Below are positions 1-64,000 of a DNA stretch of 64,000 bases, in pieces. Under the pieces are notes generated by a model that did no database searches, was not told where the DNA came from, and saw nothing but the letters and a program-made list of their open reading frames with translations. The number at the start of each line of letters is the position of its first letter. Positions within the stretch are counted from its first letter, which is position 1. Origin of the DNA: Dongia deserti (GTDB lineage: Bacteria > Pseudomonadota > Alphaproteobacteria > Dongiales > Dongiaceae); NCBI RefSeq assembly GCF_003574735.1, contig NZ_QORW01000024.1, positions 1 through 64,000 on the forward strand, given 5' to 3'. Made by a program: the position numbers and the translations under genes.

Positions 1-1187
1 GCAGCCGTGAACACCGCCGTCGTCGCCCCGCCACCGATCCCCGTCGACAGACCCGTCGCAAGACCGTCCTCGAACACCGTCTTCGAGATCGTCGCCTCAT
101 TGTTCTCAGGGATGTCGTCCTCGATCTGAATCGCCAGATGCGCCGTGTCGGACAGGCCAGTGGAATCCGTTACCTTCACACCAAGACTGAAGTTGAACTC
201 GTCCTCGGACAATGGATCCGAGTGGTTGAACGGCTTTTTGAGCTCAACAGAGTAGTTGTACAGGAATCCATCTACGGTCGAGATCTTGATTACGATTGCA
301 TCGGAGCCGGCCGTCTGGCCGGTCAGCGTGTGACCGTCAGGACTCAGAATCCAGGTCACTGGCTGGCCGTTGAAGGTGGTCGGCAAGCCATCGGTCAGCA
401 GCGTCACAGTCAGCGTGTCGCCGACATCGGGATCCGACACGACGAACGTTCCGGACGCAACGGCGTCGTCGGTATCGTCGCCGGCTGGAGAACTGTCCTT
501 GTTTCCGCCAGGGAGACCTTCGTCGGACACAACCGCTTTGCCATCCTTCACGAGCGGATCGTTCGGGAAGAAATCAATCGTCGGCGGGTTGGGAGGAGTC
601 TCTTCTTCCTCCTCTCTCACAAACTCGACCCGCTCATCATCGATCAGCTTGTACTGCAGCAGCGTGGGATCGAGCACGCCGACCGCATCGAGACCGCCCA
701 GCAGAGGCCCCGCTGCGAACGGCACGAAGATACCGCTGCCCTCGCCATCACCACCGGCCGCGCCTTGTGCGCCCGCTGCGGCGGGGCCGGCGGCGGTCTG
801 GATGTCGAGATCGGGCAAGGTGCCGGCGAGGACTTCGACGATGTCCACCACATCGCCGTCATTGGTCACGATCGTGATCGGCGATTTCTCGTTCGCGGCC
901 ACATAGCCTTGCAGAATGATCGTGCGGCCATCGATCACGATGGCGAGGTTGCCGTCGGCGCCGAGCTTCGCGAGCAGGCCGTCCGGAGAGTCGGTCGGCA
1001 GTTCGATCGTCTGGCCCGGCTTGACCGGAATCACCACGATCTGCTGGCCCCGCGGAATATTCACGGGGATGGGCGCATCGGTCGCGGCCGCCAGTTGCAC
1101 ACTGCCGAAATCCGAGCCGCTCGCGGCCATGTCGGAGTCGGTCTCGACGCTCATCTCGCCAGGCAGATGCGTGGAATCGGTCGCCAT
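1..1187 (-). CDS. Large type-I-secretion-like repeat protein, N-terminal part (cut by window edge)
   Basis: The frame stays open from an ATG at 1187 to the left edge, so only the first ~395 residues are visible. The N-terminus is acidic with no signal peptide. It reads MATDSTHLPGEMS, then a DFGSV motif near residue 27, a beta-rich stretch to about 115, a Gly/Ala-rich linker near 130-150, an acidic Glu/Pro hinge (EEEEETPPNPP), and then a domain with DPDVGDTLTV and IEDDIPENNEA motifs. These are typical of the VCBS/DUF5801-like repeats of giant RTX adhesins exported by type I secretion. A good ribosome site (GAGAGGG) precedes the start. The C-terminal secretion signal and the transporter must lie outside the window. 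The family call is strong; the exact ligand or adhesion role is unknown. Confidence 0.8.
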   Translation of the reverse strand, partial: MATDSTHLPGEMSVETDSDMAASGSDFGSVQLAAATDAPIPVNIPRGQQIVVIPVKPGQTIELPTDSPDGLLAKLGADGNLAIVIDGRTIILQGYVAANEKSPITIVTNDGDVVDIVEVLAGTLPDLDIQTAAGPAAAGAQGAAGGDGEGSGIFVPFAAGPLLGGLDAVGVLDPTLLQYKLIDDERVEFVREEEEETPPNPPTIDFFPNDPLVKDGKAVVSDEGLPGGNKDSSPAGDDTDDAVASGTFVVSDPDVGDTLTVTLLTDGLPTTFNGQPVTWILSPDGHTLTGQTAGSDAIVIKISTVDGFLYNYSVELKKPFNHSDPLSEDEFNFSLGVKVTDSTGLSDTAHLAIQIEDDIPENNEATISKTVFEDGLATGLSTGIGGGATTAVFTA

Positions 1188-1696
1188 GTGATAGCCCTCT
1201 CATGTGTGCCGTCGAGCGCCGTACCCGACGGTATTTGGCCGGCCGTTCAGACCGTCCGAAGTCCCCAAGAACGTTGTGCGGAGGATGCGTGGGCAGGAAA
1301 AAATGCGGATGACATTTGACCCAAATGCCCGGCGCCCAGACGCGGATAGCCCGCTTCTGCGCCACCGGAACCCGCATTTCCTCCCTTGCCCTGCCCCAAC
1401 GCCGAGATCGCGACCTAGGCGGTCGAGACCTCCCCACGTTCCATTTCCATTCCTCTGGAATTTCAGCGCCTTAGCGATCCCCATCGCCGGTGCCGAAAAA
1501 ATTAAGAAATGGTATCTTTCGAGGGGCAATTATCGAAAATGCAGATGAACGCCAGATGAATGCAGGACTGCTGACTCACACGGCGGTATGGTGCAAATGT
1601 CGATTCCTACTTTTTTCGGCAGCTGACGATCAGCTCAGCCGAAGATTCGCGCAGAATCGCCCGGACAGAATCGACCTAGGGGCTAGAGCACGAAGG
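1188..1696. other. 509-bp gene-free stretch upstream of the repeat-protein gene
   Basis: This is the longest gap in the window. I see no convincing coding frame, tRNA or strong hairpin terminator. It is locally richer in A+T around 1495-1545 and must hold the leader and promoter of the repeat-protein gene on the minus strand. The last ~14 bases (1188-1201) carry the ribosome site, which is nearly repeated upstream of the 125-residue gene at 3314. Confidence 0.6.
1501..1529 (-). promoter_or_regulatory. Candidate sigma70-like promoter for the repeat-protein gene
   Basis: On the minus strand TTGCCC (1524-1529) is followed, after 17 bases, by CTTAAT (1501-1506). Each hexamer is a partial match only, but they lie in the A+T-richest part of the gap and point toward the start at 1187. 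The implied leader would be about 300 bases, so the assignment is weak. Confidence 0.25.
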
Positions 1697-2380
1697 CTAG
1701 GCAGCCGCGTCGATCATGAGAAAATAGAGCAGGTCGTTTTCCGACCGCACGACCGCGGGGCAGATGCTGCCCTTGGCCATGATCAGCCGACCGGGCCGCA
1801 GGCAGATGACGCGCGCCGGGAATACGTTCGACCGGCCGTGCGCGTACTGATCGAGGATCTGCGGCAGCGGCACCGGCACCTTGATCTGCATGTAGCGGTC
1901 GATCGGCTTGTCGCGGAGCGAGGCTTCGTCAATCGAAAGCCATTTCTGCGCGGCTGCGTTGGTCTTCAGCACCAGGTTCTGTGCGTTGAGCAGGAAGCAT
2001 GGCGCAGGGCACGCATCAGCCACCGATGCAGCGGAGATCCCCTGCGTACTCATCGAAAGCTCGCGCAACTTCTGCTCGAGATCGTGGACCTGGAGCTTCA
2101 GTTCATCGACGCAATAGGAGCGCAGCGTCGCAGACAGATTGGCGCCCGGCGGGCAGGTCTCCGCAATCTCGCCAATCAAGCGATTGAGCCGCTTCCCACG
2201 GCGCTGCGCGGAACGCTCCAGGATTTCCCAGATGTCCGCGCCGAGCTTGAGCGAATAGCGTCGCCCACGATGCTGGACGATGCGGTGGATGATCTTGAGT
2301 TGTGGCGCGCGCGCAGGCCCGCCCTCGGCGGGGCTCCGGGCGCCAGTTTGTGAGGAGATCGCGGTATCCGCAGCGCTCAT
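1697..2380 (-). CDS. RHH_4 ribbon-helix-helix plus PAS regulator
   Basis: A 227-residue protein. Residues ~28-65 fit the RHH_4 ribbon-helix-helix family: a basic strand (RRYSLKLGADIW), then a helix with the Arg/Lys-x-Leu-Asn-x-Leu-Ile pattern. Residues ~88-112 form a coiled-coil-like helix (ELKLQVHDLEQKLREL). Residues ~120-227 resemble a PAS sensory fold (PAPCFLLNAQNLVLKTNAAAQKWL). The gene lies upstream of, and in the same direction as, the secreted repeat-protein gene, and diverges from the 117-residue gene. DNA binding with PAS-sensed control of the neighbours is an inference. The PAS domain shows no obvious cofactor ligand. Confidence 0.72.
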   Translation of the reverse strand: MSAADTAISSQTGARSPAEGGPARAPQLKIIHRIVQHRGRRYSLKLGADIWEILERSAQRRGKRLNRLIGEIAETCPPGANLSATLRSYCVDELKLQVHDLEQKLRELSMSTQGISAASVADACPAPCFLLNAQNLVLKTNAAAQKWLSIDEASLRDKPIDRYMQIKVPVPLPQILDQYAHGRSNVFPARVICLRPGRLIMAKGSICPAVVRSENDLLYFLMIDAAA

Positions 2381-2418
2381 GCTTGATGCTAAGAACGTCG
2401 TCTAGTCGATGTTTTTCC

Positions 2419-2446
2419 TTGAGGAAGTGTCATTCTATGCTAATCA
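2419..2446 (+). promoter_or_regulatory. Candidate promoter for the 117-residue gene
   Basis: TTGAGG (2419-2424) and TAATCA (2441-2446) are separated by 16 bases, about 60 bases before the start at 2508, in the divergent gap between two genes. The match to sigma70-type boxes is moderate. Confidence 0.3.
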
Positions 2447-2507
2447 TGCGGTGTGAGCTATCCCCAATCGCAACCGAGGCCTCGATCTTAGACGGGGAAA
2501 GTGGGCC

Positions 2508-2861
2508 ATGCCATTCGTGAAGCGCGACGCGACTGGGCGTATCGTCGCCCTCTATCGCGAGCGAAGCGACGAAGCGAGCGAATACCTCGCGGCGGGCCAT
2601 CCGGAAATTGCGGATTTTGCCGGATACGAGGGTGTGCGCGGCGAGCACTCCAACATGCTCCAGTCCGACCTGGAAATGATCCGGGTTTATGAGGATTTGA
2701 TCGATATCCTCATCAGCAAGCGGATTGTCGTTCTGACCGATTTCCCATCCGCCGCCCAGGAAAAGCTGGTGCGGCGCAAGCGCCTGCGCAGCTCTCTTAG
2801 TTCGCTGACTGAAGTTCTTGCGCCCGAGGATGACGAGGGCGACGAGGAAGTGCTGCCCTGA
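2508..2861 (+). CDS. Conserved hypothetical protein, 117 residues
   Basis: A soluble acidic protein starting MPFVKRDATGRIVALY. I recognise the opening as that of small conserved hypothetical proteins found in magnetospirilla-like alphaproteobacteria, sometimes loosely labelled as tryptophan-synthase-beta-like, but there is no catalytic motif. Residues ~50-100 are predicted helical (LQSDLEMIRVYEDLIDILISK). The tail is very acidic (APEDDEGDEE). There is no signal peptide or membrane segment. It is transcribed divergently from the RHH-PAS regulator and followed by a hairpin, so it is probably monocistronic. Function unknown. Confidence 0.75.
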   Translation: MPFVKRDATGRIVALYRERSDEASEYLAAGHPEIADFAGYEGVRGEHSNMLQSDLEMIRVYEDLIDILISKRIVVLTDFPSAAQEKLVRRKRLRSSLSSLTEVLAPEDDEGDEEVLP

Positions 2862-2888
2862 GGAACCGAGCACAAGCGCTGAATCAAC

Positions 2889-2913
2889 AAGGGCCGCCTC
2901 GAGAGCGGCCCTT
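2889..2913. terminator. Hairpin between convergent genes, likely bidirectional terminator
   Basis: A perfect 9-bp inverted repeat, AAGGGCCGC and GCGGCCCTT, surrounds a 7-base loop. It sits between the ends of the 117-residue gene (2861) and the convergent 125-residue gene (2937). The U-run is short on both strands, so termination may be partial. Confidence 0.6.
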
Positions 2914-2936
2914 CGCCCTTCCGAGTGAGGGTGGCG

Positions 2937-3314
2937 TCAGCCGTGGTGCTGCAGCTCGACCGACATACCCGGCGCATAGAACAGCTTGGTGCCGTCCTCG
3001 AACACCCAGTAATTGAAGCCGCCGACCTGCAGCCCGCTTTCGGTCAGATGATCATTCGCAACACCGGACTCGAGCAGCTTCAGCTCGGTCACGATCTGCA
3101 GCTGCGGATCGTCCCCGGCGTTCACGATCACGATCTCGCCATTCGAATCCGGGAGCAATTCGCCCAGGGTCAAGGTCACGGTCTGGTCCAGCGAGCTGTT
3201 CAACCCGCTGCCTTCGACCGCTCCAAAGTCAAGATCTGCCCCGGCCTGCGTCCCGTCAGGCATCGGCAGTTCGGTCCCGTCGTCCACAATCATGTCCCTC
3301 GGATCTATGGTCAT
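2937..3314 (-). CDS. Short acidic protein, possible truncated paralogue of the repeat protein
   Basis: A 125-residue acidic protein without signal peptide or membrane helix. The N-terminus is disordered-looking (MTIDPRDMIVDDGTELP), with a DFGAVE motif near residue 29, then beta-rich sequence with VTLTLGELLP and EIVIVNAGDD, and an aromatic patch (FNYWVF). The DFGAVE motif resembles DFGSVQ at a similar place in the large repeat protein at 1187, and the ribosome-site leaders of both genes are nearly identical. The beta-rich part resembles segments of RTX/VCBS secreted proteins. It could be a small secreted companion or a decayed copy. No function is assigned. Confidence 0.6.
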   Translation of the reverse strand: MTIDPRDMIVDDGTELPMPDGTQAGADLDFGAVEGSGLNSSLDQTVTLTLGELLPDSNGEIVIVNAGDDPQLQIVTELKLLESGVANDHLTESGLQVGGFNYWVFEDGTKLFYAPGMSVELQHHG

Positions 3315-3465
3315 CCGTGATTGCCCTCTCTATCCCCAATACAATTTAGTTCAGATTTGAGCTAATCGCAATCTTATGCCACACACTGGGGTCTGCGGCT
3401 CAACCGAATATCGCGATCCTCCCGATCGCGTTGATCCTAAAACAATATGCCGATCAAATGCGTTC

Positions 3466-4392
3466 CTAATATTCCAGCTGCCGCGGCCGCGCAATTTCGG
3501 AAAGTTTCGCCTCGATGGCAGATTTTTGCGGCAGGCTGGTCTGCGCGCCGCGGGTCAGGCAGGACAAACCGCCCGCGACGGAGGCCCGGTGCAGCGCCTC
3601 GGGCAGTTCCGCCCCGGAGACGAGCGCGGCCGCAAAGGCGCCCACGAACGCATCGCCGGCTGCGGTCGTGTCGATCGGTGAAATATCCATCGCCCCAACC
3701 TGCCAGGACAGTTTCGGCTCGAACGCCAGGACCCCCTCGCCGCCCAGGGTGACGATGCAGGTGATGTCCGCCGCCCCCGCAATCGCAGCGGCAGCCGCGC
3801 GCGCCTCCAGCCGGCCGAGGCCGAGGCCCGCGGCCACTGCCACCGCCTCCGTCTCGTTCACGATGAGCCAGTCGAGTGCGGCGAGAGCGATGCCAGGGAT
3901 CGGGCCGGCCGGCGCGGCGTTGAGCAGGATCCGTGCACCACGGGCGGATGCGCGTGCCACCAGCGCCCAGTTCTGCGCCGGCCAGACTTCCATCTGCATC
4001 AGAATGACGGTCTCGGGCGTCAGCCATTCATCGGGCACTTGGCGCTCCAGCGCCGTCGCATTCGCGCCGGTTGCCAGCACGATCTGGTTCTGGCCGCTGG
4101 AATCCACACAGATGAAGGCGCAGCCGGTTGGGTGCTCATCGCGCTCGACATGGGTGATGTCGACCCCGCCGGCGCGCAACTCCGACAGCGCCACATCTGC
4201 AAAGCCGTCACGGCCCACTCGGCCGACCATCGCCACCTTGGCACCAGCGCGCGCCGCTGCCAGCGCCTGGTTCGCACCCTTGCCGCCCGGCACCATCTGG
4301 TAGCCGGGGCCAAGCACAGTCTCGCCCGGCTTCGGCAGGGTCGTGACAGGCACGGTCAGGTCGACATTGAGCGAGCCGAAGACGACGATCAC
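3466..4392 (-). CDS. rbsK: Ribokinase (PfkB-family sugar kinase)
   Basis: A 308-residue cytosolic kinase of usual family length that phosphorylates ribose or a related sugar with ATP. The N-terminal substrate motif GSLNVD (residues 6-11) is followed by GGKGANQALAAAR near 37-49, both ribokinase hallmarks. The C-terminal PfkB signature DTTAAGDAFVGAF carries the catalytic Asp and anion hole. It is the last gene of the minus-strand operon that begins with a binding-protein gene, 12 bases after the glycosidase gene. In this setting it probably phosphorylates the sugar or polyol released by the glycosidase; ribose itself is not assured. Confidence 0.85.
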   Translation of the reverse strand: MIVVFGSLNVDLTVPVTTLPKPGETVLGPGYQMVPGGKGANQALAAARAGAKVAMVGRVGRDGFADVALSELRAGGVDITHVERDEHPTGCAFICVDSSGQNQIVLATGANATALERQVPDEWLTPETVILMQMEVWPAQNWALVARASARGARILLNAAPAGPIPGIALAALDWLIVNETEAVAVAAGLGLGRLEARAAAAAIAGAADITCIVTLGGEGVLAFEPKLSWQVGAMDISPIDTTAAGDAFVGAFAAALVSGAELPEALHRASVAGGLSCLTRGAQTSLPQKSAIEAKLSEIARPRQLEY

Positions 4393-4404
4393 GGAGCGCT
4401 CCTC

Positions 4405-6660
4405 TCAGTTCCGCCAGCGCAAGACGAGATCGCCGCCGCCCTGCTTGGCCGGCACCGCGCATTCAATGAAGCGGCCCGCCGAAGCAACCTCGCACTGCAA
4501 GAGTTGACCATCATAACGGGCTTCGAGCAACCGGTCGATTGAGGCGCGCGGAATGCGCACCCGGCCACCGCCAGTTGTGCGGCACGACAATGCGTCCTCC
4601 GCGATCGCCAGCCGCGACCAGGTGCCCCGCATATCGGTCGCGGCGATCTCGACGTCGTCACGAAGCAACAAGACCCAGCCGTCAGCTGCTTTCACCACGA
4701 TTTCGTGCCCCGCGACGCGCAATGGACCAAGGCTCCACTTGCCGGTCTTGAGGTCGATCTCCCAGCCCGCCCAGGGCGTCAGGCGCGAGACTTCCAGCGT
4801 TGCAATCAGCGGCATCAGGCCGCCCCAGCCATAGAACAGATCGGTGTCCGGCTGATCGTCGGCAAGGCCGCTTTCAGCGTTGAAATTCTCCGGGCACTGA
4901 CCCTTGCGCCACGCCTGCTCGAACAGCCGATAGCTGTCCGCCGCGAGCCGACCCGCGGCTTCATCCTGTCCGGCGCGCCGTAGGCCGAGATACGTGAGCA
5001 GATTGAGCGGCGGCCAGATTCGGCCGCGCCAATAGACGTTGTCACGATAAGCCGGATCGTCGCGCGTCACCGACGGCAGGCGCCAGAAGCCACCGAACTT
5101 GCGCGGATTGTCCAGCCAGTTGAGCAGATGCTGCGTCTGCTCCGGTGTCGCAACGCCGGCCAGCAGCGGATAGAAGCTGGTCGGCGCGATCGAGCGCACG
5201 AAGCGCCCGTCCCACAAACGATTGGCGAACACCTTGCGCTCATCATCCCACAGCCGGTCACGCACCCGGACCGCCAATGCTTCGCCGCGCTGGCGCAAGC
5301 GCTGGGCGGCCGCCGTGTCGCCGCGTTCCTCCGCCCATCGGCTCAGAATTTCCGCATCCAGCACCAGCAAAGAATTCAATCCGACATCGGCGGCGGTCAG
5401 ATTGCCGCTGGCACGATCCAGATCGGTCTCGTCGTGGATCGGCGAATTGTCCATGCTCGATTCATTGCGCGCGCCAAGCTTGGTGCCGCGATAGAGCCCG
5501 TCGCCGACGCCCGGCGAAGTACCCCACCCCATCAGGCCATCGCCGTTGCCGTCGCGATGGCTGAACCACCAATCATGATTGGCTAGCAGCTTCGAATAAG
5601 CGAGATCGACAATGAACGAGTCACCGCTATGCGCGGCGATCATCCAGGTCGCGAGGCTGCCGATCGGCGGCTGCGATCGGTCGACCCAGGAATCGCGCCC
5701 GGTCATCAGGCATGGCAGGTTGCCCGCTGGTTGCGCGTTGCTGAGCAAGGCTTCCAGGTTCTCGACCGCGATGTCGCGGTCGAACAAGGCTGCCATCCAG
5801 GCATGATAAAAGATGTCGTCCAGCCAAAGCCCGAAGCCGCCGAATTTCTGCGCTACCCAGGCGCGCGATAGCGATGTGTAAGGCCGCGTGTTGATGGCGT
5901 CCCACACCGAATTCCAGCCGACGACATCGCGCACTGCGTCGAGCGCATGACCGCCGCGCCCGGTTTGCAGCTTGGGCAGTGTGACGGTTTCTGTAGCAAG
6001 GGCGCGACGAGCTCTATCCGACGCCTCTTTCTGCGTTGTCCCGAAGGCGATGGCGACGGACAAACGCGGCGTCTCTTCGAAATTGTAGCGCAGGCAAGGA
6101 AAGCTGCCGCGCGTCCCCCTGGATGCGAGATGGAAATAGCCCTGCTGTTCGAACTCCGCGCGCAATGCCGCCATATCGGCATGGAAGGTTGCCATCAGCG
6201 CCGGCGCTTGTGCCACCAGCGCGACGGTACCATGTCGCGGGTGAGACGCGAGGAGATCACCGGTCGTCTCATCGTAGGTCCAGTCGATGGGCGGCTCATT
6301 CGGATCAGGCTGCCAACGTAAGCACCAGCACAGCCAGAAGCGCAGACCCCACTCGCCCAGTTTGACGGTGGACCAGGCCGCGCGCAGGGTATCCTGCTCG
6401 GGCCGATCATAGTGCAGATCGAAAGTCGTGCCCGTCTGCGATAAGCGCAGGGCCATCTGCTCGCCGCGCACCGAGCGCGGTCCGTAGCGCACGCCTCCGC
6501 TCTGCGCCGGGAAGTCGGTGAAGGCGTTCTTGCTGGCTGCATAGGCAACAGGCGCGAGTGTAAGGCCGCGCGGCAGATGACTGGCCTGCGCCGGCCATTC
6601 GCTGACCCAGCTGTTCCAGCCGCGGCCGGATTGCTGCAATTTTGTCAGAATATCGGTCAT
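4405..6660 (-). CDS. GH63-like (alpha/alpha)6-barrel glycoside hydrolase
   Basis: A 751-residue protein. The start MTDILTKLQQ at 6660 is preferred over a longer open frame because its ATG overlaps the stop of the upstream gene as ATGA. An N-terminal beta-rich region (~1-190) is followed by a barrel with GWNSVWDAINTRPY, WLDDIFYHAW (candidate acid Asp), NESSMDNSP, DNVYWRGRIWPP and ENFNAESG (candidate base Glu). These are marks of the GH63/mannosylglycerate- and glucosylglycerate-hydrolase-like group. No signal peptide is seen, so it acts in the cytosol on an imported glycoside. The ABC importer and ribokinase share its operon. Exact substrate unknown. Confidence 0.75.
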   Translation of the reverse strand: MTDILTKLQQSGRGWNSWVSEWPAQASHLPRGLTLAPVAYAASKNAFTDFPAQSGGVRYGPRSVRGEQMALRLSQTGTTFDLHYDRPEQDTLRAAWSTVKLGEWGLRFWLCWCLRWQPDPNEPPIDWTYDETTGDLLASHPRHGTVALVAQAPALMATFHADMAALRAEFEQQGYFHLASRGTRGSFPCLRYNFEETPRLSVAIAFGTTQKEASDRARRALATETVTLPKLQTGRGGHALDAVRDVVGWNSVWDAINTRPYTSLSRAWVAQKFGGFGLWLDDIFYHAWMAALFDRDIAVENLEALLSNAQPAGNLPCLMTGRDSWVDRSQPPIGSLATWMIAAHSGDSFIVDLAYSKLLANHDWWFSHRDGNGDGLMGWGTSPGVGDGLYRGTKLGARNESSMDNSPIHDETDLDRASGNLTAADVGLNSLLVLDAEILSRWAEERGDTAAAQRLRQRGEALAVRVRDRLWDDERKVFANRLWDGRFVRSIAPTSFYPLLAGVATPEQTQHLLNWLDNPRKFGGFWRLPSVTRDDPAYRDNVYWRGRIWPPLNLLTYLGLRRAGQDEAAGRLAADSYRLFEQAWRKGQCPENFNAESGLADDQPDTDLFYGWGGLMPLIATLEVSRLTPWAGWEIDLKTGKWSLGPLRVAGHEIVVKAADGWVLLLRDDVEIAATDMRGTWSRLAIAEDALSCRTTGGGRVRIPRASIDRLLEARYDGQLLQCEVASAGRFIECAVPAKQGGGDLVLRWRN

Positions 6661-7240
6661 TGCCAGGCTGCCAGAATCTGATCGACGGTCGCCGCTTCGA
6701 CCTGCTCGTCCAGGCGCTGATACAGGATCTCGAGCGCCTTCATATGGCACGCTTGCGATGAACTGGTCAGCGCATCAGTGGCCAGGATCACTCGCAAACC
6801 AGCCTGCAGCGCATCCATAGCAGTCGACAGCACGCAAACGTCGGTTTCGGCACCGGTGAGGATCACGGTCTGCGCCGCAATGGCAGCGTCTCTTAGCTCC
6901 GCGCACGCCCAGGCCGAATAGACCTGCTTGTCGGCCACCCGCCTCGCCCATGGGCGCAGTTCCTGCACAATCTCGATCTGGGCCGGTTCGAGCCGATCCA
7001 AGGTCACGCTAGACCAGCGTCGATAGAAGCGTTGCCAGGTGCCGTTGGCTTGTGCCGCGCTCTGCGCAGGAATGAAGCGGCTGAAATAAGCGCTATCCGG
7101 CCGCGCCGTCAGCAAGCGCTGGGTCGGCGGAATAATACCCGTCAGCGATTGCGTGCCCCATTCCGGATGGGACCGGAACAGCTCCTGCATATCGACGACA
7201 ATGTGCAATGCCGAGGGAGGGATTGGGCCGAACAGTCGAT

Positions 7241-7244
<4 letters not shown>
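6657..7244 (-). CDS. Isochorismatase-family cysteine hydrolase
   Basis: A 195-residue cytosolic hydrolase with the family triad in order: Asp18 (VVDMQ), Lys106 (ADKQVYSAW) and Cys137 (GAETDVCVLS). The family hydrolyses amides, ureas or vinyl ethers such as nicotinamide, carbamoylsarcosine or isochorismate. No iron or biosynthetic context points to isochorismate. Four-base ATGA overlaps join it to both the ATPase gene before it and the glycosidase gene after it, so the three are translationally coupled. It probably removes an amide-linked part of the imported compound; this is inferred from context. Confidence 0.8.
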
Positions 7245-8304
<1,060 letters not shown>

Positions 8305-8308
<4 letters not shown>

Positions 8309-9084
8309 CGTTCTCCACCGAAGCGATAGAAACGCGCGGTCAACAGCAGCACGCCCATCGAGACCACGATAATGATGGTGGAGATGGCATTGATCTCCGG
8401 CGTGAAGCCCTTGCGAATGGCGCCATAGATTTCCACCGGCAAGGTGGTGACCCCCGCCGGCGCCAAGAAATAGGAGATGACGAACTGGTCGAACGAGACC
8501 GCGAAGGCGAACAGGCCTCCGCCGATCACGCCCGGCGCCAGCAGCGGCGCCGTCACGCGCCGGAAGGTTTGCCACGGGGTGGCACCCAATGTCGCCGCTG
8601 CTTCCTCGACCGCGTGCGGGAAGGTCGCAAGGCGCGCGCCGACCACGACGATTACATAGGGCAAGGACAAAGCGACGTGACCCAGCAGGATCGCGAACAG
8701 GCCGCGCTTGATGTCGATCCAGAAGAAGAACACCAGCATGGCCGTGCCAATCACGAGCCAAGGGATGGCAATTGGCGGGAACAGCAGCAGCTGCATGATC
8801 GTCTTACCGCGGAAGCTGTAGCGCGCGAAGGCGAGCGCCGCCATGGTGCCGAGCGTCGTCGCAATGATGGTGTTCACGATGGCGATGCCGACGCTGTGGA
8901 TGCCAGCATCGATCAGCTTGGTGTTGCTGGTGAGCGCGCGGTACCACACCGGGTCGAACTCGAACGGCAGCGCATAGAGCGGCGAGGCATTGAAGCCGAG
9001 CACGGCCATCACCACGATCGGCACGTAGAGGAACGCGAGCACCAGCCAGAGATGCGCGGTCAGAAGCGTGGAGCCGAGCTTCAT
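8305..9084 (-). CDS. ABC importer permease, PotC-like
   Basis: A 259-residue inner-membrane protein with about six hydrophobic helices and the binding-protein-dependent permease EAA loop near residues 165-185 (VEEAAATLGATPWQTFRRVTAPL). It resembles PotC/YdcV of polyamine-type importers in length and order. The ATGA overlaps at both ends (with the ATPase gene and with the other permease gene) show tight coupling. Confidence 0.87.
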
Positions 9085-9947
9085 AGCCCCTCCATGCGCT
9101 TGCGGGCCGCCGGATAGAGCGCCAGGCAGATCAGCAGCACCGCGCCGAGCATCAGGAAGGACAACGCCGCGCCGAACGGCCAGTTGGCGGTGACCGTGAA
9201 TTGCTCCTCGACCGCCATGCCAAGGGTGGCACCCTTCGCGCCACCCAGGATGCGCGGTTCCATAAAGGAGCCGACGGCCGGCACGAAGATCAATGCGGAG
9301 CCCGCCAGCACGCCGGGCAGGCTCATCGGAAACACCACGCGGCGGAACAGGGCACCGGAGCGCGCACCCAGGCTGCGCGCCGCTTCGATCACGGAATCAT
9401 CGATCGCCTGCAGCGAGATGTAGCAGGTGAGGATCATGTACGGCAGATAGGAGTGAACCAGGCCGACGACGACCGCGGGATAGGAATAGAGCAAATTCAG
9501 CGCTGGCGCGTCGGGGGCGACCACATGGATCGCCTGATCAGCCAGACCGCCGGGCCGCAGCACCATCGTCCAGGAGAAGGTGCGCACCAATGCGTTGCTC
9601 CAGAACGGCAGCACGACCATCAGGAACATCGCCTCGCGCCAACGCCCCTTGATCACCTTGGCCAGGGCGAGCGCTGCCGGATAGCCGATGATCAGACAGC
9701 AGATCGTCACGACCGCGCCCAGCTCGAGCGACCAGAGCATGAGTTGCTGATAGACCGGCCTCTCGATGAAGGCTGCGTAATGCTTCAGAGTGAGGCTGGC
9801 CGGCTGCGGCACCAGCGGCGATTTGTCGAGGAAGCTGCAATAGAGCATCGCCGACAGCGGCAGGAAGATGGTTACCGTCAGCCACAGATAAGCCGGCCCG
9901 GTCAAAGCCAGGATCGTTCCCCTATTCCGTTGGTCGGCGACGGCCAT
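9081..9947 (-). CDS. ABC importer permease, PotB-like
   Basis: A 288-residue membrane protein starting MAVADQRNRGTILAL, with a hydrophobic first helix (AYLWLTVTIFLPLSAMLYCSF) and about six helices in all. The EAA loop reads VIEAARSLGARSGALFRRVVFPMSLPG. It pairs with the PotC-like protein to form the channel. A hairpin separates it from the binding-protein gene upstream. Confidence 0.87.
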   Translation of the reverse strand: MAVADQRNRGTILALTGPAYLWLTVTIFLPLSAMLYCSFLDKSPLVPQPASLTLKHYAAFIERPVYQQLMLWSLELGAVVTICCLIIGYPAALALAKVIKGRWREAMFLMVVLPFWSNALVRTFSWTMVLRPGGLADQAIHVVAPDAPALNLLYSYPAVVVGLVHSYLPYMILTCYISLQAIDDSVIEAARSLGARSGALFRRVVFPMSLPGVLAGSALIFVPAVGSFMEPRILGGAKGATLGMAVEEQFTVTANWPFGAALSFLMLGAVLLICLALYPAARKRMEGL

Positions 9948-9982
9948 CCCCTGTTCCCATCAACTCAATTCACGCAAGGAAG

Positions 9983-10013
9983 GCGCCACCGGTGGTCCAG
10001 GCACCGGTGGCGC
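9983..10013 (-). promoter_or_regulatory. 12-bp perfect hairpin between binding-protein and permease genes
   Basis: GCGCCACCGGTG (9983-9994) and CACCGGTGGCGC (10002-10013) form a 12-bp perfect stem with a 7-base loop, 27 bases after the binding-protein stop. No strong U-run follows. It probably stabilises the upstream message or partly terminates it, giving more binding protein than permease. Confidence 0.6.
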
Positions 10014-10040
10014 ATTGTCGCGTCGCCTGAAAGACGCGCG

Positions 10041-11141
10041 CTACTTTGCGAACTCCGTCTTCACCTCGGTCCACAGGTCGGAGTAGGTCTGGCGTTCGTC
10101 GTCGCTGAGTGGCGCCATGAATTGCAAGCGCTTGATCGCCGCCTGGTCACTGTGGATCTGCCGCCCCACATCGTCCGCCGGCAATTGCTCGTTCGCCTTC
10201 GTATTGGCGGAGGCCGGCGCGCCGACCGTAGTTGCCCACTCTACGTAGAAGGTCGGGTCGACCATGTAATTGATGAACTTGTGCGCGCCCTCGATGTTGG
10301 GCGCGTTCGCCGCAACGGCGAGTCCGTCGAACCAACCGATGCCGCCTTCCTTCGGCACCATGTAGCCGACGGGCAGCTTGAAGTTGGTCTTGGACCTTGC
10401 GGCCGAGCCGCTCCAATAGACGGAGACGTCGAACGTGCCGGATTGGAACAACTTGTTCCACTCGTCCTCCGACGACCACAGGGTCGCAATCTGCGGCTTC
10501 AGGCCCAGCAGCTTCGCCTTCACCTTGTCCAGGTCTTTCGGGTGGTTCATGTCCTGGCCGGTCGCGATTGCGCCGTAGGACACCGCCTCGATCGCATCGT
10601 CGCGCACCGAGACACGCTTAGCGAACTTCGGGTCCCACAGCACCTCGACCGACTCCGGCGCGGGCTTCACCTTTTCCGTGTTGTAGGCAATCGCCGTCAT
10701 GCCCCACACCCAGGACACGCCATAGACCTTGCCGTCCTTGCTGAGCAGCGCGGAATCGCGCAGCGACGGATTGAGGTCGTCGAAATGCGAGATCTGCGCG
10801 GTGTCGACCGCCTGGATCAACCCTTCGCCTGAGGCGATGCCGTTCCAGGCGGAGTTGGTCAGGACGACGTCATAGGCGCCCGGATTGGTGCGCAGCTTGG
10901 TGATCATCTCCGGTTCGGAGTTGAAGTAGTCGTGCACCACCTCGACGCCGGTCGCTTTCTTGAAGGCCTCGACCGCCCATGCCTCATCCGTGCCATAGCC
11001 CTGCCAGTTCAGCACCGTGATCTTGCCCGCCGCGCTCAGGATGCGCGGCGCTCCGATCACACCCGCGGCCGCTCCAAGACCGATGGCACCGGCCCCGGCG
11101 ACAAAGCGCCGGCGGGTGATCCGTGAATTCGACTTAGACAT
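10041..11141 (-). CDS. ABC importer substrate-binding protein, PotD-like, Tat-exported
   Basis: A 366-residue periplasmic binding protein. The start at 11141 is chosen because a strong ribosome site (GGAGGGA) precedes it. The N-terminus has a twin-arginine signal (SRITRRRFVAGAG), an Ala/Gly-rich helix and a mature start near KITVLNWQGYG. The LNWQGYGTDE motif and the body fit the SBP_bac_8 group, which binds spermidine, putrescine, opines or similar amines. It is the first gene of a seven-gene operon and delivers the substrate to the PotB/C/A-like complex. The ligand is unknown; an amino-sugar or glycosylated amine would suit the downstream enzymes. Confidence 0.82.
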   Translation of the reverse strand: MSKSNSRITRRRFVAGAGAIGLGAAAGVIGAPRILSAAGKITVLNWQGYGTDEAWAVEAFKKATGVEVVHDYFNSEPEMITKLRTNPGAYDVVLTNSAWNGIASGEGLIQAVDTAQISHFDDLNPSLRDSALLSKDGKVYGVSWVWGMTAIAYNTEKVKPAPESVEVLWDPKFAKRVSVRDDAIEAVSYGAIATGQDMNHPKDLDKVKAKLLGLKPQIATLWSSEDEWNKLFQSGTFDVSVYWSGSAARSKTNFKLPVGYMVPKEGGIGWFDGLAVAANAPNIEGAHKFINYMVDPTFYVEWATTVGAPASANTKANEQLPADDVGRQIHSDQAAIKRLQFMAPLSDDERQTYSDLWTEVKTEFAK

Positions 11142-11242
11142 CAGGCTCCCTCCATGTAACGGCCCTTTGGCGGGCCGATTGATTGCTCCCAGACACTGCC
11201 AGCGCCATCCCCAGCGCGACCGAACGGGCCCACCAGCCGGAG

Positions 11243-11264
11243 GATCGTTCGTATACGAACGATC
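11243..11264. promoter_or_regulatory. 22-bp perfect palindrome, likely repressor operator
   Basis: GATCGTTCGTATACGAACGATC is a perfect 22-bp palindrome about 100 bases upstream of the binding-protein start, just downstream of a TTGACT -35-like box. Its core contains the C-GT-AT-AC-G arrangement known for GntR/FCD-family operators. No GntR-family gene is present in the window, so the regulator is elsewhere. Confidence 0.65.
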
Positions 11265-11268
11265 TAGC

Positions 11269-11297
11269 CATTCTGCACCACCCGCGGGCAGAGTCAA
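11269..11297 (-). promoter_or_regulatory. Candidate promoter of the seven-gene uptake operon
   Basis: TTGACT (11292-11297) on the minus strand is followed after 17 bases by AGAATG (11269-11274). The -35 box is good and the -10 box poor. The palindrome begins about 5 bases downstream, where a bound repressor would block transcription. Confidence 0.4.
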
Positions 11298-11455
11298 CGC
11301 TCCCGCGGTTCGGATCAACGCCGCTGTCGTGGTGAGAGAAGTCCGCCGCGCCCGCCACCGCAAGTCAAGTCTGCGTCAGGCTTCCTCTTTCTTCGACTCT
11401 TGACTTGTCGGTCAGGAAGCTCCGCTATTCCCGGACCTTTGGATTGCTAGTCAGC

Positions 11456-12691
11456 ATGGTCGAGCGAAGCAGATCGAGCCAACTGTCCGGACCTTTGGTC
11501 CCGCGCACTGCCTTTCCGCTCCTGATGGCGCGCGACATCGCCTATCTCGACAGCGCCGCCAGCGCACAGAAGCCCAAGGTTGTGCTGGATCGGATGCGGC
11601 AGTTCTACGAGACCAGCTACGCCAACATCCATCGCGCGGTCTATCCGCTGAGCGAGGCAGCGACGGAAGTCTATGAAAGCGCCCGCACGCGCGTTGCCAG
11701 GTTCCTCAAGGCGCCATCTTCGGAGAGCATCGTCTTCACGCAGAATGCCACCGAGGCCATCAATCTCATTGCCCATTCCTTCGGTGGACCGCGGCTGAAG
11801 CAAGGCGATCGGATTCTGGTCACAATGCTGGAGCACCACGCCAATATCGTGCCCTGGCAGCTGCTGCGCGACCGGCTCGGGCTCGAACTGCTGGTCGCGC
11901 CGATCGATGGCGCCGGCAATCTCGATCTGGAGGCCATGGATCGCCAGCTGGCGCAGGGGCCGAAGCTGGTCGCCGTCACGGCGGCCAGCAATGCGCTTGG
12001 CACCCGCACGCCGATCAAGGATGTGGTCGCCGGCGCACATCGCGTCGGAGCAGCCGTGATGGTCGACGCCGCGCAGGCCGCCCCGCACGGCGGGATCGAC
12101 GCCATCGATTGGGATTGCGACTTCCTGGTCTTCACCGGGCACAAACTGTACGGCCCCGACGGCATTGGTGTGCTCTATGGCAAGCCGGAGCTGCTGGCCT
12201 CCATGCCGCCGTGGCAGGGCGGCGGCGACATGATCCGCACCGTCAGCTTCGCACATACCGAGTTCGCCGACCCGCCGCAGCGTTTCGAAGCGGGCACGCC
12301 GCCCATTGGCCCTGCGGTGGGCCTGGCGACAGCGATCGACTTTATCGAAGCCGTGGGGTGGGATCGGGTTGAAGCGCATGACAAGGCTCTGACGGGCTAC
12401 GCCTTGGAGCGGTTGCAGGACATACCCGGCATCCGCCTTATCGGCGCGCCACAGGAGCGGATCGGGATCGTGTCCTTCACGCTGGATGGCGTGCATCCGC
12501 ACGATGTGGGCTCGCTGCTGGGCGAGCGCGGGGTCTGCGTACGCACGGGCCATCACTGCGCGCAGCCGTTGATGGATCATCTCGGGCTGCCTGGCACCAT
12601 TCGCGCCTCCTTTGGTGTTCACAATGATGCGGCCGATATAGACCGGCTGGCGGATGCGCTGGTGGCGGCGCGGCAAATCCTCGCACGCTGA
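11456..12691 (+). CDS. sufS: Cysteine desulfurase, SufS/CsdA type
   Basis: A 411-residue PLP enzyme that takes sulfur from cysteine and yields alanine. The start at MVERSRSSQ gives the usual ~25 residues before IAYLDSAASAQKP; an upstream TTG at 11405 would only add a poor leader. Markers are the THNATEA-like FTQNATEA, the PLP lysine in FTGHKLYGPDGIG, and the catalytic cysteine in RTGHHCAQP near the C-terminus, placing it in group II (SufS). No sufBCDE genes lie nearby, so it stands apart from a SUF operon. It may supply another sulfur acceptor, as CsdA does. Confidence 0.85.
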   Translation: MVERSRSSQLSGPLVPRTAFPLLMARDIAYLDSAASAQKPKVVLDRMRQFYETSYANIHRAVYPLSEAATEVYESARTRVARFLKAPSSESIVFTQNATEAINLIAHSFGGPRLKQGDRILVTMLEHHANIVPWQLLRDRLGLELLVAPIDGAGNLDLEAMDRQLAQGPKLVAVTAASNALGTRTPIKDVVAGAHRVGAAVMVDAAQAAPHGGIDAIDWDCDFLVFTGHKLYGPDGIGVLYGKPELLASMPPWQGGGDMIRTVSFAHTEFADPPQRFEAGTPPIGPAVGLATAIDFIEAVGWDRVEAHDKALTGYALERLQDIPGIRLIGAPQERIGIVSFTLDGVHPHDVGSLLGERGVCVRTGHHCAQPLMDHLGLPGTIRASFGVHNDAADIDRLADALVAARQILAR

Positions 12692-12764
12692 GCGTCCAGT
12701 GCCCCTTGAATAGGCGTCCGCTTCGCGGCACAAACATCGCGGGAAGTTTGTATCGAGGCTTGAT

Positions 12765-13439
12765 ATGATTGTTTGCATACCGGACGTCCTGACGGCGGAC
12801 GAAATCAAGAAGCTCCGCGCCGAGGCAGCCCTTCTGCCCTTCGTCCCGGGCCTCGAGACGGCCGGCGGCCGGGCGCGGCGCGTCAAGAACAACGAACAGG
12901 TCTCTCAGAAGGCGGAAGAGCGGAAGCCGCTGCACGAGATCGTCGTCGGCGCGCTCATGCGCAGCAAGGAATTCCAGCGCGCTGCCTTGCCGAAGCGCGT
13001 CCGCCCACCGCTCATCAGCCGCTATCGCGAGGGCATGGCGTATGGCAAGCACGTCGACAATGCGCTGATGGGCCCCAAGATGGGGCGCGAACGGTCCGAC
13101 GTTTCCGTCACCGTCTTCATCAGCGACATCGACGAATATGACGGCGGCGAGCTCGTCATCCACAGCGCGTTCGGCGTCCAGGAAGTAAAGCTGCCAAGCG
13201 GTTCTGCGGTGGCCTACCCCTCCTCCAGCCTGCACGAGGTCGCCGCAGTCACGCGCGGCGAACGGCTGGTGGCGGTGACCTGGGCGCAATCCTATGTGCG
13301 CGACGAAAGTCAGCGCGAAATCCTGGCGCACCTCGCGCAGGTGAAGGACAAGATGAACGACGCCATGCCCGATGCGGAGGAGACGGATCTCGTCCACCAC
13401 GCCTACACCAACCTGCTGCGCATGTGGGCGGAGACCTAG
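12765..13439 (+). CDS. piuC: Fe(II)/2-oxoglutarate dioxygenase, PKHD-type (PiuC/YbiX)
   Basis: A 224-residue cytosolic hydroxylase of usual length. The iron ligands are visible as His-x-Asp in YGKHVDNALM and the distal His in SSSLHEVAAV. The 2-oxoglutarate Arg follows in TRGERLVAVTWAQS, and the C-terminus carries the helical tail typical of YbiX (DLVHHAYTNLLRMW). In other bacteria piuC is linked to TonB siderophore receptors and Fur control. Here no receptor gene is adjacent; the upstream neighbour is the sufS-like gene and the next gene converges. Confidence 0.88.
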   Translation: MIVCIPDVLTADEIKKLRAEAALLPFVPGLETAGGRARRVKNNEQVSQKAEERKPLHEIVVGALMRSKEFQRAALPKRVRPPLISRYREGMAYGKHVDNALMGPKMGRERSDVSVTVFISDIDEYDGGELVIHSAFGVQEVKLPSGSAVAYPSSSLHEVAAVTRGERLVAVTWAQSYVRDESQREILAHLAQVKDKMNDAMPDAEETDLVHHAYTNLLRMWAET

Positions 13440-13469
13440 CTAGGCCTGCTCATAGAGGTTGTTATGCCG

Positions 13470-14465
13470 TCATTGGTCGCCCGGATCTCGGCGCCTCGCA
13501 TGCCATGCGGCAAGCACTTCCCTCTCTTCTTCGATGGTCAGTCCAGCAACTGGACCGTTGCTGGCGCGTAACCAGCCAAGAATATCAAGCGTGGTCTCCG
13601 AAAGCGCCCGCAGTTTGAGTCCGGCGTTTCGCGCCGGGGTCGCGTCGCGAGTAGCGAAACCAGCGTAGTCCGGCAACGGCAGCCACAATGGGAGGGAACG
13701 CGGGCCGGCCCAAGATTTCACGTTGTGCTCCTCGAGGAATGCACGATTGACCCAAGTAAACGTGCAGGACGAGCCCAGCGCTGCCGCGCACTCGGCCAGC
13801 AATTGGCCGCGGGTGAGCGTTGGCCCGATTCCATCATAGATACCAGTAAGGCGGGTCTGCGCAGCATCAACGATCCATTGGGCGAGGTCGCGCACATCTA
13901 TGAACTGAACGGGATCATTCGGCGTTCCAGGCGCAAGCACTTCGCCTCCCCTTGCAAGCCGGGCTGGCCAATAGGTGAACCGCCCCGTCGGATCCTCCGG
14001 TCCGACAATAAGACCTGCCCTGCAAATAAGGGCGCTCTCACCCACAGCCTGTTCGCACGCGACCTTGGCAGCACCATAAGTTTCTTCAGTACTATGCTTG
14101 ATCTCCGGTGCGGTGGGTGCCAGCAATGGCGCTGTGTCCGACCGCTGCCCGGGCGTGTGATTGTCCGCATAGACACTTATTGTTGAGATGAATGTCCAAT
14201 GCCCGGTCTGCCGTTTGAGTGCGACGACTGCCCCGCGCACCTGGCCGGGATGACGTGATACGTCCACGACAGCGTCGAACTTCTGGCCCGCAAGCGGCTC
14301 AAGCCCATTCGAAGCGTCGCGATCAACGCGCACGAACCGGGCGCCAGATGCAATCGGACCCGCGAGCCCCCGTGCGGCGCAGGTCACATCATGGCCGGCA
14401 ACGCAGGCATGGGCAGCAATGGCGCGGCCAAGAAACTGGGTGCCGCCTAGAATCAACAGCCGCAT
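13470..14465 (-). CDS. NAD-dependent epimerase/dehydratase (extended SDR)
   Basis: A 331-residue protein opening with a Rossmann nucleotide motif (LILGGTQFLGRAIAAH, GxxGxxG type). An SDR active-site Tyr-x3-Lys is present in ETYGAAKVACE near residue 135, with a STISVYAD strand before it. It resembles extended SDRs and isoflavone-reductase-like proteins acting on sugar nucleotides or small carbonyls. It is a single gene, convergent with piuC. The substrate cannot be told from sequence. Confidence 0.78.
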   Translation of the reverse strand: MRLLILGGTQFLGRAIAAHACVAGHDVTCAARGLAGPIASGARFVRVDRDASNGLEPLAGQKFDAVVDVSRHPGQVRGAVVALKRQTGHWTFISTISVYADNHTPGQRSDTAPLLAPTAPEIKHSTEETYGAAKVACEQAVGESALICRAGLIVGPEDPTGRFTYWPARLARGGEVLAPGTPNDPVQFIDVRDLAQWIVDAAQTRLTGIYDGIGPTLTRGQLLAECAAALGSSCTFTWVNRAFLEEHNVKSWAGPRSLPLWLPLPDYAGFATRDATPARNAGLKLRALSETTLDILGWLRASNGPVAGLTIEEEREVLAAWHARRRDPGDQ

Positions 14466-14639
14466 GAAGCCCCTACCCCGCCGCCGAAGCGATGATATTG
14501 GATCGAGCCCGAGGGAGCGGGCCGGAATTTGATAGTTACCGTATCAGATTTCGTAGTTTGGGGTGGAATTCTCAATGAGGATTTATCCAGCTCGCGTCGA
14601 TGCGGCCATGGCTCTGCGTTATTGAGTCCACGCCCTAGT

Positions 14640-16463
14640 CTAACGACCGGCGAAGGCCTCCTCGAAAAATGCGGCGACACGCCTGAATAAAATCTCGCGG
14701 TTGCTCGAGCGATAGATCCCGTGGCCTTCGTTGTCGAAGGTCAGCAGCGTGTAGCGAATCCCGCCGCGATCGAGATCGCGAATGGCGGCGTGCGTGTTCG
14801 CGGGCGAGACGTTCGAATCCTTGAGGCCGTGCACGATCATCAGCCGCCCCTTGATGTGGTCAATGAAGTTCGCGGGCGAGGCGTTGAAATAGCGCTCCGG
14901 TTGCGCGGATGGCGTGCCACCCATCATCTCCTCGCTGTAGGCGCGGCCATGCGGCATGCCGGTCTCGTTGTAATCGATCGCCAGTTGATACATGCCGCAG
15001 ATCGGCACGGCGGCGTTCACCAGGTCGGACGATTTGGTGATCTGGCACCAGGAGGAGTAGCCGCCGTAGGACAAGCCGATGATGCCGATGCGCCCGCGCT
15101 TGCCCTTGCCCGCCGCGATCAGGCTCTCCAGGCCGGTGCAGATGTCGTCCTGCTCCCGCCCGCCCCAGCCGTCTTCCTTGATCGCTTCGCGGAATGCACG
15201 GCCATAGCCGGTCGAGCCTCGATAATTCGGATCGAGCACGGTAAAGCCGACCGCGACCAGGAACTGGATTGTGTTGTTGATCCAATCCTCGCTATGCCAA
15301 GTCGGTCCGCCGTGGACGTACGCGATCAGACCCTTGCTTGGCCCGTCCGGCTCGTAGAGCCAGCCGGCGATTTCCAGTCCATCGGTCGAACGCCAGCGAT
15401 GGGGCCGAGCGGGCGTGCGGCGCATGCTGGTGCCCGCGAAATGCGCCGACGTTCGCGAAACCTCGTTCAACGCACCCGTCGCAGGGTCGAAGCGCACGAG
15501 CTCGTGCGGCGCGCGCGAGGAATAGCGTTCGCACAGCCATGAACCGGACGGGAGCTGTTCGATTGGGAGCAAGCTGTGGCCCTGCGCTTCGATCCGTCGT
15601 TCCTCGCCGCTCGCCACATCCAACGATGTCGCGTGCAGCACGCCCTGCCGGAACTCGATGACAGCGGCGCTCTTGCCATCAACGCCCGCAATAGCATTGT
15701 CGACCGATCGGCTTGGATCGTCGATCAGCCAATGCAGCTCGAGACCGGGCAGCGTCAGGATGCCGACGCGATCGTGGCTGTCGGTCTCCGCCCAGACCAG
15801 GATCCGGCTCCGATCGATCCAGGAGCCCTGCGCCTTGCGTGCATCCCCGACGTTGAGGATTTCGCGATCCTCCCCAGTGTGGAGATCCAGGAGCCAGATC
15901 TGGCTGCCGCTCGGATGGCGCTCGTGCCGGTGATAGAGCACGAGCCGGTCGTCCTCGCAGAATTCCGCCGGTCGTTGGCTGAGGCTCTCGGACGAGCTCA
16001 CGATCCGCCGTTCGCCCGCGGCAAGGTCGTGGAGATAGATGCACTGGCCTTCGATCGCCTGTCCCAGGCGATCATCCCAGCTCGCTGTGTAGAGGATTCT
16101 CCTGCCGTCGCGGGTGAAACGCCCGCCGAACACGTAGTGATCGTTCTGCTGCAGTGTCACCGGCTGCTTGGCGCCACTCCCCAGATCGAGCAGGAAGAGA
16201 TGATCATGCTCTGACGAACCTTCCGATTGCGCCAGCAGCAGGCGCCTGCCGTCCGGCGAGAAGGACCGGACGTACGTGTGGTCGGGTTCGTCCGTCACGC
16301 GCCGCGGTGCCGCTGATCCATCGGTGGGCGCCAGCCAGACGCTGCCGGCCTCGGTCGGGCCGGTCCAGGTCCAGCCAGCATGGCGGCCGTCCTTCGAGAG
16401 CTTCGGCTCCCAAAAGATCGGATCGCGCGCCCAGTCATGCGCCAATTGCCCGATATCAGGCAT
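14640..16463 (-). CDS. S9-family prolyl-oligopeptidase-like peptidase (second copy)
   Basis: A 607-residue peptidase. The start at 16463 (MPDIGQLAHDW) overlaps the stop of the first copy by 8 bases and gives the same length as that copy. The N-terminal half is a beta-propeller of WD-like Asp-rich repeats. The C-terminal alpha/beta-hydrolase domain has the nucleophile Ser in GLSYGGYSSW, the Asp in GLKDSNVSP and the His in NEGHGI. No signal peptide is seen, so it is cytosolic. It lies at the 3' end of the peptide importer operon and should cut the imported peptides into smaller ones. Confidence 0.85.
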   Translation of the reverse strand: MPDIGQLAHDWARDPIFWEPKLSKDGRHAGWTWTGPTEAGSVWLAPTDGSAAPRRVTDEPDHTYVRSFSPDGRRLLLAQSEGSSEHDHLFLLDLGSGAKQPVTLQQNDHYVFGGRFTRDGRRILYTASWDDRLGQAIEGQCIYLHDLAAGERRIVSSSESLSQRPAEFCEDDRLVLYHRHERHPSGSQIWLLDLHTGEDREILNVGDARKAQGSWIDRSRILVWAETDSHDRVGILTLPGLELHWLIDDPSRSVDNAIAGVDGKSAAVIEFRQGVLHATSLDVASGEERRIEAQGHSLLPIEQLPSGSWLCERYSSRAPHELVRFDPATGALNEVSRTSAHFAGTSMRRTPARPHRWRSTDGLEIAGWLYEPDGPSKGLIAYVHGGPTWHSEDWINNTIQFLVAVGFTVLDPNYRGSTGYGRAFREAIKEDGWGGREQDDICTGLESLIAAGKGKRGRIGIIGLSYGGYSSWCQITKSSDLVNAAVPICGMYQLAIDYNETGMPHGRAYSEEMMGGTPSAQPERYFNASPANFIDHIKGRLMIVHGLKDSNVSPANTHAAIRDLDRGGIRYTLLTFDNEGHGIYRSSNREILFRRVAAFFEEAFAGR

Positions 16464-18276
16464 CGAACGCGTCGGCAAAAAAGCGCGCCAGACGGCGGCA
16501 CAGATGCTTGCGGTTCTCCGGCTTGGAAATGCCGTGGCCCTCATCCTCGAACAGCAGCAGTTCGTAAGGGATGCCGGCTGCATCCAGTCGCCGCCGCACG
16601 TCGGTAACGTTCTGCGGCGTGACGTTGGGATCGTTCAGACCCTGCACGATCATGAGGCGACCGCGGATGCGCTCGACGAAATGGATCGGTGAGCGCTCGC
16701 GATAGCGCTCCAGCACCTGCGCAGGCGACCCGCCTATCATCTCTTCGGAATAGGGACGCAAGTCGGGCCGCGTGGTCTCGTAATCCACCACCAGGTCGGT
16801 CATGCCGCAGATCGGCGCGGCGGCCTTGATGATGTCCGGCGGTGTGCGCGTGATCTGGCACCAGGAGGAATAGCCGCCATAAGAGGTGCCGGTGACTCCG
16901 ATGCGGCCGGCCGCCGCAACACCGCGCGCGATCAGCGCTTTGGCACCGCAGGCGATATCGTCCTGCTCACGGCCGCCCCACCCTTCCTGCTTGATGGACT
17001 CCTGGAACAGCAAGCCGAAGCCGGTCGAGCCGCGATAGTTCGGCTGCAAGACGGCGAATCCGGCCGCGACCAGATACTGAAGTTCCGGATCGAAGGCGTC
17101 CTCCGAATGCGCGGTCGGGCCACCATGCACCAGAATAATGGCGCCGCGGACCGTGCCTTTCGGTCGACAGAGCCAGCCCTGGATTTCGACGCCATCGCCC
17201 GATTGCCAGCGGAAGTCTTCTGCCGCCGCCAGTTCCGCTGCCGCTATGCGCCGATCCGGAATGTCCGAAAGCGAAACTGTCGCGTCGCCGCTTTGGCGCA
17301 CCAGGCGCGTCGGATGGCGCGCATCGTAGTGATAGCCGATCCACGCGCCGTCCGCCGCCGGTCCGACCGGCAGGAAGGCGCCCTCCAACCCGGGGAACAG
17401 CGTGCGCTGCCCACTGGCGGGATCGACCAGATAGGCCAGGTCGCGTGCGCCCCTTGTCTCCGTCACGACGATTCTGTCGGATCGCTTCGGCCAATGCGCG
17501 CCGGAAATCATCAAGGCAGGATCGTCGATCAGCCACTGCACCTGATCGGTCGCGCTATCCAGCACGCCGACCCGCTGGTGAGCCTCCGCTTCCGCCGTCA
17601 CTACGATCTGCCGACTGTCGGGAGCCCACAGACCTTCCACCTTGCGCTTGTCGCCTTCGTTCAGGATCTCGCGGTCTCTCGACCCGTCCATGCCGACCAG
17701 CCAGAGCTGCTCGCCGGCTGGATCGCGGTCCTTGCGATAATAGAGAACCTGCTTGCCCTCCGGCGACAGCCGTGGCGTCACATAGGCCGCCCGCTGAAGC
17801 CGCGCCAACGCGACGCGTTCGCCGGTCGCGATCTCGTGGCGGTAAATGACATTGGTCTCGATCTCCCGGCCCGTCGCCGGGTCGCGGTTCGCCGCATAGA
17901 CGAGAAATCGGCCCGAGGGATCGATCTGGCCGCCCTGAATGTAGAAGTCCGGCCGCTCCTCGGTCAGCGCGCGCGTCGTGCCATCGAGCGCGATCTGGCT
18001 GAGCCCTACGCGCTCGTCGCCATCACGCGACTGGCCGAGGATGACGGAGGCGGAGCCCGGTGCCCAGAAGAACCAGTCACAATCGCGATCATTGGCAATC
18101 CACCTTTGCGGCGGCGCGCTGCCGTCGGCGGGCGCGCGCCAGAGCTGCGTCGCGTCGCCGAGATTGCCGGCGATCCAGGCAAGATAACGCCCATCCGGCG
18201 ACAGGCGTGCGCCCCAGGGCTCACTGACGCGGAATAGCCGGTCCAGGAACGGCTCAAGGGTATCGAAGTCGGTCAT
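16456..18276 (-). CDS. S9-family prolyl-oligopeptidase-like peptidase (first copy)
   Basis: A 606-residue paralogue of the next gene with the same design: N-terminal propeller, then hydrolase domain with Ser in GTSYGGYSSW, Asp in GLNDPNVTP and His in DEGHGI. The start at 18276 (MTDFDTLEPFLDRLFRVSEPWG) lies 12 bases after the stop of the oligopeptide ATPase gene, so it shares the importer transcript. The two copies have diverged through most of the propeller, which suggests different peptide preferences. Confidence 0.86.
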   Translation of the reverse strand: MTDFDTLEPFLDRLFRVSEPWGARLSPDGRYLAWIAGNLGDATQLWRAPADGSAPPQRWIANDRDCDWFFWAPGSASVILGQSRDGDERVGLSQIALDGTTRALTEERPDFYIQGGQIDPSGRFLVYAANRDPATGREIETNVIYRHEIATGERVALARLQRAAYVTPRLSPEGKQVLYYRKDRDPAGEQLWLVGMDGSRDREILNEGDKRKVEGLWAPDSRQIVVTAEAEAHQRVGVLDSATDQVQWLIDDPALMISGAHWPKRSDRIVVTETRGARDLAYLVDPASGQRTLFPGLEGAFLPVGPAADGAWIGYHYDARHPTRLVRQSGDATVSLSDIPDRRIAAAELAAAEDFRWQSGDGVEIQGWLCRPKGTVRGAIILVHGGPTAHSEDAFDPELQYLVAAGFAVLQPNYRGSTGFGLLFQESIKQEGWGGREQDDIACGAKALIARGVAAAGRIGVTGTSYGGYSSWCQITRTPPDIIKAAAPICGMTDLVVDYETTRPDLRPYSEEMIGGSPAQVLERYRERSPIHFVERIRGRLMIVQGLNDPNVTPQNVTDVRRRLDAAGIPYELLLFEDEGHGISKPENRKHLCRRLARFFADAFDA

Positions 18277-18288
18277 CGGAGTATGGCT

Positions 18289-19263
18289 TCAAACGAAATG
18301 GCAGGCGACGAGACGCCCGTCGGCGCGCGGCGCCAAAGCGGGCTCGCTACTATGGCACAGATCGGTCGCCATCGGGCAACGTGTGCAGAACCGGCAGCCG
18401 GCCGGCGGATTGAGCGGCGACGGCAGATCGCCCTGCAGCATGACGCGTTCGCGCGCGCGCTCGGCTTTAGGGTCTGGCAGCGGGATGGCGGAAATCAGCG
18501 CTCTCGAATAGGGGTGCATGGGATTGGCATAGAACGCATCGCGCTCGGCGATTTCCATGATCTTGCCGAGATAGAGTACCATCACCCGATGGCTGATGTG
18601 TCGCACGACTGACAGGTTGTGCGAGATGAACAGCAGCGACAGGCCAAGCTCGCGCTGCAGCTTGCGCAGCAGATTGATAATCTGCGCCTGGATCGAGACG
18701 TCGAGCGCGGAGACCGGCTCATCGCACACGATCAGCTTGGGCCGGAGGATCATGGCGCGAGCGATGCCGATGCGCTGGCACTGGCCGCCGGAGAATTCAT
18801 GCGGATAGCGGCGCATCATCTCCGGCGCCAAGCCAACCTGCGCCATTGCCTCGCGCACGCGCGCCTCGACCTCGGCCTTCTTCAGTTCGGGGTGAAAGGT
18901 CTTGAGCGGACGCGCGATGATCTCCCCCACCGTCATGCGCGGATCGAGCGATGCCAACGGGTCCTGGAAAATGATCTGCAGCTCGCGCCGCGCCTTGCGC
19001 AGGCCAGCCTTGTCGAGGCCGAAGAAATCCTGGCCCAGCCACACGACTGTACCGGCGGTCGGCTTGGTCAGCCGCAGGATGGCGCGGCCGAGGGTCGACT
19101 TGCCGCAACCGGATTCGCCGACGATGCCGAGGGTCTCCCCGGGCTGCAGATCGAAAGAGACCCCATCAACCGCCTTCACCGCGCCCTTGGCGCCGGCCAG
19201 CAACCCCTTCCCGATCGGGAAATGGACCTTGAGGTCGCGGACACTGAGCAGGGCTTCCGGCAT
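18289..19263 (-). CDS. dppF: Peptide ABC importer ATPase, DppF/OppF type
   Basis: A 324-residue ATPase. Walker A is GESGCGKST near residue 50, the signature is FSGGQCQRIGIARA, and Walker B is LIVCDEPVSALD. The C-terminal oligopeptide-transporter extension has the cluster Cys pattern CRFCTRCPMATDLC, known in this family to hold an iron-sulfur cluster. It forms a heterodimer with the product of the gene just upstream, 6 bases away. Confidence 0.9.
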   Translation of the reverse strand: MPEALLSVRDLKVHFPIGKGLLAGAKGAVKAVDGVSFDLQPGETLGIVGESGCGKSTLGRAILRLTKPTAGTVVWLGQDFFGLDKAGLRKARRELQIIFQDPLASLDPRMTVGEIIARPLKTFHPELKKAEVEARVREAMAQVGLAPEMMRRYPHEFSGGQCQRIGIARAMILRPKLIVCDEPVSALDVSIQAQIINLLRKLQRELGLSLLFISHNLSVVRHISHRVMVLYLGKIMEIAERDAFYANPMHPYSRALISAIPLPDPKAERARERVMLQGDLPSPLNPPAGCRFCTRCPMATDLCHSSEPALAPRADGRLVACHFV

Positions 19264-19269
19264 TTCCGA

Positions 19270-20283
19270 CTACGCCGTGACCAGATGGCACGCGGCCGCG
19301 CGCTTGCCATTCGTCGTGCGACGCAAGGTCGGCGTCTCGACCGTGCAGCGCTCCATGCGCCGCTCGCAGCGCGGCGCGAAGGGGCAGCCGCTGATTTGCC
19401 CCGCCAAGGCACGCGGCGTGCCCGGAATGGTGCGGAGGTCATGTGCGGTGTCGTCGTCGAGGCGCGGTGTCGCCGCCAGCAGGCCTTGCGTATAGGGATG
19501 ATGCGGCGTCGTGAACAAGTCCCCGATCGCCGCCTCCTCCATGATCCGCCCGCCATAGAGCACGATTACCCGATCGCACAGCCGCGCGATGACGCCCAGA
19601 TCGTGGGTCACGATCACCACCGCCGCATTCAACTCATGAACCAGGCCATTTAACAGATCAAGGATCTGCGCCTGCACCGTGACGTCCAGCGCGGTGGTCG
19701 GCTCGTCGGCGAACAGCAGCGCCGGCCGGCACAGCAGCGCCATCGCGATCATCACACGCTGGCGCATGCCGCCGGAGAATTCGTGCGGATAGAGCGAAAT
19801 GCGCCGCCGCGCGTCGGGGATCCGCACACGCTCCAGCATCTCGACCGCGATATTCACCGCTTCCGCCCGGCTCTTCCCTTGATGTGCGACCAGCACCTCC
19901 GTCAACTGGTCGACGACGCGCATGTAGGGATTGAGCGAGGTCATCGGGTCCTGGAATATCATCGACATGGATGAGCCGCGGATCCTGTCCAGCCGGTCCG
20001 GTGTTGCGTTCAGAACCTCCTCCCCCTCAAACGTCACACTGCCCGAGCAGCGGCCGTTCGCCGCCGTTAGGCCCATCGCCGCCATCAGGATCTGGCTCTT
20101 GCCCGAGCCGGATTCGCCGACGATGCCCAGCACCTCGCCGCGCCGCACGTCGAAGCTGACGCCGTCGACCGCGCGCACCCAACCCTGCTCCAGCTTGAAG
20201 TCGACGCAGAGCTCGCGCGCCGAGAGGATCGGCGCCGCCGCCTGCCGCGCCGCCGTTTCAGCGCTCGTTCGGGTCGAAGGCAT
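19270..20283 (-). CDS. dppD: Peptide ABC importer ATPase, DppD/OppD type
   Basis: A 337-residue ATPase. The ATG at 20283 (MPSTRTSAE) is preferred to one four codons upstream at 20295 because a weak GGGC ribosome site precedes it; both overlap the permease gene's end. Walker A is GESGSGKSQ, with Gln where Ser/Thr is usual at the end, the signature is [14 protein letters not shown] and Walker B is [12 protein letters not shown]. The C-terminus has the [14 protein letters not shown] motif of the oligopeptide family. Confidence 0.87.
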
Positions 20284-21157
20284 CGCGCAGCCCATCGGCT
20301 ATGAAGTTGAGACAGAACAAGGTCGCGGCCAGGAAGCCACCCGGCAGCAGCAGCAGGCGCAGATCGGTCTCGATCGCGCGCGCGCCGGTATCGATCAAGG
20401 AGCCCCAGGAACTGGCCGGCGGCTGGATGCCGAGGCCGAGGAAGCTCAGGAAGGATTCCGTGATGATGACCTCCAGCACCAACAGGCTCGAATAGACGAT
20501 CACGACGTTGAGCGAATTCGGCACGATATGCTGCCGGATGATCTGCCATTCCGTCATGCCGCCGGCCCGCGCGGCGTCCACGAACTCGCGGTGGCGGAGC
20601 GATAGGGCCTGCCCGCGCGCAATCACCGCCGGAGTCAACCAGAGCACGACCACGATCGAAACGAACAGACCCATGATGGTCCGCCCTACCAGCAGGTTGA
20701 TCAGCACGACCAGGAAGAAATAGGGAATGCCGTAGAGCACGTCGACCGTACGCATCAGGAAATTGTCCAGGCGGCCGCCGATATAGCCGGCCGTTGCGCC
20801 ATAGACCACGCCGATGAATACCGCCGCCAGTGCGCCGACGAACCCGACGGCCAGCGAAACCTGCCCGCCCGTCAGCACGCGCGCCAGCAGATCACGTCCG
20901 AATTCGTCCGTGCCGAAGGGATGCAGCGAGAACAAGTCGATCGGCGCGGCGATGTTGTCGAAATCGGCGTCTTCCGGATCAAACGGATAGAAGAGCGGCC
21001 CCGCGAGGCACAGCAGTGTAATCAGCGTCAGGATGATCATACTGCCGACAGCAAGCTTGTTGCGGCTGAACCGGCGCCAGGAGGCCCGGAACGGGCTTAC
21101 CCCCATGCTCGCCACCGTTTCCAGCGGCTGCGCAGTGCCGGCAAGCAGCTCACTCAT
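20258..21157 (-). CDS. dppC: Peptide ABC importer permease, DppC/OppC type
   Basis: A 299-residue inner-membrane permease with a cytosolic N-terminal stretch followed by a hydrophobic helix (KLAVGSMIILTLITLLCLAGPLF), about six helices in all, and the EAA loop VDAARAGGMTEWQIIRQHIVPN. It has the DppC family's conserved HPFGTDEFGRDLLARVL sequence after the first periplasmic loop. The 8-base overlap with the DppB-like gene shows coupling. Confidence 0.9.
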   Translation of the reverse strand: MSELLAGTAQPLETVASMGVSPFRASWRRFSRNKLAVGSMIILTLITLLCLAGPLFYPFDPEDADFDNIAAPIDLFSLHPFGTDEFGRDLLARVLTGGQVSLAVGFVGALAAVFIGVVYGATAGYIGGRLDNFLMRTVDVLYGIPYFFLVVLINLLVGRTIMGLFVSIVVVLWLTPAVIARGQALSLRHREFVDAARAGGMTEWQIIRQHIVPNSLNVVIVYSSLLVLEVIITESFLSFLGLGIQPPASSWGSLIDTGARAIETDLRLLLLPGGFLAATLFCLNFIADGLRDAFDPNER

Positions 21158-22070
21158 AGCTCACCTTCGGGTCGATGATGCCGCGCGCCACGTCGGTGAC
21201 GATGTTGGCCAGAATCACGATTCCGCCATAGAGGATCGTGACACCCATGACCAAGGGATAGTCGCGATTGGCGGCACCCTCGACAAAGTAGCGGCCGATG
21301 CCGGGAATGCCGAAGATCTGCTCCACGATCACGGAGCCGGTCACCGTGATGGCGGTCGCCGGCCCCAGATAGGCGACGACCGGCAGCATCGCGCCCGTCA
21401 ACGCCTGCTTCCAGATCACGCGGCGTGCGCCGATACCCTTCGCACGCGCGGTGCGCACGTAATTCGTGCGCAATGTCTCGATCATGCTGCCGCGCGTCAG
21501 GCGCGAGATGTAGGCAATGTTGGGCAGCGCCAGTACGACGATGGGCAGGATCTTGGCATTGAGTGAGCCGTCCCATCCGGCGACCGGAAGCCAGCCGAGC
21601 TTGAGTCCGAAGAATATCTGGAGCAAGGGACCGATGACGAAGGTCGGAATGGCGATGCCGATCATGGCGATGGCGCCGGCCGAGAAGTCCGTCGCGCCGT
21701 TCCGCCGCAGCGCGCCGGCAATGCCGAGCGCGATGCCCACCACGGTCGCCAGGATCATGGCCCAGAAACCGACCTCAAGGGAAACGGGGAAGCCGTGCAC
21801 GATGAGCTCCGTGACGGAGAAGTCGCGATACTTCATCGATGGCCCGAAATCGAAGTGAAGCAGGCCCCACAGATAGCGGCCGAACTGCATCCAGACCGGC
21901 TCGTCCAGGTGATAGGCCTTGTTGAGATTGGCGATGATGGCTTCGGTCAGCTTGCGGTTGGCGGAGAACGGACCGCCCGGCGCCAGCCGCATGACAAAAA
22001 ACGAAATCGCGATCAACACGAACAAGGTCGGGATCGCGCCAATGATGCGCCTGATGGAAAATGCGAGCAT
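21150..22070 (-). CDS. dppB: Peptide ABC importer permease, DppB/OppB type
   Basis: A 306-residue permease beginning MLAFSIRRIIGAIPTLFVLIAISF, the typical DppB opening. The EAA loop reads NYVRTARAKGIGARRVIWKQA. Six helices are expected. It follows the binding-protein gene after a 53-base gap that holds a strong hairpin. Confidence 0.9.
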   Translation of the reverse strand: MLAFSIRRIIGAIPTLFVLIAISFFVMRLAPGGPFSANRKLTEAIIANLNKAYHLDEPVWMQFGRYLWGLLHFDFGPSMKYRDFSVTELIVHGFPVSLEVGFWAMILATVVGIALGIAGALRRNGATDFSAGAIAMIGIAIPTFVIGPLLQIFFGLKLGWLPVAGWDGSLNAKILPIVVLALPNIAYISRLTRGSMIETLRTNYVRTARAKGIGARRVIWKQALTGAMLPVVAYLGPATAITVTGSVIVEQIFGIPGIGRYFVEGAANRDYPLVMGVTILYGGIVILANIVTDVARGIIDPKVSYE

Positions 22071-22084
22071 CTGATCGAAGCAAC

Positions 22085-22114
22085 GCGGCCCGGCGCACTA
22101 TGCCGCCGGGCCGC
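22085..22114 (-). promoter_or_regulatory. 11-bp perfect hairpin between peptide-binding-protein and permease genes
   Basis: GCGGCCCGGCG (22085-22095) and CGCCGGGCCGC (22104-22114) form an 11-bp stem with an 8-base loop, 9 bases after the binding-protein stop. No U-run follows on the minus strand, so it is more likely an mRNA-stabilising or attenuating element than a terminator. Confidence 0.6.
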
Positions 22115-22123
22115 TCACTATCG

Positions 22124-23728
22124 CTATCCTTCGATCCACATGTATTTCGACGGGTGGACGTCGAGCATGTTGTCTTCCCACCCCTTGAGCTTCGGGCTGA
22201 CCAGATGTCGCGACGTCGTCACGTTCAGCGGCACGGTCAGATAATAGTCGAGAAGGATCTTCTCCGCCTCGGCGAGGTACTTGTAGCGCTCCGCGATATC
22301 GGATTGCTGCGAGGCCTTTTCCATCGCCGCCTCGTAATCGTCGTTCTTCCAGTTATAGCCGGATTCGGCGCTCGGCTGCATGTAGACGACATGCGACTCC
22401 GGTCCAGGCATGTCGGCAACCAGGTTGTCGTTCAGGACCTCCCAGCCGCCATTGTAGAAGGTATCCATCCAGGCCTGGAACTCCTGCGCATTCACCTTGG
22501 CGTCGACGCCGATCTGCTTCCACATCAGCGCGACACCCTCGGCCTGCCGCTTGGCAGTATTGTCGGTCGTGCTATCGATCGTGACCTTCAGCGGCTTGTC
22601 GGGACCGAAACCGGCCTCCTGAAGCAACGCCTTGGCCTTGGCGATGCGCTCCTCCTTCGGCATGTCGCACTCTTCGACATGCGGCTGCGGATAGCGCGGA
22701 TCGTTCGGCGGCGAGTAGCCGCAGTTCGGCTGGTAGCCGGCCTTCAGGATCTTGTTCTGCAGAACGTCGCGGTCGATCGCATAGGCCAGCGCCTTGCGCA
22801 CGCGAATGTCGTCGAACGGCGCCTTGGTGATGTTGAAACTGAGATACTGCGCCTCGACATAGGTGGTAATGCGCAGCTGCTCGCCATATTCCTTCTTCAG
22901 CTGCTCGAGCTGGTCGCTCGGCACCTCGTTCGTGACATGAAGCTCGCCGGCCTTGAAGCGCTTCAGCTCCGTCTGGTCGTCCTCGGTGACGTGATAGACC
23001 ACCTTGTCGGCCTTGACGTTCGCCGCGTCCCAGTAATTGGGGTTCTTGACCAGCGTCACGTGGGACTGCGGCACGTTCTCCTTCATCATGTAGGGGCCGT
23101 TGTTGACGATATTCTCCGGCTTGATGAAGTCGCCGCCGACCTTCTCGAAGCTCGGTGTGTGCAGCGGTGGGATGTGGTAGGAGCCCATGAGATAGAGCAT
23201 GTTCGGCTGCGGTGCCAGCAGCTTGATCACCACGGTCTTCTCGTCCGGCGCACTGATGCCGACGCTCTTTGGGTCGCCGCCCTCTGCCTCGTTGAACTCC
23301 GCGGCGCCGGCCACTTTCACGGTCGAATAATAGTAATATGCGCGCGGTGACGCGGTCTTGGGATCGAGCTGGCGGATGACGCCGTTGACAAAGTCCTGCG
23401 CGACAAGGGGGTCGCCATTCGACCATTTCAATCCGTCCCGCAGATGGAACGTCCAAGTCAGGCCATCGTCGCTGACCTCCCATTTCTCGGCCGCGCCTGG
23501 GCCGATCTCCGCCTTCGCATCGGAGGCGACCAGGCCTTCATACATGTCGTCCTGGATCCATCCTTCGCGCGCGCCGAAATTGAGGTGCGGATCGAGTGTA
23601 TCCGGCGACGAGCCGAATCCGCGATTGATGACCATCTCCGCCGAGGCCGGCGTGGCGACAGTAGCCGTGGCAAGGATCACCGCGCTCAGCAGCACGGCGC
23701 CGAGCCCGCGCGCAAACAGAGTTCCCAT
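22124..23728 (-). CDS. oppA: Peptide-binding protein of ABC importer (OppA/DppA type)
   Basis: A 534-residue periplasmic lipid-free binding protein. The start at 23728 is backed by a GGGAGAG ribosome site, and its N-terminus is a classic signal peptide (ARGLGAVLLSAVILATATVATPASA). The mature part starts EMVINRGFGSSPDTLDPHLN, the SBP_bac_5 pattern. It opens the operon oppA-dppB-dppC-dppD-dppF-S9-S9 on the minus strand. The preferred peptide is unknown. Confidence 0.9.
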   Translation of the reverse strand: MGTLFARGLGAVLLSAVILATATVATPASAEMVINRGFGSSPDTLDPHLNFGAREGWIQDDMYEGLVASDAKAEIGPGAAEKWEVSDDGLTWTFHLRDGLKWSNGDPLVAQDFVNGVIRQLDPKTASPRAYYYYSTVKVAGAAEFNEAEGGDPKSVGISAPDEKTVVIKLLAPQPNMLYLMGSYHIPPLHTPSFEKVGGDFIKPENIVNNGPYMMKENVPQSHVTLVKNPNYWDAANVKADKVVYHVTEDDQTELKRFKAGELHVTNEVPSDQLEQLKKEYGEQLRITTYVEAQYLSFNITKAPFDDIRVRKALAYAIDRDVLQNKILKAGYQPNCGYSPPNDPRYPQPHVEECDMPKEERIAKAKALLQEAGFGPDKPLKVTIDSTTDNTAKRQAEGVALMWKQIGVDAKVNAQEFQAWMDTFYNGGWEVLNDNLVADMPGPESHVVYMQPSAESGYNWKNDDYEAAMEKASQQSDIAERYKYLAEAEKILLDYYLTVPLNVTTSRHLVSPKLKGWEDNMLDVHPSKYMWIEG

Positions 23729-23895
23729 GGTTGTCTCTCCCTGTGGTTCCAGTCTCTTGCCGGTTGAGCTTATGTTGCTCCTGTTCGTTTTTCCGGCCAA
23801 GCTCCCCCGGATCAAGTGCGGAGCTGTATACAGGTTTGACCCTAACGCATGGCCCGCGCCGGCGGCAAGACCATTCCTAGACAGGACTAACTTCC

Positions 23896-25203
23896 ATGAA
23901 CGTCAGCTTAGACAGTGCCCTTGAAGAGGCCGAGAACCGCTATGTAGCCGCCAACCCGAAGAGCGCCGCGCGCCACTCCTCGGCCTCCTCCTCGATGCCC
24001 GGCGGCAATACGCGGACGGTGCTGCACTATTCACCCTTCCCCCTCGCCTGGGCTAAGGGAGACGGCGCACATCTGACGGACCTCGACGGGCACCATTACA
24101 CCGACTTCCTCGGCGAATATTCGGCCGGGCTCTACGGCCACTCCAACCCGCTGATCCTGGATGCAGTCCGCGTTGCATTGGAAGGCGGGATCGTGCTCGG
24201 CGGACCCAACCAGTACGAAGCCGAGCTCGCGGCGACGATCCGCGATCGCTTCCCATCGATCCAGCTCCTGCGGTTCTGCAACTCCGGGACCGAGGCGAAT
24301 GTGTTCGCGATCCAGACGGCGCGCGCAGCGACCGGGAAGCCGGCCATCCTCGCCTTCGAAGGCGGCTATCACGGCGGCGTGCTCTATTTCCGCAACGGCG
24401 GCGCACCGCTCAACCTGCCGATTCCAACTCTGACCGCGACCTACAACGACCCGGATGGCGCGGAAGCCATGATCCGGGCACATGCCCACGAGCTCGCGGC
24501 CGTGATCGTGGAACCGATGATGGGCGGCGGCGGATGCATTCCGGCGGATCGCGATTTCTTGGTGGCCCTGCGCCGCGCCTGCACCGAGTGCAATGTCATC
24601 CTGGTCTTCGACGAGGTCATGACCTCGCGCCTCTCGACCGGGGGCTATCAGGCAATGGTGGGCGTCACACCGGACATGACCACGCTCGGCAAGTATCTGG
24701 GCGGCGGCATGAGTTTCGGCGCGTTCGGAGGACGCACAGACCTGATGTCGCGCTTCGATCCCGAGCGCGCAGACGCCTGGCCTCATGCCGGCACCTTCAA
24801 CAACAACGTGCTATCGATGGCGGCCGGCCTGGCCGGCCTCAAGACGCTGCTGAACGCGCCTGCGCTCAACATGCTCAACCGCAAGGGCGACAGGCTGCGG
24901 CAGGCGATCAACGACGTGGCCGAGCGTCACGACATCGCGCTGAAGGCGACCGGCGCCGGCTCCTTCGTCGGGATTCACTTCAGCCGCAACGACATCAAGC
25001 GGCCCGGCGATCTCGACCCGGCCGGGGCGGACCGGCGCACCAAGCTGCAAAACCTGATGCACCTTGATCTGATCGCAGCCGGCCAGTTCTACGCGCGGCG
25101 CGGCTTCATCGCCCTGATGCTGCCGATCACGGATGCGGAGATCGACACGTTCGCTGGCGCGGTGGAAGAGTTCGTTACCTCGCGCAAATCGCTGCTGGGG
25201 TGA
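23896..25203 (+). CDS. Class III PLP aminotransferase (HemL-like group)
   Basis: A 435-residue enzyme. The glycine-rich PLP-phosphate site is FCNSGTEANVFAIQTARA; the aspartate that contacts the ring is in LVFDEVMTSRL; the Schiff-base lysine is in TTLGKYLGGGMSFGAFGG. These match the glutamate-1-semialdehyde-aminomutase-like branch, members of which often act on beta-amino acids or other amines rather than in haem synthesis. It diverges from the peptide importer over 167 bases that must contain both promoters. Role in amino-acid breakdown is likely; substrate unknown. Confidence 0.82.
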   Translation: MNVSLDSALEEAENRYVAANPKSAARHSSASSSMPGGNTRTVLHYSPFPLAWAKGDGAHLTDLDGHHYTDFLGEYSAGLYGHSNPLILDAVRVALEGGIVLGGPNQYEAELAATIRDRFPSIQLLRFCNSGTEANVFAIQTARAATGKPAILAFEGGYHGGVLYFRNGGAPLNLPIPTLTATYNDPDGAEAMIRAHAHELAAVIVEPMMGGGGCIPADRDFLVALRRACTECNVILVFDEVMTSRLSTGGYQAMVGVTPDMTTLGKYLGGGMSFGAFGGRTDLMSRFDPERADAWPHAGTFNNNVLSMAAGLAGLKTLLNAPALNMLNRKGDRLRQAINDVAERHDIALKATGAGSFVGIHFSRNDIKRPGDLDPAGADRRTKLQNLMHLDLIAAGQFYARRGFIALMLPITDAEIDTFAGAVEEFVTSRKSLLG

Positions 25204-25213
25204 GAGGCGGTCG

Positions 25214-25921
25214 TCAGTTCCCCAAATAAGCCCGCACCTCCGGCATCGTCGAACCGAGCACGCGCTCCGTCTCGTCCACCAGTACCACGCGGCCGGCGTG
25301 GACGAAGGCGGTGCGGCCGCCGGCGTGGCGCGCGTCGCCGGGGTCATGCGTGACCATGATCACCGTCAGGCCTAGCCGCCCTTGCAGCGCGCGCACCAGA
25401 TCCAGCATCTCGCGCCGCAATCCCGGTCCGACTGCGGCGAACGGCTCGTCCAGCAGCAGGATTGGGCGATGCCGCACTAGGCAGCGCGCGATGGCAACCC
25501 GCTGGCGCTCGCCACCGGAGAGCTGGCCCGGCAAGCGATGCTCCATGCCGGCGAGGCCAACATCGGCGAGCGACTGCCGGACCTCCGTCTTCTGCGCTGT
25601 GTCCAGTCGCAGATTAGGGTCGATGCCGAGCCCCACGTTCTTCTCGACGCTGAGATGCGCAAACAGATTGTGATCCTGGAACAAGGTCGTGCAGGGCCGC
25701 TTGGCCGGCGGCAGCACCGTGATGTCGTAGCCGTCCACCAGCACTTGCCCGCTCAGCGGCTGCTCGAAGCCGCCGATCAACGACAGCAGCGTGCTCTTGC
25801 CCGCGCCGGACGGGCCGACGATCGACAGGAGCGCGCCACGCTCGACCGCAAGGTCGAACTGCATTTCCATGTCCTCGTAGCGGAACGCAAGGTTCCTGAC
25901 CTCAAGGTGCAGCACGGCCAC
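25214..25921 (-). CDS. thiQ: Thiamine ABC importer ATPase ThiQ
   Basis: A 235-residue ATPase. Walker A GPSGAGKST, signature LSGGERQRVAIARCL and Walker B ILLLDEPFAAVGP are seen. Short length and position after thiB and thiP fit ThiQ. Its start overlaps the end of thiP by 20 bases. Controlled with the rest by the upstream TPP riboswitch. Confidence 0.88.
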   Translation of the reverse strand: MAVLHLEVRNLAFRYEDMEMQFDLAVERGALLSIVGPSGAGKSTLLSLIGGFEQPLSGQVLVDGYDITVLPPAKRPCTTLFQDHNLFAHLSVEKNVGLGIDPNLRLDTAQKTEVRQSLADVGLAGMEHRLPGQLSGGERQRVAIARCLVRHRPILLLDEPFAAVGPGLRREMLDLVRALQGRLGLTVIMVTHDPGDARHAGGRTAFVHAGRVVLVDETERVLGSTMPEVRAYLGN

Positions 25922-27464
25922 CCACCAGACGTTCGACGACTTGGTAGAGCACGAAGATCAGCAGCATCAGCAGCGCGGCCGTCACCGCTGCGCCGCCCAT
26001 GCGATAGGCGCCGAGCTGGTCATAGAGCAGCAGTGTCAGATTGCGCAGCTTGGCGTCGCCGAACAGCCCGATGCCGATCAGATCGCCCAGAGCCATCGCG
26101 GCCGCCAGCGCCAGCGCCGTACCGATGCTCGGCCTCAGGATCGGCCAGTCGATCAACCGCCAGCGCGACCAGCCGGTGATCCCAAGGGCCCGGCACAGAT
26201 GATCGTGCCGCGCCCGCGCGCGCTCCACGGCGGGACGCAGGATTGCTGCCGCAAACGGCACGATCATGATGGCATTCAACAGGACGATCCCGACGATCGC
26301 GCGTGGCATGCCGTCCAGCGACAGACGCAGGATCAGGAAGCAACCCAGGCCGAGCGCCATTGGAGAAACGGCGATCGGCAGGATGAGCGCAGCGCGCAAG
26401 ATGGCCGCATGGGCCGGCTTGCTCGATCGTGCGCCGCCTTCGGCCAGCACCATCGGCAAGGCAAGCAGCAGGGTCAGCAGCGCCGCAGGCACGGCCAGGC
26501 CGATGCTGATCAACGTTGCCCGCCCGACCAAGCTCCAGTTCAGCGAAGCGTTCACGAGGCCGGTGAAGCCGTCCACCAACGTCGCCGTCACGGGGCCGAT
26601 CAGCAGAACCGCGGCAGCACCGATCAGCACGCCATCGAGCACGCGCGCTGCCATCGGGCGCTGCCCCCAATCCTGCTCCCGCGTGCGCCAGCCGCTGCCG
26701 ATCACGGCATCGCCCACGGCGCCCTGCGCCAGCGCGAGGCACGCGAGATTGAGCGCAAGGCCACCCAGTGCCAGCGTCGCCGCTTTCGGCGGGTCGAACT
26801 CGAAGCGGATGGCCTCGAACACCGCCACTTCGAACGTTGCTGCGCCCGGCCCGCCGCCCAGTGCCAGTACGATTGCGAAGCTGCCAACACAGAGCATGAA
26901 AATGGTTGCCGCCGCATGCGGCAGATAGCGCCGCAGCATCGGCCATTCGATCAAGCGAAAAATCGACCAGCTCGACATGCCGAGCTGGGCCGAGAGCCGC
27001 CAGGTCTCGACCGGGATCGAATGCCAGCCCGGCAGCAGCAGACGCACCGCCAGCGGCAGATTGAAGAACACATGCGCCAGCACGACGCCGCCGAGGCCAT
27101 AGATATCCGGCCTCGCCTCCAGCCCCGCCGCGCCGAGCGCCCGTGCCAGCCAGCCGTTCTGGCCATAGACAGCAATGATGCCGAACACCGCCACCAGAGA
27201 GGGCAGCACGATCGGCAGCGACATCAGCCCAAGCAACGCACGCCGGCCGGGGAAGTTCGTCTCCCGAGCGAAAGCGCGTGCGACCAGGACGCCGAAGGCG
27301 GCCGACATTACTGTGGAGAGGAGAGCCTGCGTCAGTGTGAAGCGCAGGATGTGCCAGACGTACGCACTGCCGAGCAGCGTGCCTATCTGCGCTTCGCCGG
27401 CTTGCGCAAACAACATGAGCAGCGCTGCGCCGACCAGGAAGGCCAGCAGCAGCGCGACGCTCAT
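25902..27464 (-). CDS. thiP: Thiamine ABC importer fused permease ThiP
   Basis: A 520-residue membrane protein carrying two permease halves, as ThiP does. I chose the ATG at 27464 (MSVALLLAFLVGAALLMLFAQ), 20 bases after the thiB stop; no good ribosome site is visible, so translation may depend on thiB. Two permease modules with about twelve helices are seen; the first has the SSWSIFRLIEWPMLRRYLP loop and the second ALGITGWSRWRLIDWPILRP. Family length is ~530. Confidence 0.85.
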   Translation of the reverse strand: MSVALLLAFLVGAALLMLFAQAGEAQIGTLLGSAYVWHILRFTLTQALLSTVMSAAFGVLVARAFARETNFPGRRALLGLMSLPIVLPSLVAVFGIIAVYGQNGWLARALGAAGLEARPDIYGLGGVVLAHVFFNLPLAVRLLLPGWHSIPVETWRLSAQLGMSSWSIFRLIEWPMLRRYLPHAAATIFMLCVGSFAIVLALGGGPGAATFEVAVFEAIRFEFDPPKAATLALGGLALNLACLALAQGAVGDAVIGSGWRTREQDWGQRPMAARVLDGVLIGAAAVLLIGPVTATLVDGFTGLVNASLNWSLVGRATLISIGLAVPAALLTLLLALPMVLAEGGARSSKPAHAAILRAALILPIAVSPMALGLGCFLILRLSLDGMPRAIVGIVLLNAIMIVPFAAAILRPAVERARARHDHLCRALGITGWSRWRLIDWPILRPSIGTALALAAAMALGDLIGIGLFGDAKLRNLTLLLYDQLGAYRMGGAAVTAALLMLLIFVLYQVVERLVGGRAAP

Positions 27465-27484
27465 GCCGAGCGCATCAGCGCCGA

Positions 27485-28498
27485 TTATTGGCCGGCGCTG
27501 TTCAGCCACTCGTCGATCCACGCGCTGCGGTTCGCCGCGACCTTGTCCTGCGGCATCAGCAGGCTCTTGGCCGGAACCGGCAGCTTGCGGAAGGCCTCCG
27601 GCAGGGCATCGCCGAGATCGATGGCGGGATACATCCAGTTGGTGGTCGGGATCTTCTCCTGCGCCGGGCGCGAGATGAGGAAGGCCAGGAATTTCTGCGC
27701 CAGCTCCGGCTGGTCCGATGTGTTGAGGCGCGCGGCAACTTCGACCTGCAGATAGTTTCCTTCGGCGAAGTTCACCGCTTTGTAGCGATCGGTGTTTTCC
27801 ACCATCTGGTGATAGGCAGGAGAGGTCGTGTAGCTCAGCACCAGCGGCGCTTCGCCTTTCAGGAACAAGCCGTATCCTTCGCTCCAGCCTTTTGTGACCG
27901 TCAGCGTCTTCTTGGCGATATTCTTCCAGGCACCGGCCGCCTCGTTGCCTAGCACTTCCCTGACCCAGAGCAACAGGCCAAGACCGGGCGTCGAGGTGCG
28001 CGGATCCATATAGATCAGCTTCGGTGTATCGCCTGCCCTGGCGAGCTCCGCAAGGCTCTGCGGCGGATCGGGCAGCTTCTCGCTGTCGTAGACGAATGCG
28101 AAGTAGCCGTAATCGTACGGCACGAAGTCGGCATCGTTCCACGCGATCGGCAGCTTCACCGCGGAGAGGTCAACGTCATGCGGCAAGACGAGTCCGGTCG
28201 CCTTGGTCTCGGCCGTCAGGTTCGTGTCGATACCGAGCACGATGTCGGCGTCGGTCTCCTCGCCTTCCAGCTTCAAGCGCGAAAGCAAGGCTGCGCCATC
28301 CTCCAGTGCGACCCAGTCGATCCTGCAGCCGCACGTGCCTTCGAACTCCTTCTGCAAGGCGGGGCCAGGCCCCCACTCCGAGACGAAAGAGTTGTAAGTG
28401 TAGATGGTCAAAGTGGGCACATCGGCCCGCAGGGGTGCTGACGCGGCTGTACTGGTTGCAATCACCGCCGCCAGCAGAGCACAACGACGCAGAGTCAT
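27485..28498 (-). CDS. thiB: Thiamine-binding periplasmic protein ThiB
   Basis: A 337-residue binding protein. The start at 28498 has a GGAGGAC ribosome site; the signal peptide is MTLRRCALLAAVIATSTAASA. The mature part begins LTIYTYNSFVSEWGPGPALQ, which is close to the ThiB signature, and TKGWSEGYGLFLKGEAPLVLSYTTSPAYH is the thiamine-site region. It starts the thiBPQ operon, 62 bases after the TPP riboswitch. Confidence 0.9.
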   Translation of the reverse strand: MTLRRCALLAAVIATSTAASAPLRADVPTLTIYTYNSFVSEWGPGPALQKEFEGTCGCRIDWVALEDGAALLSRLKLEGEETDADIVLGIDTNLTAETKATGLVLPHDVDLSAVKLPIAWNDADFVPYDYGYFAFVYDSEKLPDPPQSLAELARAGDTPKLIYMDPRTSTPGLGLLLWVREVLGNEAAGAWKNIAKKTLTVTKGWSEGYGLFLKGEAPLVLSYTTSPAYHQMVENTDRYKAVNFAEGNYLQVEVAARLNTSDQPELAQKFLAFLISRPAQEKIPTTNWMYPAIDLGDALPEAFRKLPVPAKSLLMPQDKVAANRSAWIDEWLNSAGQ

Positions 28499-28502
28499 CT
28501 CG

Positions 28503-28524
28503 TCCTCCACCAAGCGGCGGAGGA
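28503..28524 (-). promoter_or_regulatory. Hairpin that can mask the thiB ribosome site
   Basis: On the minus strand TCCTCC (28519-28524) can pair with GGAGGA (28503-28508), which is the thiB ribosome site. The 10-base loop lies between. This fits a riboswitch that shuts off translation when thiamine pyrophosphate is bound. Confidence 0.55.
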
Positions 28525-28559
28525 AATCGAGGGCGATGCTCAAATCTCGCTTAACTCAG

Positions 28560-28642
28560 ATCCCTCCGCCGGCATTATCCGGATCAGGTTCCTCGGGTTG
28601 ATGCGGCATCGCATCTCTCAGCCCGGCATGGGGCACCCCGTT
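28560..28642 (-). ncRNA. TPP riboswitch (THI element)
   Basis: On the minus strand the conserved THI parts appear in order: AACGGGGTGCC, then GGGCTGAGAGATGC (the CUGAGA box), then ACCCG, GAACCTGATC, GGATAATGCC, GGCGGAGGGA. Arrangement and spacing match the known aptamer. It lies upstream of thiB and should repress thiBPQ when thiamine pyrophosphate is abundant. Confidence 0.95.
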
Positions 28643-28688
28643 GAGCGCGACCACCATGGGAACCGCGATGGGCATTGTCAAGCATCTG

Positions 28689-29576
28689 TCACACCGCTTT
28701 GAGCCAATGTGTCATGCGGGAATCAGCCAGAAAGACCGCGCAGGCGTCGAGGTAGCTCTCCGCCGTTTGCATCAGCGCCGCCTCTCCACGCGCTGCGGCC
28801 TCCATGGCGCACCAGCTGCCCGCCACCAGGGCGATGGCGGCCTTGAACAGGCCAATCCGCGCTAAAGTTTGTTCGCTTGCGTTGCCGAAGATGGTGGCCA
28901 CGAAGCGGCGCGCCGGCTCATCGTCATCCACCGGGCGGTGCATCAAGACCGAAGCCGGATCCCAGGCCGGGTCTGCCATAGACGAGAATTCCCAATCCAC
29001 GAGCCACAGCCTGCCGTCTGCGCCGAGCAGGAAGTTGGCCATGCTGGCATCGACATGGGCCGGCACCAGCGCCCGTGGCGAGCGCGCCAATGCCGCTTCG
29101 ATCGGCTGCGCCGCCTGCCGCAGCGTCATGGCGCGCGGGTGGGCATATTGCCCGAGATAGCGGTCGATCTCACCGAAGGGATGGCGCTCTCCCCGAAACG
29201 GCCGCTTACTGCGCTGCAGGCGTGACAGCAGCGCCGCCACCTTCTGCAACATCGCCGGATCGTTCAGATCGGCTGCGGTCAAAGGCCGCGCCCCGGTCAC
29301 GAAGCGCGTCACCAGCAACCTTTCATCCAGGAACAAGATCGGCGGCGCCAGGCCAAGTTCTGCGGCGATCGCCGCATTGTGCGTCTCCACGTCGCGGTCC
29401 AGGTATTGGGTGGTCGGTCCCGCGATACGGACGACATAAGAGTCCGCGCCGGCCGTGGCGCGAAACGTCTGATTGGTCACGCTGCCGATGGGCTCGACCC
29501 GCCAGTCCGCGCGGTTGCGGCCGGATAGGAAAGGAACGCGCTCCAGAAGATCCAGGTCGAAGGACAAACGGTTCAA
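28689..29576 (-). CDS. Phosphotransferase of the choline/thiamine-kinase-like (APH) family
   Basis: About 295 residues from a TTG at 29576 (LNRLSFDLDLLERVPFLSG); the start is uncertain, since a longer open frame would run into the divergent gene's promoter and no ATG fits. The nucleotide motif is GSVTNQTFRA; the catalytic loop is HVDASMANFLL and the metal-binding DWE replaces DFG, as in choline and ethanolamine kinases. It lies directly upstream of the thiamine operon in the same direction but before the riboswitch, so it is not under its control. A thiamine salvage kinase is plausible by context only. Confidence 0.7.
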   Translation of the reverse strand: MNRLSFDLDLLERVPFLSGRNRADWRVEPIGSVTNQTFRATAGADSYVVRIAGPTTQYLDRDVETHNAAIAAELGLAPPILFLDERLLVTRFVTGARPLTAADLNDPAMLQKVAALLSRLQRSKRPFRGERHPFGEIDRYLGQYAHPRAMTLRQAAQPIEAALARSPRALVPAHVDASMANFLLGADGRLWLVDWEFSSMADPAWDPASVLMHRPVDDDEPARRFVATIFGNASEQTLARIGLFKAAIALVAGSWCAMEAAARGEAALMQTAESYLDACAVFLADSRMTHWLKAV

Positions 29577-29649
29577 TTTAGTTAAACTGTTCTTAACCGG
29601 GCCATGACACAGTTTCCTATGCAGCCACTGAAAGCAACCGTCTAGATCT

Positions 29650-30543
29650 ATGTACCCCGAGGCTTTATCGGTCGTCCTGGTTTCGGCTTCGCCTGCCATC
29701 ATCGACCTTGTTCGCAACGCGTGCGCCAATGGCGCCAGCAGCGCGATCCAGTTCGCCGCCGCTGCCGATGCCGGCGCGGCGCAGCAGTACATCTCCGACC
29801 TCGATGGCGTGGTCGTCGTGCTCGATTGCGAAGGCTCAGCACCCACCGCCGAGTACCTGCGCCAGTTCGTGAGCGAGGATGCGGTCGCGCCGGTGATCGT
29901 CCTGACCCGCGATTTCTCGCCTGATGTGGAGTTGGAGATGATGCAGGCCGGCGCCGCCGAAGTCCTGCCGGCAACGCAGCTGAATTACGGCACCCTCCGG
30001 CGCGCGCTGCGTTACGCCCTGGACCGGCACGCGATGCGGCGCAAGCTCGCACGACTGACGCCCTTCGATCCGGTTTCCGGCCTGATGACCCAGTCGATGT
30101 TCTGGGAGATTCTCGGACTCGCCGTTCGGCGCGGTCAGCGGAACCGGGACTTCTTCTCCGTCCTGCTGATCGATTTCGACTGGAGCGATCTGCCCTCCGA
30201 CATTGCCGATCAGGCTGTCCCCATGCTCTTCAAGCGTTTTGCGGAGCGCATCAAGGCTGTGATGCGGGCCAGCGACACGGTCGCGAAGTTCGACAAATCC
30301 CAGATCGTCGTGCTCGCGGAATCCATGCCGCGTGTCGAGGACGTCCAGGTGGTTGCCGCCAAGATCCTCAGTGACATCACCGCCCCCAGCGCCTATCGCG
30401 ATCGCTACGTGACGGTCAAAGCCGCCATCGGCATCGCCATCTACCCGACCAGCGGCACCACGCCGGAGGATCTGATGGTCAGGGCGGGCGACGCGCTCGC
30501 CACCTCCATGGAGCGCAGCACCAACCGCTTCGCCTTCGGCTGA
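29650..30543 (+). CDS. Degenerate receiver plus degenerate GGDEF protein
   Basis: A 297-residue protein. Residues ~5-125 look like a receiver fold (VVLVSASPAIIDLVRNAC, then VVVVLDCEGSAP with Asp59, then PVIVLTRDFSPDVEL), but the acidic pair at the N-terminus is replaced by SASP. Residues ~140-297 resemble a diguanylate cyclase domain (FDPVSGLMTQSMFW, SVLLIDFDW, ASDTVAKF, then AAIGIAIYP), with the GGDEF signature replaced by DKSQI. It therefore cannot make cyclic-di-GMP in the standard way. It may bind a nucleotide or partner. Divergent from the kinase-like gene. Confidence 0.75.
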   Translation: MYPEALSVVLVSASPAIIDLVRNACANGASSAIQFAAAADAGAAQQYISDLDGVVVVLDCEGSAPTAEYLRQFVSEDAVAPVIVLTRDFSPDVELEMMQAGAAEVLPATQLNYGTLRRALRYALDRHAMRRKLARLTPFDPVSGLMTQSMFWEILGLAVRRGQRNRDFFSVLLIDFDWSDLPSDIADQAVPMLFKRFAERIKAVMRASDTVAKFDKSQIVVLAESMPRVEDVQVVAAKILSDITAPSAYRDRYVTVKAAIGIAIYPTSGTTPEDLMVRAGDALATSMERSTNRFAFG

Positions 30544-30689
30544 CCCGGCAGATTCTGCCGCGCGCGCAATCTTTGAAGGTCCCGCGCGCTCAAAAAAGCC
30601 GCAATTTCAATCTATTCGCCGACGTCATGGCCGGCATGGCGATTGCTTCGCCTTGGGCGTCCGAACCACAACAGTTCGAGAGGTCCATC

Positions 30690-31163
30690 ATGCTGAATAT
30701 GTTCTCCCGCGCGGAGACGCCTGCCCCGGCCAAGGCAACCGCCCCCGCCAAGGCGTCACCTGAGCCCTTGCGTCTGCTGCGCGAGCAGCCCGTCGCTACG
30801 GCCAATGCCAACCCCAAGCCGGCTGCCCGCAATGCCACCCGCACGCCCAATGTCGGCCAGTACCTCCATCACCTGCAGCATGATCTGAAGAGCTACGTGC
30901 GCGCCGAGACAGTGAATGCCGTGATCGGTGCAACGCCGGGCGAGATCCAACGGGTCGCGCGCATCGTGGCCAAGCTTAAGGGCCGCTATCTGGCCACGTT
31001 GATGGACCTCGGCAACGCAGCGAAGGGGCCGGTCGGTGAATCCGAAGTGCGAGAGCTGCGCCGCGTCCGCGAGATGTATGAGGAAGTCGAACTCGGCCTA
31101 ACCCGCCTGCGCGAGGCGGTCGAAATGGGTGATCTCGAGCTCGACGGCGTACGGGGGGAATAG
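30690..31163 (+). CDS. Hypothetical protein, 157 residues
   Basis: The start at 30690 (MLNMFSRAETPAP) follows a GAGAGGTCC ribosome site; a longer frame from 30573 has no such site. The first half is Ala/Pro/Lys-rich and disordered (KATAPAKASPEPLR). The second half is helical with DLKSYVRAETVNAVIGATPGE, ARIVAKLKGRYLATLMDL, and a heptad-like tail. It lies 147 bases after the degenerate GGDEF gene and may be on the same transcript. No family recognised. Confidence 0.65.
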   Translation: MLNMFSRAETPAPAKATAPAKASPEPLRLLREQPVATANANPKPAARNATRTPNVGQYLHHLQHDLKSYVRAETVNAVIGATPGEIQRVARIVAKLKGRYLATLMDLGNAAKGPVGESEVRELRRVREMYEEVELGLTRLREAVEMGDLELDGVRGE

Positions 31164-31166
31164 AGC

Positions 31167-32009
31167 TTACTTCCCCTTTTTCTTTCGAACCTCATCCCAA
31201 TCGGCGTCGGTCAGTTCACGCAGGAAGTTGAACTGACCGGCGCCTTGCAGCCATTCGCCACCGTCGATGGTGACGGCCTCGCCGTTGATGTACGCGGCGC
31301 CATCCGACAACAGAAATGCAGCAAGGTTCGCCAACTCCTCATGGCGGCCGGCACGGCCGAGGGGATTGTTGGTCTCGAACGTCTTCGCCAGATCGGGACG
31401 CGGCACCAGCCGCTCCCACGCGCCTGGTGTCGGAAAGGGTCCCGGTGCGATTGCGTTGAGGCGAACACCCTGCCCGCCCCATTCCACCGCCAGGCTGCGG
31501 GTCATGGCGAGCACGCCTGCCTTTGCCATGGCCGATGGCACGACATAGGCCGAGCCGGTCCAGGCATAGGACGTGATGATGGACAGCACGCTCGCTGGGC
31601 GCTTCTCGGCCAGCCAGCGCCGGCCGCATCCGACCGTCACGTATGCAGAGCCGTGCAGCACGATGCCGAGAACGGCGTCGATGGCGCGCGGCGACAGCTC
31701 CTCGGTCTTGGCGATGAAATTGCCGGCGGCATTGTTGACCAGCGCATCGAGCGGCCGATCCGCCCACAGCGCATTCAGCATTGCATCCACGGCTGCCGCA
31801 TCGCGGATGTCGCAGCGGTGCCACGCCACGCGCCCAGGCGCGATCTGCTCCAACTCCAAGGTCGCCTGCTTCAGCACCTCTTCGCGCCGCCCGCAGATCG
31901 CCAGGCTGGCGCCGAGCTCCAGGAAGCGCTTTCCCATCGCGAAGCCAAGGCCGGTACCGCCGCCGGTGACGAGGATTCGCTTGTCGCGCAACAGACCTGT
32001 TTCGAACAT
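31167..32009 (-). CDS. SDR oxidoreductase, 2,4-dienoyl-CoA-reductase-like
   Basis: A 280-residue protein. The NADP site is TGGGTGLGFAMG and the second motif NNAAGNF. The catalytic region reads SYAWTGSAYVVPSAMAKAG, in which the classical Tyr-x3-Lys is replaced by Ser-x3-Lys with a Tyr shortly before, as known for peroxisomal-type dienoyl-CoA reductases. RLNAIAPGPF and GEAVTIDGGEWL follow. It diverges from the TetR and acyl-CoA dehydrogenase genes, so a role in fatty-acyl or unsaturated-acid breakdown is likely. Confidence 0.82.
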   Translation of the reverse strand: MFETGLLRDKRILVTGGGTGLGFAMGKRFLELGASLAICGRREEVLKQATLELEQIAPGRVAWHRCDIRDAAAVDAMLNALWADRPLDALVNNAAGNFIAKTEELSPRAIDAVLGIVLHGSAYVTVGCGRRWLAEKRPASVLSIITSYAWTGSAYVVPSAMAKAGVLAMTRSLAVEWGGQGVRLNAIAPGPFPTPGAWERLVPRPDLAKTFETNNPLGRAGRHEELANLAAFLLSDGAAYINGEAVTIDGGEWLQGAGQFNFLRELTDADWDEVRKKKGK

Positions 32010-32097
32010 CCTTCACGCCCCACTGAGCTGTGTTTGCCGGGCATTATCGCCGCCCCTTGATTGCCATGCCAGCCTTGAACGTGTAAGAAAGCGAGCC

Positions 32098-32745
32098 ATG
32101 GCGCGCGATGCACTCAAGGAAGCTCGCAAGATCCAGTTGATGGAAGCCACCATCGACTGCATCGCCGCGCGCGGTTTTGCCGACCTGACCCTGGCCGATG
32201 TGGCGAGGGCGGCCGGCCTTAGCGTCGGCATCGTCAACTTCTATTTTCGCAGCAAGGACGTGCTGCTGATCGAGACGCTGCGGCATCTGGTCGGCGAGTA
32301 CATCCAGCAGACCAACGAAAATGTCCGCAAAGCCGGGCCGAGCGCTGCAGCGCAGATCGAAGCGATGATCGAGTCCGATTTTCATCGTACCATCGCAAAC
32401 CGCAAGAAAGTGACAGTCTGGTACGCATTCTGGGGTGAGACGCGCTGGCGGCCGGAATTCCTCAAGATCTGTCAGCAACACTCCGATGCCTTCCACGCCG
32501 AGACATGCGAGATCTTCGCGCGCCTGGCCGCCGAGGGCGGCTATCAGAATGTCGATGCCGATCTGGTCACGCGCGGTTTCGATGCCATGATCGACGGCCT
32601 CTGGCTCGACATGCTAATCAACCCGAAGGCCGTCGACCGCGACGCAGCCAAGCTGGTCGTGCGCACCTATCTCGCCGGCATCTTCCCCAACGAGTTCGGC
32701 CGACAAAGCACCGGTGGCGTCGCCGCCAAGGCCGCCACCGCCTGA
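32098..32745 (+). CDS. TetR-family regulator, BetI-like
   Basis: A 215-residue regulator; the ATG at 32098 follows AAGAAAGCGAG. The N-terminal helix-turn-helix is EATIDCIAARGFADLTLADVARAAGLSVGIVNFYFRSKD, which is a BetI-type opening. The C-terminal ligand domain (~80-215) has the VWYAFWGETRWRPEF segment also seen in BetI proteins. No betA or betB genes are near. The probable targets are the acyl-CoA dehydrogenase gene 60 bases downstream and the divergent SDR gene. Confidence 0.83.
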   Translation: MARDALKEARKIQLMEATIDCIAARGFADLTLADVARAAGLSVGIVNFYFRSKDVLLIETLRHLVGEYIQQTNENVRKAGPSAAAQIEAMIESDFHRTIANRKKVTVWYAFWGETRWRPEFLKICQQHSDAFHAETCEIFARLAAEGGYQNVDADLVTRGFDAMIDGLWLDMLINPKAVDRDAAKLVVRTYLAGIFPNEFGRQSTGGVAAKAATA

Positions 32746-32805
32746 CGTCACGCGCCCCATTCGGGCCGCATTCCGCGTACTCTTGCGTTCAACAGGTTGG
32801 TCGTC

Positions 32806-33981
32806 ATGCCTTATCCCCTGCCCGTGGAGGCGCGCGCCCTCCAAGCCGCTGTTCGCCGCTATGTCGATGAAGAGCTCATTCCCTGGGAAGTGCATGCCGA
32901 GATGAACCAGGGGGAAGTGCCGCCCGAGATCCTGGCGCGGCAGAAGAAGGCTGCGCGCGATCTCGGCCTCAATTCCATGGACGCGCCCAAAGAGCTCGGT
33001 GGCGGCGGTGCCTCGATGCTGCTGCAGGCGATCGCGCAGGAGCAAATCGGCCGCGTCACCAACGCGCTCGGCTGGCGTTTCTCGAATGTACAGCGTTGGA
33101 TGGTGAGCGCCTGCTCGTCGTATCAGATCGAAACTTGGGTCAAGCCGGTGATTGCCGATCAGCGCCATGAATGTTACGCGATCACCGAAGCCGAAGCCGG
33201 ATCCGACGTCGATGCTATCCAGGCGACCGCGCGCCGCGACGGCGAGCACTACGTGCTGAACGGTGAGAAGTGGCACGTCACCTCCGGCAACCTCGCCGAC
33301 GTGATGATCTTCCAGGCCAAGCTTGCGGATGGGCCAAACGCCGGCGCCCATTGCCTGTTCTTCGTCGACAGCGACACACCGGGCATCGAGATGGTGCGAT
33401 CGCCGGCCTATTCGCACACCTTCGCCGCGCATCACCCGATCTTTCGCTTCAAGGACGTGCGCGTGCCGGTCGCCAACCGCATCGGCGAGGAAGGCGACGG
33501 CATGAGCTTCACGCGCGACTGGTTTCGCTACGAGCGGCTGATGATCGGCGCACGCTGCTGCGGCGCCGCCGCGCGGCTGATCGACGAAACGACCGCATTT
33601 GCCAAGCAGCGCGTCGTGTTCGGAGACGCGCTCGCCGACAAGCAGGCGATCCAGTTCGTGCTGGCCGACAGCCTGACCGAATTGTGGGCCGCGCGCCTGA
33701 TGGTCTATCGCACCGCAGAAGCGATCGATGCCGGCGAGGACGTGAAGGTGAGCCATGCCCAAAGCTCGATGGTCAAGCTCTACGCTTCCGAGATGGCAAA
33801 CCGCGTAGCCGACCGCGCCGTGCAGATCTTTGGCGGCCGCGGCTACATGCGCGAGAACGTGGCCGAGCGCTTCTATCGCGAGCTGCGCGTCGAGCGCATC
33901 TGGGAAGGCACCAGCGAGATCCAACGCCTTATCATCGCCAACGGCCTTCTGAAGCGTGGCCAGGCGCCGCTGGTCGAGTAG
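32806..33981 (+). CDS. Acyl-CoA dehydrogenase
   Basis: A 391-residue FAD enzyme. The start at 32806 (MPYPLPVEARALQAAVRRYV) is chosen over a TTG three codons before it. Markers are CYAITEAEAGSDVDAIQATA (FAD-binding signature), WHVTSGNLADVMIF, and the C-terminal QIFGGRGYMRENVAERFYRELRVERIWEGTSEIQR, whose Glu before GTSEIQR is the usual catalytic base of medium-chain types. It follows the TetR gene by 60 bases. Substrate chain type is not evident. Confidence 0.88.
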   Translation: MPYPLPVEARALQAAVRRYVDEELIPWEVHAEMNQGEVPPEILARQKKAARDLGLNSMDAPKELGGGGASMLLQAIAQEQIGRVTNALGWRFSNVQRWMVSACSSYQIETWVKPVIADQRHECYAITEAEAGSDVDAIQATARRDGEHYVLNGEKWHVTSGNLADVMIFQAKLADGPNAGAHCLFFVDSDTPGIEMVRSPAYSHTFAAHHPIFRFKDVRVPVANRIGEEGDGMSFTRDWFRYERLMIGARCCGAAARLIDETTAFAKQRVVFGDALADKQAIQFVLADSLTELWAARLMVYRTAEAIDAGEDVKVSHAQSSMVKLYASEMANRVADRAVQIFGGRGYMRENVAERFYRELRVERIWEGTSEIQRLIIANGLLKRGQAPLVE

Positions 33982-34006
33982 CGGCTGCCGTTCGGGGGAC
34001 ACTGTC

Positions 34007-35281
34007 ATGTGGAAAGCTGTGCAGCCGGTGGTCCCGGTCCTGCTGGGAATCATCCTGATCGAGGCGGCGCTCGGGATCACCGGCACGCTGATCGGCGTGC
34101 AACTCGCGGATCGCGATGTATCGGCGTCTCTGATCGGCGTCGTCTTCTCTGCCTACAATGTCGGCTTCCTGCTCGGCACCCTCACCTGCGAGCGGATGAT
34201 CAATAATGTTGGCCATATCCGCGCGTTCGGCGTGTTCGCGGTCAGTGCCGCCATTGCCACGCTGCTGTTCGCGCTCACCACCGACGTCTATGCCTGGACG
34301 TTATTCAAGGGGCTGTCCGGCTATGCGCTGGCCGGCGGCTTCATCGTCATCGAATCCTGGCTGAACGATAAGGCGACCGAGCTCAATCGCGGCCGCATCT
34401 TCGCCGTCTACATGGTGGTGACCTGGGGCGCCGGCGGTCTATCGCCGCTGACGTTGAACATCGCGCCTATCGAGGGCGATTTCCTGTTCAAGGTCTGCAC
34501 CATTCTGATGGCGGCATCGATGATTCCCCTGGCGCTGACCAAGATCGGCAATCCCGAAGTTGGCCACAAGCAGAGCTTCGGCGTCCGGAAGCTGATCCAG
34601 GCCTCGCCGACCGGCGTCGTCTGCTGCTTCGCCTCCGGACTATTCACCGGCTCGCTCTATTCCCTCTTGCCCGCTTATACGGAGGCGGTCGGGTTCGGGG
34701 CGCGTGAGCTGTCGATCCTGATCGCCGTCGGCACGGCCGCAGCACTCATCGTCCAGTTGCCGGTCGGCTACGTCGCCGACCATTACGGACGGCGACCGGT
34801 CATCATCGGAACGAATGCGCTGGCAGGCGCACTGGCGCTGGCGATCGCCATGGCGCCTTCCCTCACCTTCACCGGGCTGCTGGTGCTGTTCTTCGCCATG
34901 ACGATGTTCCAATCGCCGCTTTATGCCCTGGGCGTGGGGCAGACCAACGATTATGTCGACCGCAAGGACTTCGTGCGCGCCGCCGCTGGGCTATTGTTCG
35001 TCTGGGGCCTTGGCGCCAGCGTCGGGCCGACGCTGGTTGGCCTGGTCATGGATGCGATCGGCGAGACCGGCCTGTTCTATTATGTCGGGATCGGCTACGG
35101 CCTCGTCGCGCTGTTCGCGCTCTATCGCGTGTTCCGCCGCCGCGCCAAGACGCCGAAGGAGCAGAGCGATTATGTCCCGGTGCCCAACATCCAGGCCGTC
35201 TACGGCGCCCCCGAGCTCGACCCGCGCGGCGAGTTCCAGCAATCCGCACGCTCGCGCATCGGGACAGGTTTCGAGGCGTAG
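34007..35281 (+). CDS. MFS transporter
   Basis: A 424-residue membrane protein. The ATG at 34007 follows a CGGGGGAC ribosome site, 25 bases after the acyl-CoA dehydrogenase stop. Twelve helices are predicted; loop 2-3 has CERMINNVGHIRAFGV (the MFS GxLaDrxGrr-like position), and the loop 8-9 repeat has GYVADHYGRRPVIIGT. The cytosolic tail is hydrophilic. It probably exports or imports a small acid or drug linked to the preceding genes; specificity not readable. Confidence 0.8.
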   Translation: MWKAVQPVVPVLLGIILIEAALGITGTLIGVQLADRDVSASLIGVVFSAYNVGFLLGTLTCERMINNVGHIRAFGVFAVSAAIATLLFALTTDVYAWTLFKGLSGYALAGGFIVIESWLNDKATELNRGRIFAVYMVVTWGAGGLSPLTLNIAPIEGDFLFKVCTILMAASMIPLALTKIGNPEVGHKQSFGVRKLIQASPTGVVCCFASGLFTGSLYSLLPAYTEAVGFGARELSILIAVGTAAALIVQLPVGYVADHYGRRPVIIGTNALAGALALAIAMAPSLTFTGLLVLFFAMTMFQSPLYALGVGQTNDYVDRKDFVRAAAGLLFVWGLGASVGPTLVGLVMDAIGETGLFYYVGIGYGLVALFALYRVFRRRAKTPKEQSDYVPVPNIQAVYGAPELDPRGEFQQSARSRIGTGFEA

Positions 35282-35284
35282 CCG

Positions 35285-37351
35285 CTACGGCACCGTCACC
35301 AGCGGCAAGTGCCGCTTGAATGGCACCTCGCCCTGGCCTGGTGCATCCAGCTCGCGCGCGTAGCGATGGCCGTGATAGACCGCGTGGGCGATGAAGCCTG
35401 GCGCGAGGCAGTCGCCGATGCGGGTGACGGATTTGATGCCGGCCGCTTTCACCGCCTCCGGATCGGCGGCGAGCGCGAGATAGAGTTCCTCGTTGGGCAG
35501 GCGCGAGGTCACCAGCACCACGGCCGCCGCTTCGATCTGCTCCTTGCTGGCGGCGTAGGCGCAGGTGATCTCGACGTAATCCTTCGCCACCGCCGTCACG
35601 TCGTGATGGGTCACGACATCGATTCCGAGCCTGCGCAGCTGCTTGTTGATATGCACTGCTTCAATGGTGTTGCCGGCCCAGGCGGAAGCGATGTCACCCG
35701 GCGTCACGAGCGTCACGTCATGGCCGGCCTTGCGCAACTTCTCCGCCACGACACCGCCGATGTAGAACTCCTCGGTATCGTAAACGACCACCGGACCTGA
35801 CGCTGGCAGTCTGTCCGCCATGATGTCGTCGGGCGTGAAGACCTTTGCCTGCTCCAGGCCCGGAATGGGCAGCCAGTGGCTGCGGCCATAGCCGTCGCGC
35901 CGCCACGTCGCGCCGGTTGCCAGCACCACGCGCTCGAAGCCGAACTCCAGCGCGTTCTCCGCGGTGAGCTTGCTGTCATAGTAGATCGTGACATGCGGCA
36001 TCTTCTCGATCTGCAGCATGCGGTGGTCGCGCACGCGCGCCCATGCCGAGAGCCCAGGCAAGCGCGATTCCCTAATCACGCGCCCGCCGAGCTCGGTGGT
36101 CGCCTCGGCCAGATGCACTTCGTAACCGCGCCGGCCCAAGGCACGCGCTGCCTCCAAGCCCGCCGGGCCGGCGCCGACGATCAGCACGCGGTCGTTCGAT
36201 CCACGCTCGCCGATGATCTCCGGGTGCCAGCCCTTGCGCCATTCCTCGCCCATCGTCGGGTTCTGGGTGCAGCGCATTGGCGTGATGGTATTGTCACCGC
36301 TGATGCAGATATTGCAGCCGATGCATTCGCGGATGTCTTCGAGTCGGCCTTCCTCGATCTTCCTGGGCAGAAACGGATCCGCAATCGAAGGCCGCGCGGC
36401 GCCGATCATGTCGAGCACGCCGCGCTTGATCTGCGAGACCATCGTGTCCGGCGAGGTGAAGCGGCCCACACCCACGACGGGCTTGGTAGTCAGCTTCTTC
36501 ACAAAGGCGGTGAACGGCTCCTGATATCCCTCTTCGGCGAAACGCGACGAGTAGGAATCGAATTTCCAATCGCTGATATTGACGTCCCACAAGTCCGGCA
36601 GCTCCGCCAGCATGGCGACGACATCGCGTGCCTCGCCCTGTGCCGTGATGCCGTCCGGCCCCATCATCTCGTCGGTCGCAAAGCGCACCGCGACAGCGCA
36701 GGCTTCGCCGACGGCATCCTTGGTATCCTCGATCACTTCGCGGAGCAGGCGCACACGGTTCTCGAGGCTCCCGCCATATTCGTCGGTGCGCGTGTTGCGC
36801 CGGCGCTGCAGAAAGTGCATCGGCAGCGAGAGATCGTGGCCGGCATAGACGTAGACGATGTCGAAGCCGGCCTTCCTGGCGCGGATCGCGGCCTCGCGGT
36901 GCCAGCGGCGGAAATTGCGGATGTCCTCGCGGTCCATGGCGCGCGCCTGGAACGGGTAATAGCGCGTGATCTGATGGACGGGCCCGATCGGCACCTCGCG
37001 GCTGTAGAAGTTGGAGGCCGATGGGCCGTTGTGATTGAGTTCGACCGCCGCCAGCGCGCCATGGCAATGCACCGCCTCGCACATCAGCGCGTTGTGGGGG
37101 ATGTCGTGATCGTCCCACAGCCGCGCCTCGACGAACGGGGACACATCGCTGGTGGGATGGATCTCGCATTCCTCGGTCGATACGACGGCCCAGCCGCCTT
37201 CCGCCTTCATGCCGCGCATGGCGGCATGGGCGTGCGGATGGCCGTGCCCCATGCCGTTGCAATGCGGCACCTGGAAGAACCGGTTCTTCGCGGTGACCGG
37301 CCCGATGCGGACAGGCTCGAAAAGGATGTCGTAACGCGGATCGCGCGCCAT
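35285..37351 (-). CDS. Trimethylamine/dimethylamine-dehydrogenase-like flavoprotein
   Basis: A 688-residue protein. The start at 37351 (MARDPRYDILFEPVRIGPV) matches the family's usual opening. The first ~370 residues form an FMN-binding old-yellow-enzyme barrel (VKNRFFQVPHCNG, NHNGPSASNFYSRE, YVYAGHDLSLPMHFLQRRRNTRTDEYGGSLENR). The cluster motif ECIGCNICISGDNTITPMRCTQNP follows, then a dinucleotide domain with GAGPAGLEAARALGRRGYEV. This is the domain order of the TMADH/histamine dehydrogenase group, which oxidises methylated amines or related tertiary amines. It is convergent with the MFS gene and divergent from the MlrC gene. The amine is unknown. Confidence 0.85.
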   Translation of the reverse strand: MARDPRYDILFEPVRIGPVTAKNRFFQVPHCNGMGHGHPHAHAAMRGMKAEGGWAVVSTEECEIHPTSDVSPFVEARLWDDHDIPHNALMCEAVHCHGALAAVELNHNGPSASNFYSREVPIGPVHQITRYYPFQARAMDREDIRNFRRWHREAAIRARKAGFDIVYVYAGHDLSLPMHFLQRRRNTRTDEYGGSLENRVRLLREVIEDTKDAVGEACAVAVRFATDEMMGPDGITAQGEARDVVAMLAELPDLWDVNISDWKFDSYSSRFAEEGYQEPFTAFVKKLTTKPVVGVGRFTSPDTMVSQIKRGVLDMIGAARPSIADPFLPRKIEEGRLEDIRECIGCNICISGDNTITPMRCTQNPTMGEEWRKGWHPEIIGERGSNDRVLIVGAGPAGLEAARALGRRGYEVHLAEATTELGGRVIRESRLPGLSAWARVRDHRMLQIEKMPHVTIYYDSKLTAENALEFGFERVVLATGATWRRDGYGRSHWLPIPGLEQAKVFTPDDIMADRLPASGPVVVYDTEEFYIGGVVAEKLRKAGHDVTLVTPGDIASAWAGNTIEAVHINKQLRRLGIDVVTHHDVTAVAKDYVEITCAYAASKEQIEAAAVVLVTSRLPNEELYLALAADPEAVKAAGIKSVTRIGDCLAPGFIAHAVYHGHRYARELDAPGQGEVPFKRHLPLVTVP

Positions 37352-37481
37352 GATGCCCCCAGAAACGCTACGTAACCAAGCAAATCGGCCGGCACTGTAG
37401 CCGATTTCGCCCCACCGGCAACCGGCTAGGCATTCGGTCGCGGCATTGCTAAGTTCCCGGGCCAATGAGGGGGAAATAGGC

Positions 37482-38945
37482 GTGGCAAAGCACAAACTCG
37501 CCATCGCGCGCCTCTGGTACGAGGCCAACAGCTTTTCGCCGCTGCGCACCAATCTCGCCGCCTTCCAGGCGCGCGAGTGGGTGAGCGGCGCGGCGGCGCG
37601 CGCCTTCTATGCCGGAACGGCGACCGAGATCGGCGGCGTGCTGGCCGTCGAGCCCGATCACCCGGACTGGGAGTTCCACTACCTCCATTGCGCCGCCGCG
37701 CCGCCGGGCGGATTGGTGGAATCCGCCGCCTTCGCCGCAGTCAGCGAGCGCATTCTCGGCGGCCTCGGCGAGCAAAGATGGGATGCGGTCTATCTGTCGC
37801 TGCATGGCGCGATGGCGACTGTCGATGACCCGACGCCGGAGTTCCATTTGCTGCAGGCCATTCGCGAGACGATCGGGCCGACGCCGCTCGCCGCTAGTTT
37901 CGACCTGCACGGACATCTGAGCGCGGAGATGGCCGCGTTGCTCGATGCCACCTCCGGCTACCACACCTATCCGCATATCGACATGGACGAAGCGGCAAGG
38001 CGCACGCTGGCGCTGCTGCTCGCGAAGGCGGAAGGCCGCGCGAATCCGAAGGTCGCGGTTGCCAAGGTGCCGTCGATCATGCCGAGTTTCAACATGCGCA
38101 CGGCCGACGGTCCGATGGCGGAACTGCAGCAGCTGGCCGGCATGTGGCGGCGCCAGCGCGGCATGCTGGATGTGACGATCTATGGCGGCTTCGCCTATGG
38201 CGATTCGCCGTTCGCGGGTCCGAGCGTCGTCGCGGTCGCGGAAAAGGACCAGAAGCTCGCCCAGCGCTGCGCCAACCAGCTCGCCTCAGAGTTCCTGAAG
38301 CGCAAGCAGCAGTTCTTTATCCGCCTGCCCCGCGCCGCCGATGGCCTTCGGCAGGCGCTCAAGGCCGAGGGCAAAGGACCGGCCATCGTGCTCGACCCGG
38401 CGGACAACCCGCTGTCCGGCGGCATCGGCGACACGCCAGCTTTGTTCCAGGCCCTGCTCGAGGCCAAGCCGCCGGCCGGCTCGGTGTTCGCGTTCTTCTG
38501 GGACCCGCCGCTGGTCGAAGTCTGCCACCAGGCGGGACTCGGCACCACGGTCGATGCCAAGCTCGGCGGACGCGTAACGCTGGACTTCGGCTTGTCCGTG
38601 CCCATCCGGGCCAGGATCCTGAAACTCACCGACGGCAAGTTCCGCAACGAAGGGCCGTATGAGCACAATCTGGCCGTCGATGTGGGCCGGACGGCCCTGC
38701 TGGACGTCGGCACGGTCCGGGTGATCGTGACGGAACGCTGCCAGACCCCGAATGACCCGGCCTATTTCCGGCTGCACGGGATCGACCCGGAATCGGTGCC
38801 TCTGCTTTGCGTCAAGGCCAAGAACCACTTCCGCGCCGCCTTTGCCGATATGGCGCGCTGCCTGATCGACGTGGACTGCCCCGGCCCCGCCTCCGCCGGA
38901 TTGTTCCATTACAAATTCCACCACGCCCCCCAGCACATCTGGTAA
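37482..38945 (+). CDS. M81-family metallopeptidase (MlrC-like)
   Basis: A 487-residue protein starting with GTG at 37482, backed by a GAGGGGGAAAT ribosome site. MlrC-type features are IARLWYEANSFSP at the N-terminus, YLSLHGAMATVDDP, SFDLHGHLS and TSGYHTYPHIDMDEAARR, which carry the zinc-binding Asp/His residues, and the C-terminal half with DPADNPLSGGIGDTPALF. In cyanotoxin degraders MlrC cleaves the last peptide steps; most relatives have unknown amide or peptide substrates. It diverges from the amine dehydrogenase gene, sharing a 130-base promoter gap. Confidence 0.85.
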   Translation: MAKHKLAIARLWYEANSFSPLRTNLAAFQAREWVSGAAARAFYAGTATEIGGVLAVEPDHPDWEFHYLHCAAAPPGGLVESAAFAAVSERILGGLGEQRWDAVYLSLHGAMATVDDPTPEFHLLQAIRETIGPTPLAASFDLHGHLSAEMAALLDATSGYHTYPHIDMDEAARRTLALLLAKAEGRANPKVAVAKVPSIMPSFNMRTADGPMAELQQLAGMWRRQRGMLDVTIYGGFAYGDSPFAGPSVVAVAEKDQKLAQRCANQLASEFLKRKQQFFIRLPRAADGLRQALKAEGKGPAIVLDPADNPLSGGIGDTPALFQALLEAKPPAGSVFAFFWDPPLVEVCHQAGLGTTVDAKLGGRVTLDFGLSVPIRARILKLTDGKFRNEGPYEHNLAVDVGRTALLDVGTVRVIVTERCQTPNDPAYFRLHGIDPESVPLLCVKAKNHFRAAFADMARCLIDVDCPGPASAGLFHYKFHHAPQHIW

Positions 38946-39047
38946 GGCATATCTGGCAGGACAATTTGCGTCGGCTGGCAGCTTGATCCCGATGGCAGCT
39001 GGTCGCTAACTTGGCGCTTTGGCCCCTCTCTCACCCACGGAGCTGGC

Positions 39048-40046
39048 ATGGATATCCGCGACGGGTTCATCGGCGCGATCGGCAACACCCCGCTCATCAA
39101 GCTCAAGAAGGCCTCCGAGCTGACCGGCTGCACCATCCTGGGCAAGGCCGAATTCCTCAATCCCGGCGGGTCGGTCAAGGATCGGGCCGCCCTCTTCATC
39201 ATCGAGGATGCCGAACAGAAGGGCGAGCTCCGCAAGGGCGGCCTGATCGTCGAAGGGACGGCCGGCAATACCGGCATCGGCCTGGCACTGGTCGGCAATG
39301 CGCGCGGCTACAAGACCCTGATCGTGATCCCGGACACCCAGTCCCAGGAGAAGAAGGACATGCTCCGCCTCGCGGGCGCGGAGCTGAAGGAGGTGCCCGC
39401 CGTTCCCTACAAGGATCCCGGCAACTACGTGAAGGTTTCCGGCCGCCTGGCCGAGGAACTGAAGCCCAGCAACCCGAACGGCGTGATCTGGGCCAACCAG
39501 TTCGACAATGTCGCCAACCGCCAAGGCCACTACCGCACCACCGGGCCGGAGATCTGGGCCCAGACGGACGGCAAGGTCGACGGCTTCACCTGTGCGATCG
39601 GCACCGGCGGCACGCTTTGCGGCGTCGCGATGGCGCTCAAGGAGCGCAACAAGAACGTCAAGATCGCCGTCGCCGATCCCGAGGGCGCGGCGATGTATTC
39701 CTACTTCGCCACCGGCGAGCTGAAGGCGGAAGGCACGTCCATCACGGAAGGCATCGGCCAGGGCCGCGTCACCAAGAACGTCGACGGCACGCCGGTCGAC
39801 TTCGCCTATCGCATTCCCGACAGCGAAGCCCTGCCCATTATCTTCGACCTGTTGAAGGATGAAGGCCTGTGCATGGGCGGCTCCACCGGCATCAACGTCG
39901 CCGGCGCCATCCGCCTGGCGAAGGAGCTGGGCCCCGGCCACACCATCGTCACCATCCTCGCCGACTTCGGCACGCGGTACCAGAGCAGGCTGTTCAACCC
40001 GGAGTTCCTGCGCTCCAAGGGACTGCCGACGCCGGATTGGCTGTAG
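39048..40046 (+). CDS. cysK: Cysteine synthase A
   Basis: A 332-residue PLP enzyme making cysteine from O-acetylserine and sulfide. Markers: IGNTPLIKLKKAS, the PLP lysine in NPGGSVKDRAALF, the GTAGNTGIGLAL substrate loop and the phosphate loop GTGGTLCGVA. It has the ISCS-type length. It lies alone 102 bases after the M81 gene, in the same direction. Confidence 0.92.
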   Translation: MDIRDGFIGAIGNTPLIKLKKASELTGCTILGKAEFLNPGGSVKDRAALFIIEDAEQKGELRKGGLIVEGTAGNTGIGLALVGNARGYKTLIVIPDTQSQEKKDMLRLAGAELKEVPAVPYKDPGNYVKVSGRLAEELKPSNPNGVIWANQFDNVANRQGHYRTTGPEIWAQTDGKVDGFTCAIGTGGTLCGVAMALKERNKNVKIAVADPEGAAMYSYFATGELKAEGTSITEGIGQGRVTKNVDGTPVDFAYRIPDSEALPIIFDLLKDEGLCMGGSTGINVAGAIRLAKELGPGHTIVTILADFGTRYQSRLFNPEFLRSKGLPTPDWL

Positions 40047-40049
40047 GCA

Positions 40050-40415
40050 TTGCAGGTGAAGGGATCGCTCATCAGCCTCGGTGTCTTCCTTTGTTGCGCT
40101 GCGGCGCATGCAGAGGAGAGCCTTCCCGTCATGACGACACCTGACGAAAATGCCTTTCGCCGTAAGATCGAGAGCAACTGGAACGTGGCGCCGGTGCTGG
40201 AAAGCGACTGCACTCGCGTAATGGTTCTTCGCGTGCATCTCGAAACCGACGGTACAGTGAAGGAAGTTGTGCTGGTCGAGCCCGAACCACTTGATGCATC
40301 TTGCAAGCAAGCCGCAGTCGTCGCCGAGCGCGCTATATGGCTGTCAAGCCCGCTACCAGTGCCCCAAGGCCTGACCGACCTTACACTGAGCTTTGACCAC
40401 ACCAAGCTCCAGTAG
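40050..40415 (+). CDS. Secreted protein, TonB/TolA C-terminal-like
   Basis: Up to 121 residues starting at a TTG at 40050; a GTG at 40056 is an equally possible start. The N-terminus is a signal peptide (GSLISLGVFLCCAAAHA). The mature part has NAFRRKIESNWNVAP, RVHLETDGTVKEVVLVEPEP and a Cys pair; this is the pattern of TolA/TonB C-terminal domains, in which the RVxLxxDGxV strand is typical. It follows the cysK stop by 3 bases, so it may be co-transcribed. Role unknown. Confidence 0.65.
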   Translation: MQVKGSLISLGVFLCCAAAHAEESLPVMTTPDENAFRRKIESNWNVAPVLESDCTRVMVLRVHLETDGTVKEVVLVEPEPLDASCKQAAVVAERAIWLSSPLPVPQGLTDLTLSFDHTKLQ

Positions 40416-40422
40416 ACTGCGC

Positions 40423-41061
40423 TTACATTTTCGGCGCCGTCGCCATGAAGCTCGGGCGCTGTTGCATCGCGAGCCACCAATTCGACAGACGTGACAGCTT
40501 GGTCATCGCGCGGGTGCCTTCGGGGAATTGCATGAAGTAGCCGATGATGGGCGCGAGAAAGAGGTCCGAGAAGCTGACGTCGCGGCCAACGAGGTACGGA
40601 TCGGAGCCGAGCATCAGGTTCTGGATCGCATTCAGCGCGTGCTCGGCGGCCGGCGCGGCGGTGGCGATCGCGGCTGTGTCCGATCCCTTCGTCTCGTCGG
40701 CGAAGGAGTAGCGCAGCACGATGTCGCCGATGATCCGCTTGTAGCCATAGGCGTTGATCACCTCGACGATCTGCTGGTCGCGGGTGCGCCGGTGGATGTG
40801 CGGGTGCGCAAGGCGGCGGCCGGGGAATGCATCGTCGATGTAGTGCGCGATGGCGTTGGTCTCGTAGATCGCGAAGCCGTTGTGCTCGAAGGCCGGCACC
40901 CTCTCGAACGGGTGACGCTGAATCCAGTCCGGCCGGTGGTGCGCCCCGCCGATCATATCCACATCCACCAGTTCGTAGTCGACGCCCTTCTCCGCCAGCA
41001 CCATGCGCATGGAGCGCGTGTAGGTGCTGTAGGTCGGGCCATACAGGATCGGCTTGCCCAT
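40423..41061 (-). CDS. Glutathione S-transferase
   Basis: A 212-residue cytosolic protein. The N-terminal thioredoxin-like half begins MGKPILYGPTYSTYTRSMRMVLAEKGVDYE and has the cis-Pro in FERVPAFEHNGFAIYETNAIAHYID. The helical C-terminal half contains the DLFLAPIIGYF motif. It is convergent with the TonB-like gene. Substrate unknown. Confidence 0.86.
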   Translation of the reverse strand: MGKPILYGPTYSTYTRSMRMVLAEKGVDYELVDVDMIGGAHHRPDWIQRHPFERVPAFEHNGFAIYETNAIAHYIDDAFPGRRLAHPHIHRRTRDQQIVEVINAYGYKRIIGDIVLRYSFADETKGSDTAAIATAAPAAEHALNAIQNLMLGSDPYLVGRDVSFSDLFLAPIIGYFMQFPEGTRAMTKLSRLSNWWLAMQQRPSFMATAPKM

Positions 41062-41168
41062 GCTTCTCTCCCGTTTTGCGCGCGACTGGAGCTAAGCGCC
41101 GCGGTCCTTGACCGTCAAGGTGGCCCCTCGCATGATGCCCGCTCAGGAAACCGGGAGGATTCGCCGCG

Positions 41169-41885
41169 ATGGACTTGCTGTTCCGCCAGGACGCCTATCT
41201 CAAATCCTGCGACGCTGCGGTGGTCGGCGTCGACGAGAAGGGCATCCGGCTGGATCGCACCGTGTTCTATCCCATGGGTGGCGGGCAGCCTGGTGACGTC
41301 GGGCGCCTTGCCCTGCCTGACGGCGGCGTGATCGAGATCGTCGATACGGTGAAGGGCGCCAACCACGAGGATGTGGTCCATGTGCCGAAGCCCGGCTCGC
41401 CGTCGCTGGCACCTGGGACCAAGGTGCGCGCGGAGATCGACTGGGACCGCCGCCACCGCCTGATGCGCATGCATACGTGCCTGCACCTGCTCTCCGCCGT
41501 CATCAAAGGCGACGTGACAGGCGGCCAGGTGGGCGACGGGAAGGGCCGGCTTGATTTCAACCTGCCGGACCAGAGCTTGGACAAGGACCTGATCGCGCGG
41601 GAAATCAACCGCCTGATCCAGGAGGACCACCCGGTCAACCCGCGCTGGATCACCGACGAGGAGCTGGCGGCTCAGCCGGAGCTGGTGCGCACCATGCCGG
41701 TGAAGCCGCCGATGGGCACCGGCAAGGTGCGCCTGCTCGACATCGACGGTGTGGATCTGCAGCCGTGCGGCGGCACTCATGTCGCGCGCACCGGTGAGAT
41801 CGGGCCGATCGAGGTCATCAAGATCGAGAACAAGGGCAAGATGAACCGCCGCGTGAATCTCGCCCTCGCCGGCGCCGCACAATGA
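41169..41885 (+). CDS. Alanyl-tRNA editing protein (AlaX)
   Basis: A 238-residue trans-editing hydrolase that removes serine or glycine from tRNA-Ala. The N-terminal glycine-rich strand FYPMGGGQPGDVG is followed by the zinc motifs HTCLHLL (HxxxH) and CGGTHVAR (CxxxH). The length fits the AlaX-M type. A GGGAGG ribosome site lies 10 bases before the ATG. It is the first gene of a six-gene plus-strand set coupled by overlaps. Confidence 0.88.
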   Translation: MDLLFRQDAYLKSCDAAVVGVDEKGIRLDRTVFYPMGGGQPGDVGRLALPDGGVIEIVDTVKGANHEDVVHVPKPGSPSLAPGTKVRAEIDWDRRHRLMRMHTCLHLLSAVIKGDVTGGQVGDGKGRLDFNLPDQSLDKDLIAREINRLIQEDHPVNPRWITDEELAAQPELVRTMPVKPPMGTGKVRLLDIDGVDLQPCGGTHVARTGEIGPIEVIKIENKGKMNRRVNLALAGAAQ

Positions 41886-42727
41886 GCTACACAAATCCAC
41901 AGAGTCTCGTCTCCACCGCGTGGCTGGCTACCAACCTGCAGCAGCCGGACCTGCGCATCGTCGACGCGACCTGGTACCTGCCGATGCAAGGCAAGGACGC
42001 GAAGGCTGAGTATCTGCAGCGCCATATTCCCGGCGCGGTGTTCTTCGACATTGACGACATCTCCGACACCACATCGTCCCTGCCCCACATGCTGCCGCCG
42101 CCGGAGAAGTTCGCATCCCGCGTCCGCAGGCTCGGCATCGGCGACGGCAATCGCATCGTGGTCTATGACGCGAACAACATGGGCGCGGCGCGCGTCTGGT
42201 GGATGTTCCGCATCTTCGGCGCGCGCGAGGTCGCGATCCTGGATGGCGGCCTCACAAAATGGCTGTCGGAAGACCGTCCGGTCGAGGATGGCGAGATGAA
42301 GCTGCAGGAGCGCCATTTCACCGCGCGCCTCGACAACACGCAGGTCCGCAGCAAGGAGCAGATGCTGCGCAATATCGACACGAAGCGCGAGCAGGCACTG
42401 GATGCGCGCGCGGCCGGCCGCTTCCATGCGAAAGAGCCCGAGGTATGGCCCGGGCGTCGCGCCGGTCACATTCCTGGCGCGCGCAACCTACCCTACAACC
42501 AGCTGTTCAATGCCGACGGCACGATCAAGGACGACGACACGCTGCGCGGGCTCTATGAAGGCGCCGGCATCGACCTCAAGAAGCCGGTCGTCGCGTCCTG
42601 CGGCTCCGGCATCACGGCGTGCTCGCTGGCGTTCGGGCTGCACCTGATCGGTCACCGTGACGTCGCGGTCTATGACGGATCCTGGGCCGAATGGGGCCTG
42701 CCCGGCGACACGCCGGTCGAGACCTGA
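41882..42727 (+). CDS. sseA: 3-mercaptopyruvate sulfurtransferase
   Basis: A 281-residue two-domain rhodanese. Linker and second domain are marked by EVWPGRRAGHIPGARNLPYNQLF; the catalytic cysteine is in VVASCGSGITACSLAF, where the CGSGVTA-type loop indicates mercaptopyruvate rather than thiosulfate as sulfur donor. The start ATGA overlaps the AlaX stop by 4 bases. Confidence 0.9.
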   Translation: MSYTNPQSLVSTAWLATNLQQPDLRIVDATWYLPMQGKDAKAEYLQRHIPGAVFFDIDDISDTTSSLPHMLPPPEKFASRVRRLGIGDGNRIVVYDANNMGAARVWWMFRIFGAREVAILDGGLTKWLSEDRPVEDGEMKLQERHFTARLDNTQVRSKEQMLRNIDTKREQALDARAAGRFHAKEPEVWPGRRAGHIPGARNLPYNQLFNADGTIKDDDTLRGLYEGAGIDLKKPVVASCGSGITACSLAFGLHLIGHRDVAVYDGSWAEWGLPGDTPVET

Positions 42728-43731
42728 TGCTCATCCGGCCGTACGTCGCGAACGATTTTGCGGCCGTCACGGCCTTATGGGACGCGACGGGCATTTCGAT
42801 CCACTACAACGATCCCACGAAGGACATCCCGCGCATGCTGGCGACGCACAATTGCCAGCTTTATGTCGGCGTCCTCGAGGATCGCGTGATGGCCTCCATC
42901 ATGGTCGGCCATGAAGGCCACCGCGGCTGGCTCTACAAGCTGGCGGTGCTGCCGGAGTTCCAGGGCAAGGGCTACGGTCGCGATCTGGTGCGCCAGGCGG
43001 AGCGCTGGCTGGTCGCCCGCGGCATGCCGAAAGTGAACCTGATGATCCGAGACACCAACGTCAAGGTTCGCGAATTCTATCAGCGTCTGGGCTACACGGT
43101 GGCCGAGCGCACCGTGATGGAACGCTGGCTCAAGCCGGACGTGATCGATATGAGCCCAGCCGAGTTCGACGTCATCACCACGTATCTCGAGATGACGGAG
43201 CGGCCGACGCGCCCGACTGTGCCCTGCCCGCCCGGGCAATACGCGGTGCTGCGATTGGAGCGGCCCTCGGTTCATTTCTATCGCTATCTATACAATCTGG
43301 TCGGCGAGCGCTGGATGTGGAGCGACCGGCGCAAGCTAAGCGATGACGCGCTGGATGCCGAGATCAATGCCGAGGGCGTGGAGATCTACGTGCTCTATGC
43401 CGGCGGCGAGCCGGCCGGCTACGTCGAGCTGGATCACCGCCCGAAGCCCGACATCCGCATCGCCTATTTCGGCCTGGCGCCCTCCTACATTGGGCGCGGC
43501 CTCGGTCGCTATCTGCTCAATTGGGCGATCGACCAGGCCTGGACCTATGGGCCCGAGCGCCTGCTGGTCAACACCTGGTCGTTCGATCATCCGCGCGCCT
43601 TCGCGAACTACCAGAGGGCCGGCTTCCGCCCCTATCAGCAGACGCGGGGCAAGATCCTCGATCCGCGCCTCGAAGGGATGGTGCCGGCCGACGTGCAGCC
43701 GCGCCTCGCGCCGCCGGCGGGCGCATCGTGA
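42727..43731 (+). CDS. Double GNAT acetyltransferase
   Basis: A 334-residue protein; the ATG at 42727 overlaps the sseA stop by one base. Residues ~1-140 form a GNAT domain close to YpeA/RimI (LYKLAVLPEFQGKGYGRDLVRQAERWL, the Q/RxxGxG/A acetyl-CoA loop). Residues ~170-334 form a second GNAT domain (IAYFGLAPSYIGRGLGRYLLNWAIDQ, then NTWSFDHPRAFANYQRAGF). Single-domain relatives are common; a fusion of two unlike domains is not. Both loops look intact. Substrates unknown. Confidence 0.82.
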   Translation: MLIRPYVANDFAAVTALWDATGISIHYNDPTKDIPRMLATHNCQLYVGVLEDRVMASIMVGHEGHRGWLYKLAVLPEFQGKGYGRDLVRQAERWLVARGMPKVNLMIRDTNVKVREFYQRLGYTVAERTVMERWLKPDVIDMSPAEFDVITTYLEMTERPTRPTVPCPPGQYAVLRLERPSVHFYRYLYNLVGERWMWSDRRKLSDDALDAEINAEGVEIYVLYAGGEPAGYVELDHRPKPDIRIAYFGLAPSYIGRGLGRYLLNWAIDQAWTYGPERLLVNTWSFDHPRAFANYQRAGFRPYQQTRGKILDPRLEGMVPADVQPRLAPPAGAS

Positions 43732-44030
43732 GCGAAGCGCGCCTGCAACGCGTTAAGGATCAGGACCGGCGCCTGATCGAGATCATCGTCGACGGCTGGG
43801 CGATGAGCGCGATGGAAGGCGACACTGTGCTGGTCGCGATCCTGGCGCAGCGCCAGCTTTTGCGCGACGCGCCGGGGGAGCCGGTGGGGGCCGGCTTTTG
43901 TCTCATGGGGGCATGCCAGGACTGTTGGGTGTGGCAGGAGGACGGGCGGCGCATCCGCGCCTGCTCGACCTATGCCGAGCCTGGCATGCGTATTCGGACC
44001 ACATGGCCAGATCATCTGCTCGCATCCTAA
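43728..44030 (+). CDS. (2Fe-2S) protein, HcnA/opine-dehydrogenase small subunit-like
   Basis: A 100-residue ferredoxin-like subunit. The start is GTG at 43728, overlapping the stop of the previous gene. It has the plant-type cluster pattern in GAGFCLMGACQDCWVW (Cys-x4-Cys-x2-Cys) with the fourth Cys in RRIRACSTYAEPGM. Small subunits of this kind serve HcnABC, opine oxidases and D-hydroxyproline dehydrogenases. The next gene starts inside it. Confidence 0.87.
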   Translation: MSEARLQRVKDQDRRLIEIIVDGWAMSAMEGDTVLVAILAQRQLLRDAPGEPVGAGFCLMGACQDCWVWQEDGRRIRACSTYAEPGMRIRTTWPDHLLAS

Positions 44031-45388
44031 TCATCGGCGCCGGCCCGGCCGGGCTGCGCGCCGCCGAGATGCTGGCGGAGGCCGGCTGTTCCCCAACCCT
44101 GATCGATGAGGCGCCGCGGATCGGCGGGCAGATCTATCGCCAGCCGCCGCGCGTGCCTGGCTTCACCCGCACCGCGGCGGAGCTCTATGGCGCGGCTGCC
44201 GAACGCGCGCGCGACCTGTTCGTTACGTTCGATCGGATCCGAAACCGGATCGATTACCGCCCAAGTTCGCTGGTCTATGACCTGATCGACAATCGCGTCA
44301 TTGTCGCCAGCGAGGGCAAGAGCGAGGAGGTCCCCTTCGACGCCTTGATCCTCGCGACCGGCGCGATGGATCGCATTGTGCCGGCACCAGGCTGGACCTT
44401 GCCCGGCGTCTATACTGTAGGCGCCGCCCAGATCGCGTTGAAGCACCAGGGCGCAACGATCGGCAAGCGCGTGGCGTTCGTCGGGATCGGTCCGCTGATG
44501 TTCCTGGCCGCTCATCAGTACGCCAAGGCAGGCGTGGCGCCGGTGGCGGTGGTGGTGCCCTCGCGCTTCCGCTCCTTTGCCGCCGCAGGCCTGCGCTTGC
44601 TGCAGATGCCGCGCGAGTTCTCGTTGGGCCTGCATTGGCTGCTGGATCTGAAGCGGCGTGGCGTGCCGATCCTGTTCGGCCATCGCCTGGCGCAGGTGCT
44701 TGGCGAGGAGACGGTGACCGGCATCACTGTACGCCGGCGCGGTGCGGAGCGCGCGATCGTGTGCGATGCCGTGGCGATCGGCTACGGACTGCAGTCCGAG
44801 ACGCAGCTCGCCGATCTGACCGGGATCAGGTTCGCGTTCGACCCAGCGCGCCGCCAGTGGCTTCCGGAATCCGATCCGCTGGGCCGTGCGACCGGTCGCA
44901 AGGATGTGTACCTCGCCGGCGATGGCGCCGGCATGCTGGGCGCCGATGCGGCGGAGGCGCGCGGGCGCCTGGCGGCGCATGCGCTGATGACCGATCTCGA
45001 CATCTCGCACGTGACCTATCGTCCGAAAGCGGACCTGGAGACGATCGCGCGCGCCACGCAGCTGCAGGCATCGCTGCGCGCCGCCTTCGATCTGCCCGCC
45101 GATTTCTTTGCCGCCGTCTCGGACGAAACCATCCTGTGCCGCTGCGAACAGGTACCGGCCGGGGAACTGCGCGCCATCGCCGGTCTGATGGGGGCGCGGG
45201 AGATGAACCGCGCCAAGTCCTACTCGCGCATCGGCATGGGACGCTGCCAGGGCCGCATGTGCGGCCACGCGGCGGCGGAAATCCTGGCGGACAAACTCGG
45301 CGTCAGCCTAGACAGCGTGGGCCGCCTGCGCGGCCAGCCACCCATAAAGCCGGTGTCCGTGGGCACCGTCGCGGAGCGCAAGGCATGA
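44003..45388 (+). CDS. FAD/NAD oxidoreductase, HcnB/opine oxidase A-like subunit
   Basis: A 461-residue flavoprotein. The start at 44003 (MARSSARILIIGAGPAGLRAAEML) overlaps the previous gene by 28 bases. Two dinucleotide folds are seen: GAGPAG and a second, KRVAFVGIGPLMFLAAH. The C-terminal BFD-like (2Fe-2S) domain has TILCRCEQVPAGEL and GRCQGRMCGHA. It forms the middle subunit of a three-part dehydrogenase. Confidence 0.87.
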   Translation: MARSSARILIIGAGPAGLRAAEMLAEAGCSPTLIDEAPRIGGQIYRQPPRVPGFTRTAAELYGAAAERARDLFVTFDRIRNRIDYRPSSLVYDLIDNRVIVASEGKSEEVPFDALILATGAMDRIVPAPGWTLPGVYTVGAAQIALKHQGATIGKRVAFVGIGPLMFLAAHQYAKAGVAPVAVVVPSRFRSFAAAGLRLLQMPREFSLGLHWLLDLKRRGVPILFGHRLAQVLGEETVTGITVRRRGAERAIVCDAVAIGYGLQSETQLADLTGIRFAFDPARRQWLPESDPLGRATGRKDVYLAGDGAGMLGADAAEARGRLAAHALMTDLDISHVTYRPKADLETIARATQLQASLRAAFDLPADFFAAVSDETILCRCEQVPAGELRAIAGLMGAREMNRAKSYSRIGMGRCQGRMCGHAAAEILADKLGVSLDSVGRLRGQPPIKPVSVGTVAERKA

Positions 45389-46674
45389 GCGCACGCATGA
45401 GCCTCAAGAGCGATGTGCTGGTGATCGGCGGCGGCATTGCTGGCTGTGCCACCGCGCTGCAGCTCGCGCGCCGCGGCTGGAAGGTTACGCTGCTGGAGCG
45501 CGACCAAGCCGGCGTGCGCGCCAGCGGCGTCAATTTCGGCGGCGTGCGCCAGAACGGCCGCGATCTGCGCGAGCTCCCCATTGCCATGCGCGCCCGCGCC
45601 ATGTGGGACGAACTGCCCAGCCTGATCGGCTTCGATGGCGAGTTTCGAGCCACCGGCAATCTGCGCCTTGTTTCAGACGAAGACCGCGCAGTACAGCTCG
45701 ACAATTTCTTCACCGCGGCAACAAAGCAAGGGCTCGGCTTGGTGTGGCTGGAGCGCGCCGAATTACGAGCGCGCTACCCCTGGCTGTCGGGCAAACCACT
45801 GCGCGGCGTGCTTTGCCCGAACGATGGCCACGCCAATCCCCGCCTGGTCGGTCCCGCTTTCGCCTTCGCCGCGCAGGAATCCGGCGCGACCATCATCGAA
45901 CATGCGGAGATCACCGAAGGGTGGTACGCCAACGCCACGTTCCAGCTGCGGGCCTTGGACAATCGCACGTTCGCGGCTCCCGTCCTGGTGAACTGCGCGG
46001 GCGCCTGGGCCGGCAAGATCGCGGGCTGGTTCGACGAGCCGGTGACGTTGGTGCCCGAGATCCCCCAAGTGCAGGTGACGGAGCCACTGCCGTACCGCAT
46101 CGAGCCCGTCCTCGGCTTTGTCGGCGGCGATTTCTATCTGCGCCAGACCTTGCGCGGCAACATCCTGTTCGGCTCCGGCCAGGGCCGCGCGACGGCGGAC
46201 GCTCTGCGCAGCCAGCCGTTGCCGGAGAGCATGAAGCGCGGTGCGCAGATCGCAATCGACTTCATCCCCGATCTCGCCCATGTGCCGATCATCCGGACCT
46301 GGACCGGCGTCGACGGCGACACCTCGGACGGCGTCTGCGTTGTCGGCCCCAGCGAGACGCATCCCGGGCTGTTCCATGCCTTCGGGTTCAATGGCCACGG
46401 CTTCCTGCTTGGCCCCGCGGTTGGCGCGGTGGTGACCGAGCTGATCCTGGACGGCGGCACGTCAACGGACATCAGCGGTCTGGCGATCGACCGCTTCCGG
46501 CCACGCCGCAAGGCATCAGCCGCGCCGGCGCGCGCCCAACATCCAGATGAAGAGACCGAGGCAAGCGCCGAAGAAAATGGTGCCCAAAGCACCGACCATT
46601 GTCCCGTCGGTGTAGACCAGCACAAACAGGCTGCCGATAGTCAGGACGCCGCTGAGCGCGATCAGGATCGATAG
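45385..46674 (+). CDS. FAD-dependent amino-acid dehydrogenase subunit (DAO family, HcnC-like)
   Basis: A 429-residue flavoprotein starting with an ATGA overlap at 45385. The FAD motif is DVLVIGGGIAGCATALQLARRGWKVTLLE. The central region has LVNCAGAWAGKIAGWF, and the end of the fold is FGFNGHGFLLGPAVGAVV. The last ~55 residues, after AIDRFRP, are Glu/Ala/Gln-rich and unlike the family. They are encoded in the DNA opposite the convergent gene's 3' end. The three subunits probably oxidise an imino or D-amino acid such as proline, hydroxyproline or an opine. Confidence 0.85.
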   Translation: MSARMSLKSDVLVIGGGIAGCATALQLARRGWKVTLLERDQAGVRASGVNFGGVRQNGRDLRELPIAMRARAMWDELPSLIGFDGEFRATGNLRLVSDEDRAVQLDNFFTAATKQGLGLVWLERAELRARYPWLSGKPLRGVLCPNDGHANPRLVGPAFAFAAQESGATIIEHAEITEGWYANATFQLRALDNRTFAAPVLVNCAGAWAGKIAGWFDEPVTLVPEIPQVQVTEPLPYRIEPVLGFVGGDFYLRQTLRGNILFGSGQGRATADALRSQPLPESMKRGAQIAIDFIPDLAHVPIIRTWTGVDGDTSDGVCVVGPSETHPGLFHAFGFNGHGFLLGPAVGAVVTELILDGGTSTDISGLAIDRFRPRRKASAAPARAQHPDEETEASAEENGAQSTDHCPVGVDQHKQAADSQDAAERDQDR

Positions 46675-47040
46675 GCTGACGGCGCCATGCGCTTTGGCGG
46701 AAGCGGAGATCGCCTCGCCATAGGTCAGCCGCTCGCCCGCCAGCGACCATGCTCGCACGCGCGCCCACAGCGGCGTCAGCGCCACGAGCGCCAGAGCCAT
46801 GAAAATGCCGATCGTCAGCAGCCAGCGCGGCCGGAAGGGCTCCCCGCTGATCATCAGCATCGGCACGATCGCGACGAGCACGCAGATGTAGTAGATATTG
46901 AGATAGTGGCGAATCCAGGCGCCATCGGCTTCGCTCGGGATGATCCGGCCTTTACCGAGCTTGCCCCAAAGGAAGAAGAGCTCCCGTCCCTCCGCATCCT
47001 TCTTGAAGGACGCAGCCGTCAGACCGTCGAAATATCCCAT
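46516..47040 (-). CDS. Conserved membrane protein, 174 residues
   Basis: A hypothetical protein starting MGYFDGLTAASFKKDAEGRELFFLWGKLGKGRIIPS, an opening I recognise from small alphaproteobacterial membrane proteins without known function. About four helices follow (YICVLVAIVPMLMI, TIGIFMALALVALTP, AVSLSILIALSGVLTIGSLFVLV, TIFFGACLGLFIWML). It starts 25 bases after the aapP stop, so it may be the last gene of the aap transcript. Its 3' end overlaps the end of the convergent dehydrogenase gene by 159 bases. Confidence 0.75.
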   Translation of the reverse strand: MGYFDGLTAASFKKDAEGRELFFLWGKLGKGRIIPSEADGAWIRHYLNIYYICVLVAIVPMLMISGEPFRPRWLLTIGIFMALALVALTPLWARVRAWSLAGERLTYGEAISASAKAHGAVSLSILIALSGVLTIGSLFVLVYTDGTMVGALGTIFFGACLGLFIWMLGARRRG

Positions 47041-47065
47041 GTCGCCCCCGCCCCGACAGCCTGCG

Positions 47066-47848
47066 TCAGTGATGCAGGATCTGGCTCAGGAACAGCTTGG
47101 TGCGGTCCGACTTCGGGTTATTGAAGAACTCTTCCGGCGTGTTCTGCTCGATGATCTCGCCGAAATCCATGAATATGACGCGGTTGGCGACGGTGCGTGC
47201 GAAGCCCATCTCGTGCGTCACGCACAGCATGGTCATGCCGGAACGCGCCAGCTCGACCATCACTTCCAGCACTTCCTTGATCATCTCCGGATCGAGGGCG
47301 GACGTCGGCTCGTCGAACAGCATGACCTTCGGGTTCATGCAGAGGGAGCGGGCGATCGCGACGCGCTGCTGCTGGCCGCCCGACAGCTGGCCCGGATACT
47401 TGTGTGCCTGCTCCGGGATCTTCACACGTTCGAGGTAGTGCGTCGCCACCTCTTCCGCCTCCTTCTTCGGCATCTTGCGCACCCAAATCGGCGCCAGGGT
47501 CAGGTTCTCCAGCACGGTCAGGTGCGGGAACAGATTGAAGTGCTGGAATACCATTCCAACCTCGCGTCGCACCCGATCGATGTTTTTAAGATCATGGCTC
47601 AGCTCCACGCCGTCGACCACAATCTTACCGCGTTGATGTTCCTCGAGCCGGTTGATGCAGCGGATCATGGTGGACTTACCGGAGCCCGAGGGTCCGCAGA
47701 CCACGATGCGCTCGCCGCGATAGACCGTGAGGTTGATGTCCTTGAGGACGTGGAACTGGCCGTACCACTTGTTGACGCCGCTAAGCTCGACCATCACGTC
47801 GGTGCCAACTTCGAACTGGCTCGCCGTCTTGGACTGTACTGCGGACAT
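47066..47848 (-). CDS. aapP: General L-amino-acid ABC importer ATPase
   Basis: A 260-residue ATPase. Walker A is GPSGSGKST, signature [15 protein letters not shown], Walker [15 protein letters not shown], with [10 protein letters not shown] after it. High similarity in wording to GlnQ/AapP and the gene order aapJ-aapQ-aapM-aapP support the call. The gene lies 19 bases after aapM. Confidence 0.92.
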
Positions 47849-47867
47849 GATCTGATCCCTCTTCTGC

Positions 47868-49004
47868 CTAGCGCTTGTGACCGGTATGCAGCTTGCGCTC
47901 CAGATGCATGCTGTAGCGCGACATGGAGAAGCAGCACACCCAGTAGACGATGGCGCAGAACGTATAGCCCGTCAGGTCGGCGCCGATCCAGTTGGCGTCC
48001 TTCGAACCGGCCTTGACCATGTTCAGGAAGTCGTAGAGCCCGACCATCGAAACCAGGGTGGTGTCCTTGAAGAACCCAATGAAGGTGTTGACGATGCTCG
48101 GGATGGATACGCGCAGCGCCTGTGGGAGGATGATCAGGCGCATCATCTGCCAGTAGCCGAGGCCAAGCGCCATCGCGCCCTCGAACTGGCCCTTGGGAAT
48201 GGCCTGCAGGCCGCCACGCACAACCTCCGCCATGTAGGCGGAGACGAAAGCCGTCGTGCCGACCAGCACGCGCAGCAGCACGTTGACATCATAACCCGGC
48301 GGCAGGAACAGCGGCAGCATGATGTTGGCCATGAAAATGACCGTGATCAGCGGCACGCCGCGCACGAACTCGATGAAGATCACGCACAGCAGATGAACGA
48401 TCGGCAGATTGGACCGCCGCCCCAGCGCCAGCAGGATGCCAAACGGCAGCGACAGCACGATGCCGACCAGCGCGATCACCAGCGTCAGCATGAAGCCGCC
48501 CCACTGCGAGGTCGGAACTGGCAATAGGCCGAGCCCGCCCCGCAGCAGCCAGAATGACAGGATCGGGAATACGACGAAGAACCCGATCGCCGCCTGCCTG
48601 CGGAAGCGCTCCGGCCCGCCCAGCAGTCCATAGATGCCGACGGCTCCCAGAATGAAGGAGAGGATGACGCGCCAGCGCTCGGTCTCCGGATAGAAGCCGA
48701 AGATGAACTGCTCGATGCGCGTGCGCACGAACAGCCAGCAAGCTCCGTCCGGCCCGCAATCGGCGTATCGGGGCGAGCGGTCCCCGATGATGACCTCCGT
48801 CGGGAAGACCCACGTCGCCCCCACGATGATCCAGTTCAGCAGCGGCGGAACGATGAGGTAGAGCAGCAGGAGCGAAATGATCGTGAGCGCGATGTTGAGA
48901 GGAGACGAGAACAGGTTCTCCTTCAGCCACGCCACCGGCCCCGTCGCTGCGCTCGGCGGCGGCAAGTCCGGCTTGGGTGCTACGGTGACGGTCTCTTCTG
49001 TCAT
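47868..49004 (-). CDS. aapM: General L-amino-acid ABC importer permease
   Basis: A 378-residue permease with a long cytosolic N-terminus, hydrophobic helices and the HisM-type EAA loop [29 protein letters not shown]. The extra length before the permease core and the W/C-rich loop around [16 protein letters not shown] match AapM. It starts 9 bases after the aapQ stop. Confidence 0.92.
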
Positions 49005-49013
49005 CCCCGCCCC

Positions 49014-50204
49014 CTATCGCTCTACCAGCGCAATGCGCTTGTTGTACCAGTTCATGAACAGCGAGATCAGCAGGCTGATGATCAGGAAGAAGACCATCAT
49101 GATCGCGATGTTCTCGACAGCGCGCCCGGTCTGATTGAGCGAGGTGCCGATGATCGAGAACAGGTCCGGATATGCGATGGCGCCAGCCAGTGTCGTGTTC
49201 TTCACGACGTTCAGATACTGGCTGGTCATCGGCGGCACGATGATGCGCAGCGACTGCGGAATGATGACCAGGCGCAGCGTCGTGCCCGGCCTGAGGCCGA
49301 GCGCGTAGGACGCCTCGGTCTGGCCGTGGCTGATGGCCAGAATGCCGCCGCGCACGATCTCCGCAATGAAGGCCGCGGTGTAGGTGCTCATGCCGAGCAC
49401 GAGCGCGGCGAGCTCGGGCTGCACCACGAGGCCGCCCTGGAAGTTGAAGCCCTTCAACTCCGGTATCTGCCATTCGACAGGGTTGCCGAGCAGCAAGCTG
49501 ACGAGCAGCGGCAGGCCGATCACGATGCCGATTCCGACCCGCACCTTGGGGAATTGCTGGCCGGTCGCTTCCTGCCGCCTGCGCGCCCAGTATGCGATAA
49601 TGAAGGCGATGACGAGGCCGACCAGCAGCGCCATCAGAACGATGCCGAAATCCTCCTGCGGCAGCGGCCGCGGCATGTAGACGCCACGGTTGCTGAGGAA
49701 GACGAGATCCAGCAGGCTGGCCGCCTGTCGAACGTTCGGGAACAGCTGAATGGTCGCTTCGTACCAGAAGAGCAGCTGCACCAGCAGGGGGACGTTGCGC
49801 ACCGCCTCGACATAGGCGGTGGCGAGGCGCGAGATGAGATAGTTCTTCGACAAGCGGCAGATGCCGATGACGACACCGATGATGGTCGCGATCACGATCG
49901 AGATTGCGGAAGCCATCAGCGTATTGAGCATACCGGCGAAGATCAGCCGGCCGATACTCGAGTTCAGATTGGTGGGGATAAGCGAGAAGCTGATCGCGAA
50001 CCCTGCCGGCGCATCAAGGAAGCCAAAGCCCAGCGGCACTCCCATCGCGCGCAGGTTCGCAACCATGTTCTGGATGACGAGCCAGATCCCCAGGCCGAGA
50101 ACGGCCACCACGAGGATCTGCCAGATCAGGCCGCGCTTGCGCTCGTCGCGCCACCACGCAACGGATGACCGCTGGCTCCTGCGGCCTACGCTGATGTCTG
50201 CCAC
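49014..50204 (-). CDS. aapQ: General L-amino-acid ABC importer permease
   Basis: A 396-residue permease with an N-terminal cytosolic part, first helix (GLIWQILVVAVLGLGIWLVI), family core, and EAA loop TEASYALGLRPGTTLRLVIIPQSLRIIVPP. A mid-protein loop holding NRGVYMPRPLPQEDFG is typical of AapQ. It is separated from aapJ by 85 bases that hold a hairpin. Confidence 0.92.
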   Translation of the reverse strand: MADISVGRRSQRSSVAWWRDERKRGLIWQILVVAVLGLGIWLVIQNMVANLRAMGVPLGFGFLDAPAGFAISFSLIPTNLNSSIGRLIFAGMLNTLMASAISIVIATIIGVVIGICRLSKNYLISRLATAYVEAVRNVPLLVQLLFWYEATIQLFPNVRQAASLLDLVFLSNRGVYMPRPLPQEDFGIVLMALLVGLVIAFIIAYWARRRQEATGQQFPKVRVGIGIVIGLPLLVSLLLGNPVEWQIPELKGFNFQGGLVVQPELAALVLGMSTYTAAFIAEIVRGGILAISHGQTEASYALGLRPGTTLRLVIIPQSLRIIVPPMTSQYLNVVKNTTLAGAIAYPDLFSIIGTSLNQTGRAVENIAIMMVFFLIISLLISLFMNWYNKRIALVER

Positions 50205-50243
50205 GTCTCACCTCCCCCTGGACTGAGGTGGAACCCAAAGCGG

Positions 50244-50272
50244 GAACGCCCGGCGATTGTTGCCGGGCGTTC
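50244..50272 (-). promoter_or_regulatory. 11-bp perfect hairpin between aapJ and aapQ
   Basis: GAACGCCCGGC (50244-50254) and GCCGGGCGTTC (50262-50272) form an 11-bp stem with a 7-base loop. It lies 17 bases after the aapJ stop. It is the third hairpin of this kind in the window and likely raises binding-protein yield over permease. Confidence 0.65.
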
Positions 50273-50289
50273 GTCGTTTCAGCTTGCCG

Positions 50290-51330
50290 TTAGCGGGCCG
50301 GCGGCGCGTATTGCAGACCGCCTTGTGTCCAAAGGGCGTTCAAGCCTCGCTCGAGCCCCAGCGGCGTGTTCTTGCCGACATTGCGCTCGAAGGATTCGCC
50401 GTAATTGCCGACCTGCTTGATGACGTTGTAGGCCCAGTCGTTGCTGAGGCCCAGACCCGGACCAAGCTTGTCGGTGATGCCGAGCAGGCGCTGCACTTCC
50501 GCATCTGCGCCAGGAGTGCCCTCGGCGTTCTTGGACTTCACCTCGTCCACGTTGGCGGAGGTGATGCCCTTCTCCTCGGCAATGAGCATCGCATAGTGGG
50601 TCCACGAGATGATGTCGCCCCACTGGCTGTCACCGGCGCGCACGGCCGGACCCAGCGGCTCCTTGGAGATGATCTCCGGCAGAATGACGTGGTCGGCCGG
50701 ATTCTTGAGGCCCGTACGCTCTGCCGCCAAGCCGGATGCATCCGTCGTGTAGGCGTCGCAACGGCCTTCATCGTAGGCGGAGCGGGCCTGATCGCTCTCC
50801 TTGAACTTCACCGGCTGCGTGCCGAGGTTGTTCTGCTTGTCGAAGTCGCCGAGGTTCTTCTCGGTCGTGGTGCCTTCCTGCACGCACACGGTGGCGCCCT
50901 TCAGCTCCTTCGCGCTCGTGACACCAAGGTCCTTGCGCACCATGAAGCCCTGGCCGTCATAGTAGTTGACCGCCCGGAAGTCGAAGCCAAGCTGGCTGTC
51001 GCGCGACAGCGTCCAGGTCGTATTGCGGGACAGCAGGTCGACCTCGCCCGACTGCAGGGCCGGGAAACGCTGTTCCGCGTTCGTCGGCTTGTATTCCACC
51101 TTGCTGGAGTCGCCCAGCACGGCCGCAGCGATCGCCTTGCACAGATCCACGTCAAGGCCTGCCCACACGCCCTGATCGTTCGGCGCCGCGAAGCCGGCCA
51201 AGCCGGTGTTCACGCCGCACTTCAACTTTCCCGCCGCCTTCACGCTCTCCAGCGTCGAAGCCGCCTGGGCCGCTGTTGACATGCCCGCAACGAGAGCGAT
51301 GCCGGCGACCAAAGTCTTTACATGCTTCAT
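50290..51330 (-). CDS. aapJ: General L-amino-acid-binding periplasmic protein
   Basis: A 346-residue binding protein with signal peptide (MKHVKTLVAGIALVAGMSTAAQA). The mature N-terminus has STLESVKAAGKLKCGVNTGLAGFA; further marks are GFMVRKDLGVTSAKELKGATVCVQEGTTTEKNL and RCDAYTTDASGLAAER. The ribosome site is GGGAAGGACG. It leads the aapJQMP operon, which imports many L-amino acids in rhizobia. Confidence 0.93.
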   Translation of the reverse strand: MKHVKTLVAGIALVAGMSTAAQAASTLESVKAAGKLKCGVNTGLAGFAAPNDQGVWAGLDVDLCKAIAAAVLGDSSKVEYKPTNAEQRFPALQSGEVDLLSRNTTWTLSRDSQLGFDFRAVNYYDGQGFMVRKDLGVTSAKELKGATVCVQEGTTTEKNLGDFDKQNNLGTQPVKFKESDQARSAYDEGRCDAYTTDASGLAAERTGLKNPADHVILPEIISKEPLGPAVRAGDSQWGDIISWTHYAMLIAEEKGITSANVDEVKSKNAEGTPGADAEVQRLLGITDKLGPGLGLSNDWAYNVIKQVGNYGESFERNVGKNTPLGLERGLNALWTQGGLQYAPPAR

Positions 51331-51422
51331 TTGAGTAACGTCCTTCCCTGATTTTTAGCGCAGTCTTCTTTGTTCTCGCCGCGCAGTGGTTAGCGACCAT
51401 TGCGGGCGTAACCTTCCGGACT

Positions 51423-51450
51423 TTTACACATTCCAGCCGGGTGCTACAAG
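51423..51450 (+). promoter_or_regulatory. Candidate promoter of metC-hisI-kynU
   Basis: TTTACA (51423-51428) and TACAAG (51445-51450) are 16 bases apart, ending 31 bases before the metC start, in the 151-base divergent gap with aapJ. A moderate match only; a TATAAA at 51461 lacks a partner. Confidence 0.3.
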
Positions 51451-51481
51451 CATCTACTCGTATAAACCGGGACCTAAGAGC

Positions 51482-52663
51482 ATGGCCCAACAGGGTAAAA
51501 AGGACCGCACGGTCGCCACCCACGCCGGCAGCCATCCGCACGAGCACCAGGGAGTGGTTAACCCGCCGGTCTACCGGGCTTCGACGGTCCTGTTCCGGTC
51601 CGTCCAGGACCTGCGCGAGCGCTACAGGCACAAATATGAAACCGTCACCTACGGCCGTGACGGCACGCAGACTCACCGGCTGCTGGCGGAGGCTTTCACG
51701 GCCCTCGAAGGGTCGGAACGGGCCATCATCCTGCCGTCCGGCGTAGCGGCCGTTTCCACGGCCCTGCTCATCAGTCTCAGCCCAGGCGACAGCCTGCTGA
51801 TGGTCGACAGCGCCTATGAGCCGACGCGCGAGATCTGCGATGGACTGCTCGCCAGGATCGGGGTCGAGACCACCTATTATGACCCGATGATCGGCGCCGG
51901 GATCGCCGGGCTGATCCGGCCGAACACCAAGGCGATCTATCTGGAGAGCCCCGGCTCGCTGACCTTCGAAACGCAGGATATACCGGCGATTGTCGCGGCG
52001 GCCAGGCAAGCGGGCTGCCGCACCATCCTCGACAATACCTGGGCCACGCCGCTGTTCTTCAAGCCGCCGGCTCACGGCATCGACATCGGCGTCTACTCCG
52101 CCTCCAAGTATATCGGCGGGCATTCCGACATGATGATGGGGATCCTCACCTGCCCCGCGGCGCTGCACAAGACAGCCGCCAAGATGGCGCATGGCTACAT
52201 AGGCCATGCCGTCTCGGCTGATGATGCCTATAACGCACTGCGCGGAATGCGGACGCTGCATGCGCGCCTGGTGCAGCATCAGGAGACGGCGTTGATCCTC
52301 GCGCGCTGGCTGGCCGATCGGCCCGAGGTGGAGCAGGTCCTGCATCCCGCCTTGCCCGGCACGCCGGGACATGAGTTCTGGAGGCGCGACTACACGGGCG
52401 CTTCCGGCCTGTTCGCGGTGGTGCTGAAGCCCTGCAAACCGGAGCAGGTGGAGCGTATGCTGGATAGCATGCGCCTGTTCGGCATGGGTTATAGCTGGGG
52501 CGGCTTTGAAAGCCTGATGATCCGGGCTGATCTCAAGACCTGCCGCACCGCCAAGCCCTGGCACGCGGTCGGCCGCACACTGCGCATCCATGCCGGCCTC
52601 GAGGATCCCGAGGATCTGATCGCCGATCTCGAGGATGGTCTGGCGCGCTACAGGGGTGAGTGA
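51482..52663 (+). CDS. metC: Cystathionine beta-lyase
   Basis: A 393-residue PLP enzyme that splits cystathionine to homocysteine, pyruvate and ammonia. Family marks: YGRDGTQTHRLLAEAFTALEG, the substrate-site strand LESPGSLTFETQDI, and the Schiff-base lysine in GVYSASKYIGGHSDMMMG. MetC-like details such as MGYSWGGFESL are present near the C-terminus. It is divergent from aapJ and followed without gap by hisI. Confidence 0.9.
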   Translation: MAQQGKKDRTVATHAGSHPHEHQGVVNPPVYRASTVLFRSVQDLRERYRHKYETVTYGRDGTQTHRLLAEAFTALEGSERAIILPSGVAAVSTALLISLSPGDSLLMVDSAYEPTREICDGLLARIGVETTYYDPMIGAGIAGLIRPNTKAIYLESPGSLTFETQDIPAIVAAARQAGCRTILDNTWATPLFFKPPAHGIDIGVYSASKYIGGHSDMMMGILTCPAALHKTAAKMAHGYIGHAVSADDAYNALRGMRTLHARLVQHQETALILARWLADRPEVEQVLHPALPGTPGHEFWRRDYTGASGLFAVVLKPCKPEQVERMLDSMRLFGMGYSWGGFESLMIRADLKTCRTAKPWHAVGRTLRIHAGLEDPEDLIADLEDGLARYRGE

Positions 52664-53059
52664 ATGGGTGCGCCGCAGGGCTTCCTGGACAGCGTCGCCT
52701 TCGATGCCAACGGCCTGGTGCCGGCGATCGCGCAGCAGCACGACACCGGCGAAGTGCTGATGATGGCCTGGATGAACCGCGCTGCGATCAAAGAGACGCT
52801 TGAGACCGGCCGCGTCTGCTACTGGTCGCGCTCGCGCGCCAAACTGTGGCGCAAGGGCGAGAGCTCGGGCCAGGTGCAGCGGCTGATCGAGCTGCGCATC
52901 GACTGCGACAATGATTGCCTGCTGCTGCTGGTCGACCAGACGGGTGTTGCCTGCCACACCGGCCGGCGCTCTTGCTTCTTCACTGCGATCCGCGACGGCG
53001 CGCGCACAATCATCGCCGATGTCCAGATCGCACCGGAAAAGCTCTACGACAAGCCATGA
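52664..53059 (+). CDS. hisI: Phosphoribosyl-AMP cyclohydrolase
   Basis: A 131-residue single-domain enzyme of the histidine pathway that opens the adenine ring of phosphoribosyl-AMP. Seen are MMAWMNRAAIKETLETGRVCYWSRSRAKLWRKGESSGQ, the metal/catalytic site DCDNDCLLLLV, and CHTGRRSCFF. No other his gene is close. Its ATG directly follows the metC stop and its own stop overlaps the kynU ATG. Confidence 0.92.
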   Translation: MGAPQGFLDSVAFDANGLVPAIAQQHDTGEVLMMAWMNRAAIKETLETGRVCYWSRSRAKLWRKGESSGQVQRLIELRIDCDNDCLLLLVDQTGVACHTGRRSCFFTAIRDGARTIIADVQIAPEKLYDKP

Positions 53060-54294
53060 GCATTTCGCTGCAGCACTGCCGGGAGATGGATACGGCCGAC
53101 CCGCTGGCGCGGTACCGCGACGCCTTCGCGCTGCCGGAACGGATCGTCTATCTCGATGGCAATTCGCTGGGCGCACTACCCAAGCAGGCGGAGCAGCGCG
53201 TGCGCGATGTCATGGCCCGGCAATGGGGCCAGGACCTGATCAAGAGTTGGAACCTACATGATTGGATCGGCGCACCGCAGCGTGTCGGTGCGAAGATTGC
53301 GCGGCTGATCGGCGCCCAGCCGCACGAAGTGGTGGTCGCGGATTCGACCTCGCTCAACGTCTTCAAAGCGCTGGACGCCGTCCTGCGCCTGCGGCCCGAT
53401 CGGCACATCATCCTGTCCGATGACGGGAACTTTCCGACCGATCTCTACATGGCCCAGGGACTGGCGAAACTGCTCGGCGCCAAGCACGAGCTCAAAATCG
53501 TTTCATCCGACCAGATCACGGCATCGCTGACCAAAGACGTTGCCGTGCTGATGCTCACTGAGGTGGATTACCGCACCGGCCAGCTGCACGACATGGCAGC
53601 GCTTACCAAGGCAGCACACGACACGGGCGCCCTCACCCTTTGGGACCTGGCGCATTCCGCTGGCGCCTTTCCGGTCGATCTCAACGGCTGCGGCGCGGAT
53701 TTCGCGGTCGGCTGCGGCTACAAGTATTTGAATGGCGGGCCCGGTGCTCCGGCCTTCATCTTCGTGGCCGAGCGCTGGCACGAGCGCGCGGAACAGCCCT
53801 TGTTCGGCTGGATGGGCCACGACGCGCCCTTTGCATTCGATCTGGATTACCGGCCGCGGCCCGGCATCGATCGCTTCCTGGTCGGCACGCCGCCGATTCT
53901 CAGCCTCACCGCCTTGGAGGCTGGGCTCGATCTGTTCGCCGATGTCGAGCTTGGGTCCCTGCGCCGCAAATCCGGCGCGCTGGGTGACCTCTTCATCGCG
54001 TTGGTGGAGCAGGAGCTGCCGGACAGCGGCCTCGTCCTTGCCTCGCCGCGCAGTGCGGCCGAGCGCGGTAGTCAGGTGTCCTTTCGGCATCCGGAAGGCT
54101 ATCCCATCATGCAGGCGCTGATCGCCCGCGGTGTGATCGGCGACTTTCGGGCGCCGGACATCCTGCGCTTCGGCTTCGCCCCCCTCTACGTGTCCTTTGT
54201 CGATATCTGGGATGCGGTGGCGCAGCTCAAGGCTGTAATGGCCGGAATGGAGTGGCAAAGGCCGGAATTCCGCCGCCGCGCAGCTGTCACCTGA
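53056..54294 (+). CDS. kynU: Kynureninase
   Basis: A 412-residue PLP enzyme that cleaves kynurenine to anthranilate and alanine in tryptophan breakdown. The start at 53056 is set by an ATGA overlap with hisI. Marks: VYLDGNSLGALPKQ, TSLNVFKALDAVL, ADSTSLN, LWDLAHSAGAFPVDL (PLP-ring Asp) and the Schiff-base lysine in GCGYKYLNGGPGAPAF. kynA and kynB are not in the window. Confidence 0.92.
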   Translation: MSISLQHCREMDTADPLARYRDAFALPERIVYLDGNSLGALPKQAEQRVRDVMARQWGQDLIKSWNLHDWIGAPQRVGAKIARLIGAQPHEVVVADSTSLNVFKALDAVLRLRPDRHIILSDDGNFPTDLYMAQGLAKLLGAKHELKIVSSDQITASLTKDVAVLMLTEVDYRTGQLHDMAALTKAAHDTGALTLWDLAHSAGAFPVDLNGCGADFAVGCGYKYLNGGPGAPAFIFVAERWHERAEQPLFGWMGHDAPFAFDLDYRPRPGIDRFLVGTPPILSLTALEAGLDLFADVELGSLRRKSGALGDLFIALVEQELPDSGLVLASPRSAAERGSQVSFRHPEGYPIMQALIARGVIGDFRAPDILRFGFAPLYVSFVDIWDAVAQLKAVMAGMEWQRPEFRRRAAVT

Positions 54295-54382
54295 CGGTTC
54301 GGAACACCGCCGGGGCTGGATTTTCCCCGCCAAGCGGGGCAACATGCCGCCAGTTATCAGTGTGAATTGAAGCGAGCTTGCC

Positions 54383-54625
54383 ATGCGGCCGATTTTCGTG
54401 ATGGTCAAATGCGATCCGGGCACGGCTTATGACGTGGCCGCGCGCGCGCTCGATACCATCGAGGAAGTGAGCGAGCTCTATTCGATCTCCGGCACCTACG
54501 ACTTGCTGGTCAAGTGCAACCTGCAGAGCGACATGGATGTCGGCCGCTTCGTCACCGGGCGGCTGCAAACGCTGCCGAACGTCAAGGACACGTTGACCAT
54601 CATCACCTTCAACGCATTCACTTGA
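54383..54625 (+). CDS. Stand-alone Lrp/AsnC ligand-binding (RAM) domain protein
   Basis: An 80-residue protein consisting only of the RAM fold of Lrp-type regulators (FVMVKCDPGTAYDVAARALDTIEEVSELYSISGTYDLLVKCN); the DNA-binding domain is missing. Known stand-alone relatives bind amino acids and may pair with full Lrp proteins. It lies 88 bases after kynU and 28 before the Liv-type binding-protein gene. Confidence 0.87.
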   Translation: MRPIFVMVKCDPGTAYDVAARALDTIEEVSELYSISGTYDLLVKCNLQSDMDVGRFVTGRLQTLPNVKDTLTIITFNAFT

Positions 54626-54653
54626 ACCCAAAAAATCTCAATGGGGAGGGCAC

Positions 54654-55868
54654 ATGAGTTTCCGCAAACAGGCGCTGCTGGGCGCCACTTCCATCCTGGC
54701 TGCCGCCATGGCAGCCTCCACGGCCAACGCAGCGGACGTGAAGGTCGGCATCCTCTTCGACGTCACCGGCCCGATCGCGAACTTCATTCCGCCGATGCTC
54801 GATTCCGTCACATTGGCGACTGAGGAGGTCAATGCCGGCGGCGGCCTTCTCGGCGGCAGGATGGTGAGCGTGATCGGCGACACCACCGGATCGTCGCAAG
54901 GCGCCGTCGACGCCGCGAACAAGCTGGTGAACATCGAGAACGCGGCCGCCATTGTCGGCGCGCTGATGTCCGGCACGACGATCGCGGCGGCCAACAGCGT
55001 GATCGTGCCGACCGGCATCATGCAGATCTCGCCGACCGCGACCTCGCCCGAAATGACCAACTTCGCCGACAACGATTGGGTGTTTCGCGTTGTCCCGTCG
55101 GACGCCTACCAGGGCCAGGTGCTGGCGAAGCTGACCATGGACCAGGGGGTGAAGAAAGTCGCGCTGACCTACGCCAACAACGACTATGCCGCGCCGCTCG
55201 CCAAGGCGTTCGCCGATCACTACAAGTCGCTCGGCGGCACCATCACCGCCGAGGTGAAGCATGAGGAGAAGCAGCCCTCCTACACCACGGAGCTGGCGAC
55301 CTTGTCGAAGGGCGGACCCGAGGCGCTTGTGATCATCGCCTATGCGGGCGATTCCGGCCTGACGCTGGTGAAGGAGGCGCTCGAGAACGGCCTGTTCAAG
55401 CGCTTCATCGGCACGGACGGTCTGCGCGACAATCTGCTGATCGAGAAGATCGGCGCGGAGCATCTCAAGGACTCGTTCTTCACCTCGCCCTCCTCGCCGA
55501 AGAGCGAGGCGGCAGACAAGTTCCAGCAGCTCTATGCCGCAAAGTTCCAGAGTACCAAGGACAAGATCTTCATCGGCCAGGTCTATGACTCGGTGATCCT
55601 CGCCGCGCTCGCCATACAGCAGGCCGGCGGCACCGATCGCGAGAAGGTGCGCGACGCCCTGCGCGAGGTCGCCAATCCCCCGGGCGAGTCGGTCGGCCCC
55701 GGCGACTGGGCCAAGGCGCTCGAGCTCATCAAGGCCGGCACCGACATCGACTACACAGGCGCCACCGGCTCGATGGACTTCGACGACAAAGGCGACGTCG
55801 CAGGCGTGATCGGCCACTTTGTGGTCGAGGGCACTGGCTACAAGGAAGTCGGATTGGTTACGCCTTGA
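54654..55868 (+). CDS. Liv-type (branched-chain amino-acid-like) substrate-binding protein
   Basis: A 404-residue periplasmic binding protein with a GGGGAGGGC ribosome site. The signal peptide is FRKQALLGATSILAAAMAASTANA; the mature part has VKVGILFDVTGPIANFIPPML and ALMSGTTIAAANSVIVPTGIMQISPTATS, usual for peripheral-binding-protein 6 family proteins. No permease or ATPase genes are adjacent, so it must use a complex coded elsewhere, perhaps the liv genes at 61-64 kb. Confidence 0.85.
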   Translation: MSFRKQALLGATSILAAAMAASTANAADVKVGILFDVTGPIANFIPPMLDSVTLATEEVNAGGGLLGGRMVSVIGDTTGSSQGAVDAANKLVNIENAAAIVGALMSGTTIAAANSVIVPTGIMQISPTATSPEMTNFADNDWVFRVVPSDAYQGQVLAKLTMDQGVKKVALTYANNDYAAPLAKAFADHYKSLGGTITAEVKHEEKQPSYTTELATLSKGGPEALVIIAYAGDSGLTLVKEALENGLFKRFIGTDGLRDNLLIEKIGAEHLKDSFFTSPSSPKSEAADKFQQLYAAKFQSTKDKIFIGQVYDSVILAALAIQQAGGTDREKVRDALREVANPPGESVGPGDWAKALELIKAGTDIDYTGATGSMDFDDKGDVAGVIGHFVVEGTGYKEVGLVTP

Positions 55869-55890
55869 TGAGCAGTGAATGAGCGATGAT

Positions 55891-55925
55891 AAAGGGCTCG
55901 GTCCCAATCCGGGCCCTTTTTCTTT
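55891..55925 (+). terminator. Rho-independent terminator after the Liv-type binding-protein gene
   Basis: AAAGGGCTCGG and CCGGGCCCTTT form a stem with one G-U pair and a 7-base loop, followed by TTTCTTT. It lies 23 bases after the stop. Confidence 0.85.
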
Positions 55926-55930
55926 GAACA

Positions 55931-56368
55931 TTAAGCCGCCGGCTTGATTCTCAGAACTGAAAGCAGCTCCCTTCCATCATCCCCGCCATCCCCCTTGAGA
56001 TCGATGCGGATGATGGCGTCCAAGGCGGCGGCGTAGGCGGCGAGCTTGCGTTGCAGGCTGCTCTCGGTCGGCAACGCTTCGTCCTTGATGGTGCGGCACA
56101 TGGCTTCGCCGATGGTGGTGAGCAGGCCGTAATCGAATGAGCCGCCGACGCTCTGCAGGTCGCGCGCCAGGTCGTGGAGCTTGGAGCGCCACACGTTGTC
56201 ATCGTGCCGCGGCGCGGACATCAGCACGAACATGTCGCGTAGCGTCCGGTTGACGTGACGGCGGAACGAGGTGCTGAGCTCGAGCATTGCGACGCTGGCC
56301 ACCGCTTCCATGCGACGCAGACGTTCGTGCGGCATGACGCGCACCTTGTCGCGCAGTGCTCGGCTCAT
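55931..56368 (-). CDS. Helical protein coupled to a response regulator
   Basis: A 145-residue, mostly helical, cytosolic protein of no recognised family. It has Arg-rich opening helices (SRALRDKVRVMPHERLRRMEAV), a helix with SFRRHVNRTL, and a long mid-helix. No catalytic motif is seen. Its start overlaps the response regulator's stop as ATGA, so it is almost certainly a functional partner, for instance a histidine-phosphotransfer-like or output protein. His residues in HERLRR and RRHVNR could accept phosphate, but this is a guess. Confidence 0.7.
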   Translation of the reverse strand: MSRALRDKVRVMPHERLRRMEAVASVAMLELSTSFRRHVNRTLRDMFVLMSAPRHDDNVWRSKLHDLARDLQSVGGSFDYGLLTTIGEAMCRTIKDEALPTESSLQRKLAAYAAALDAIIRIDLKGDGGDDGRELLSVLRIKPAA

Positions 56369-56970
56369 AGTTGGGGATCCTTGCGGCGTTCGACGCCGTC
56401 ATAGCCAGCCATGCCGACCAGTACGCGCCGGTCGGGGCCGACATAGACATCGCCCTCGACGAACGCGCGCTCGTCCATGATGACACGCACCAGCCCCTCG
56501 TACAGGCGCCGAAAGGTGAGCGGCTTGACCAGGATCCAGTTGGCGCCAGCGTCGCGTGCCTTTCCAACATAGTCGCGGTCTACATAAGCCGATGCCACCA
56601 GGATTGCGATATCGCTCGGAATGCCGGCGCCGCCGCGGCGGATGTCGTGCAGCAGCTCCAAGCCGTCCATCCCAGTCAGGTCGAGGTCGATCACCACGAT
56701 GTCGGGCCGGACCGTCGCGATCTCGGCGCGCGCGGAGCGCGGATTGGCGCAGGTCACGACGCTGCCGACACGCATGATGGAGAACAGTCGCTGCATGTAG
56801 GTGCGCACGAACTCGTTGTCGTTGATGACCAGCAGGGAAATGCCGCCGAGATCGAGCGCCGGCACTTCGCGGCCGAATGTCCGACGCGCAACCGGAGACA
56901 GGCCGACCGGCTTACCGACGATCGAGGCCCGGTGCTCTGCGCTCTGTGCCTTCATGCGGTTGCCAGCCAT
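56365..56970 (-). CDS. Response regulator, receiver domain only
   Basis: A 201-residue protein. A 40-residue lead is followed by a CheY-like domain: acidic residues in LLVINDNEFVR, phospho-acceptor Asp95 in VVIDLDLTGMDG, and the Lys in ILVKPL. The tail FVEGDVYVGPDRR is seen in similar alphaproteobacterial regulators. There is no DNA-binding domain. It is divergent from the dehalogenase gene. Confidence 0.85.
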   Translation of the reverse strand: MAGNRMKAQSAEHRASIVGKPVGLSPVARRTFGREVPALDLGGISLLVINDNEFVRTYMQRLFSIMRVGSVVTCANPRSARAEIATVRPDIVVIDLDLTGMDGLELLHDIRRGGAGIPSDIAILVASAYVDRDYVGKARDAGANWILVKPLTFRRLYEGLVRVIMDERAFVEGDVYVGPDRRVLVGMAGYDGVERRKDPQL

Positions 56971-57113
56971 GCGCCCAGTCTCAAGATTTGACCATGGGAT
57001 CGATCACGTGCGATTCTTGCCGGGCGAGGAGTTAATGCGGCTTTAATGCTCGGGACCCGGAACTCGCGATCCTCACACCGCGCTGCGATGCGCATTTGTG
57101 GAAAATTGCACCC

Positions 57114-57779
57114 ATGCCAATTCGCGCTGTCCTGTTCGATGTTTACGGCACTTTGCTGGACGTTCATTCGGCGATTGCGCGCGAAGGAAAAGAGCTGGGA
57201 CCGACCGCAGACGCGGTCTCTCGGCTGTGGCGGCAGAAGCAACTCGAATATACTTGGGTGTGGTCATTGCGCGGAGCGCATCGCAGTTTCCGCGCGTTGA
57301 CCGAAGCTGCGTTGGATTTCGCGCTCACCTCTCATGGCATCCACTCAGCTGTGCTGCGAGATCGCCTCATGACGGCCTATGAGAAGCTCGACGCCTTTCC
57401 GGAGGTTGCAGAAGCCCTGACGGCGCTTCGAGCGCAGAGCCGGTGTCTGGCCGCGCTTTCCAACGGCGACCCGGACATGCTGGAGACCGGATTGCAGGCC
57501 GCCGGGATCCGAACATCACTCGATGCCGTGCTCTCGGTCGCGCCGCTGCAGATCTTCAAGCCGGACCGCAAGGTCTATGGATTGGGTCGTGCCTGGGTTG
57601 GTGCGCCGGCAGAGGAAATCACCTTCGTCTCGGCAAATGCCTGGGACGCAGCCGGTGCGGCCGGTTTCGGATTCCGCACCTTCTGGATCAATCGCATTGG
57701 CCAGCCGGAAGAATATGACATCGCAGGCCACGCGACGGTGATCGGGAGCCTCCGCGATCTCGTGGCACACGTGGCATAG
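57114..57779 (+). CDS. Haloacid dehalogenase, type II-like (HAD family)
   Basis: A 221-residue HAD enzyme starting at ATG 57114. Nucleophile Asp9 is in LFDVYGTLLDV; motif II Ser in AALSNGDPDML; Lys in FKPDRKVYGLG; and acidic-loop equivalents in FVSANAWDAAGAAGFGF. This matches L-2-haloacid dehalogenases in all motifs. The natural substrate could be a halo-acid or a phospho-compound. Confidence 0.85.
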   Translation: MPIRAVLFDVYGTLLDVHSAIAREGKELGPTADAVSRLWRQKQLEYTWVWSLRGAHRSFRALTEAALDFALTSHGIHSAVLRDRLMTAYEKLDAFPEVAEALTALRAQSRCLAALSNGDPDMLETGLQAAGIRTSLDAVLSVAPLQIFKPDRKVYGLGRAWVGAPAEEITFVSANAWDAAGAAGFGFRTFWINRIGQPEEYDIAGHATVIGSLRDLVAHVA

Positions 57780-57867
57780 CTTGATCCAAGGGCGGATGGC
57801 ACGTCGCACGCGTGCATGTTAGCGTCGAGCAACCTGCCCGCGCTTCGTCCCCGAAAAGGAGTCACCG

Positions 57868-58647
57868 ATGCGTCCGTTCGCTCTCGCCCTCGGCGCTGTG
57901 TTGATCTGCGGAATGGCGATCGCGCCCGTGCGCGCAGAAGAGCCGATCGACCGGCCCGTGGATCTGGCGCTTGTGCTGCTGACAGACGTCTCGCAGAGCA
58001 TGGATGATCGCGAATATGCGATGGTGAAGGAAGGCTACAAGGCCGCCTTCTCCGACCCGCAGGTCATCCAAGCCATCCTCGCCAATTCCAAGGGCATTGC
58101 AATCTCCTATGTCGAGTTCTCGGGCAAGGATGAGTTCATTGTCGTGAAGGGCTGGGATGTGTTGACCGACGCCGCCTCGGCCCAGGCCTTCGGCGAGGCA
58201 GTCGCTGCCGCCATACGCACGAGCTCCGGTAATACCGCACTCGCGCCCAGCATCAGGAAGGCCGCGGACATGCTGACGGCGGCCGACGTGGGCGGCGCGC
58301 GGCGCGTGATCGATGTGGCCAGCGACCATCCACACGATGGCGGCCGAGCAGCGATCGTCCGGGACTTTGCTGTCGCCGCTGGTATCACGATCAATGCCTT
58401 GCCCATCATAGACGATCGCCCGATCGGGACTTTCGACGGTCACCTGAGCTATGCCACGCAGCAATGGGGCCACGAGGATCCGGTCGAATTCTATCGCAAT
58501 CATGTGATCGGCGGGCCCGGCAGCTTCCTCGTGGAAGTGCGGGACTACGCCGCCTTCGGCGAAGCCCTCAAGCGAAAGCTCCTGCGCGAGCTCATTTCAT
58601 CGCCGGGTAGCGGCGACGGTTCCGAAACCTTTGCGTTTGCAGAGTGA
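57868..58647 (+). CDS. DUF1194 (von Willebrand A-like) secreted protein
   Basis: A 259-residue periplasmic protein with signal peptide (MRPFALALGAVLICGMAIAPVRA). The metal-ion adhesion site DVSQSM is at the start of the von Willebrand A-like fold, and VDLALVLLTDVSQSMDDREYAM with GNTALAPSIRKAADM fits DUF1194. It is a lone gene between the dehalogenase and aldo/keto reductase genes. Function unknown. Confidence 0.85.
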   Translation: MRPFALALGAVLICGMAIAPVRAEEPIDRPVDLALVLLTDVSQSMDDREYAMVKEGYKAAFSDPQVIQAILANSKGIAISYVEFSGKDEFIVVKGWDVLTDAASAQAFGEAVAAAIRTSSGNTALAPSIRKAADMLTAADVGGARRVIDVASDHPHDGGRAAIVRDFAVAAGITINALPIIDDRPIGTFDGHLSYATQQWGHEDPVEFYRNHVIGGPGSFLVEVRDYAAFGEALKRKLLRELISSPGSGDGSETFAFAE

Positions 58648-58775
58648 TTGAGGGATAGACCTCGCGTCACAAGCCTGCCCCGCGGCGGGGATGGATTTTC
58701 GCCTCGCATGCTATATTGTCCGCCTCATTGCGCTTTCCGATCCTCACTGGACCAGCGAAATAGACGAGGCACACG

Positions 58776-59840
58776 ATGGAATATCGGCTCCTAGGGCGAT
58801 CCGGCCTGAAAGTTTCCGTGCTCACCTTGGGTACCATGACCTTCGGCGGAGAGGGGTTTTTCGCCAAAGCCGGCAATTCGAGCGTGCAAGAGGCGCGGCG
58901 CATCATCGATATCGGCCGCGACGCCGGCATCAACCTGCTCGACACGGCCAACGTCTATTCCACCGGCCGCTCCGAAGAGATGATCGGCGAAGCGCTGGAG
59001 GGCGGTCGCAAGGATCTGATGATCGCGACCAAGGTCCGCTTCCCGATGGGCACGGGACCGAACGAGGCCGGTCTGTCGCGCCATCACATCATCCACGAAT
59101 GCGAGGGCAGCCTGCGCCGTCTGAAGCGCGATGTCATCGACCTCTACCAGGTGCACGAGTGGGACGGCCTGACGCCCCTCGAAGAGACCATGGAGGCGCT
59201 GGACACGCTGCTCAAGGCCGGCAAGATCCGCTATGTCGGCTGCTCCAACTATTCCGGCTGGCACATCATGAAGGCGCTCGCGATCGCCGACCGCGACGGC
59301 CGCTCGCGCTTCGTCAGCCAGCAGATCTATTACTCGCTCCAGGGCCGCGAAGCGGAATATGAGCTGATCCCGATCACGCTCGACCAGGGTCTCGGCATCC
59401 TGGTGTGGAGCCCGCTCGCCGGCGGCCTGCTCTCCGGCAAATACCGCCGCGGCAAGCCGATGCCGGAAGGCCGCCATCTGCAAGCCTGGGGCGAGCCGCC
59501 GATCTATGATGAGAAGAAGCTCTATGACACCATCGAGGTGCTGGTCGCCATCGCCGAAGCGAAAGGCGTGCCGGCCGTGCAGGTCGCGCTGGCCTGGTCG
59601 CTGGGCCGGCCGGGCATTACTTCGCTGGTGATCGGCGCGCGCAACGAGGAGCAGCTGAAGGCCAACCTGCCTAGTGTCGAGCTGAAGCTAACGCAAGAGG
59701 AGCGCGACAAGCTGGATGAGGTGAGCGCGCCGACCCTGCTCTACCCCTATTGGCACCAAGCCAGCACCGCCCGCGACCGCCTCGGCCCCGCGGATTTGGC
59801 ACTGCTCGCGGCGTTCGTGAAGGGGCCGTCGCGGTTCTAG
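58776..59840 (+). CDS. Aldo/keto reductase
   Basis: A 354-residue NADPH-dependent reductase. The catalytic set is Asp and Tyr in LLDTANVYSTGRSEE, Lys in MIATKVRFPMG and His in LYQVHEWDG. The barrel's C-terminal NADP part has VQVALAWSLGRPGITSLVIGARNEEQL. Length fits the YajO/Gpr-like branch. A lone gene with a 128-base leader. Confidence 0.9.
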   Translation: MEYRLLGRSGLKVSVLTLGTMTFGGEGFFAKAGNSSVQEARRIIDIGRDAGINLLDTANVYSTGRSEEMIGEALEGGRKDLMIATKVRFPMGTGPNEAGLSRHHIIHECEGSLRRLKRDVIDLYQVHEWDGLTPLEETMEALDTLLKAGKIRYVGCSNYSGWHIMKALAIADRDGRSRFVSQQIYYSLQGREAEYELIPITLDQGLGILVWSPLAGGLLSGKYRRGKPMPEGRHLQAWGEPPIYDEKKLYDTIEVLVAIAEAKGVPAVQVALAWSLGRPGITSLVIGARNEEQLKANLPSVELKLTQEERDKLDEVSAPTLLYPYWHQASTARDRLGPADLALLAAFVKGPSRF

Positions 59841-59954
59841 AGCAGAACGGCCTTGCCGCCCGCCCTACCCCGTCATGGTCGTGCTCGGCACACTGCTGTC
59901 CGGTTAGGGGCATCGTGGACAAGGCGCATGGCTTGGATTCAACTAACCTGTCAA

Positions 59955-60332
59955 TCACCAGGTGACAGACCACCTGTCGATCACCCAAAGCCACGTTCCA
60001 TCGTCTTGGCGCCGCGCAACCTCAGTGGTTATGTCACCATCAATGCTGCGCGTCGAAGTGAGGGCCAGATCACCGCAAATAAGTACTGGGCGCTGCTCCC
60101 CTAGCTTGAACCTTCGTCCTTCCGGTCCCAACCCAGTAACTTGGAGTTTGGTGAAAAACTCATGAATAGCTCCCTTGCCTCGCACCAGCCGTCCGTCGCC
60201 GAGGTCAATCACCGCGTCCGGCTCAAACAAAGCGGTCATGCCAGTGACGTCACCTGCGTTCTCGCTAACTACCAGCTGCCGCTCTAATTCCTGGGGATCG
60301 TAGATCGGTTCCCTTCTGGTTAGATCACTCAT
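59955..60332 (-). CDS. NTF2-like / SnoaL-type protein
   Basis: A 125-residue protein; the start at 60332 (MSDLTRREPIYDPQELERQ) overlaps the nucleoside hydrolase stop by 8 bases. The cone-shaped NTF2 fold is suggested by LVVSENAGDVTGMTALFEPDAVIDLGDGRLVRGKGAIHEFF and the C-terminal TWLWVIDRWSV strand. Members are ketosteroid-isomerase-like enzymes or ligand binders. Its role next to the nucleoside hydrolase is unknown. Confidence 0.75.
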   Translation of the reverse strand: MSDLTRREPIYDPQELERQLVVSENAGDVTGMTALFEPDAVIDLGDGRLVRGKGAIHEFFTKLQVTGLGPEGRRFKLGEQRPVLICGDLALTSTRSIDGDITTEVARRQDDGTWLWVIDRWSVTW

Positions 60333-61311
60333 AATGACACTCCGCCAAATGTCGTGGACTTTTCCCAAACGTCTCCAGCAACAGCGCGATGAACCGCCCC
60401 GCGTCCGCGTCGAACGCCACATCGCATTGCGGCTCTCCGCCGCCGCGGAAATGCGTGTCGATGACCGTGCGTCCCACCGTCAGCGTGCCGCTGGTCTCCA
60501 CCGCCACACGATGCCGGCGCGTGGTGATAATCGCCGGATCGACCAGGTAGCCGACGCACACGGCATCATGCACCGGCGTGGTGCCGGCGACCGCCATGCG
60601 CTGGATCGCGTCGTGCGCCTGGATGCGATGGCCGATGAACTCCGCCGCGGCAGTGCCCGCCGGCGTGCCGAGCGCGCGCAGGTTCTCGCAATCGTCATAT
60701 GAGACCAGCGCGCGGTGGGTGGCATCGAGCGGTACCATCGTGATCTTCCGGAACTTGGCGGCAAACACGATGGAGGCTGCCTCCGGATCGCCCCAGATGT
60801 TGAACTCGGCCGACGGCGTGATGTTACCCACTTCATGGCCGCCGCCCATGATCACGATCTCTGGCACGCGCTCGATCAGCTTGGGATAGAGCGTCAGTGC
60901 CGTCGCGATGTTGGTGAGCGGCGCCACCGGCACCAGCGTGATCTCGTCGGTCGTGTTGCGGTAGGTCTCGATCAGGAACTCGACCGCGCCGACGTCTGCC
61001 TTGCGGCGTCCGGATGGCGGCACCGACAGGGTTCGGCCGTGGATCTGCCCGGCCAAATCGTTCACAGCGCGCGGGATCGGAAAATCAGGCCGGACCAGCG
61101 GCCGCGCCAGTCCCTCATAGACCGGAATGTCGCTGCGTCCGACGTGATCCAGCACGCGCAGCGTGTTGTCGGTGCAGTATTGCACTTCGACATTGCCGTT
61201 GACCGTCGTGCAGCCGACCAGATCCAGCGCCGGATGCAGCGCCGCCAGCATCACTGCGACGGCATCATCGGTCCCGGTATCGACATCGAGAATCAGTTTG
61301 CGCTTTGCCAT
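60325..61311 (-). CDS. Nucleoside hydrolase (inosine/uridine-preferring family)
   Basis: A 328-residue enzyme that splits ribonucleosides to base and ribose. The calcium and ribose site DVDTGTDDAVAVMLAA is at the N-terminus, followed by PVYEGLARPLVR, VAPLTNIATAL, and MGGGHEVGNITPSAEFNIWGDPEAA. The C-terminal Asp is in PVHDAVCVGYLVDP. It lies 10 bases after livM's end, on the same strand; since livM precedes it in the other orientation of transcription order, it is upstream of livM and 3'-distal only to its own promoter. The ribokinase at 3.5-4.4 kb could use its ribose. Confidence 0.88.
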   Translation of the reverse strand: MAKRKLILDVDTGTDDAVAVMLAALHPALDLVGCTTVNGNVEVQYCTDNTLRVLDHVGRSDIPVYEGLARPLVRPDFPIPRAVNDLAGQIHGRTLSVPPSGRRKADVGAVEFLIETYRNTTDEITLVPVAPLTNIATALTLYPKLIERVPEIVIMGGGHEVGNITPSAEFNIWGDPEAASIVFAAKFRKITMVPLDATHRALVSYDDCENLRALGTPAGTAAAEFIGHRIQAHDAIQRMAVAGTTPVHDAVCVGYLVDPAIITTRRHRVAVETSGTLTVGRTVIDTHFRGGGEPQCDVAFDADAGRFIALLLETFGKSPRHLAECHYE

Positions 61312-61321
61312 GGCGCCGAGC

Positions 61322-62284
61322 CTAGCGGCTTTCAGGCTTGTCGTCGATCATCCGCGGCGGCCGCTCCGGCACCAGGCCCTTGGCGAAGCGCTGCAGAACC
61401 ACTTGCAGCAAGATCCCGATCAACAGCACGCGGATGTAGCTGGTGCGGGTGATCCACTCGCCCGGCAGACGGTTGGTCAGCAGTTCCGTCGCCGACCAGA
61501 TGATCCATATGATCAGTGCGCCCAGGATCGCGCCGCGATTGTTGCCGCTGCCGCCGACGATCAGCATGACCCAGACCAGGAAGGTCACCATCATCGGCTC
61601 GGTCGCGCTGAGCCCAAGGAACTTGAAGTAGTGCGCCGACAAGGCGCCACCCAGTGCCATCACCATGGCGCCCAGCACGAAAGCCTCGACGCGGAACTGT
61701 GTCACGTCCTTGCCGATCGCGGCGGCCGCCATGTCGCTGTCGCGGATGGCGCGCATGGTGCGGCCCCAGGGCGAGGCCCAGGCCCGCTCCGCCGCCCAGT
61801 AAATGATCGCGACCAACGCCATCACTAGCCCCATGAACGCGAGATGGTTCCACGTGCTGGGCAGCCCTTCGAACGGCCGCGCGATGTTGGGAATGCCGCG
61901 CGTGCCGGCCGTCAGCCATGCCTCGTTCTTGATAAGGAGCCGGATCACTTCCGCGATGCCGATGGTCGCCATCGCCAGATAGTCGCCGCGCAGCCGCAGG
62001 CAGATGCGCCCGATCGCCCATGCGATCACGCCGCTAAGCAGCATCGCGATCGGCCAGGCAAGCACGATCGGCAACCCGAACCCACCGAGATAGTTCGGGC
62101 TTTCCGGCGTCGTCAGGATCGCGGTCGTGTAAGCGCCGATGGCGAAGAAGGCTGCGATGCCGGCGTTGAACAAGCCGGCAAAGCCCCATTGCAGATTGAG
62201 GCCGAGGCAGAGCACGGCATAGATGCCGCTCATCGTGCCGAGGGAGATCAGATAGTTGAGGAAGCCGGGGGAGAAGATATCCAT
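61322..62284 (-). CDS. livM: Branched-chain amino-acid-type ABC permease
   Basis: A 320-residue permease. The start at 62284 overlaps the livH stop. It has about ten helices, with LNLQWGFAGLFNAGIAAFFAIGAYTTAIL at the N-terminus and the LivM loop AWASPWGRTMRAIRDSDMAAAAIGKDVTQFRVEAF. On this strand it is followed, after 10 bases, by the nucleoside hydrolase gene, so the latter may be on the liv transcript. Confidence 0.9.
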   Translation of the reverse strand: MDIFSPGFLNYLISLGTMSGIYAVLCLGLNLQWGFAGLFNAGIAAFFAIGAYTTAILTTPESPNYLGGFGLPIVLAWPIAMLLSGVIAWAIGRICLRLRGDYLAMATIGIAEVIRLLIKNEAWLTAGTRGIPNIARPFEGLPSTWNHLAFMGLVMALVAIIYWAAERAWASPWGRTMRAIRDSDMAAAAIGKDVTQFRVEAFVLGAMVMALGGALSAHYFKFLGLSATEPMMVTFLVWVMLIVGGSGNNRGAILGALIIWIIWSATELLTNRLPGEWITRTSYIRVLLIGILLQVVLQRFAKGLVPERPPRMIDDKPESR

Positions 62285-63180
62285 CAGAACGCCCTCCCCC
62301 GGAACAGCCCGGTCGGCCGCCAGATCAGCATGATGACCATCACCGAGAACGCGACAGCCGGCTTGTAGCCCGGCGCGATGAAGGGCTCTTCCGAGAACCA
62401 GGGATAGGTTGCCAGCTCCTGGCACAGCCCGATGGCCAGCCCGCCGGCGACCGCGCCGTACGGCCGCCCGATGCCGCCCAGCACCGCCGCCGCGAACAAG
62501 GGCAGCAGCAGGTCCCATCCCATGTTGGGATGCACCTTCGTCTGGATGCCGATGAAGACGCCGCCTGCGGCCGCCAAACCGGCTCCGATAATCCAGGTCC
62601 AGCGCACCACCTGCTCCACGTTGATGCCGGAGACGCGCGCAAGGTCCGGATCGTCGCTGACCGCCCGCATGGCTTTGCCGAGGCGCGTGCGGCTCAAGAA
62701 CAGATGCAGCGCGATAACAAGCGCGGCGGTGACCAGCACGATCGTCACCTGGCGCGGCGCGATCTTCAGCATCCCGAACTCCATCGGGAAACGGATGCCG
62801 ATGTCGTAGGTCTTCACATCGACACCCCAGATCAGCTGGATGGCGGACCGCAGCATCAGCATGACGCCAAAGGATGCGATGACTGTCACGATCCCAGCGG
62901 AGCGGCGGAACGGCTTGTAGAACGCACGATCCAGCAGCAGCGCCACGAGCGCCGTACCGATCACCGTGATCGGCAGCGCCGCGTAGGGGCTCCAGTCGAA
63001 ATTCGCGGTGAAGATGATCGCGAGATAGGCGCCGAGCGTCATCATGTCGCCATGCGCGAAATGCGCAAAGCGCAGAATGCCGAACAGCAGCGAAATCCCG
63101 ATCGCCCCCAGCGCATAGATGCACCCGACCACGAGGCCGGGCAGCAGATACAGATTGATGAAATCGCTGAGGGCGATCAT
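62284..63180 (-). CDS. livH: Branched-chain amino-acid-type ABC permease
   Basis: A 298-residue permease. The start at 63180 (MIALSDFINLYLLPGLVVGCIYALGAIGISL) has a GGGGGAAGG ribosome site. Marks are ILRFAHFAHGDMMTLGAYLAI and the LivH loop RTRLGKAMRAVSDDPDLARVSGINVEQVV. It is coupled to livM by a TGATG overlap. Confidence 0.92.
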   Translation of the reverse strand: MIALSDFINLYLLPGLVVGCIYALGAIGISLLFGILRFAHFAHGDMMTLGAYLAIIFTANFDWSPYAALPITVIGTALVALLLDRAFYKPFRRSAGIVTVIASFGVMLMLRSAIQLIWGVDVKTYDIGIRFPMEFGMLKIAPRQVTIVLVTAALVIALHLFLSRTRLGKAMRAVSDDPDLARVSGINVEQVVRWTWIIGAGLAAAGGVFIGIQTKVHPNMGWDLLLPLFAAAVLGGIGRPYGAVAGGLAIGLCQELATYPWFSEEPFIAPGYKPAVAFSVMVIMLIWRPTGLFRGRAF

Positions 63181-63207
63181 GTCGACCTTCCCCCATTCCT
63201 GTATCCC

Positions 63208-63325
63208 GTCTCCCAAACTGGGGGAGAGTTAGGGAGGAGGAAGCCGCCGCACGATGGGAGAGAACCTTCGCTCGCTTCCCCCACCCCAACCCTCCCCCAA
63301 TTTGGGAGAGGGGGAAGCGCGCCCA
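63208..63325. repeat. Palindromic intergenic repeat between livF and livH
   Basis: Two near-inverted copies, TCTCCCAAACTGGGGGAGAG (from about 63210) and CCCTCCCCCAATTTGGGAGA (ending about 63310), flank about 60 bases. Each is itself a short CCCAA/TTGGG palindrome, and the block is bordered by C-rich and G-rich runs. It looks like the small palindromic repeats scattered through alphaproteobacterial genomes. No coding frame was found in it. Confidence 0.65.
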
Positions 63326-63351
63326 TGCTGCATGTCGGCACTTGCATCCTC

Positions 63352-64000
63352 TCACCCACCCAGAAACGATTCGGCCACTTCACGATTGACCAGCAGATTG
63401 GCCGCACTGTCCGTGAAGCGGTTGCGGCCCGTGGCGAGGACGTAGCCGACATGGCCGATGGCAAGCGCTTGCTTGGCGTTCTGCTCGACCAGCAGGACAC
63501 CGACGCCGCTCTGGTTGATCGCGATGACGCGGTCGAAGATCTGGTCCATGTAGAGCGGCGACAGGCCCGCCGTCGGCTCATCCAGCATCAGCAGCTTCGG
63601 CTCGAGCATCAGAGCGCGGCCCATCGCGACCATCTGGCGCTGCCCGCCAGAGAGCTCACCTGCCGCTTGCTTCAGTTTCTCTCGCAAGGGCGGAAACAGC
63701 CCCATCACCGCTTCGATACGCCGCGCAATGTCGCCGGGTTTCAGGAACGCGCCCATTTCCAGGTTCTCGCGCACGCTGAGCGAGCGGAAGACATTGCGCT
63801 CCTGCGGCACATACGCGATGCCGCGCGCCACCAGCCTGTCGGCCGGCTGGCGCGTGATGTCGTCACCCTGGAACAGCACACGGCCCTCGCGGATCTGCGC
63901 CAGGCCGAAGATCGCCTTCAGCGCTGTCGATTTGCCGGCACCGTTCGGCCCGACGATCACGGAAATCTTGCCCGGCTCGACCGCCAAGTCGATGCCGTTG
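63352..64000 (-). CDS. livF: Branched-chain amino-acid-type ABC ATPase (cut by window edge)
   Basis: The frame is open to the right edge; at least 216 residues are present, and upstream codons read NGID before LAVEPGKIS, so the real start is beyond 64000. Walker A GPNGAGKST, signature LSGGQRQMVAMGRAL, Walker B LLMLDEPTAGLSP and VLLVEQNAKQAL are the LivF pattern. It lies upstream of livH with the palindromic repeat in the 171-base gap. Confidence 0.9.
   Translation of the reverse strand, partial: NGIDLAVEPGKISVIVGPNGAGKSTALKAIFGLAQIREGRVLFQGDDITRQPADRLVARGIAYVPQERNVFRSLSVRENLEMGAFLKPGDIARRIEAVMGLFPPLREKLKQAAGELSGGQRQMVAMGRALMLEPKLLMLDEPTAGLSPLYMDQIFDRVIAINQSGVGVLLVEQNAKQALAIGHVGYVLATGRNRFTDSAANLLVNREVAESFLGG

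Follow-up and report, generated by a model that had tools for sequence, protein, structure and literature searches.

The stretch of DNA analysed here, referred to as the window, comprises 64,000 nt of Dongia deserti (assembly GCF_003574735.1, contig NZ_QORW01000024.1, positions 1-64,000 of the forward strand). It contains an operon of seven tightly packed genes, all on the minus strand and in the order potD-potB-potC-potA-ISC-GH-RbsK, with a long palindrome in its promoter region. The features of the locus are the following:

3466-4392, minus strand: PfkB-family ribokinase-like kinase (RbsK)
4405-6660, minus strand: MGH1/trehalase-like glycoside hydrolase (GH)
6657-7244, minus strand: isochorismatase-family cysteine hydrolase (ISC)
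7241-8308, minus strand: potA-like ABC ATPase, its start inferred from the relative in locus L018
8305-9084, minus strand: potC-like ABC permease
9081-9947, minus strand: potB-like ABC permease
10041-11141, minus strand: potD-like gene at the head of the operon, for a solute-binding protein of 366 aa
11243-11264, no strand: perfect 22-bp palindrome GATCGTTCGTATACGAACGATC, predicted operator for a NicR/BpsR-type MarR repressor
11270-11275, minus strand: -10-like element CAGAAT, with a spacer of 16 bp to the -35 element
11292-11297, minus strand: -35 element TTGACT, the same hexamer in the same place as at the ndhF promoter of the same genome
11405-12691, plus strand: divergent sufS-like cysteine desulfurase gene, neighbour of the operon

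The best NCBIfam and PDB matches of the window Pot proteins are polyamine systems, and the ATPase scores 382.8 bits against the PotA subfamily model TIGR01187, whose cut-off is 355.6 bits. The scores against the PotABCD equivalog models all lie below their cut-offs (144.8 against 582 bits for PotD, 191.5 against 348 for PotB, 206.8 against 326 for PotC and 363.3 against 482 for PotA), as does that of the solute-binding protein against the PotF equivalog (91.9 against 636 bits). The residues W34, Y37, D168, E171, W229, W255 and D257 of E. coli PotD, which we take to be ligand contacts of that protein together with E36, are kept in the PotD-like protein, and E36 is replaced by Gly; with this set of residues, a cationic ligand would fit better than plain nicotinate. 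The ISC, GH and RbsK genes follow potDBCA in all 13 relatives' family loci that hold the whole operon. Between potD and sufS, a terminator-like stem-loop with a T-rich tail lies on the plus strand at 11367-11383 of the window. In G001, a relative of the same genus that has no operator before potD, the gene after sufS is present in two tandem copies (L088 2959-4461), 80% and 69% identical to window positions 12765-13436.

The palindrome is present exactly where the earlier note had placed it, and its description as lying just after a good -35 box is also accurate: on the minus strand, TTGACT (11297-11292) is followed after 16 bp by CAGAAT (11275-11270), and the palindrome starts 5 bp downstream of the latter. 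The expected transcription start is therefore covered by the predicted operator. The promoter is sigma-70-like, and region 11130-11500 contains one promoter-like site against a mean of 0.0 in shuffled sequences; the potD-like ATG at 11141 lies about 100 bp downstream of the palindrome. No longer perfect palindrome occurs in the window; the next six measure 16 bp, with no palindrome of 18 or 20 bp in between. A first-order Markov model of the window (200 simulations) gives an expectation of 0.07 perfect palindromes of at least 22 bp per 64 kb, so that the length, which had been held to be improbable by chance, is only moderately so and is suggestive rather than decisive. A chance origin is disfavoured more strongly by the recurrence of the palindrome in the genome and by its conservation at the same promoter across the family. 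A search of all 64 kb of the window for the core 12-mer pattern gave one occurrence, in agreement with the single copy noticed earlier.

In the complete genome of 6.13 Mb, a search allowing up to three mismatches returned the window copy, one further exact copy and one copy with three mismatches, and the reversed control returned none. The second exact copy (C12:66731-66752) lies before ndhF, and the third (C49:296347-296368) lies 77 bp before the Liv-type solute-binding protein gene of an ABC operon. An occurrence at many unrelated sites, which the earlier note had named as evidence against its reading, was not found, as the three genomic sites all precede transport or nicotinate operons. With the 14-bp core and two mismatches, ten places were found in the genome and 20 with the reversed control; three of the ten are the exact cores, and the other seven are therefore treated as noise. 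The 22-mer had no matches in viral contigs.

The gene order on contig C12 is pncA | ndhF-ndhL-hnr-U280-AAS1-marR-AAS2-ena, with the operator between pncA and ndhF. The pncA gene encodes a nicotinamidase (212.7 bits against the NF008623 cut-off of 174), ndhF and ndhL encode the FAD subunit and a fused Fe-S/Mo subunit of a molybdenum hydroxylase, AAS1 and AAS2 encode PF06684 proteins with the marR gene between them, and ena encodes an amidohydrolase. The hnr product is about 62-66% identical to proteins in plasmid records; among the 20 matches listed, 11 are named 6-hydroxynicotinate reductase, three are hypothetical and six carry no annotation there, and searches for NCBIfam and Pfam matches of hnr returned none. 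For the two ndh proteins, all scores among the NCBIfam models listed lie below cut-off, and the designations nicotinate dehydrogenase-like for ndh and enamidase-like for ena rest on gene context and on the THON pathway as published in the available text of PMC3511419 and PMC9304392. A xanthine/purine regulon, considered for the C12 dehydrogenase, was dropped since hnr, ena and the nicotinamidase gene share its cluster. In relatives, the Liv operon is divergent from ndhF and adjoins it (loci L179, L180, L183, L184, L187, L190 and L191), and for this reason it is also counted with the nicotinate system; a putative nicotinate ABC transporter is likewise reported in the cluster of strain SG-6C and relatives, in the available part of PMC3511419. 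About 4 kb past ena, C12 holds a second Pot-like ABC operon (L174 4981-8995), at which the genome-wide search with up to three mismatches found no operator.

The candidate repressor is encoded within the nicotinate operon itself:

C12:59778-60230: marR gene, candidate repressor

This gene was linked to the palindrome through its relatives. The 16-bp core was found in 39 stretches of named genomes, and nine of these, most of them under the name Bosea, have the start of a MarR gene close to the core (L002, L003, L012, L017, L020, L022, L023, L036 and L040). In the Bosea stretch L012 the end of the core and the marR ATG are 10 bp apart, an arrangement typical of autoregulation. Other linked stretches are ndhF promoters (L006, L028, L039), a potD promoter (L018) and a Bradyrhizobium site by hnr (L008); L006 and L018 come from the same genome as G003, L028 from that of G001 and L039 from that of G002, so that these four repeat relatives used in the comparison below. 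Within the length of the remaining 25 stretches, the core could not be linked to hnr, to potD or to a Bosea-type MarR; weak MarR matches occur at L009 and L030 and weak molybdenum-hydroxylase matches at L010. At L009 (position 5466, an Enterobacterales MAG) the core sits in a 36-bp palindrome and a 33% identical MarR match extends from about 160 bp on; at L030 (position 5561, Saccharopolyspora rosea) a 30% identical MarR match extends from about 50 bp past the core. The same core may be used by MarR proteins of other clades. In the alphaproteobacterial MAG nDJH14bin10 the 16-bp core occurs on four contigs (L005 6308, L024 5311, L026 7495 and L027 1018), one copy within a 34-bp palindrome and all of them away from the gene set used here; perhaps these are a dispersed repeat with a look-alike core.

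Compared with the Dongia genome, the Bosea MarR has one close relative, 45% identical over C12:59784-60209, and four further ones at 27-31%; the close relative is the marR of the nicotinate operon. Its product scores above cut-off with two Pfam models, MarR_2 (at 44 bits) and MarR (at 42 bits), and its closest PDB relatives are 2NNN and BpsR (6PCP, E 2.9e-26, 139 residues). According to the available text of PMC6837509, BpsR holds 6-hydroxynicotinate through Tyr15, His23, Arg26 and His32. The corresponding residues of the Dongia protein are Tyr, Tyr, Arg and His, and over 17 aligned sequences Y15 and R26 are kept in all 17, H32 in 16 and H23 in one.

The distribution of the site was examined in 16 relatives of the family and in G050, of another family, in regions around potD and, where present, the MarR gene. 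A weight matrix was built from eight known sites, and the best three sites of each of 39 loci were compared with a threshold of 15.9. Sites scoring at least 15.9 lie before potD in 10 of 17 family genomes (D. deserti included), before ndhF (13), in nine liv loci and before marR (two); two further ones lie elsewhere, in L181 and L186, both chosen because the motif was present. The best other score was 15.5, in L089 of G050. Absence of the palindrome from this operon in relatives was the other outcome that the earlier note had named as evidence against its reading; the palindrome is conserved at the operon in two of three congeners and in seven of seven genomes of genus g6, and is missing there in all six other family genomes. 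The seven family genomes that have no potD site are G001 (a congener, whose assembly is 68% complete), G004, G005, G006, G007, G009 and G010. The repressor gene is present in G001, G005, G006, G009 and G010 all the same. In G004 the best MarR match reaches 35% identity and in G007 there is none; neither carries the motif at its pot operon, and in G007 it is absent from the nicotinate operon too. G004 has the pot operon and no hnr match, and the operon may thus serve a function outside the nicotinate pathway.

The core TTYGYRYRCRAA had 28 exact matches in 32 loci of relatives (565,823 bases; L181, L186, L192 and L193, selected for the motif or the liv operon, were left out), and all 28 fall in potD, ndhF, liv or marR promoter windows. 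These promoter windows cover 16,637 bases, which corresponds to a binomial p of 1e-43; the 32 loci were chosen by PotD or MarR and are not independent, and the sites were already known when the pattern was composed, so that this value measures specificity only and not discovery. The 12-mer pattern and the weight matrices are derived from sites in these same loci, with shuffle controls and a lack of off-target matches as safeguards. Between genera, the core flanks of both half-sites vary in parallel: in g1 they read TTCG....CGAA at potD, ndhF and liv (with one TTTG half at the G002 liv site), and in g6 they read TTTG....CAAA at all three. The position relative to the promoter is also regular, with -35 and -10 elements called as best matches to consensus. 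At all seven potD and ndhF sites of g1 the operator lies 4-5 bp below a -10-like box, and in g6 the operator is overlapped by the best -10-like hexamer at seven of seven ndhF and three of seven potD sites. The liv promoters vary, and in g1 they depart from the -35/-10 arrangement seen at potD and ndhF.

Outside the family, 29 MarR loci of the class were scored, two of which (L205, L206) come from the family that had supplied sites for the matrix. Nine reached scores higher than 14 and higher than those of all 20 shuffles; in eight the site is found either at the start of marR or in the interval between it and dehydrogenase genes, and in the ninth, L217, the site lies just past marR and no dehydrogenase was recognised. 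The other 20 stayed below this criterion within about 1.5 kb, among them G008 and G011, which have sites further off; for these 20 loci the explanation is either a site further away than the 1.5-kb flanks reach or a different operator. An operator-like site of G008 (L181 8728) lies between genes for a large pyridine-nucleotide-disulfide oxidoreductase-like protein and a molybdopterin oxidoreductase.

Pot-type genes are also found among nicotinate genes or close to them. The nicotinate operon of G009 has, after ena, a potD relative of 74% identity with no potBCA nearby, and in G007 the genes ndhF-ndhL-hnr-U280-AAS1-AAS2 lie about 3.7 kb past RbsK on the same strand. From 67 plasmid records with a PotD relative, nine regions (L233, L234 and L236-L242) were picked for varied genera and annotation, L233 being selected for its hnr gene. 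In seven of them a MarR gene, 40-50% identical to the Bosea or the Dongia MarR, follows potDBCA-ISC, and one or two candidate operators precede potD, the best site scoring above 20 of 20 shuffles; L233 and L239 do not have this order. The plasmids with this order belong to Rhizobium, Pararhizobium, Shinella, Phyllobacterium and Mesorhizobium. A glycosidase gene adjoins potD in seven of the nine regions, potD being preceded there by a candidate operator, and a kinase gene is present in two.

In Mesorhizobium sp. AR07, potDBCA-ISC lies within a nic-like cluster of genes for a monooxygenase, an alpha/beta hydrolase, a racemase, an amidohydrolase and a 'leucyl aminopeptidase', followed by 2Fe-2S and molybdopterin subunits, which can be read from their annotation as NicC, D, E, F, X, A and B of an aerobic nic cluster. 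A ribokinase-like stretch between ISC and marR on the same plasmid (L236 11440-12332), absent from the listed annotation, gives two overlapping partial matches, which looks like a split between reading frames. A 29-kb region of Pleomorphomonas has its three top-scoring sites before hnr, before nicR and before a potD-glycosidase pair with no potBCA, two of the three scoring below the best of 20 shuffles. In Rhizobium sp. TH2 (L239 6160-12737) the order is GntR, ADP-ribosylglycohydrolase, PfkB kinase and PotDBCA, with a 55% identical PotD, and neither a MarR gene nor the operator was found in the region. The operator further occurs before ferredoxin-NADP reductase-like genes (L235 1688, L189 11250 and L186 8995), with 15 bp between it and the annotated start in Neorhizobium L235, a distance of about 240 bp in L186, and a greater distance in L189 than in L235. 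Such an operator-linked reductase would fit a role as electron supply for 6-hydroxynicotinate reductase.

The earlier note had described the core as GntR/FCD-like and had assigned the operon to a distant regulator of that family. Its centre, GTATAC, is a fair look-alike, which we take to resemble GntR/FCD operators, and the best candidate regulator does lie elsewhere in the genome, on C12; it is the family that has to be replaced, as the motif tracks the MarR gene and the MarR family fits better. A GntR gene at C12:74967 is indeed found 8.2 kb from the second copy, with an 87% identical relative about 8 kb from the copy in G003, and a GntR gene precedes the PotD-family operon of Rhizobium sp. 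TH2. Nevertheless, the link between the palindrome and a GntR gene that had been expected in the genome did not appear: the core is absent from all 30 GntR loci searched in the Dongia genome, C12:74967 included (the best-scoring 30 of 43 matches, about 3 kb each, 94,960 bases). The C12 GntR has no match within 16 kb on that side in G002, and none in 36 loci of relatives, several of which reach less than 8 kb on that side. With its presence close to the site in one congener (G003) but not in the other (G002), and with its own locus free of the motif, it appears as an occasional neighbour in the genus. Since TH2 also has no operator and the motif follows the MarR gene across genomes, binding of the palindrome by a GntR/FCD regulator is highly improbable. 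The chance that the palindrome is an RNA hairpin, a repeat-family element or an accident is next to negligible. The rate of 0.07 per window and the four contigs of an unrelated MAG with the 16-bp core could be quoted in its favour, but the three genomic copies at up to three mismatches all precede co-functional operons, the half-sites change in pairs across genera, and the place relative to the -35 and -10 elements is fixed at seven of seven potD and ndhF sites in g1.

A different matter is what the transporter carries under the same repressor. Polyamines or another amine, co-regulated for instance as a nitrogen source, would agree with the largely kept PotD-type binding residues, with the polyamine systems found as best NCBIfam and PDB matches and with the retention of the operon in G004, where hnr has no match. 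The PotD and PotF equivalog cut-offs are, however, missed widely, pot genes lie within or beside nicotinate genes in G009, Pleomorphomonas (potD with no potBCA), G007 and Mesorhizobium, and polyamine uptake would leave the glycosidase and the kinase unexplained. An amine transporter of this kind is considered unlikely.

Taken together, the palindrome is very probably the operator of a NicR/BpsR-type MarR repressor, and the window operon very probably belongs to a nicotinate regulon. The genome comparison supports the site, its recurrence, its coupling to MarR and nicotinate genes and the layout of the potD and ndhF promoters, and the position of the operator relative to the -10 element fits repression by exclusion of RNA polymerase. 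DNA binding, repression, inducer and transported substrate are predictions, with repression and release by 6-hydroxynicotinate carried over from BpsR by analogy. In the proposed mechanism, when nicotinate is absent a repressor dimer would sit on the operator just downstream of the -10 element and block RNA polymerase at three operons: potDBCA-ISC-GH-RbsK, the nicotinate operon including the repressor's own gene, and the Liv-type ABC operon. When nicotinate is hydroxylated, the resulting 6-hydroxynicotinate would bind the repressor and release it, and uptake and breakdown would thus rise together. As a member of this proposed regulon, the window operon would encode a transporter and accessory hydrolases for nicotinate or a nicotinate-containing compound.

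A bolder reading, offered tentatively and as a possibility with the balance against it, is that the operon serves the import and deglycosylation of nicotinate or nicotinamide N-glycosides, candidates being the plant nicotinate N-glucoside or N-pentosides and nicotinate or nicotinamide riboside. The Pot-type binding protein would recognise the pyridinium cation, the glycosidase would take off the sugar, the kinase would phosphorylate the released pentose, and the cysteine hydrolase would remove an amide or carbamoyl group; the freed nicotinate, after hydroxylation, would lift the repressor from the operon itself. A pyridinium N-glycoside would suit the PotD-like pocket, the glycosidase and the kinase alike. 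The conserved ISC-GH-RbsK set (13 of 13 loci), the glycosidase genes by potD on plasmids and the ADP-ribosylglycohydrolase and PfkB kinase of TH2 speak for it, and the lack of the kinase in most plasmid regions speaks against it; to our knowledge, no enzyme of the ISC/GH/RbsK set has a known N-glycosidase function. Plants do make nicotinate N-glycosides, including an N-pentoside and an N-rhamnoside, according to the available text of PMC6776627.

A candidate operator for alphaproteobacterial NicR/BpsR-type repressors (core TTYGYRYRCRAA, extended GATCGTTCGTATACGAACGATC) would make their regulons readable from genomes. It would also bring into vitamin B3 metabolism a transporter whose annotation would otherwise be that of a polyamine importer, and the joining of glycosidases and a ribokinase-like enzyme to nicotinate use would suggest a link between plant nicotinate conjugates and soil bacteria. 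Among the papers listed by a literature search with the palindrome string, none has such a regulator in its title; PMC10269826 contains none of five operator terms, and PMC7057948 yielded nothing on NicR. Neither this operator nor a Pot-type nicotinate operon was found described in open-licence PMC papers, a set that leaves the main BpsR/NicR regulation papers outside, and both may perhaps be unpublished.

Among known systems, the closest is BpsR of Bordetella, a MarR protein (6PCO, 6PCP) that represses nicotinate-degradation genes and is released from DNA by 6-hydroxynicotinate, as stated in the available text of PMC6837509. The Dongia MarR resembles it over 139 aligned residues and keeps Tyr15, Arg26 and His32. 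It differs in having Tyr at the place of His23, the Dongia pathway is reductive (hnr, ena) rather than of the nicC/nicE kind, and the proposed regulon includes two ABC transporters. NicR of Pseudomonas putida is cited in the same part of PMC6837509 as a MarR-type repressor of nic genes, and the likeness to it is one of family and role by that description. For the nicotinate cluster of Azorhizobium, Bradyrhizobium and strain SG-6C, the available text of PMC3511419 describes neither an operator nor a Pot-type operon with glycosidase and kinase, and the term MarR occurs zero times in its main text. E. coli PotABCD and PotFGHI share the ABC architecture of the window operon, which differs from them in its linkage to nicotinate genes and in ending with a hydrolase, a glycosidase and a kinase. 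The nicotine cluster of Agrobacterium tumefaciens S33 holds putrescine/spermidine-type ABC genes induced on nicotine and thus also combines Pot-annotated ABC genes with pyridine degradation; it differs in that the substrate is nicotine and not nicotinate, the regulators named are TetR and neither a glycosidase nor a kinase is mentioned, as far as the available text of PMC5500553 goes. Measured against these systems, what is unexpected is the content of the transporter operon in the proposed nicotinate regulon.
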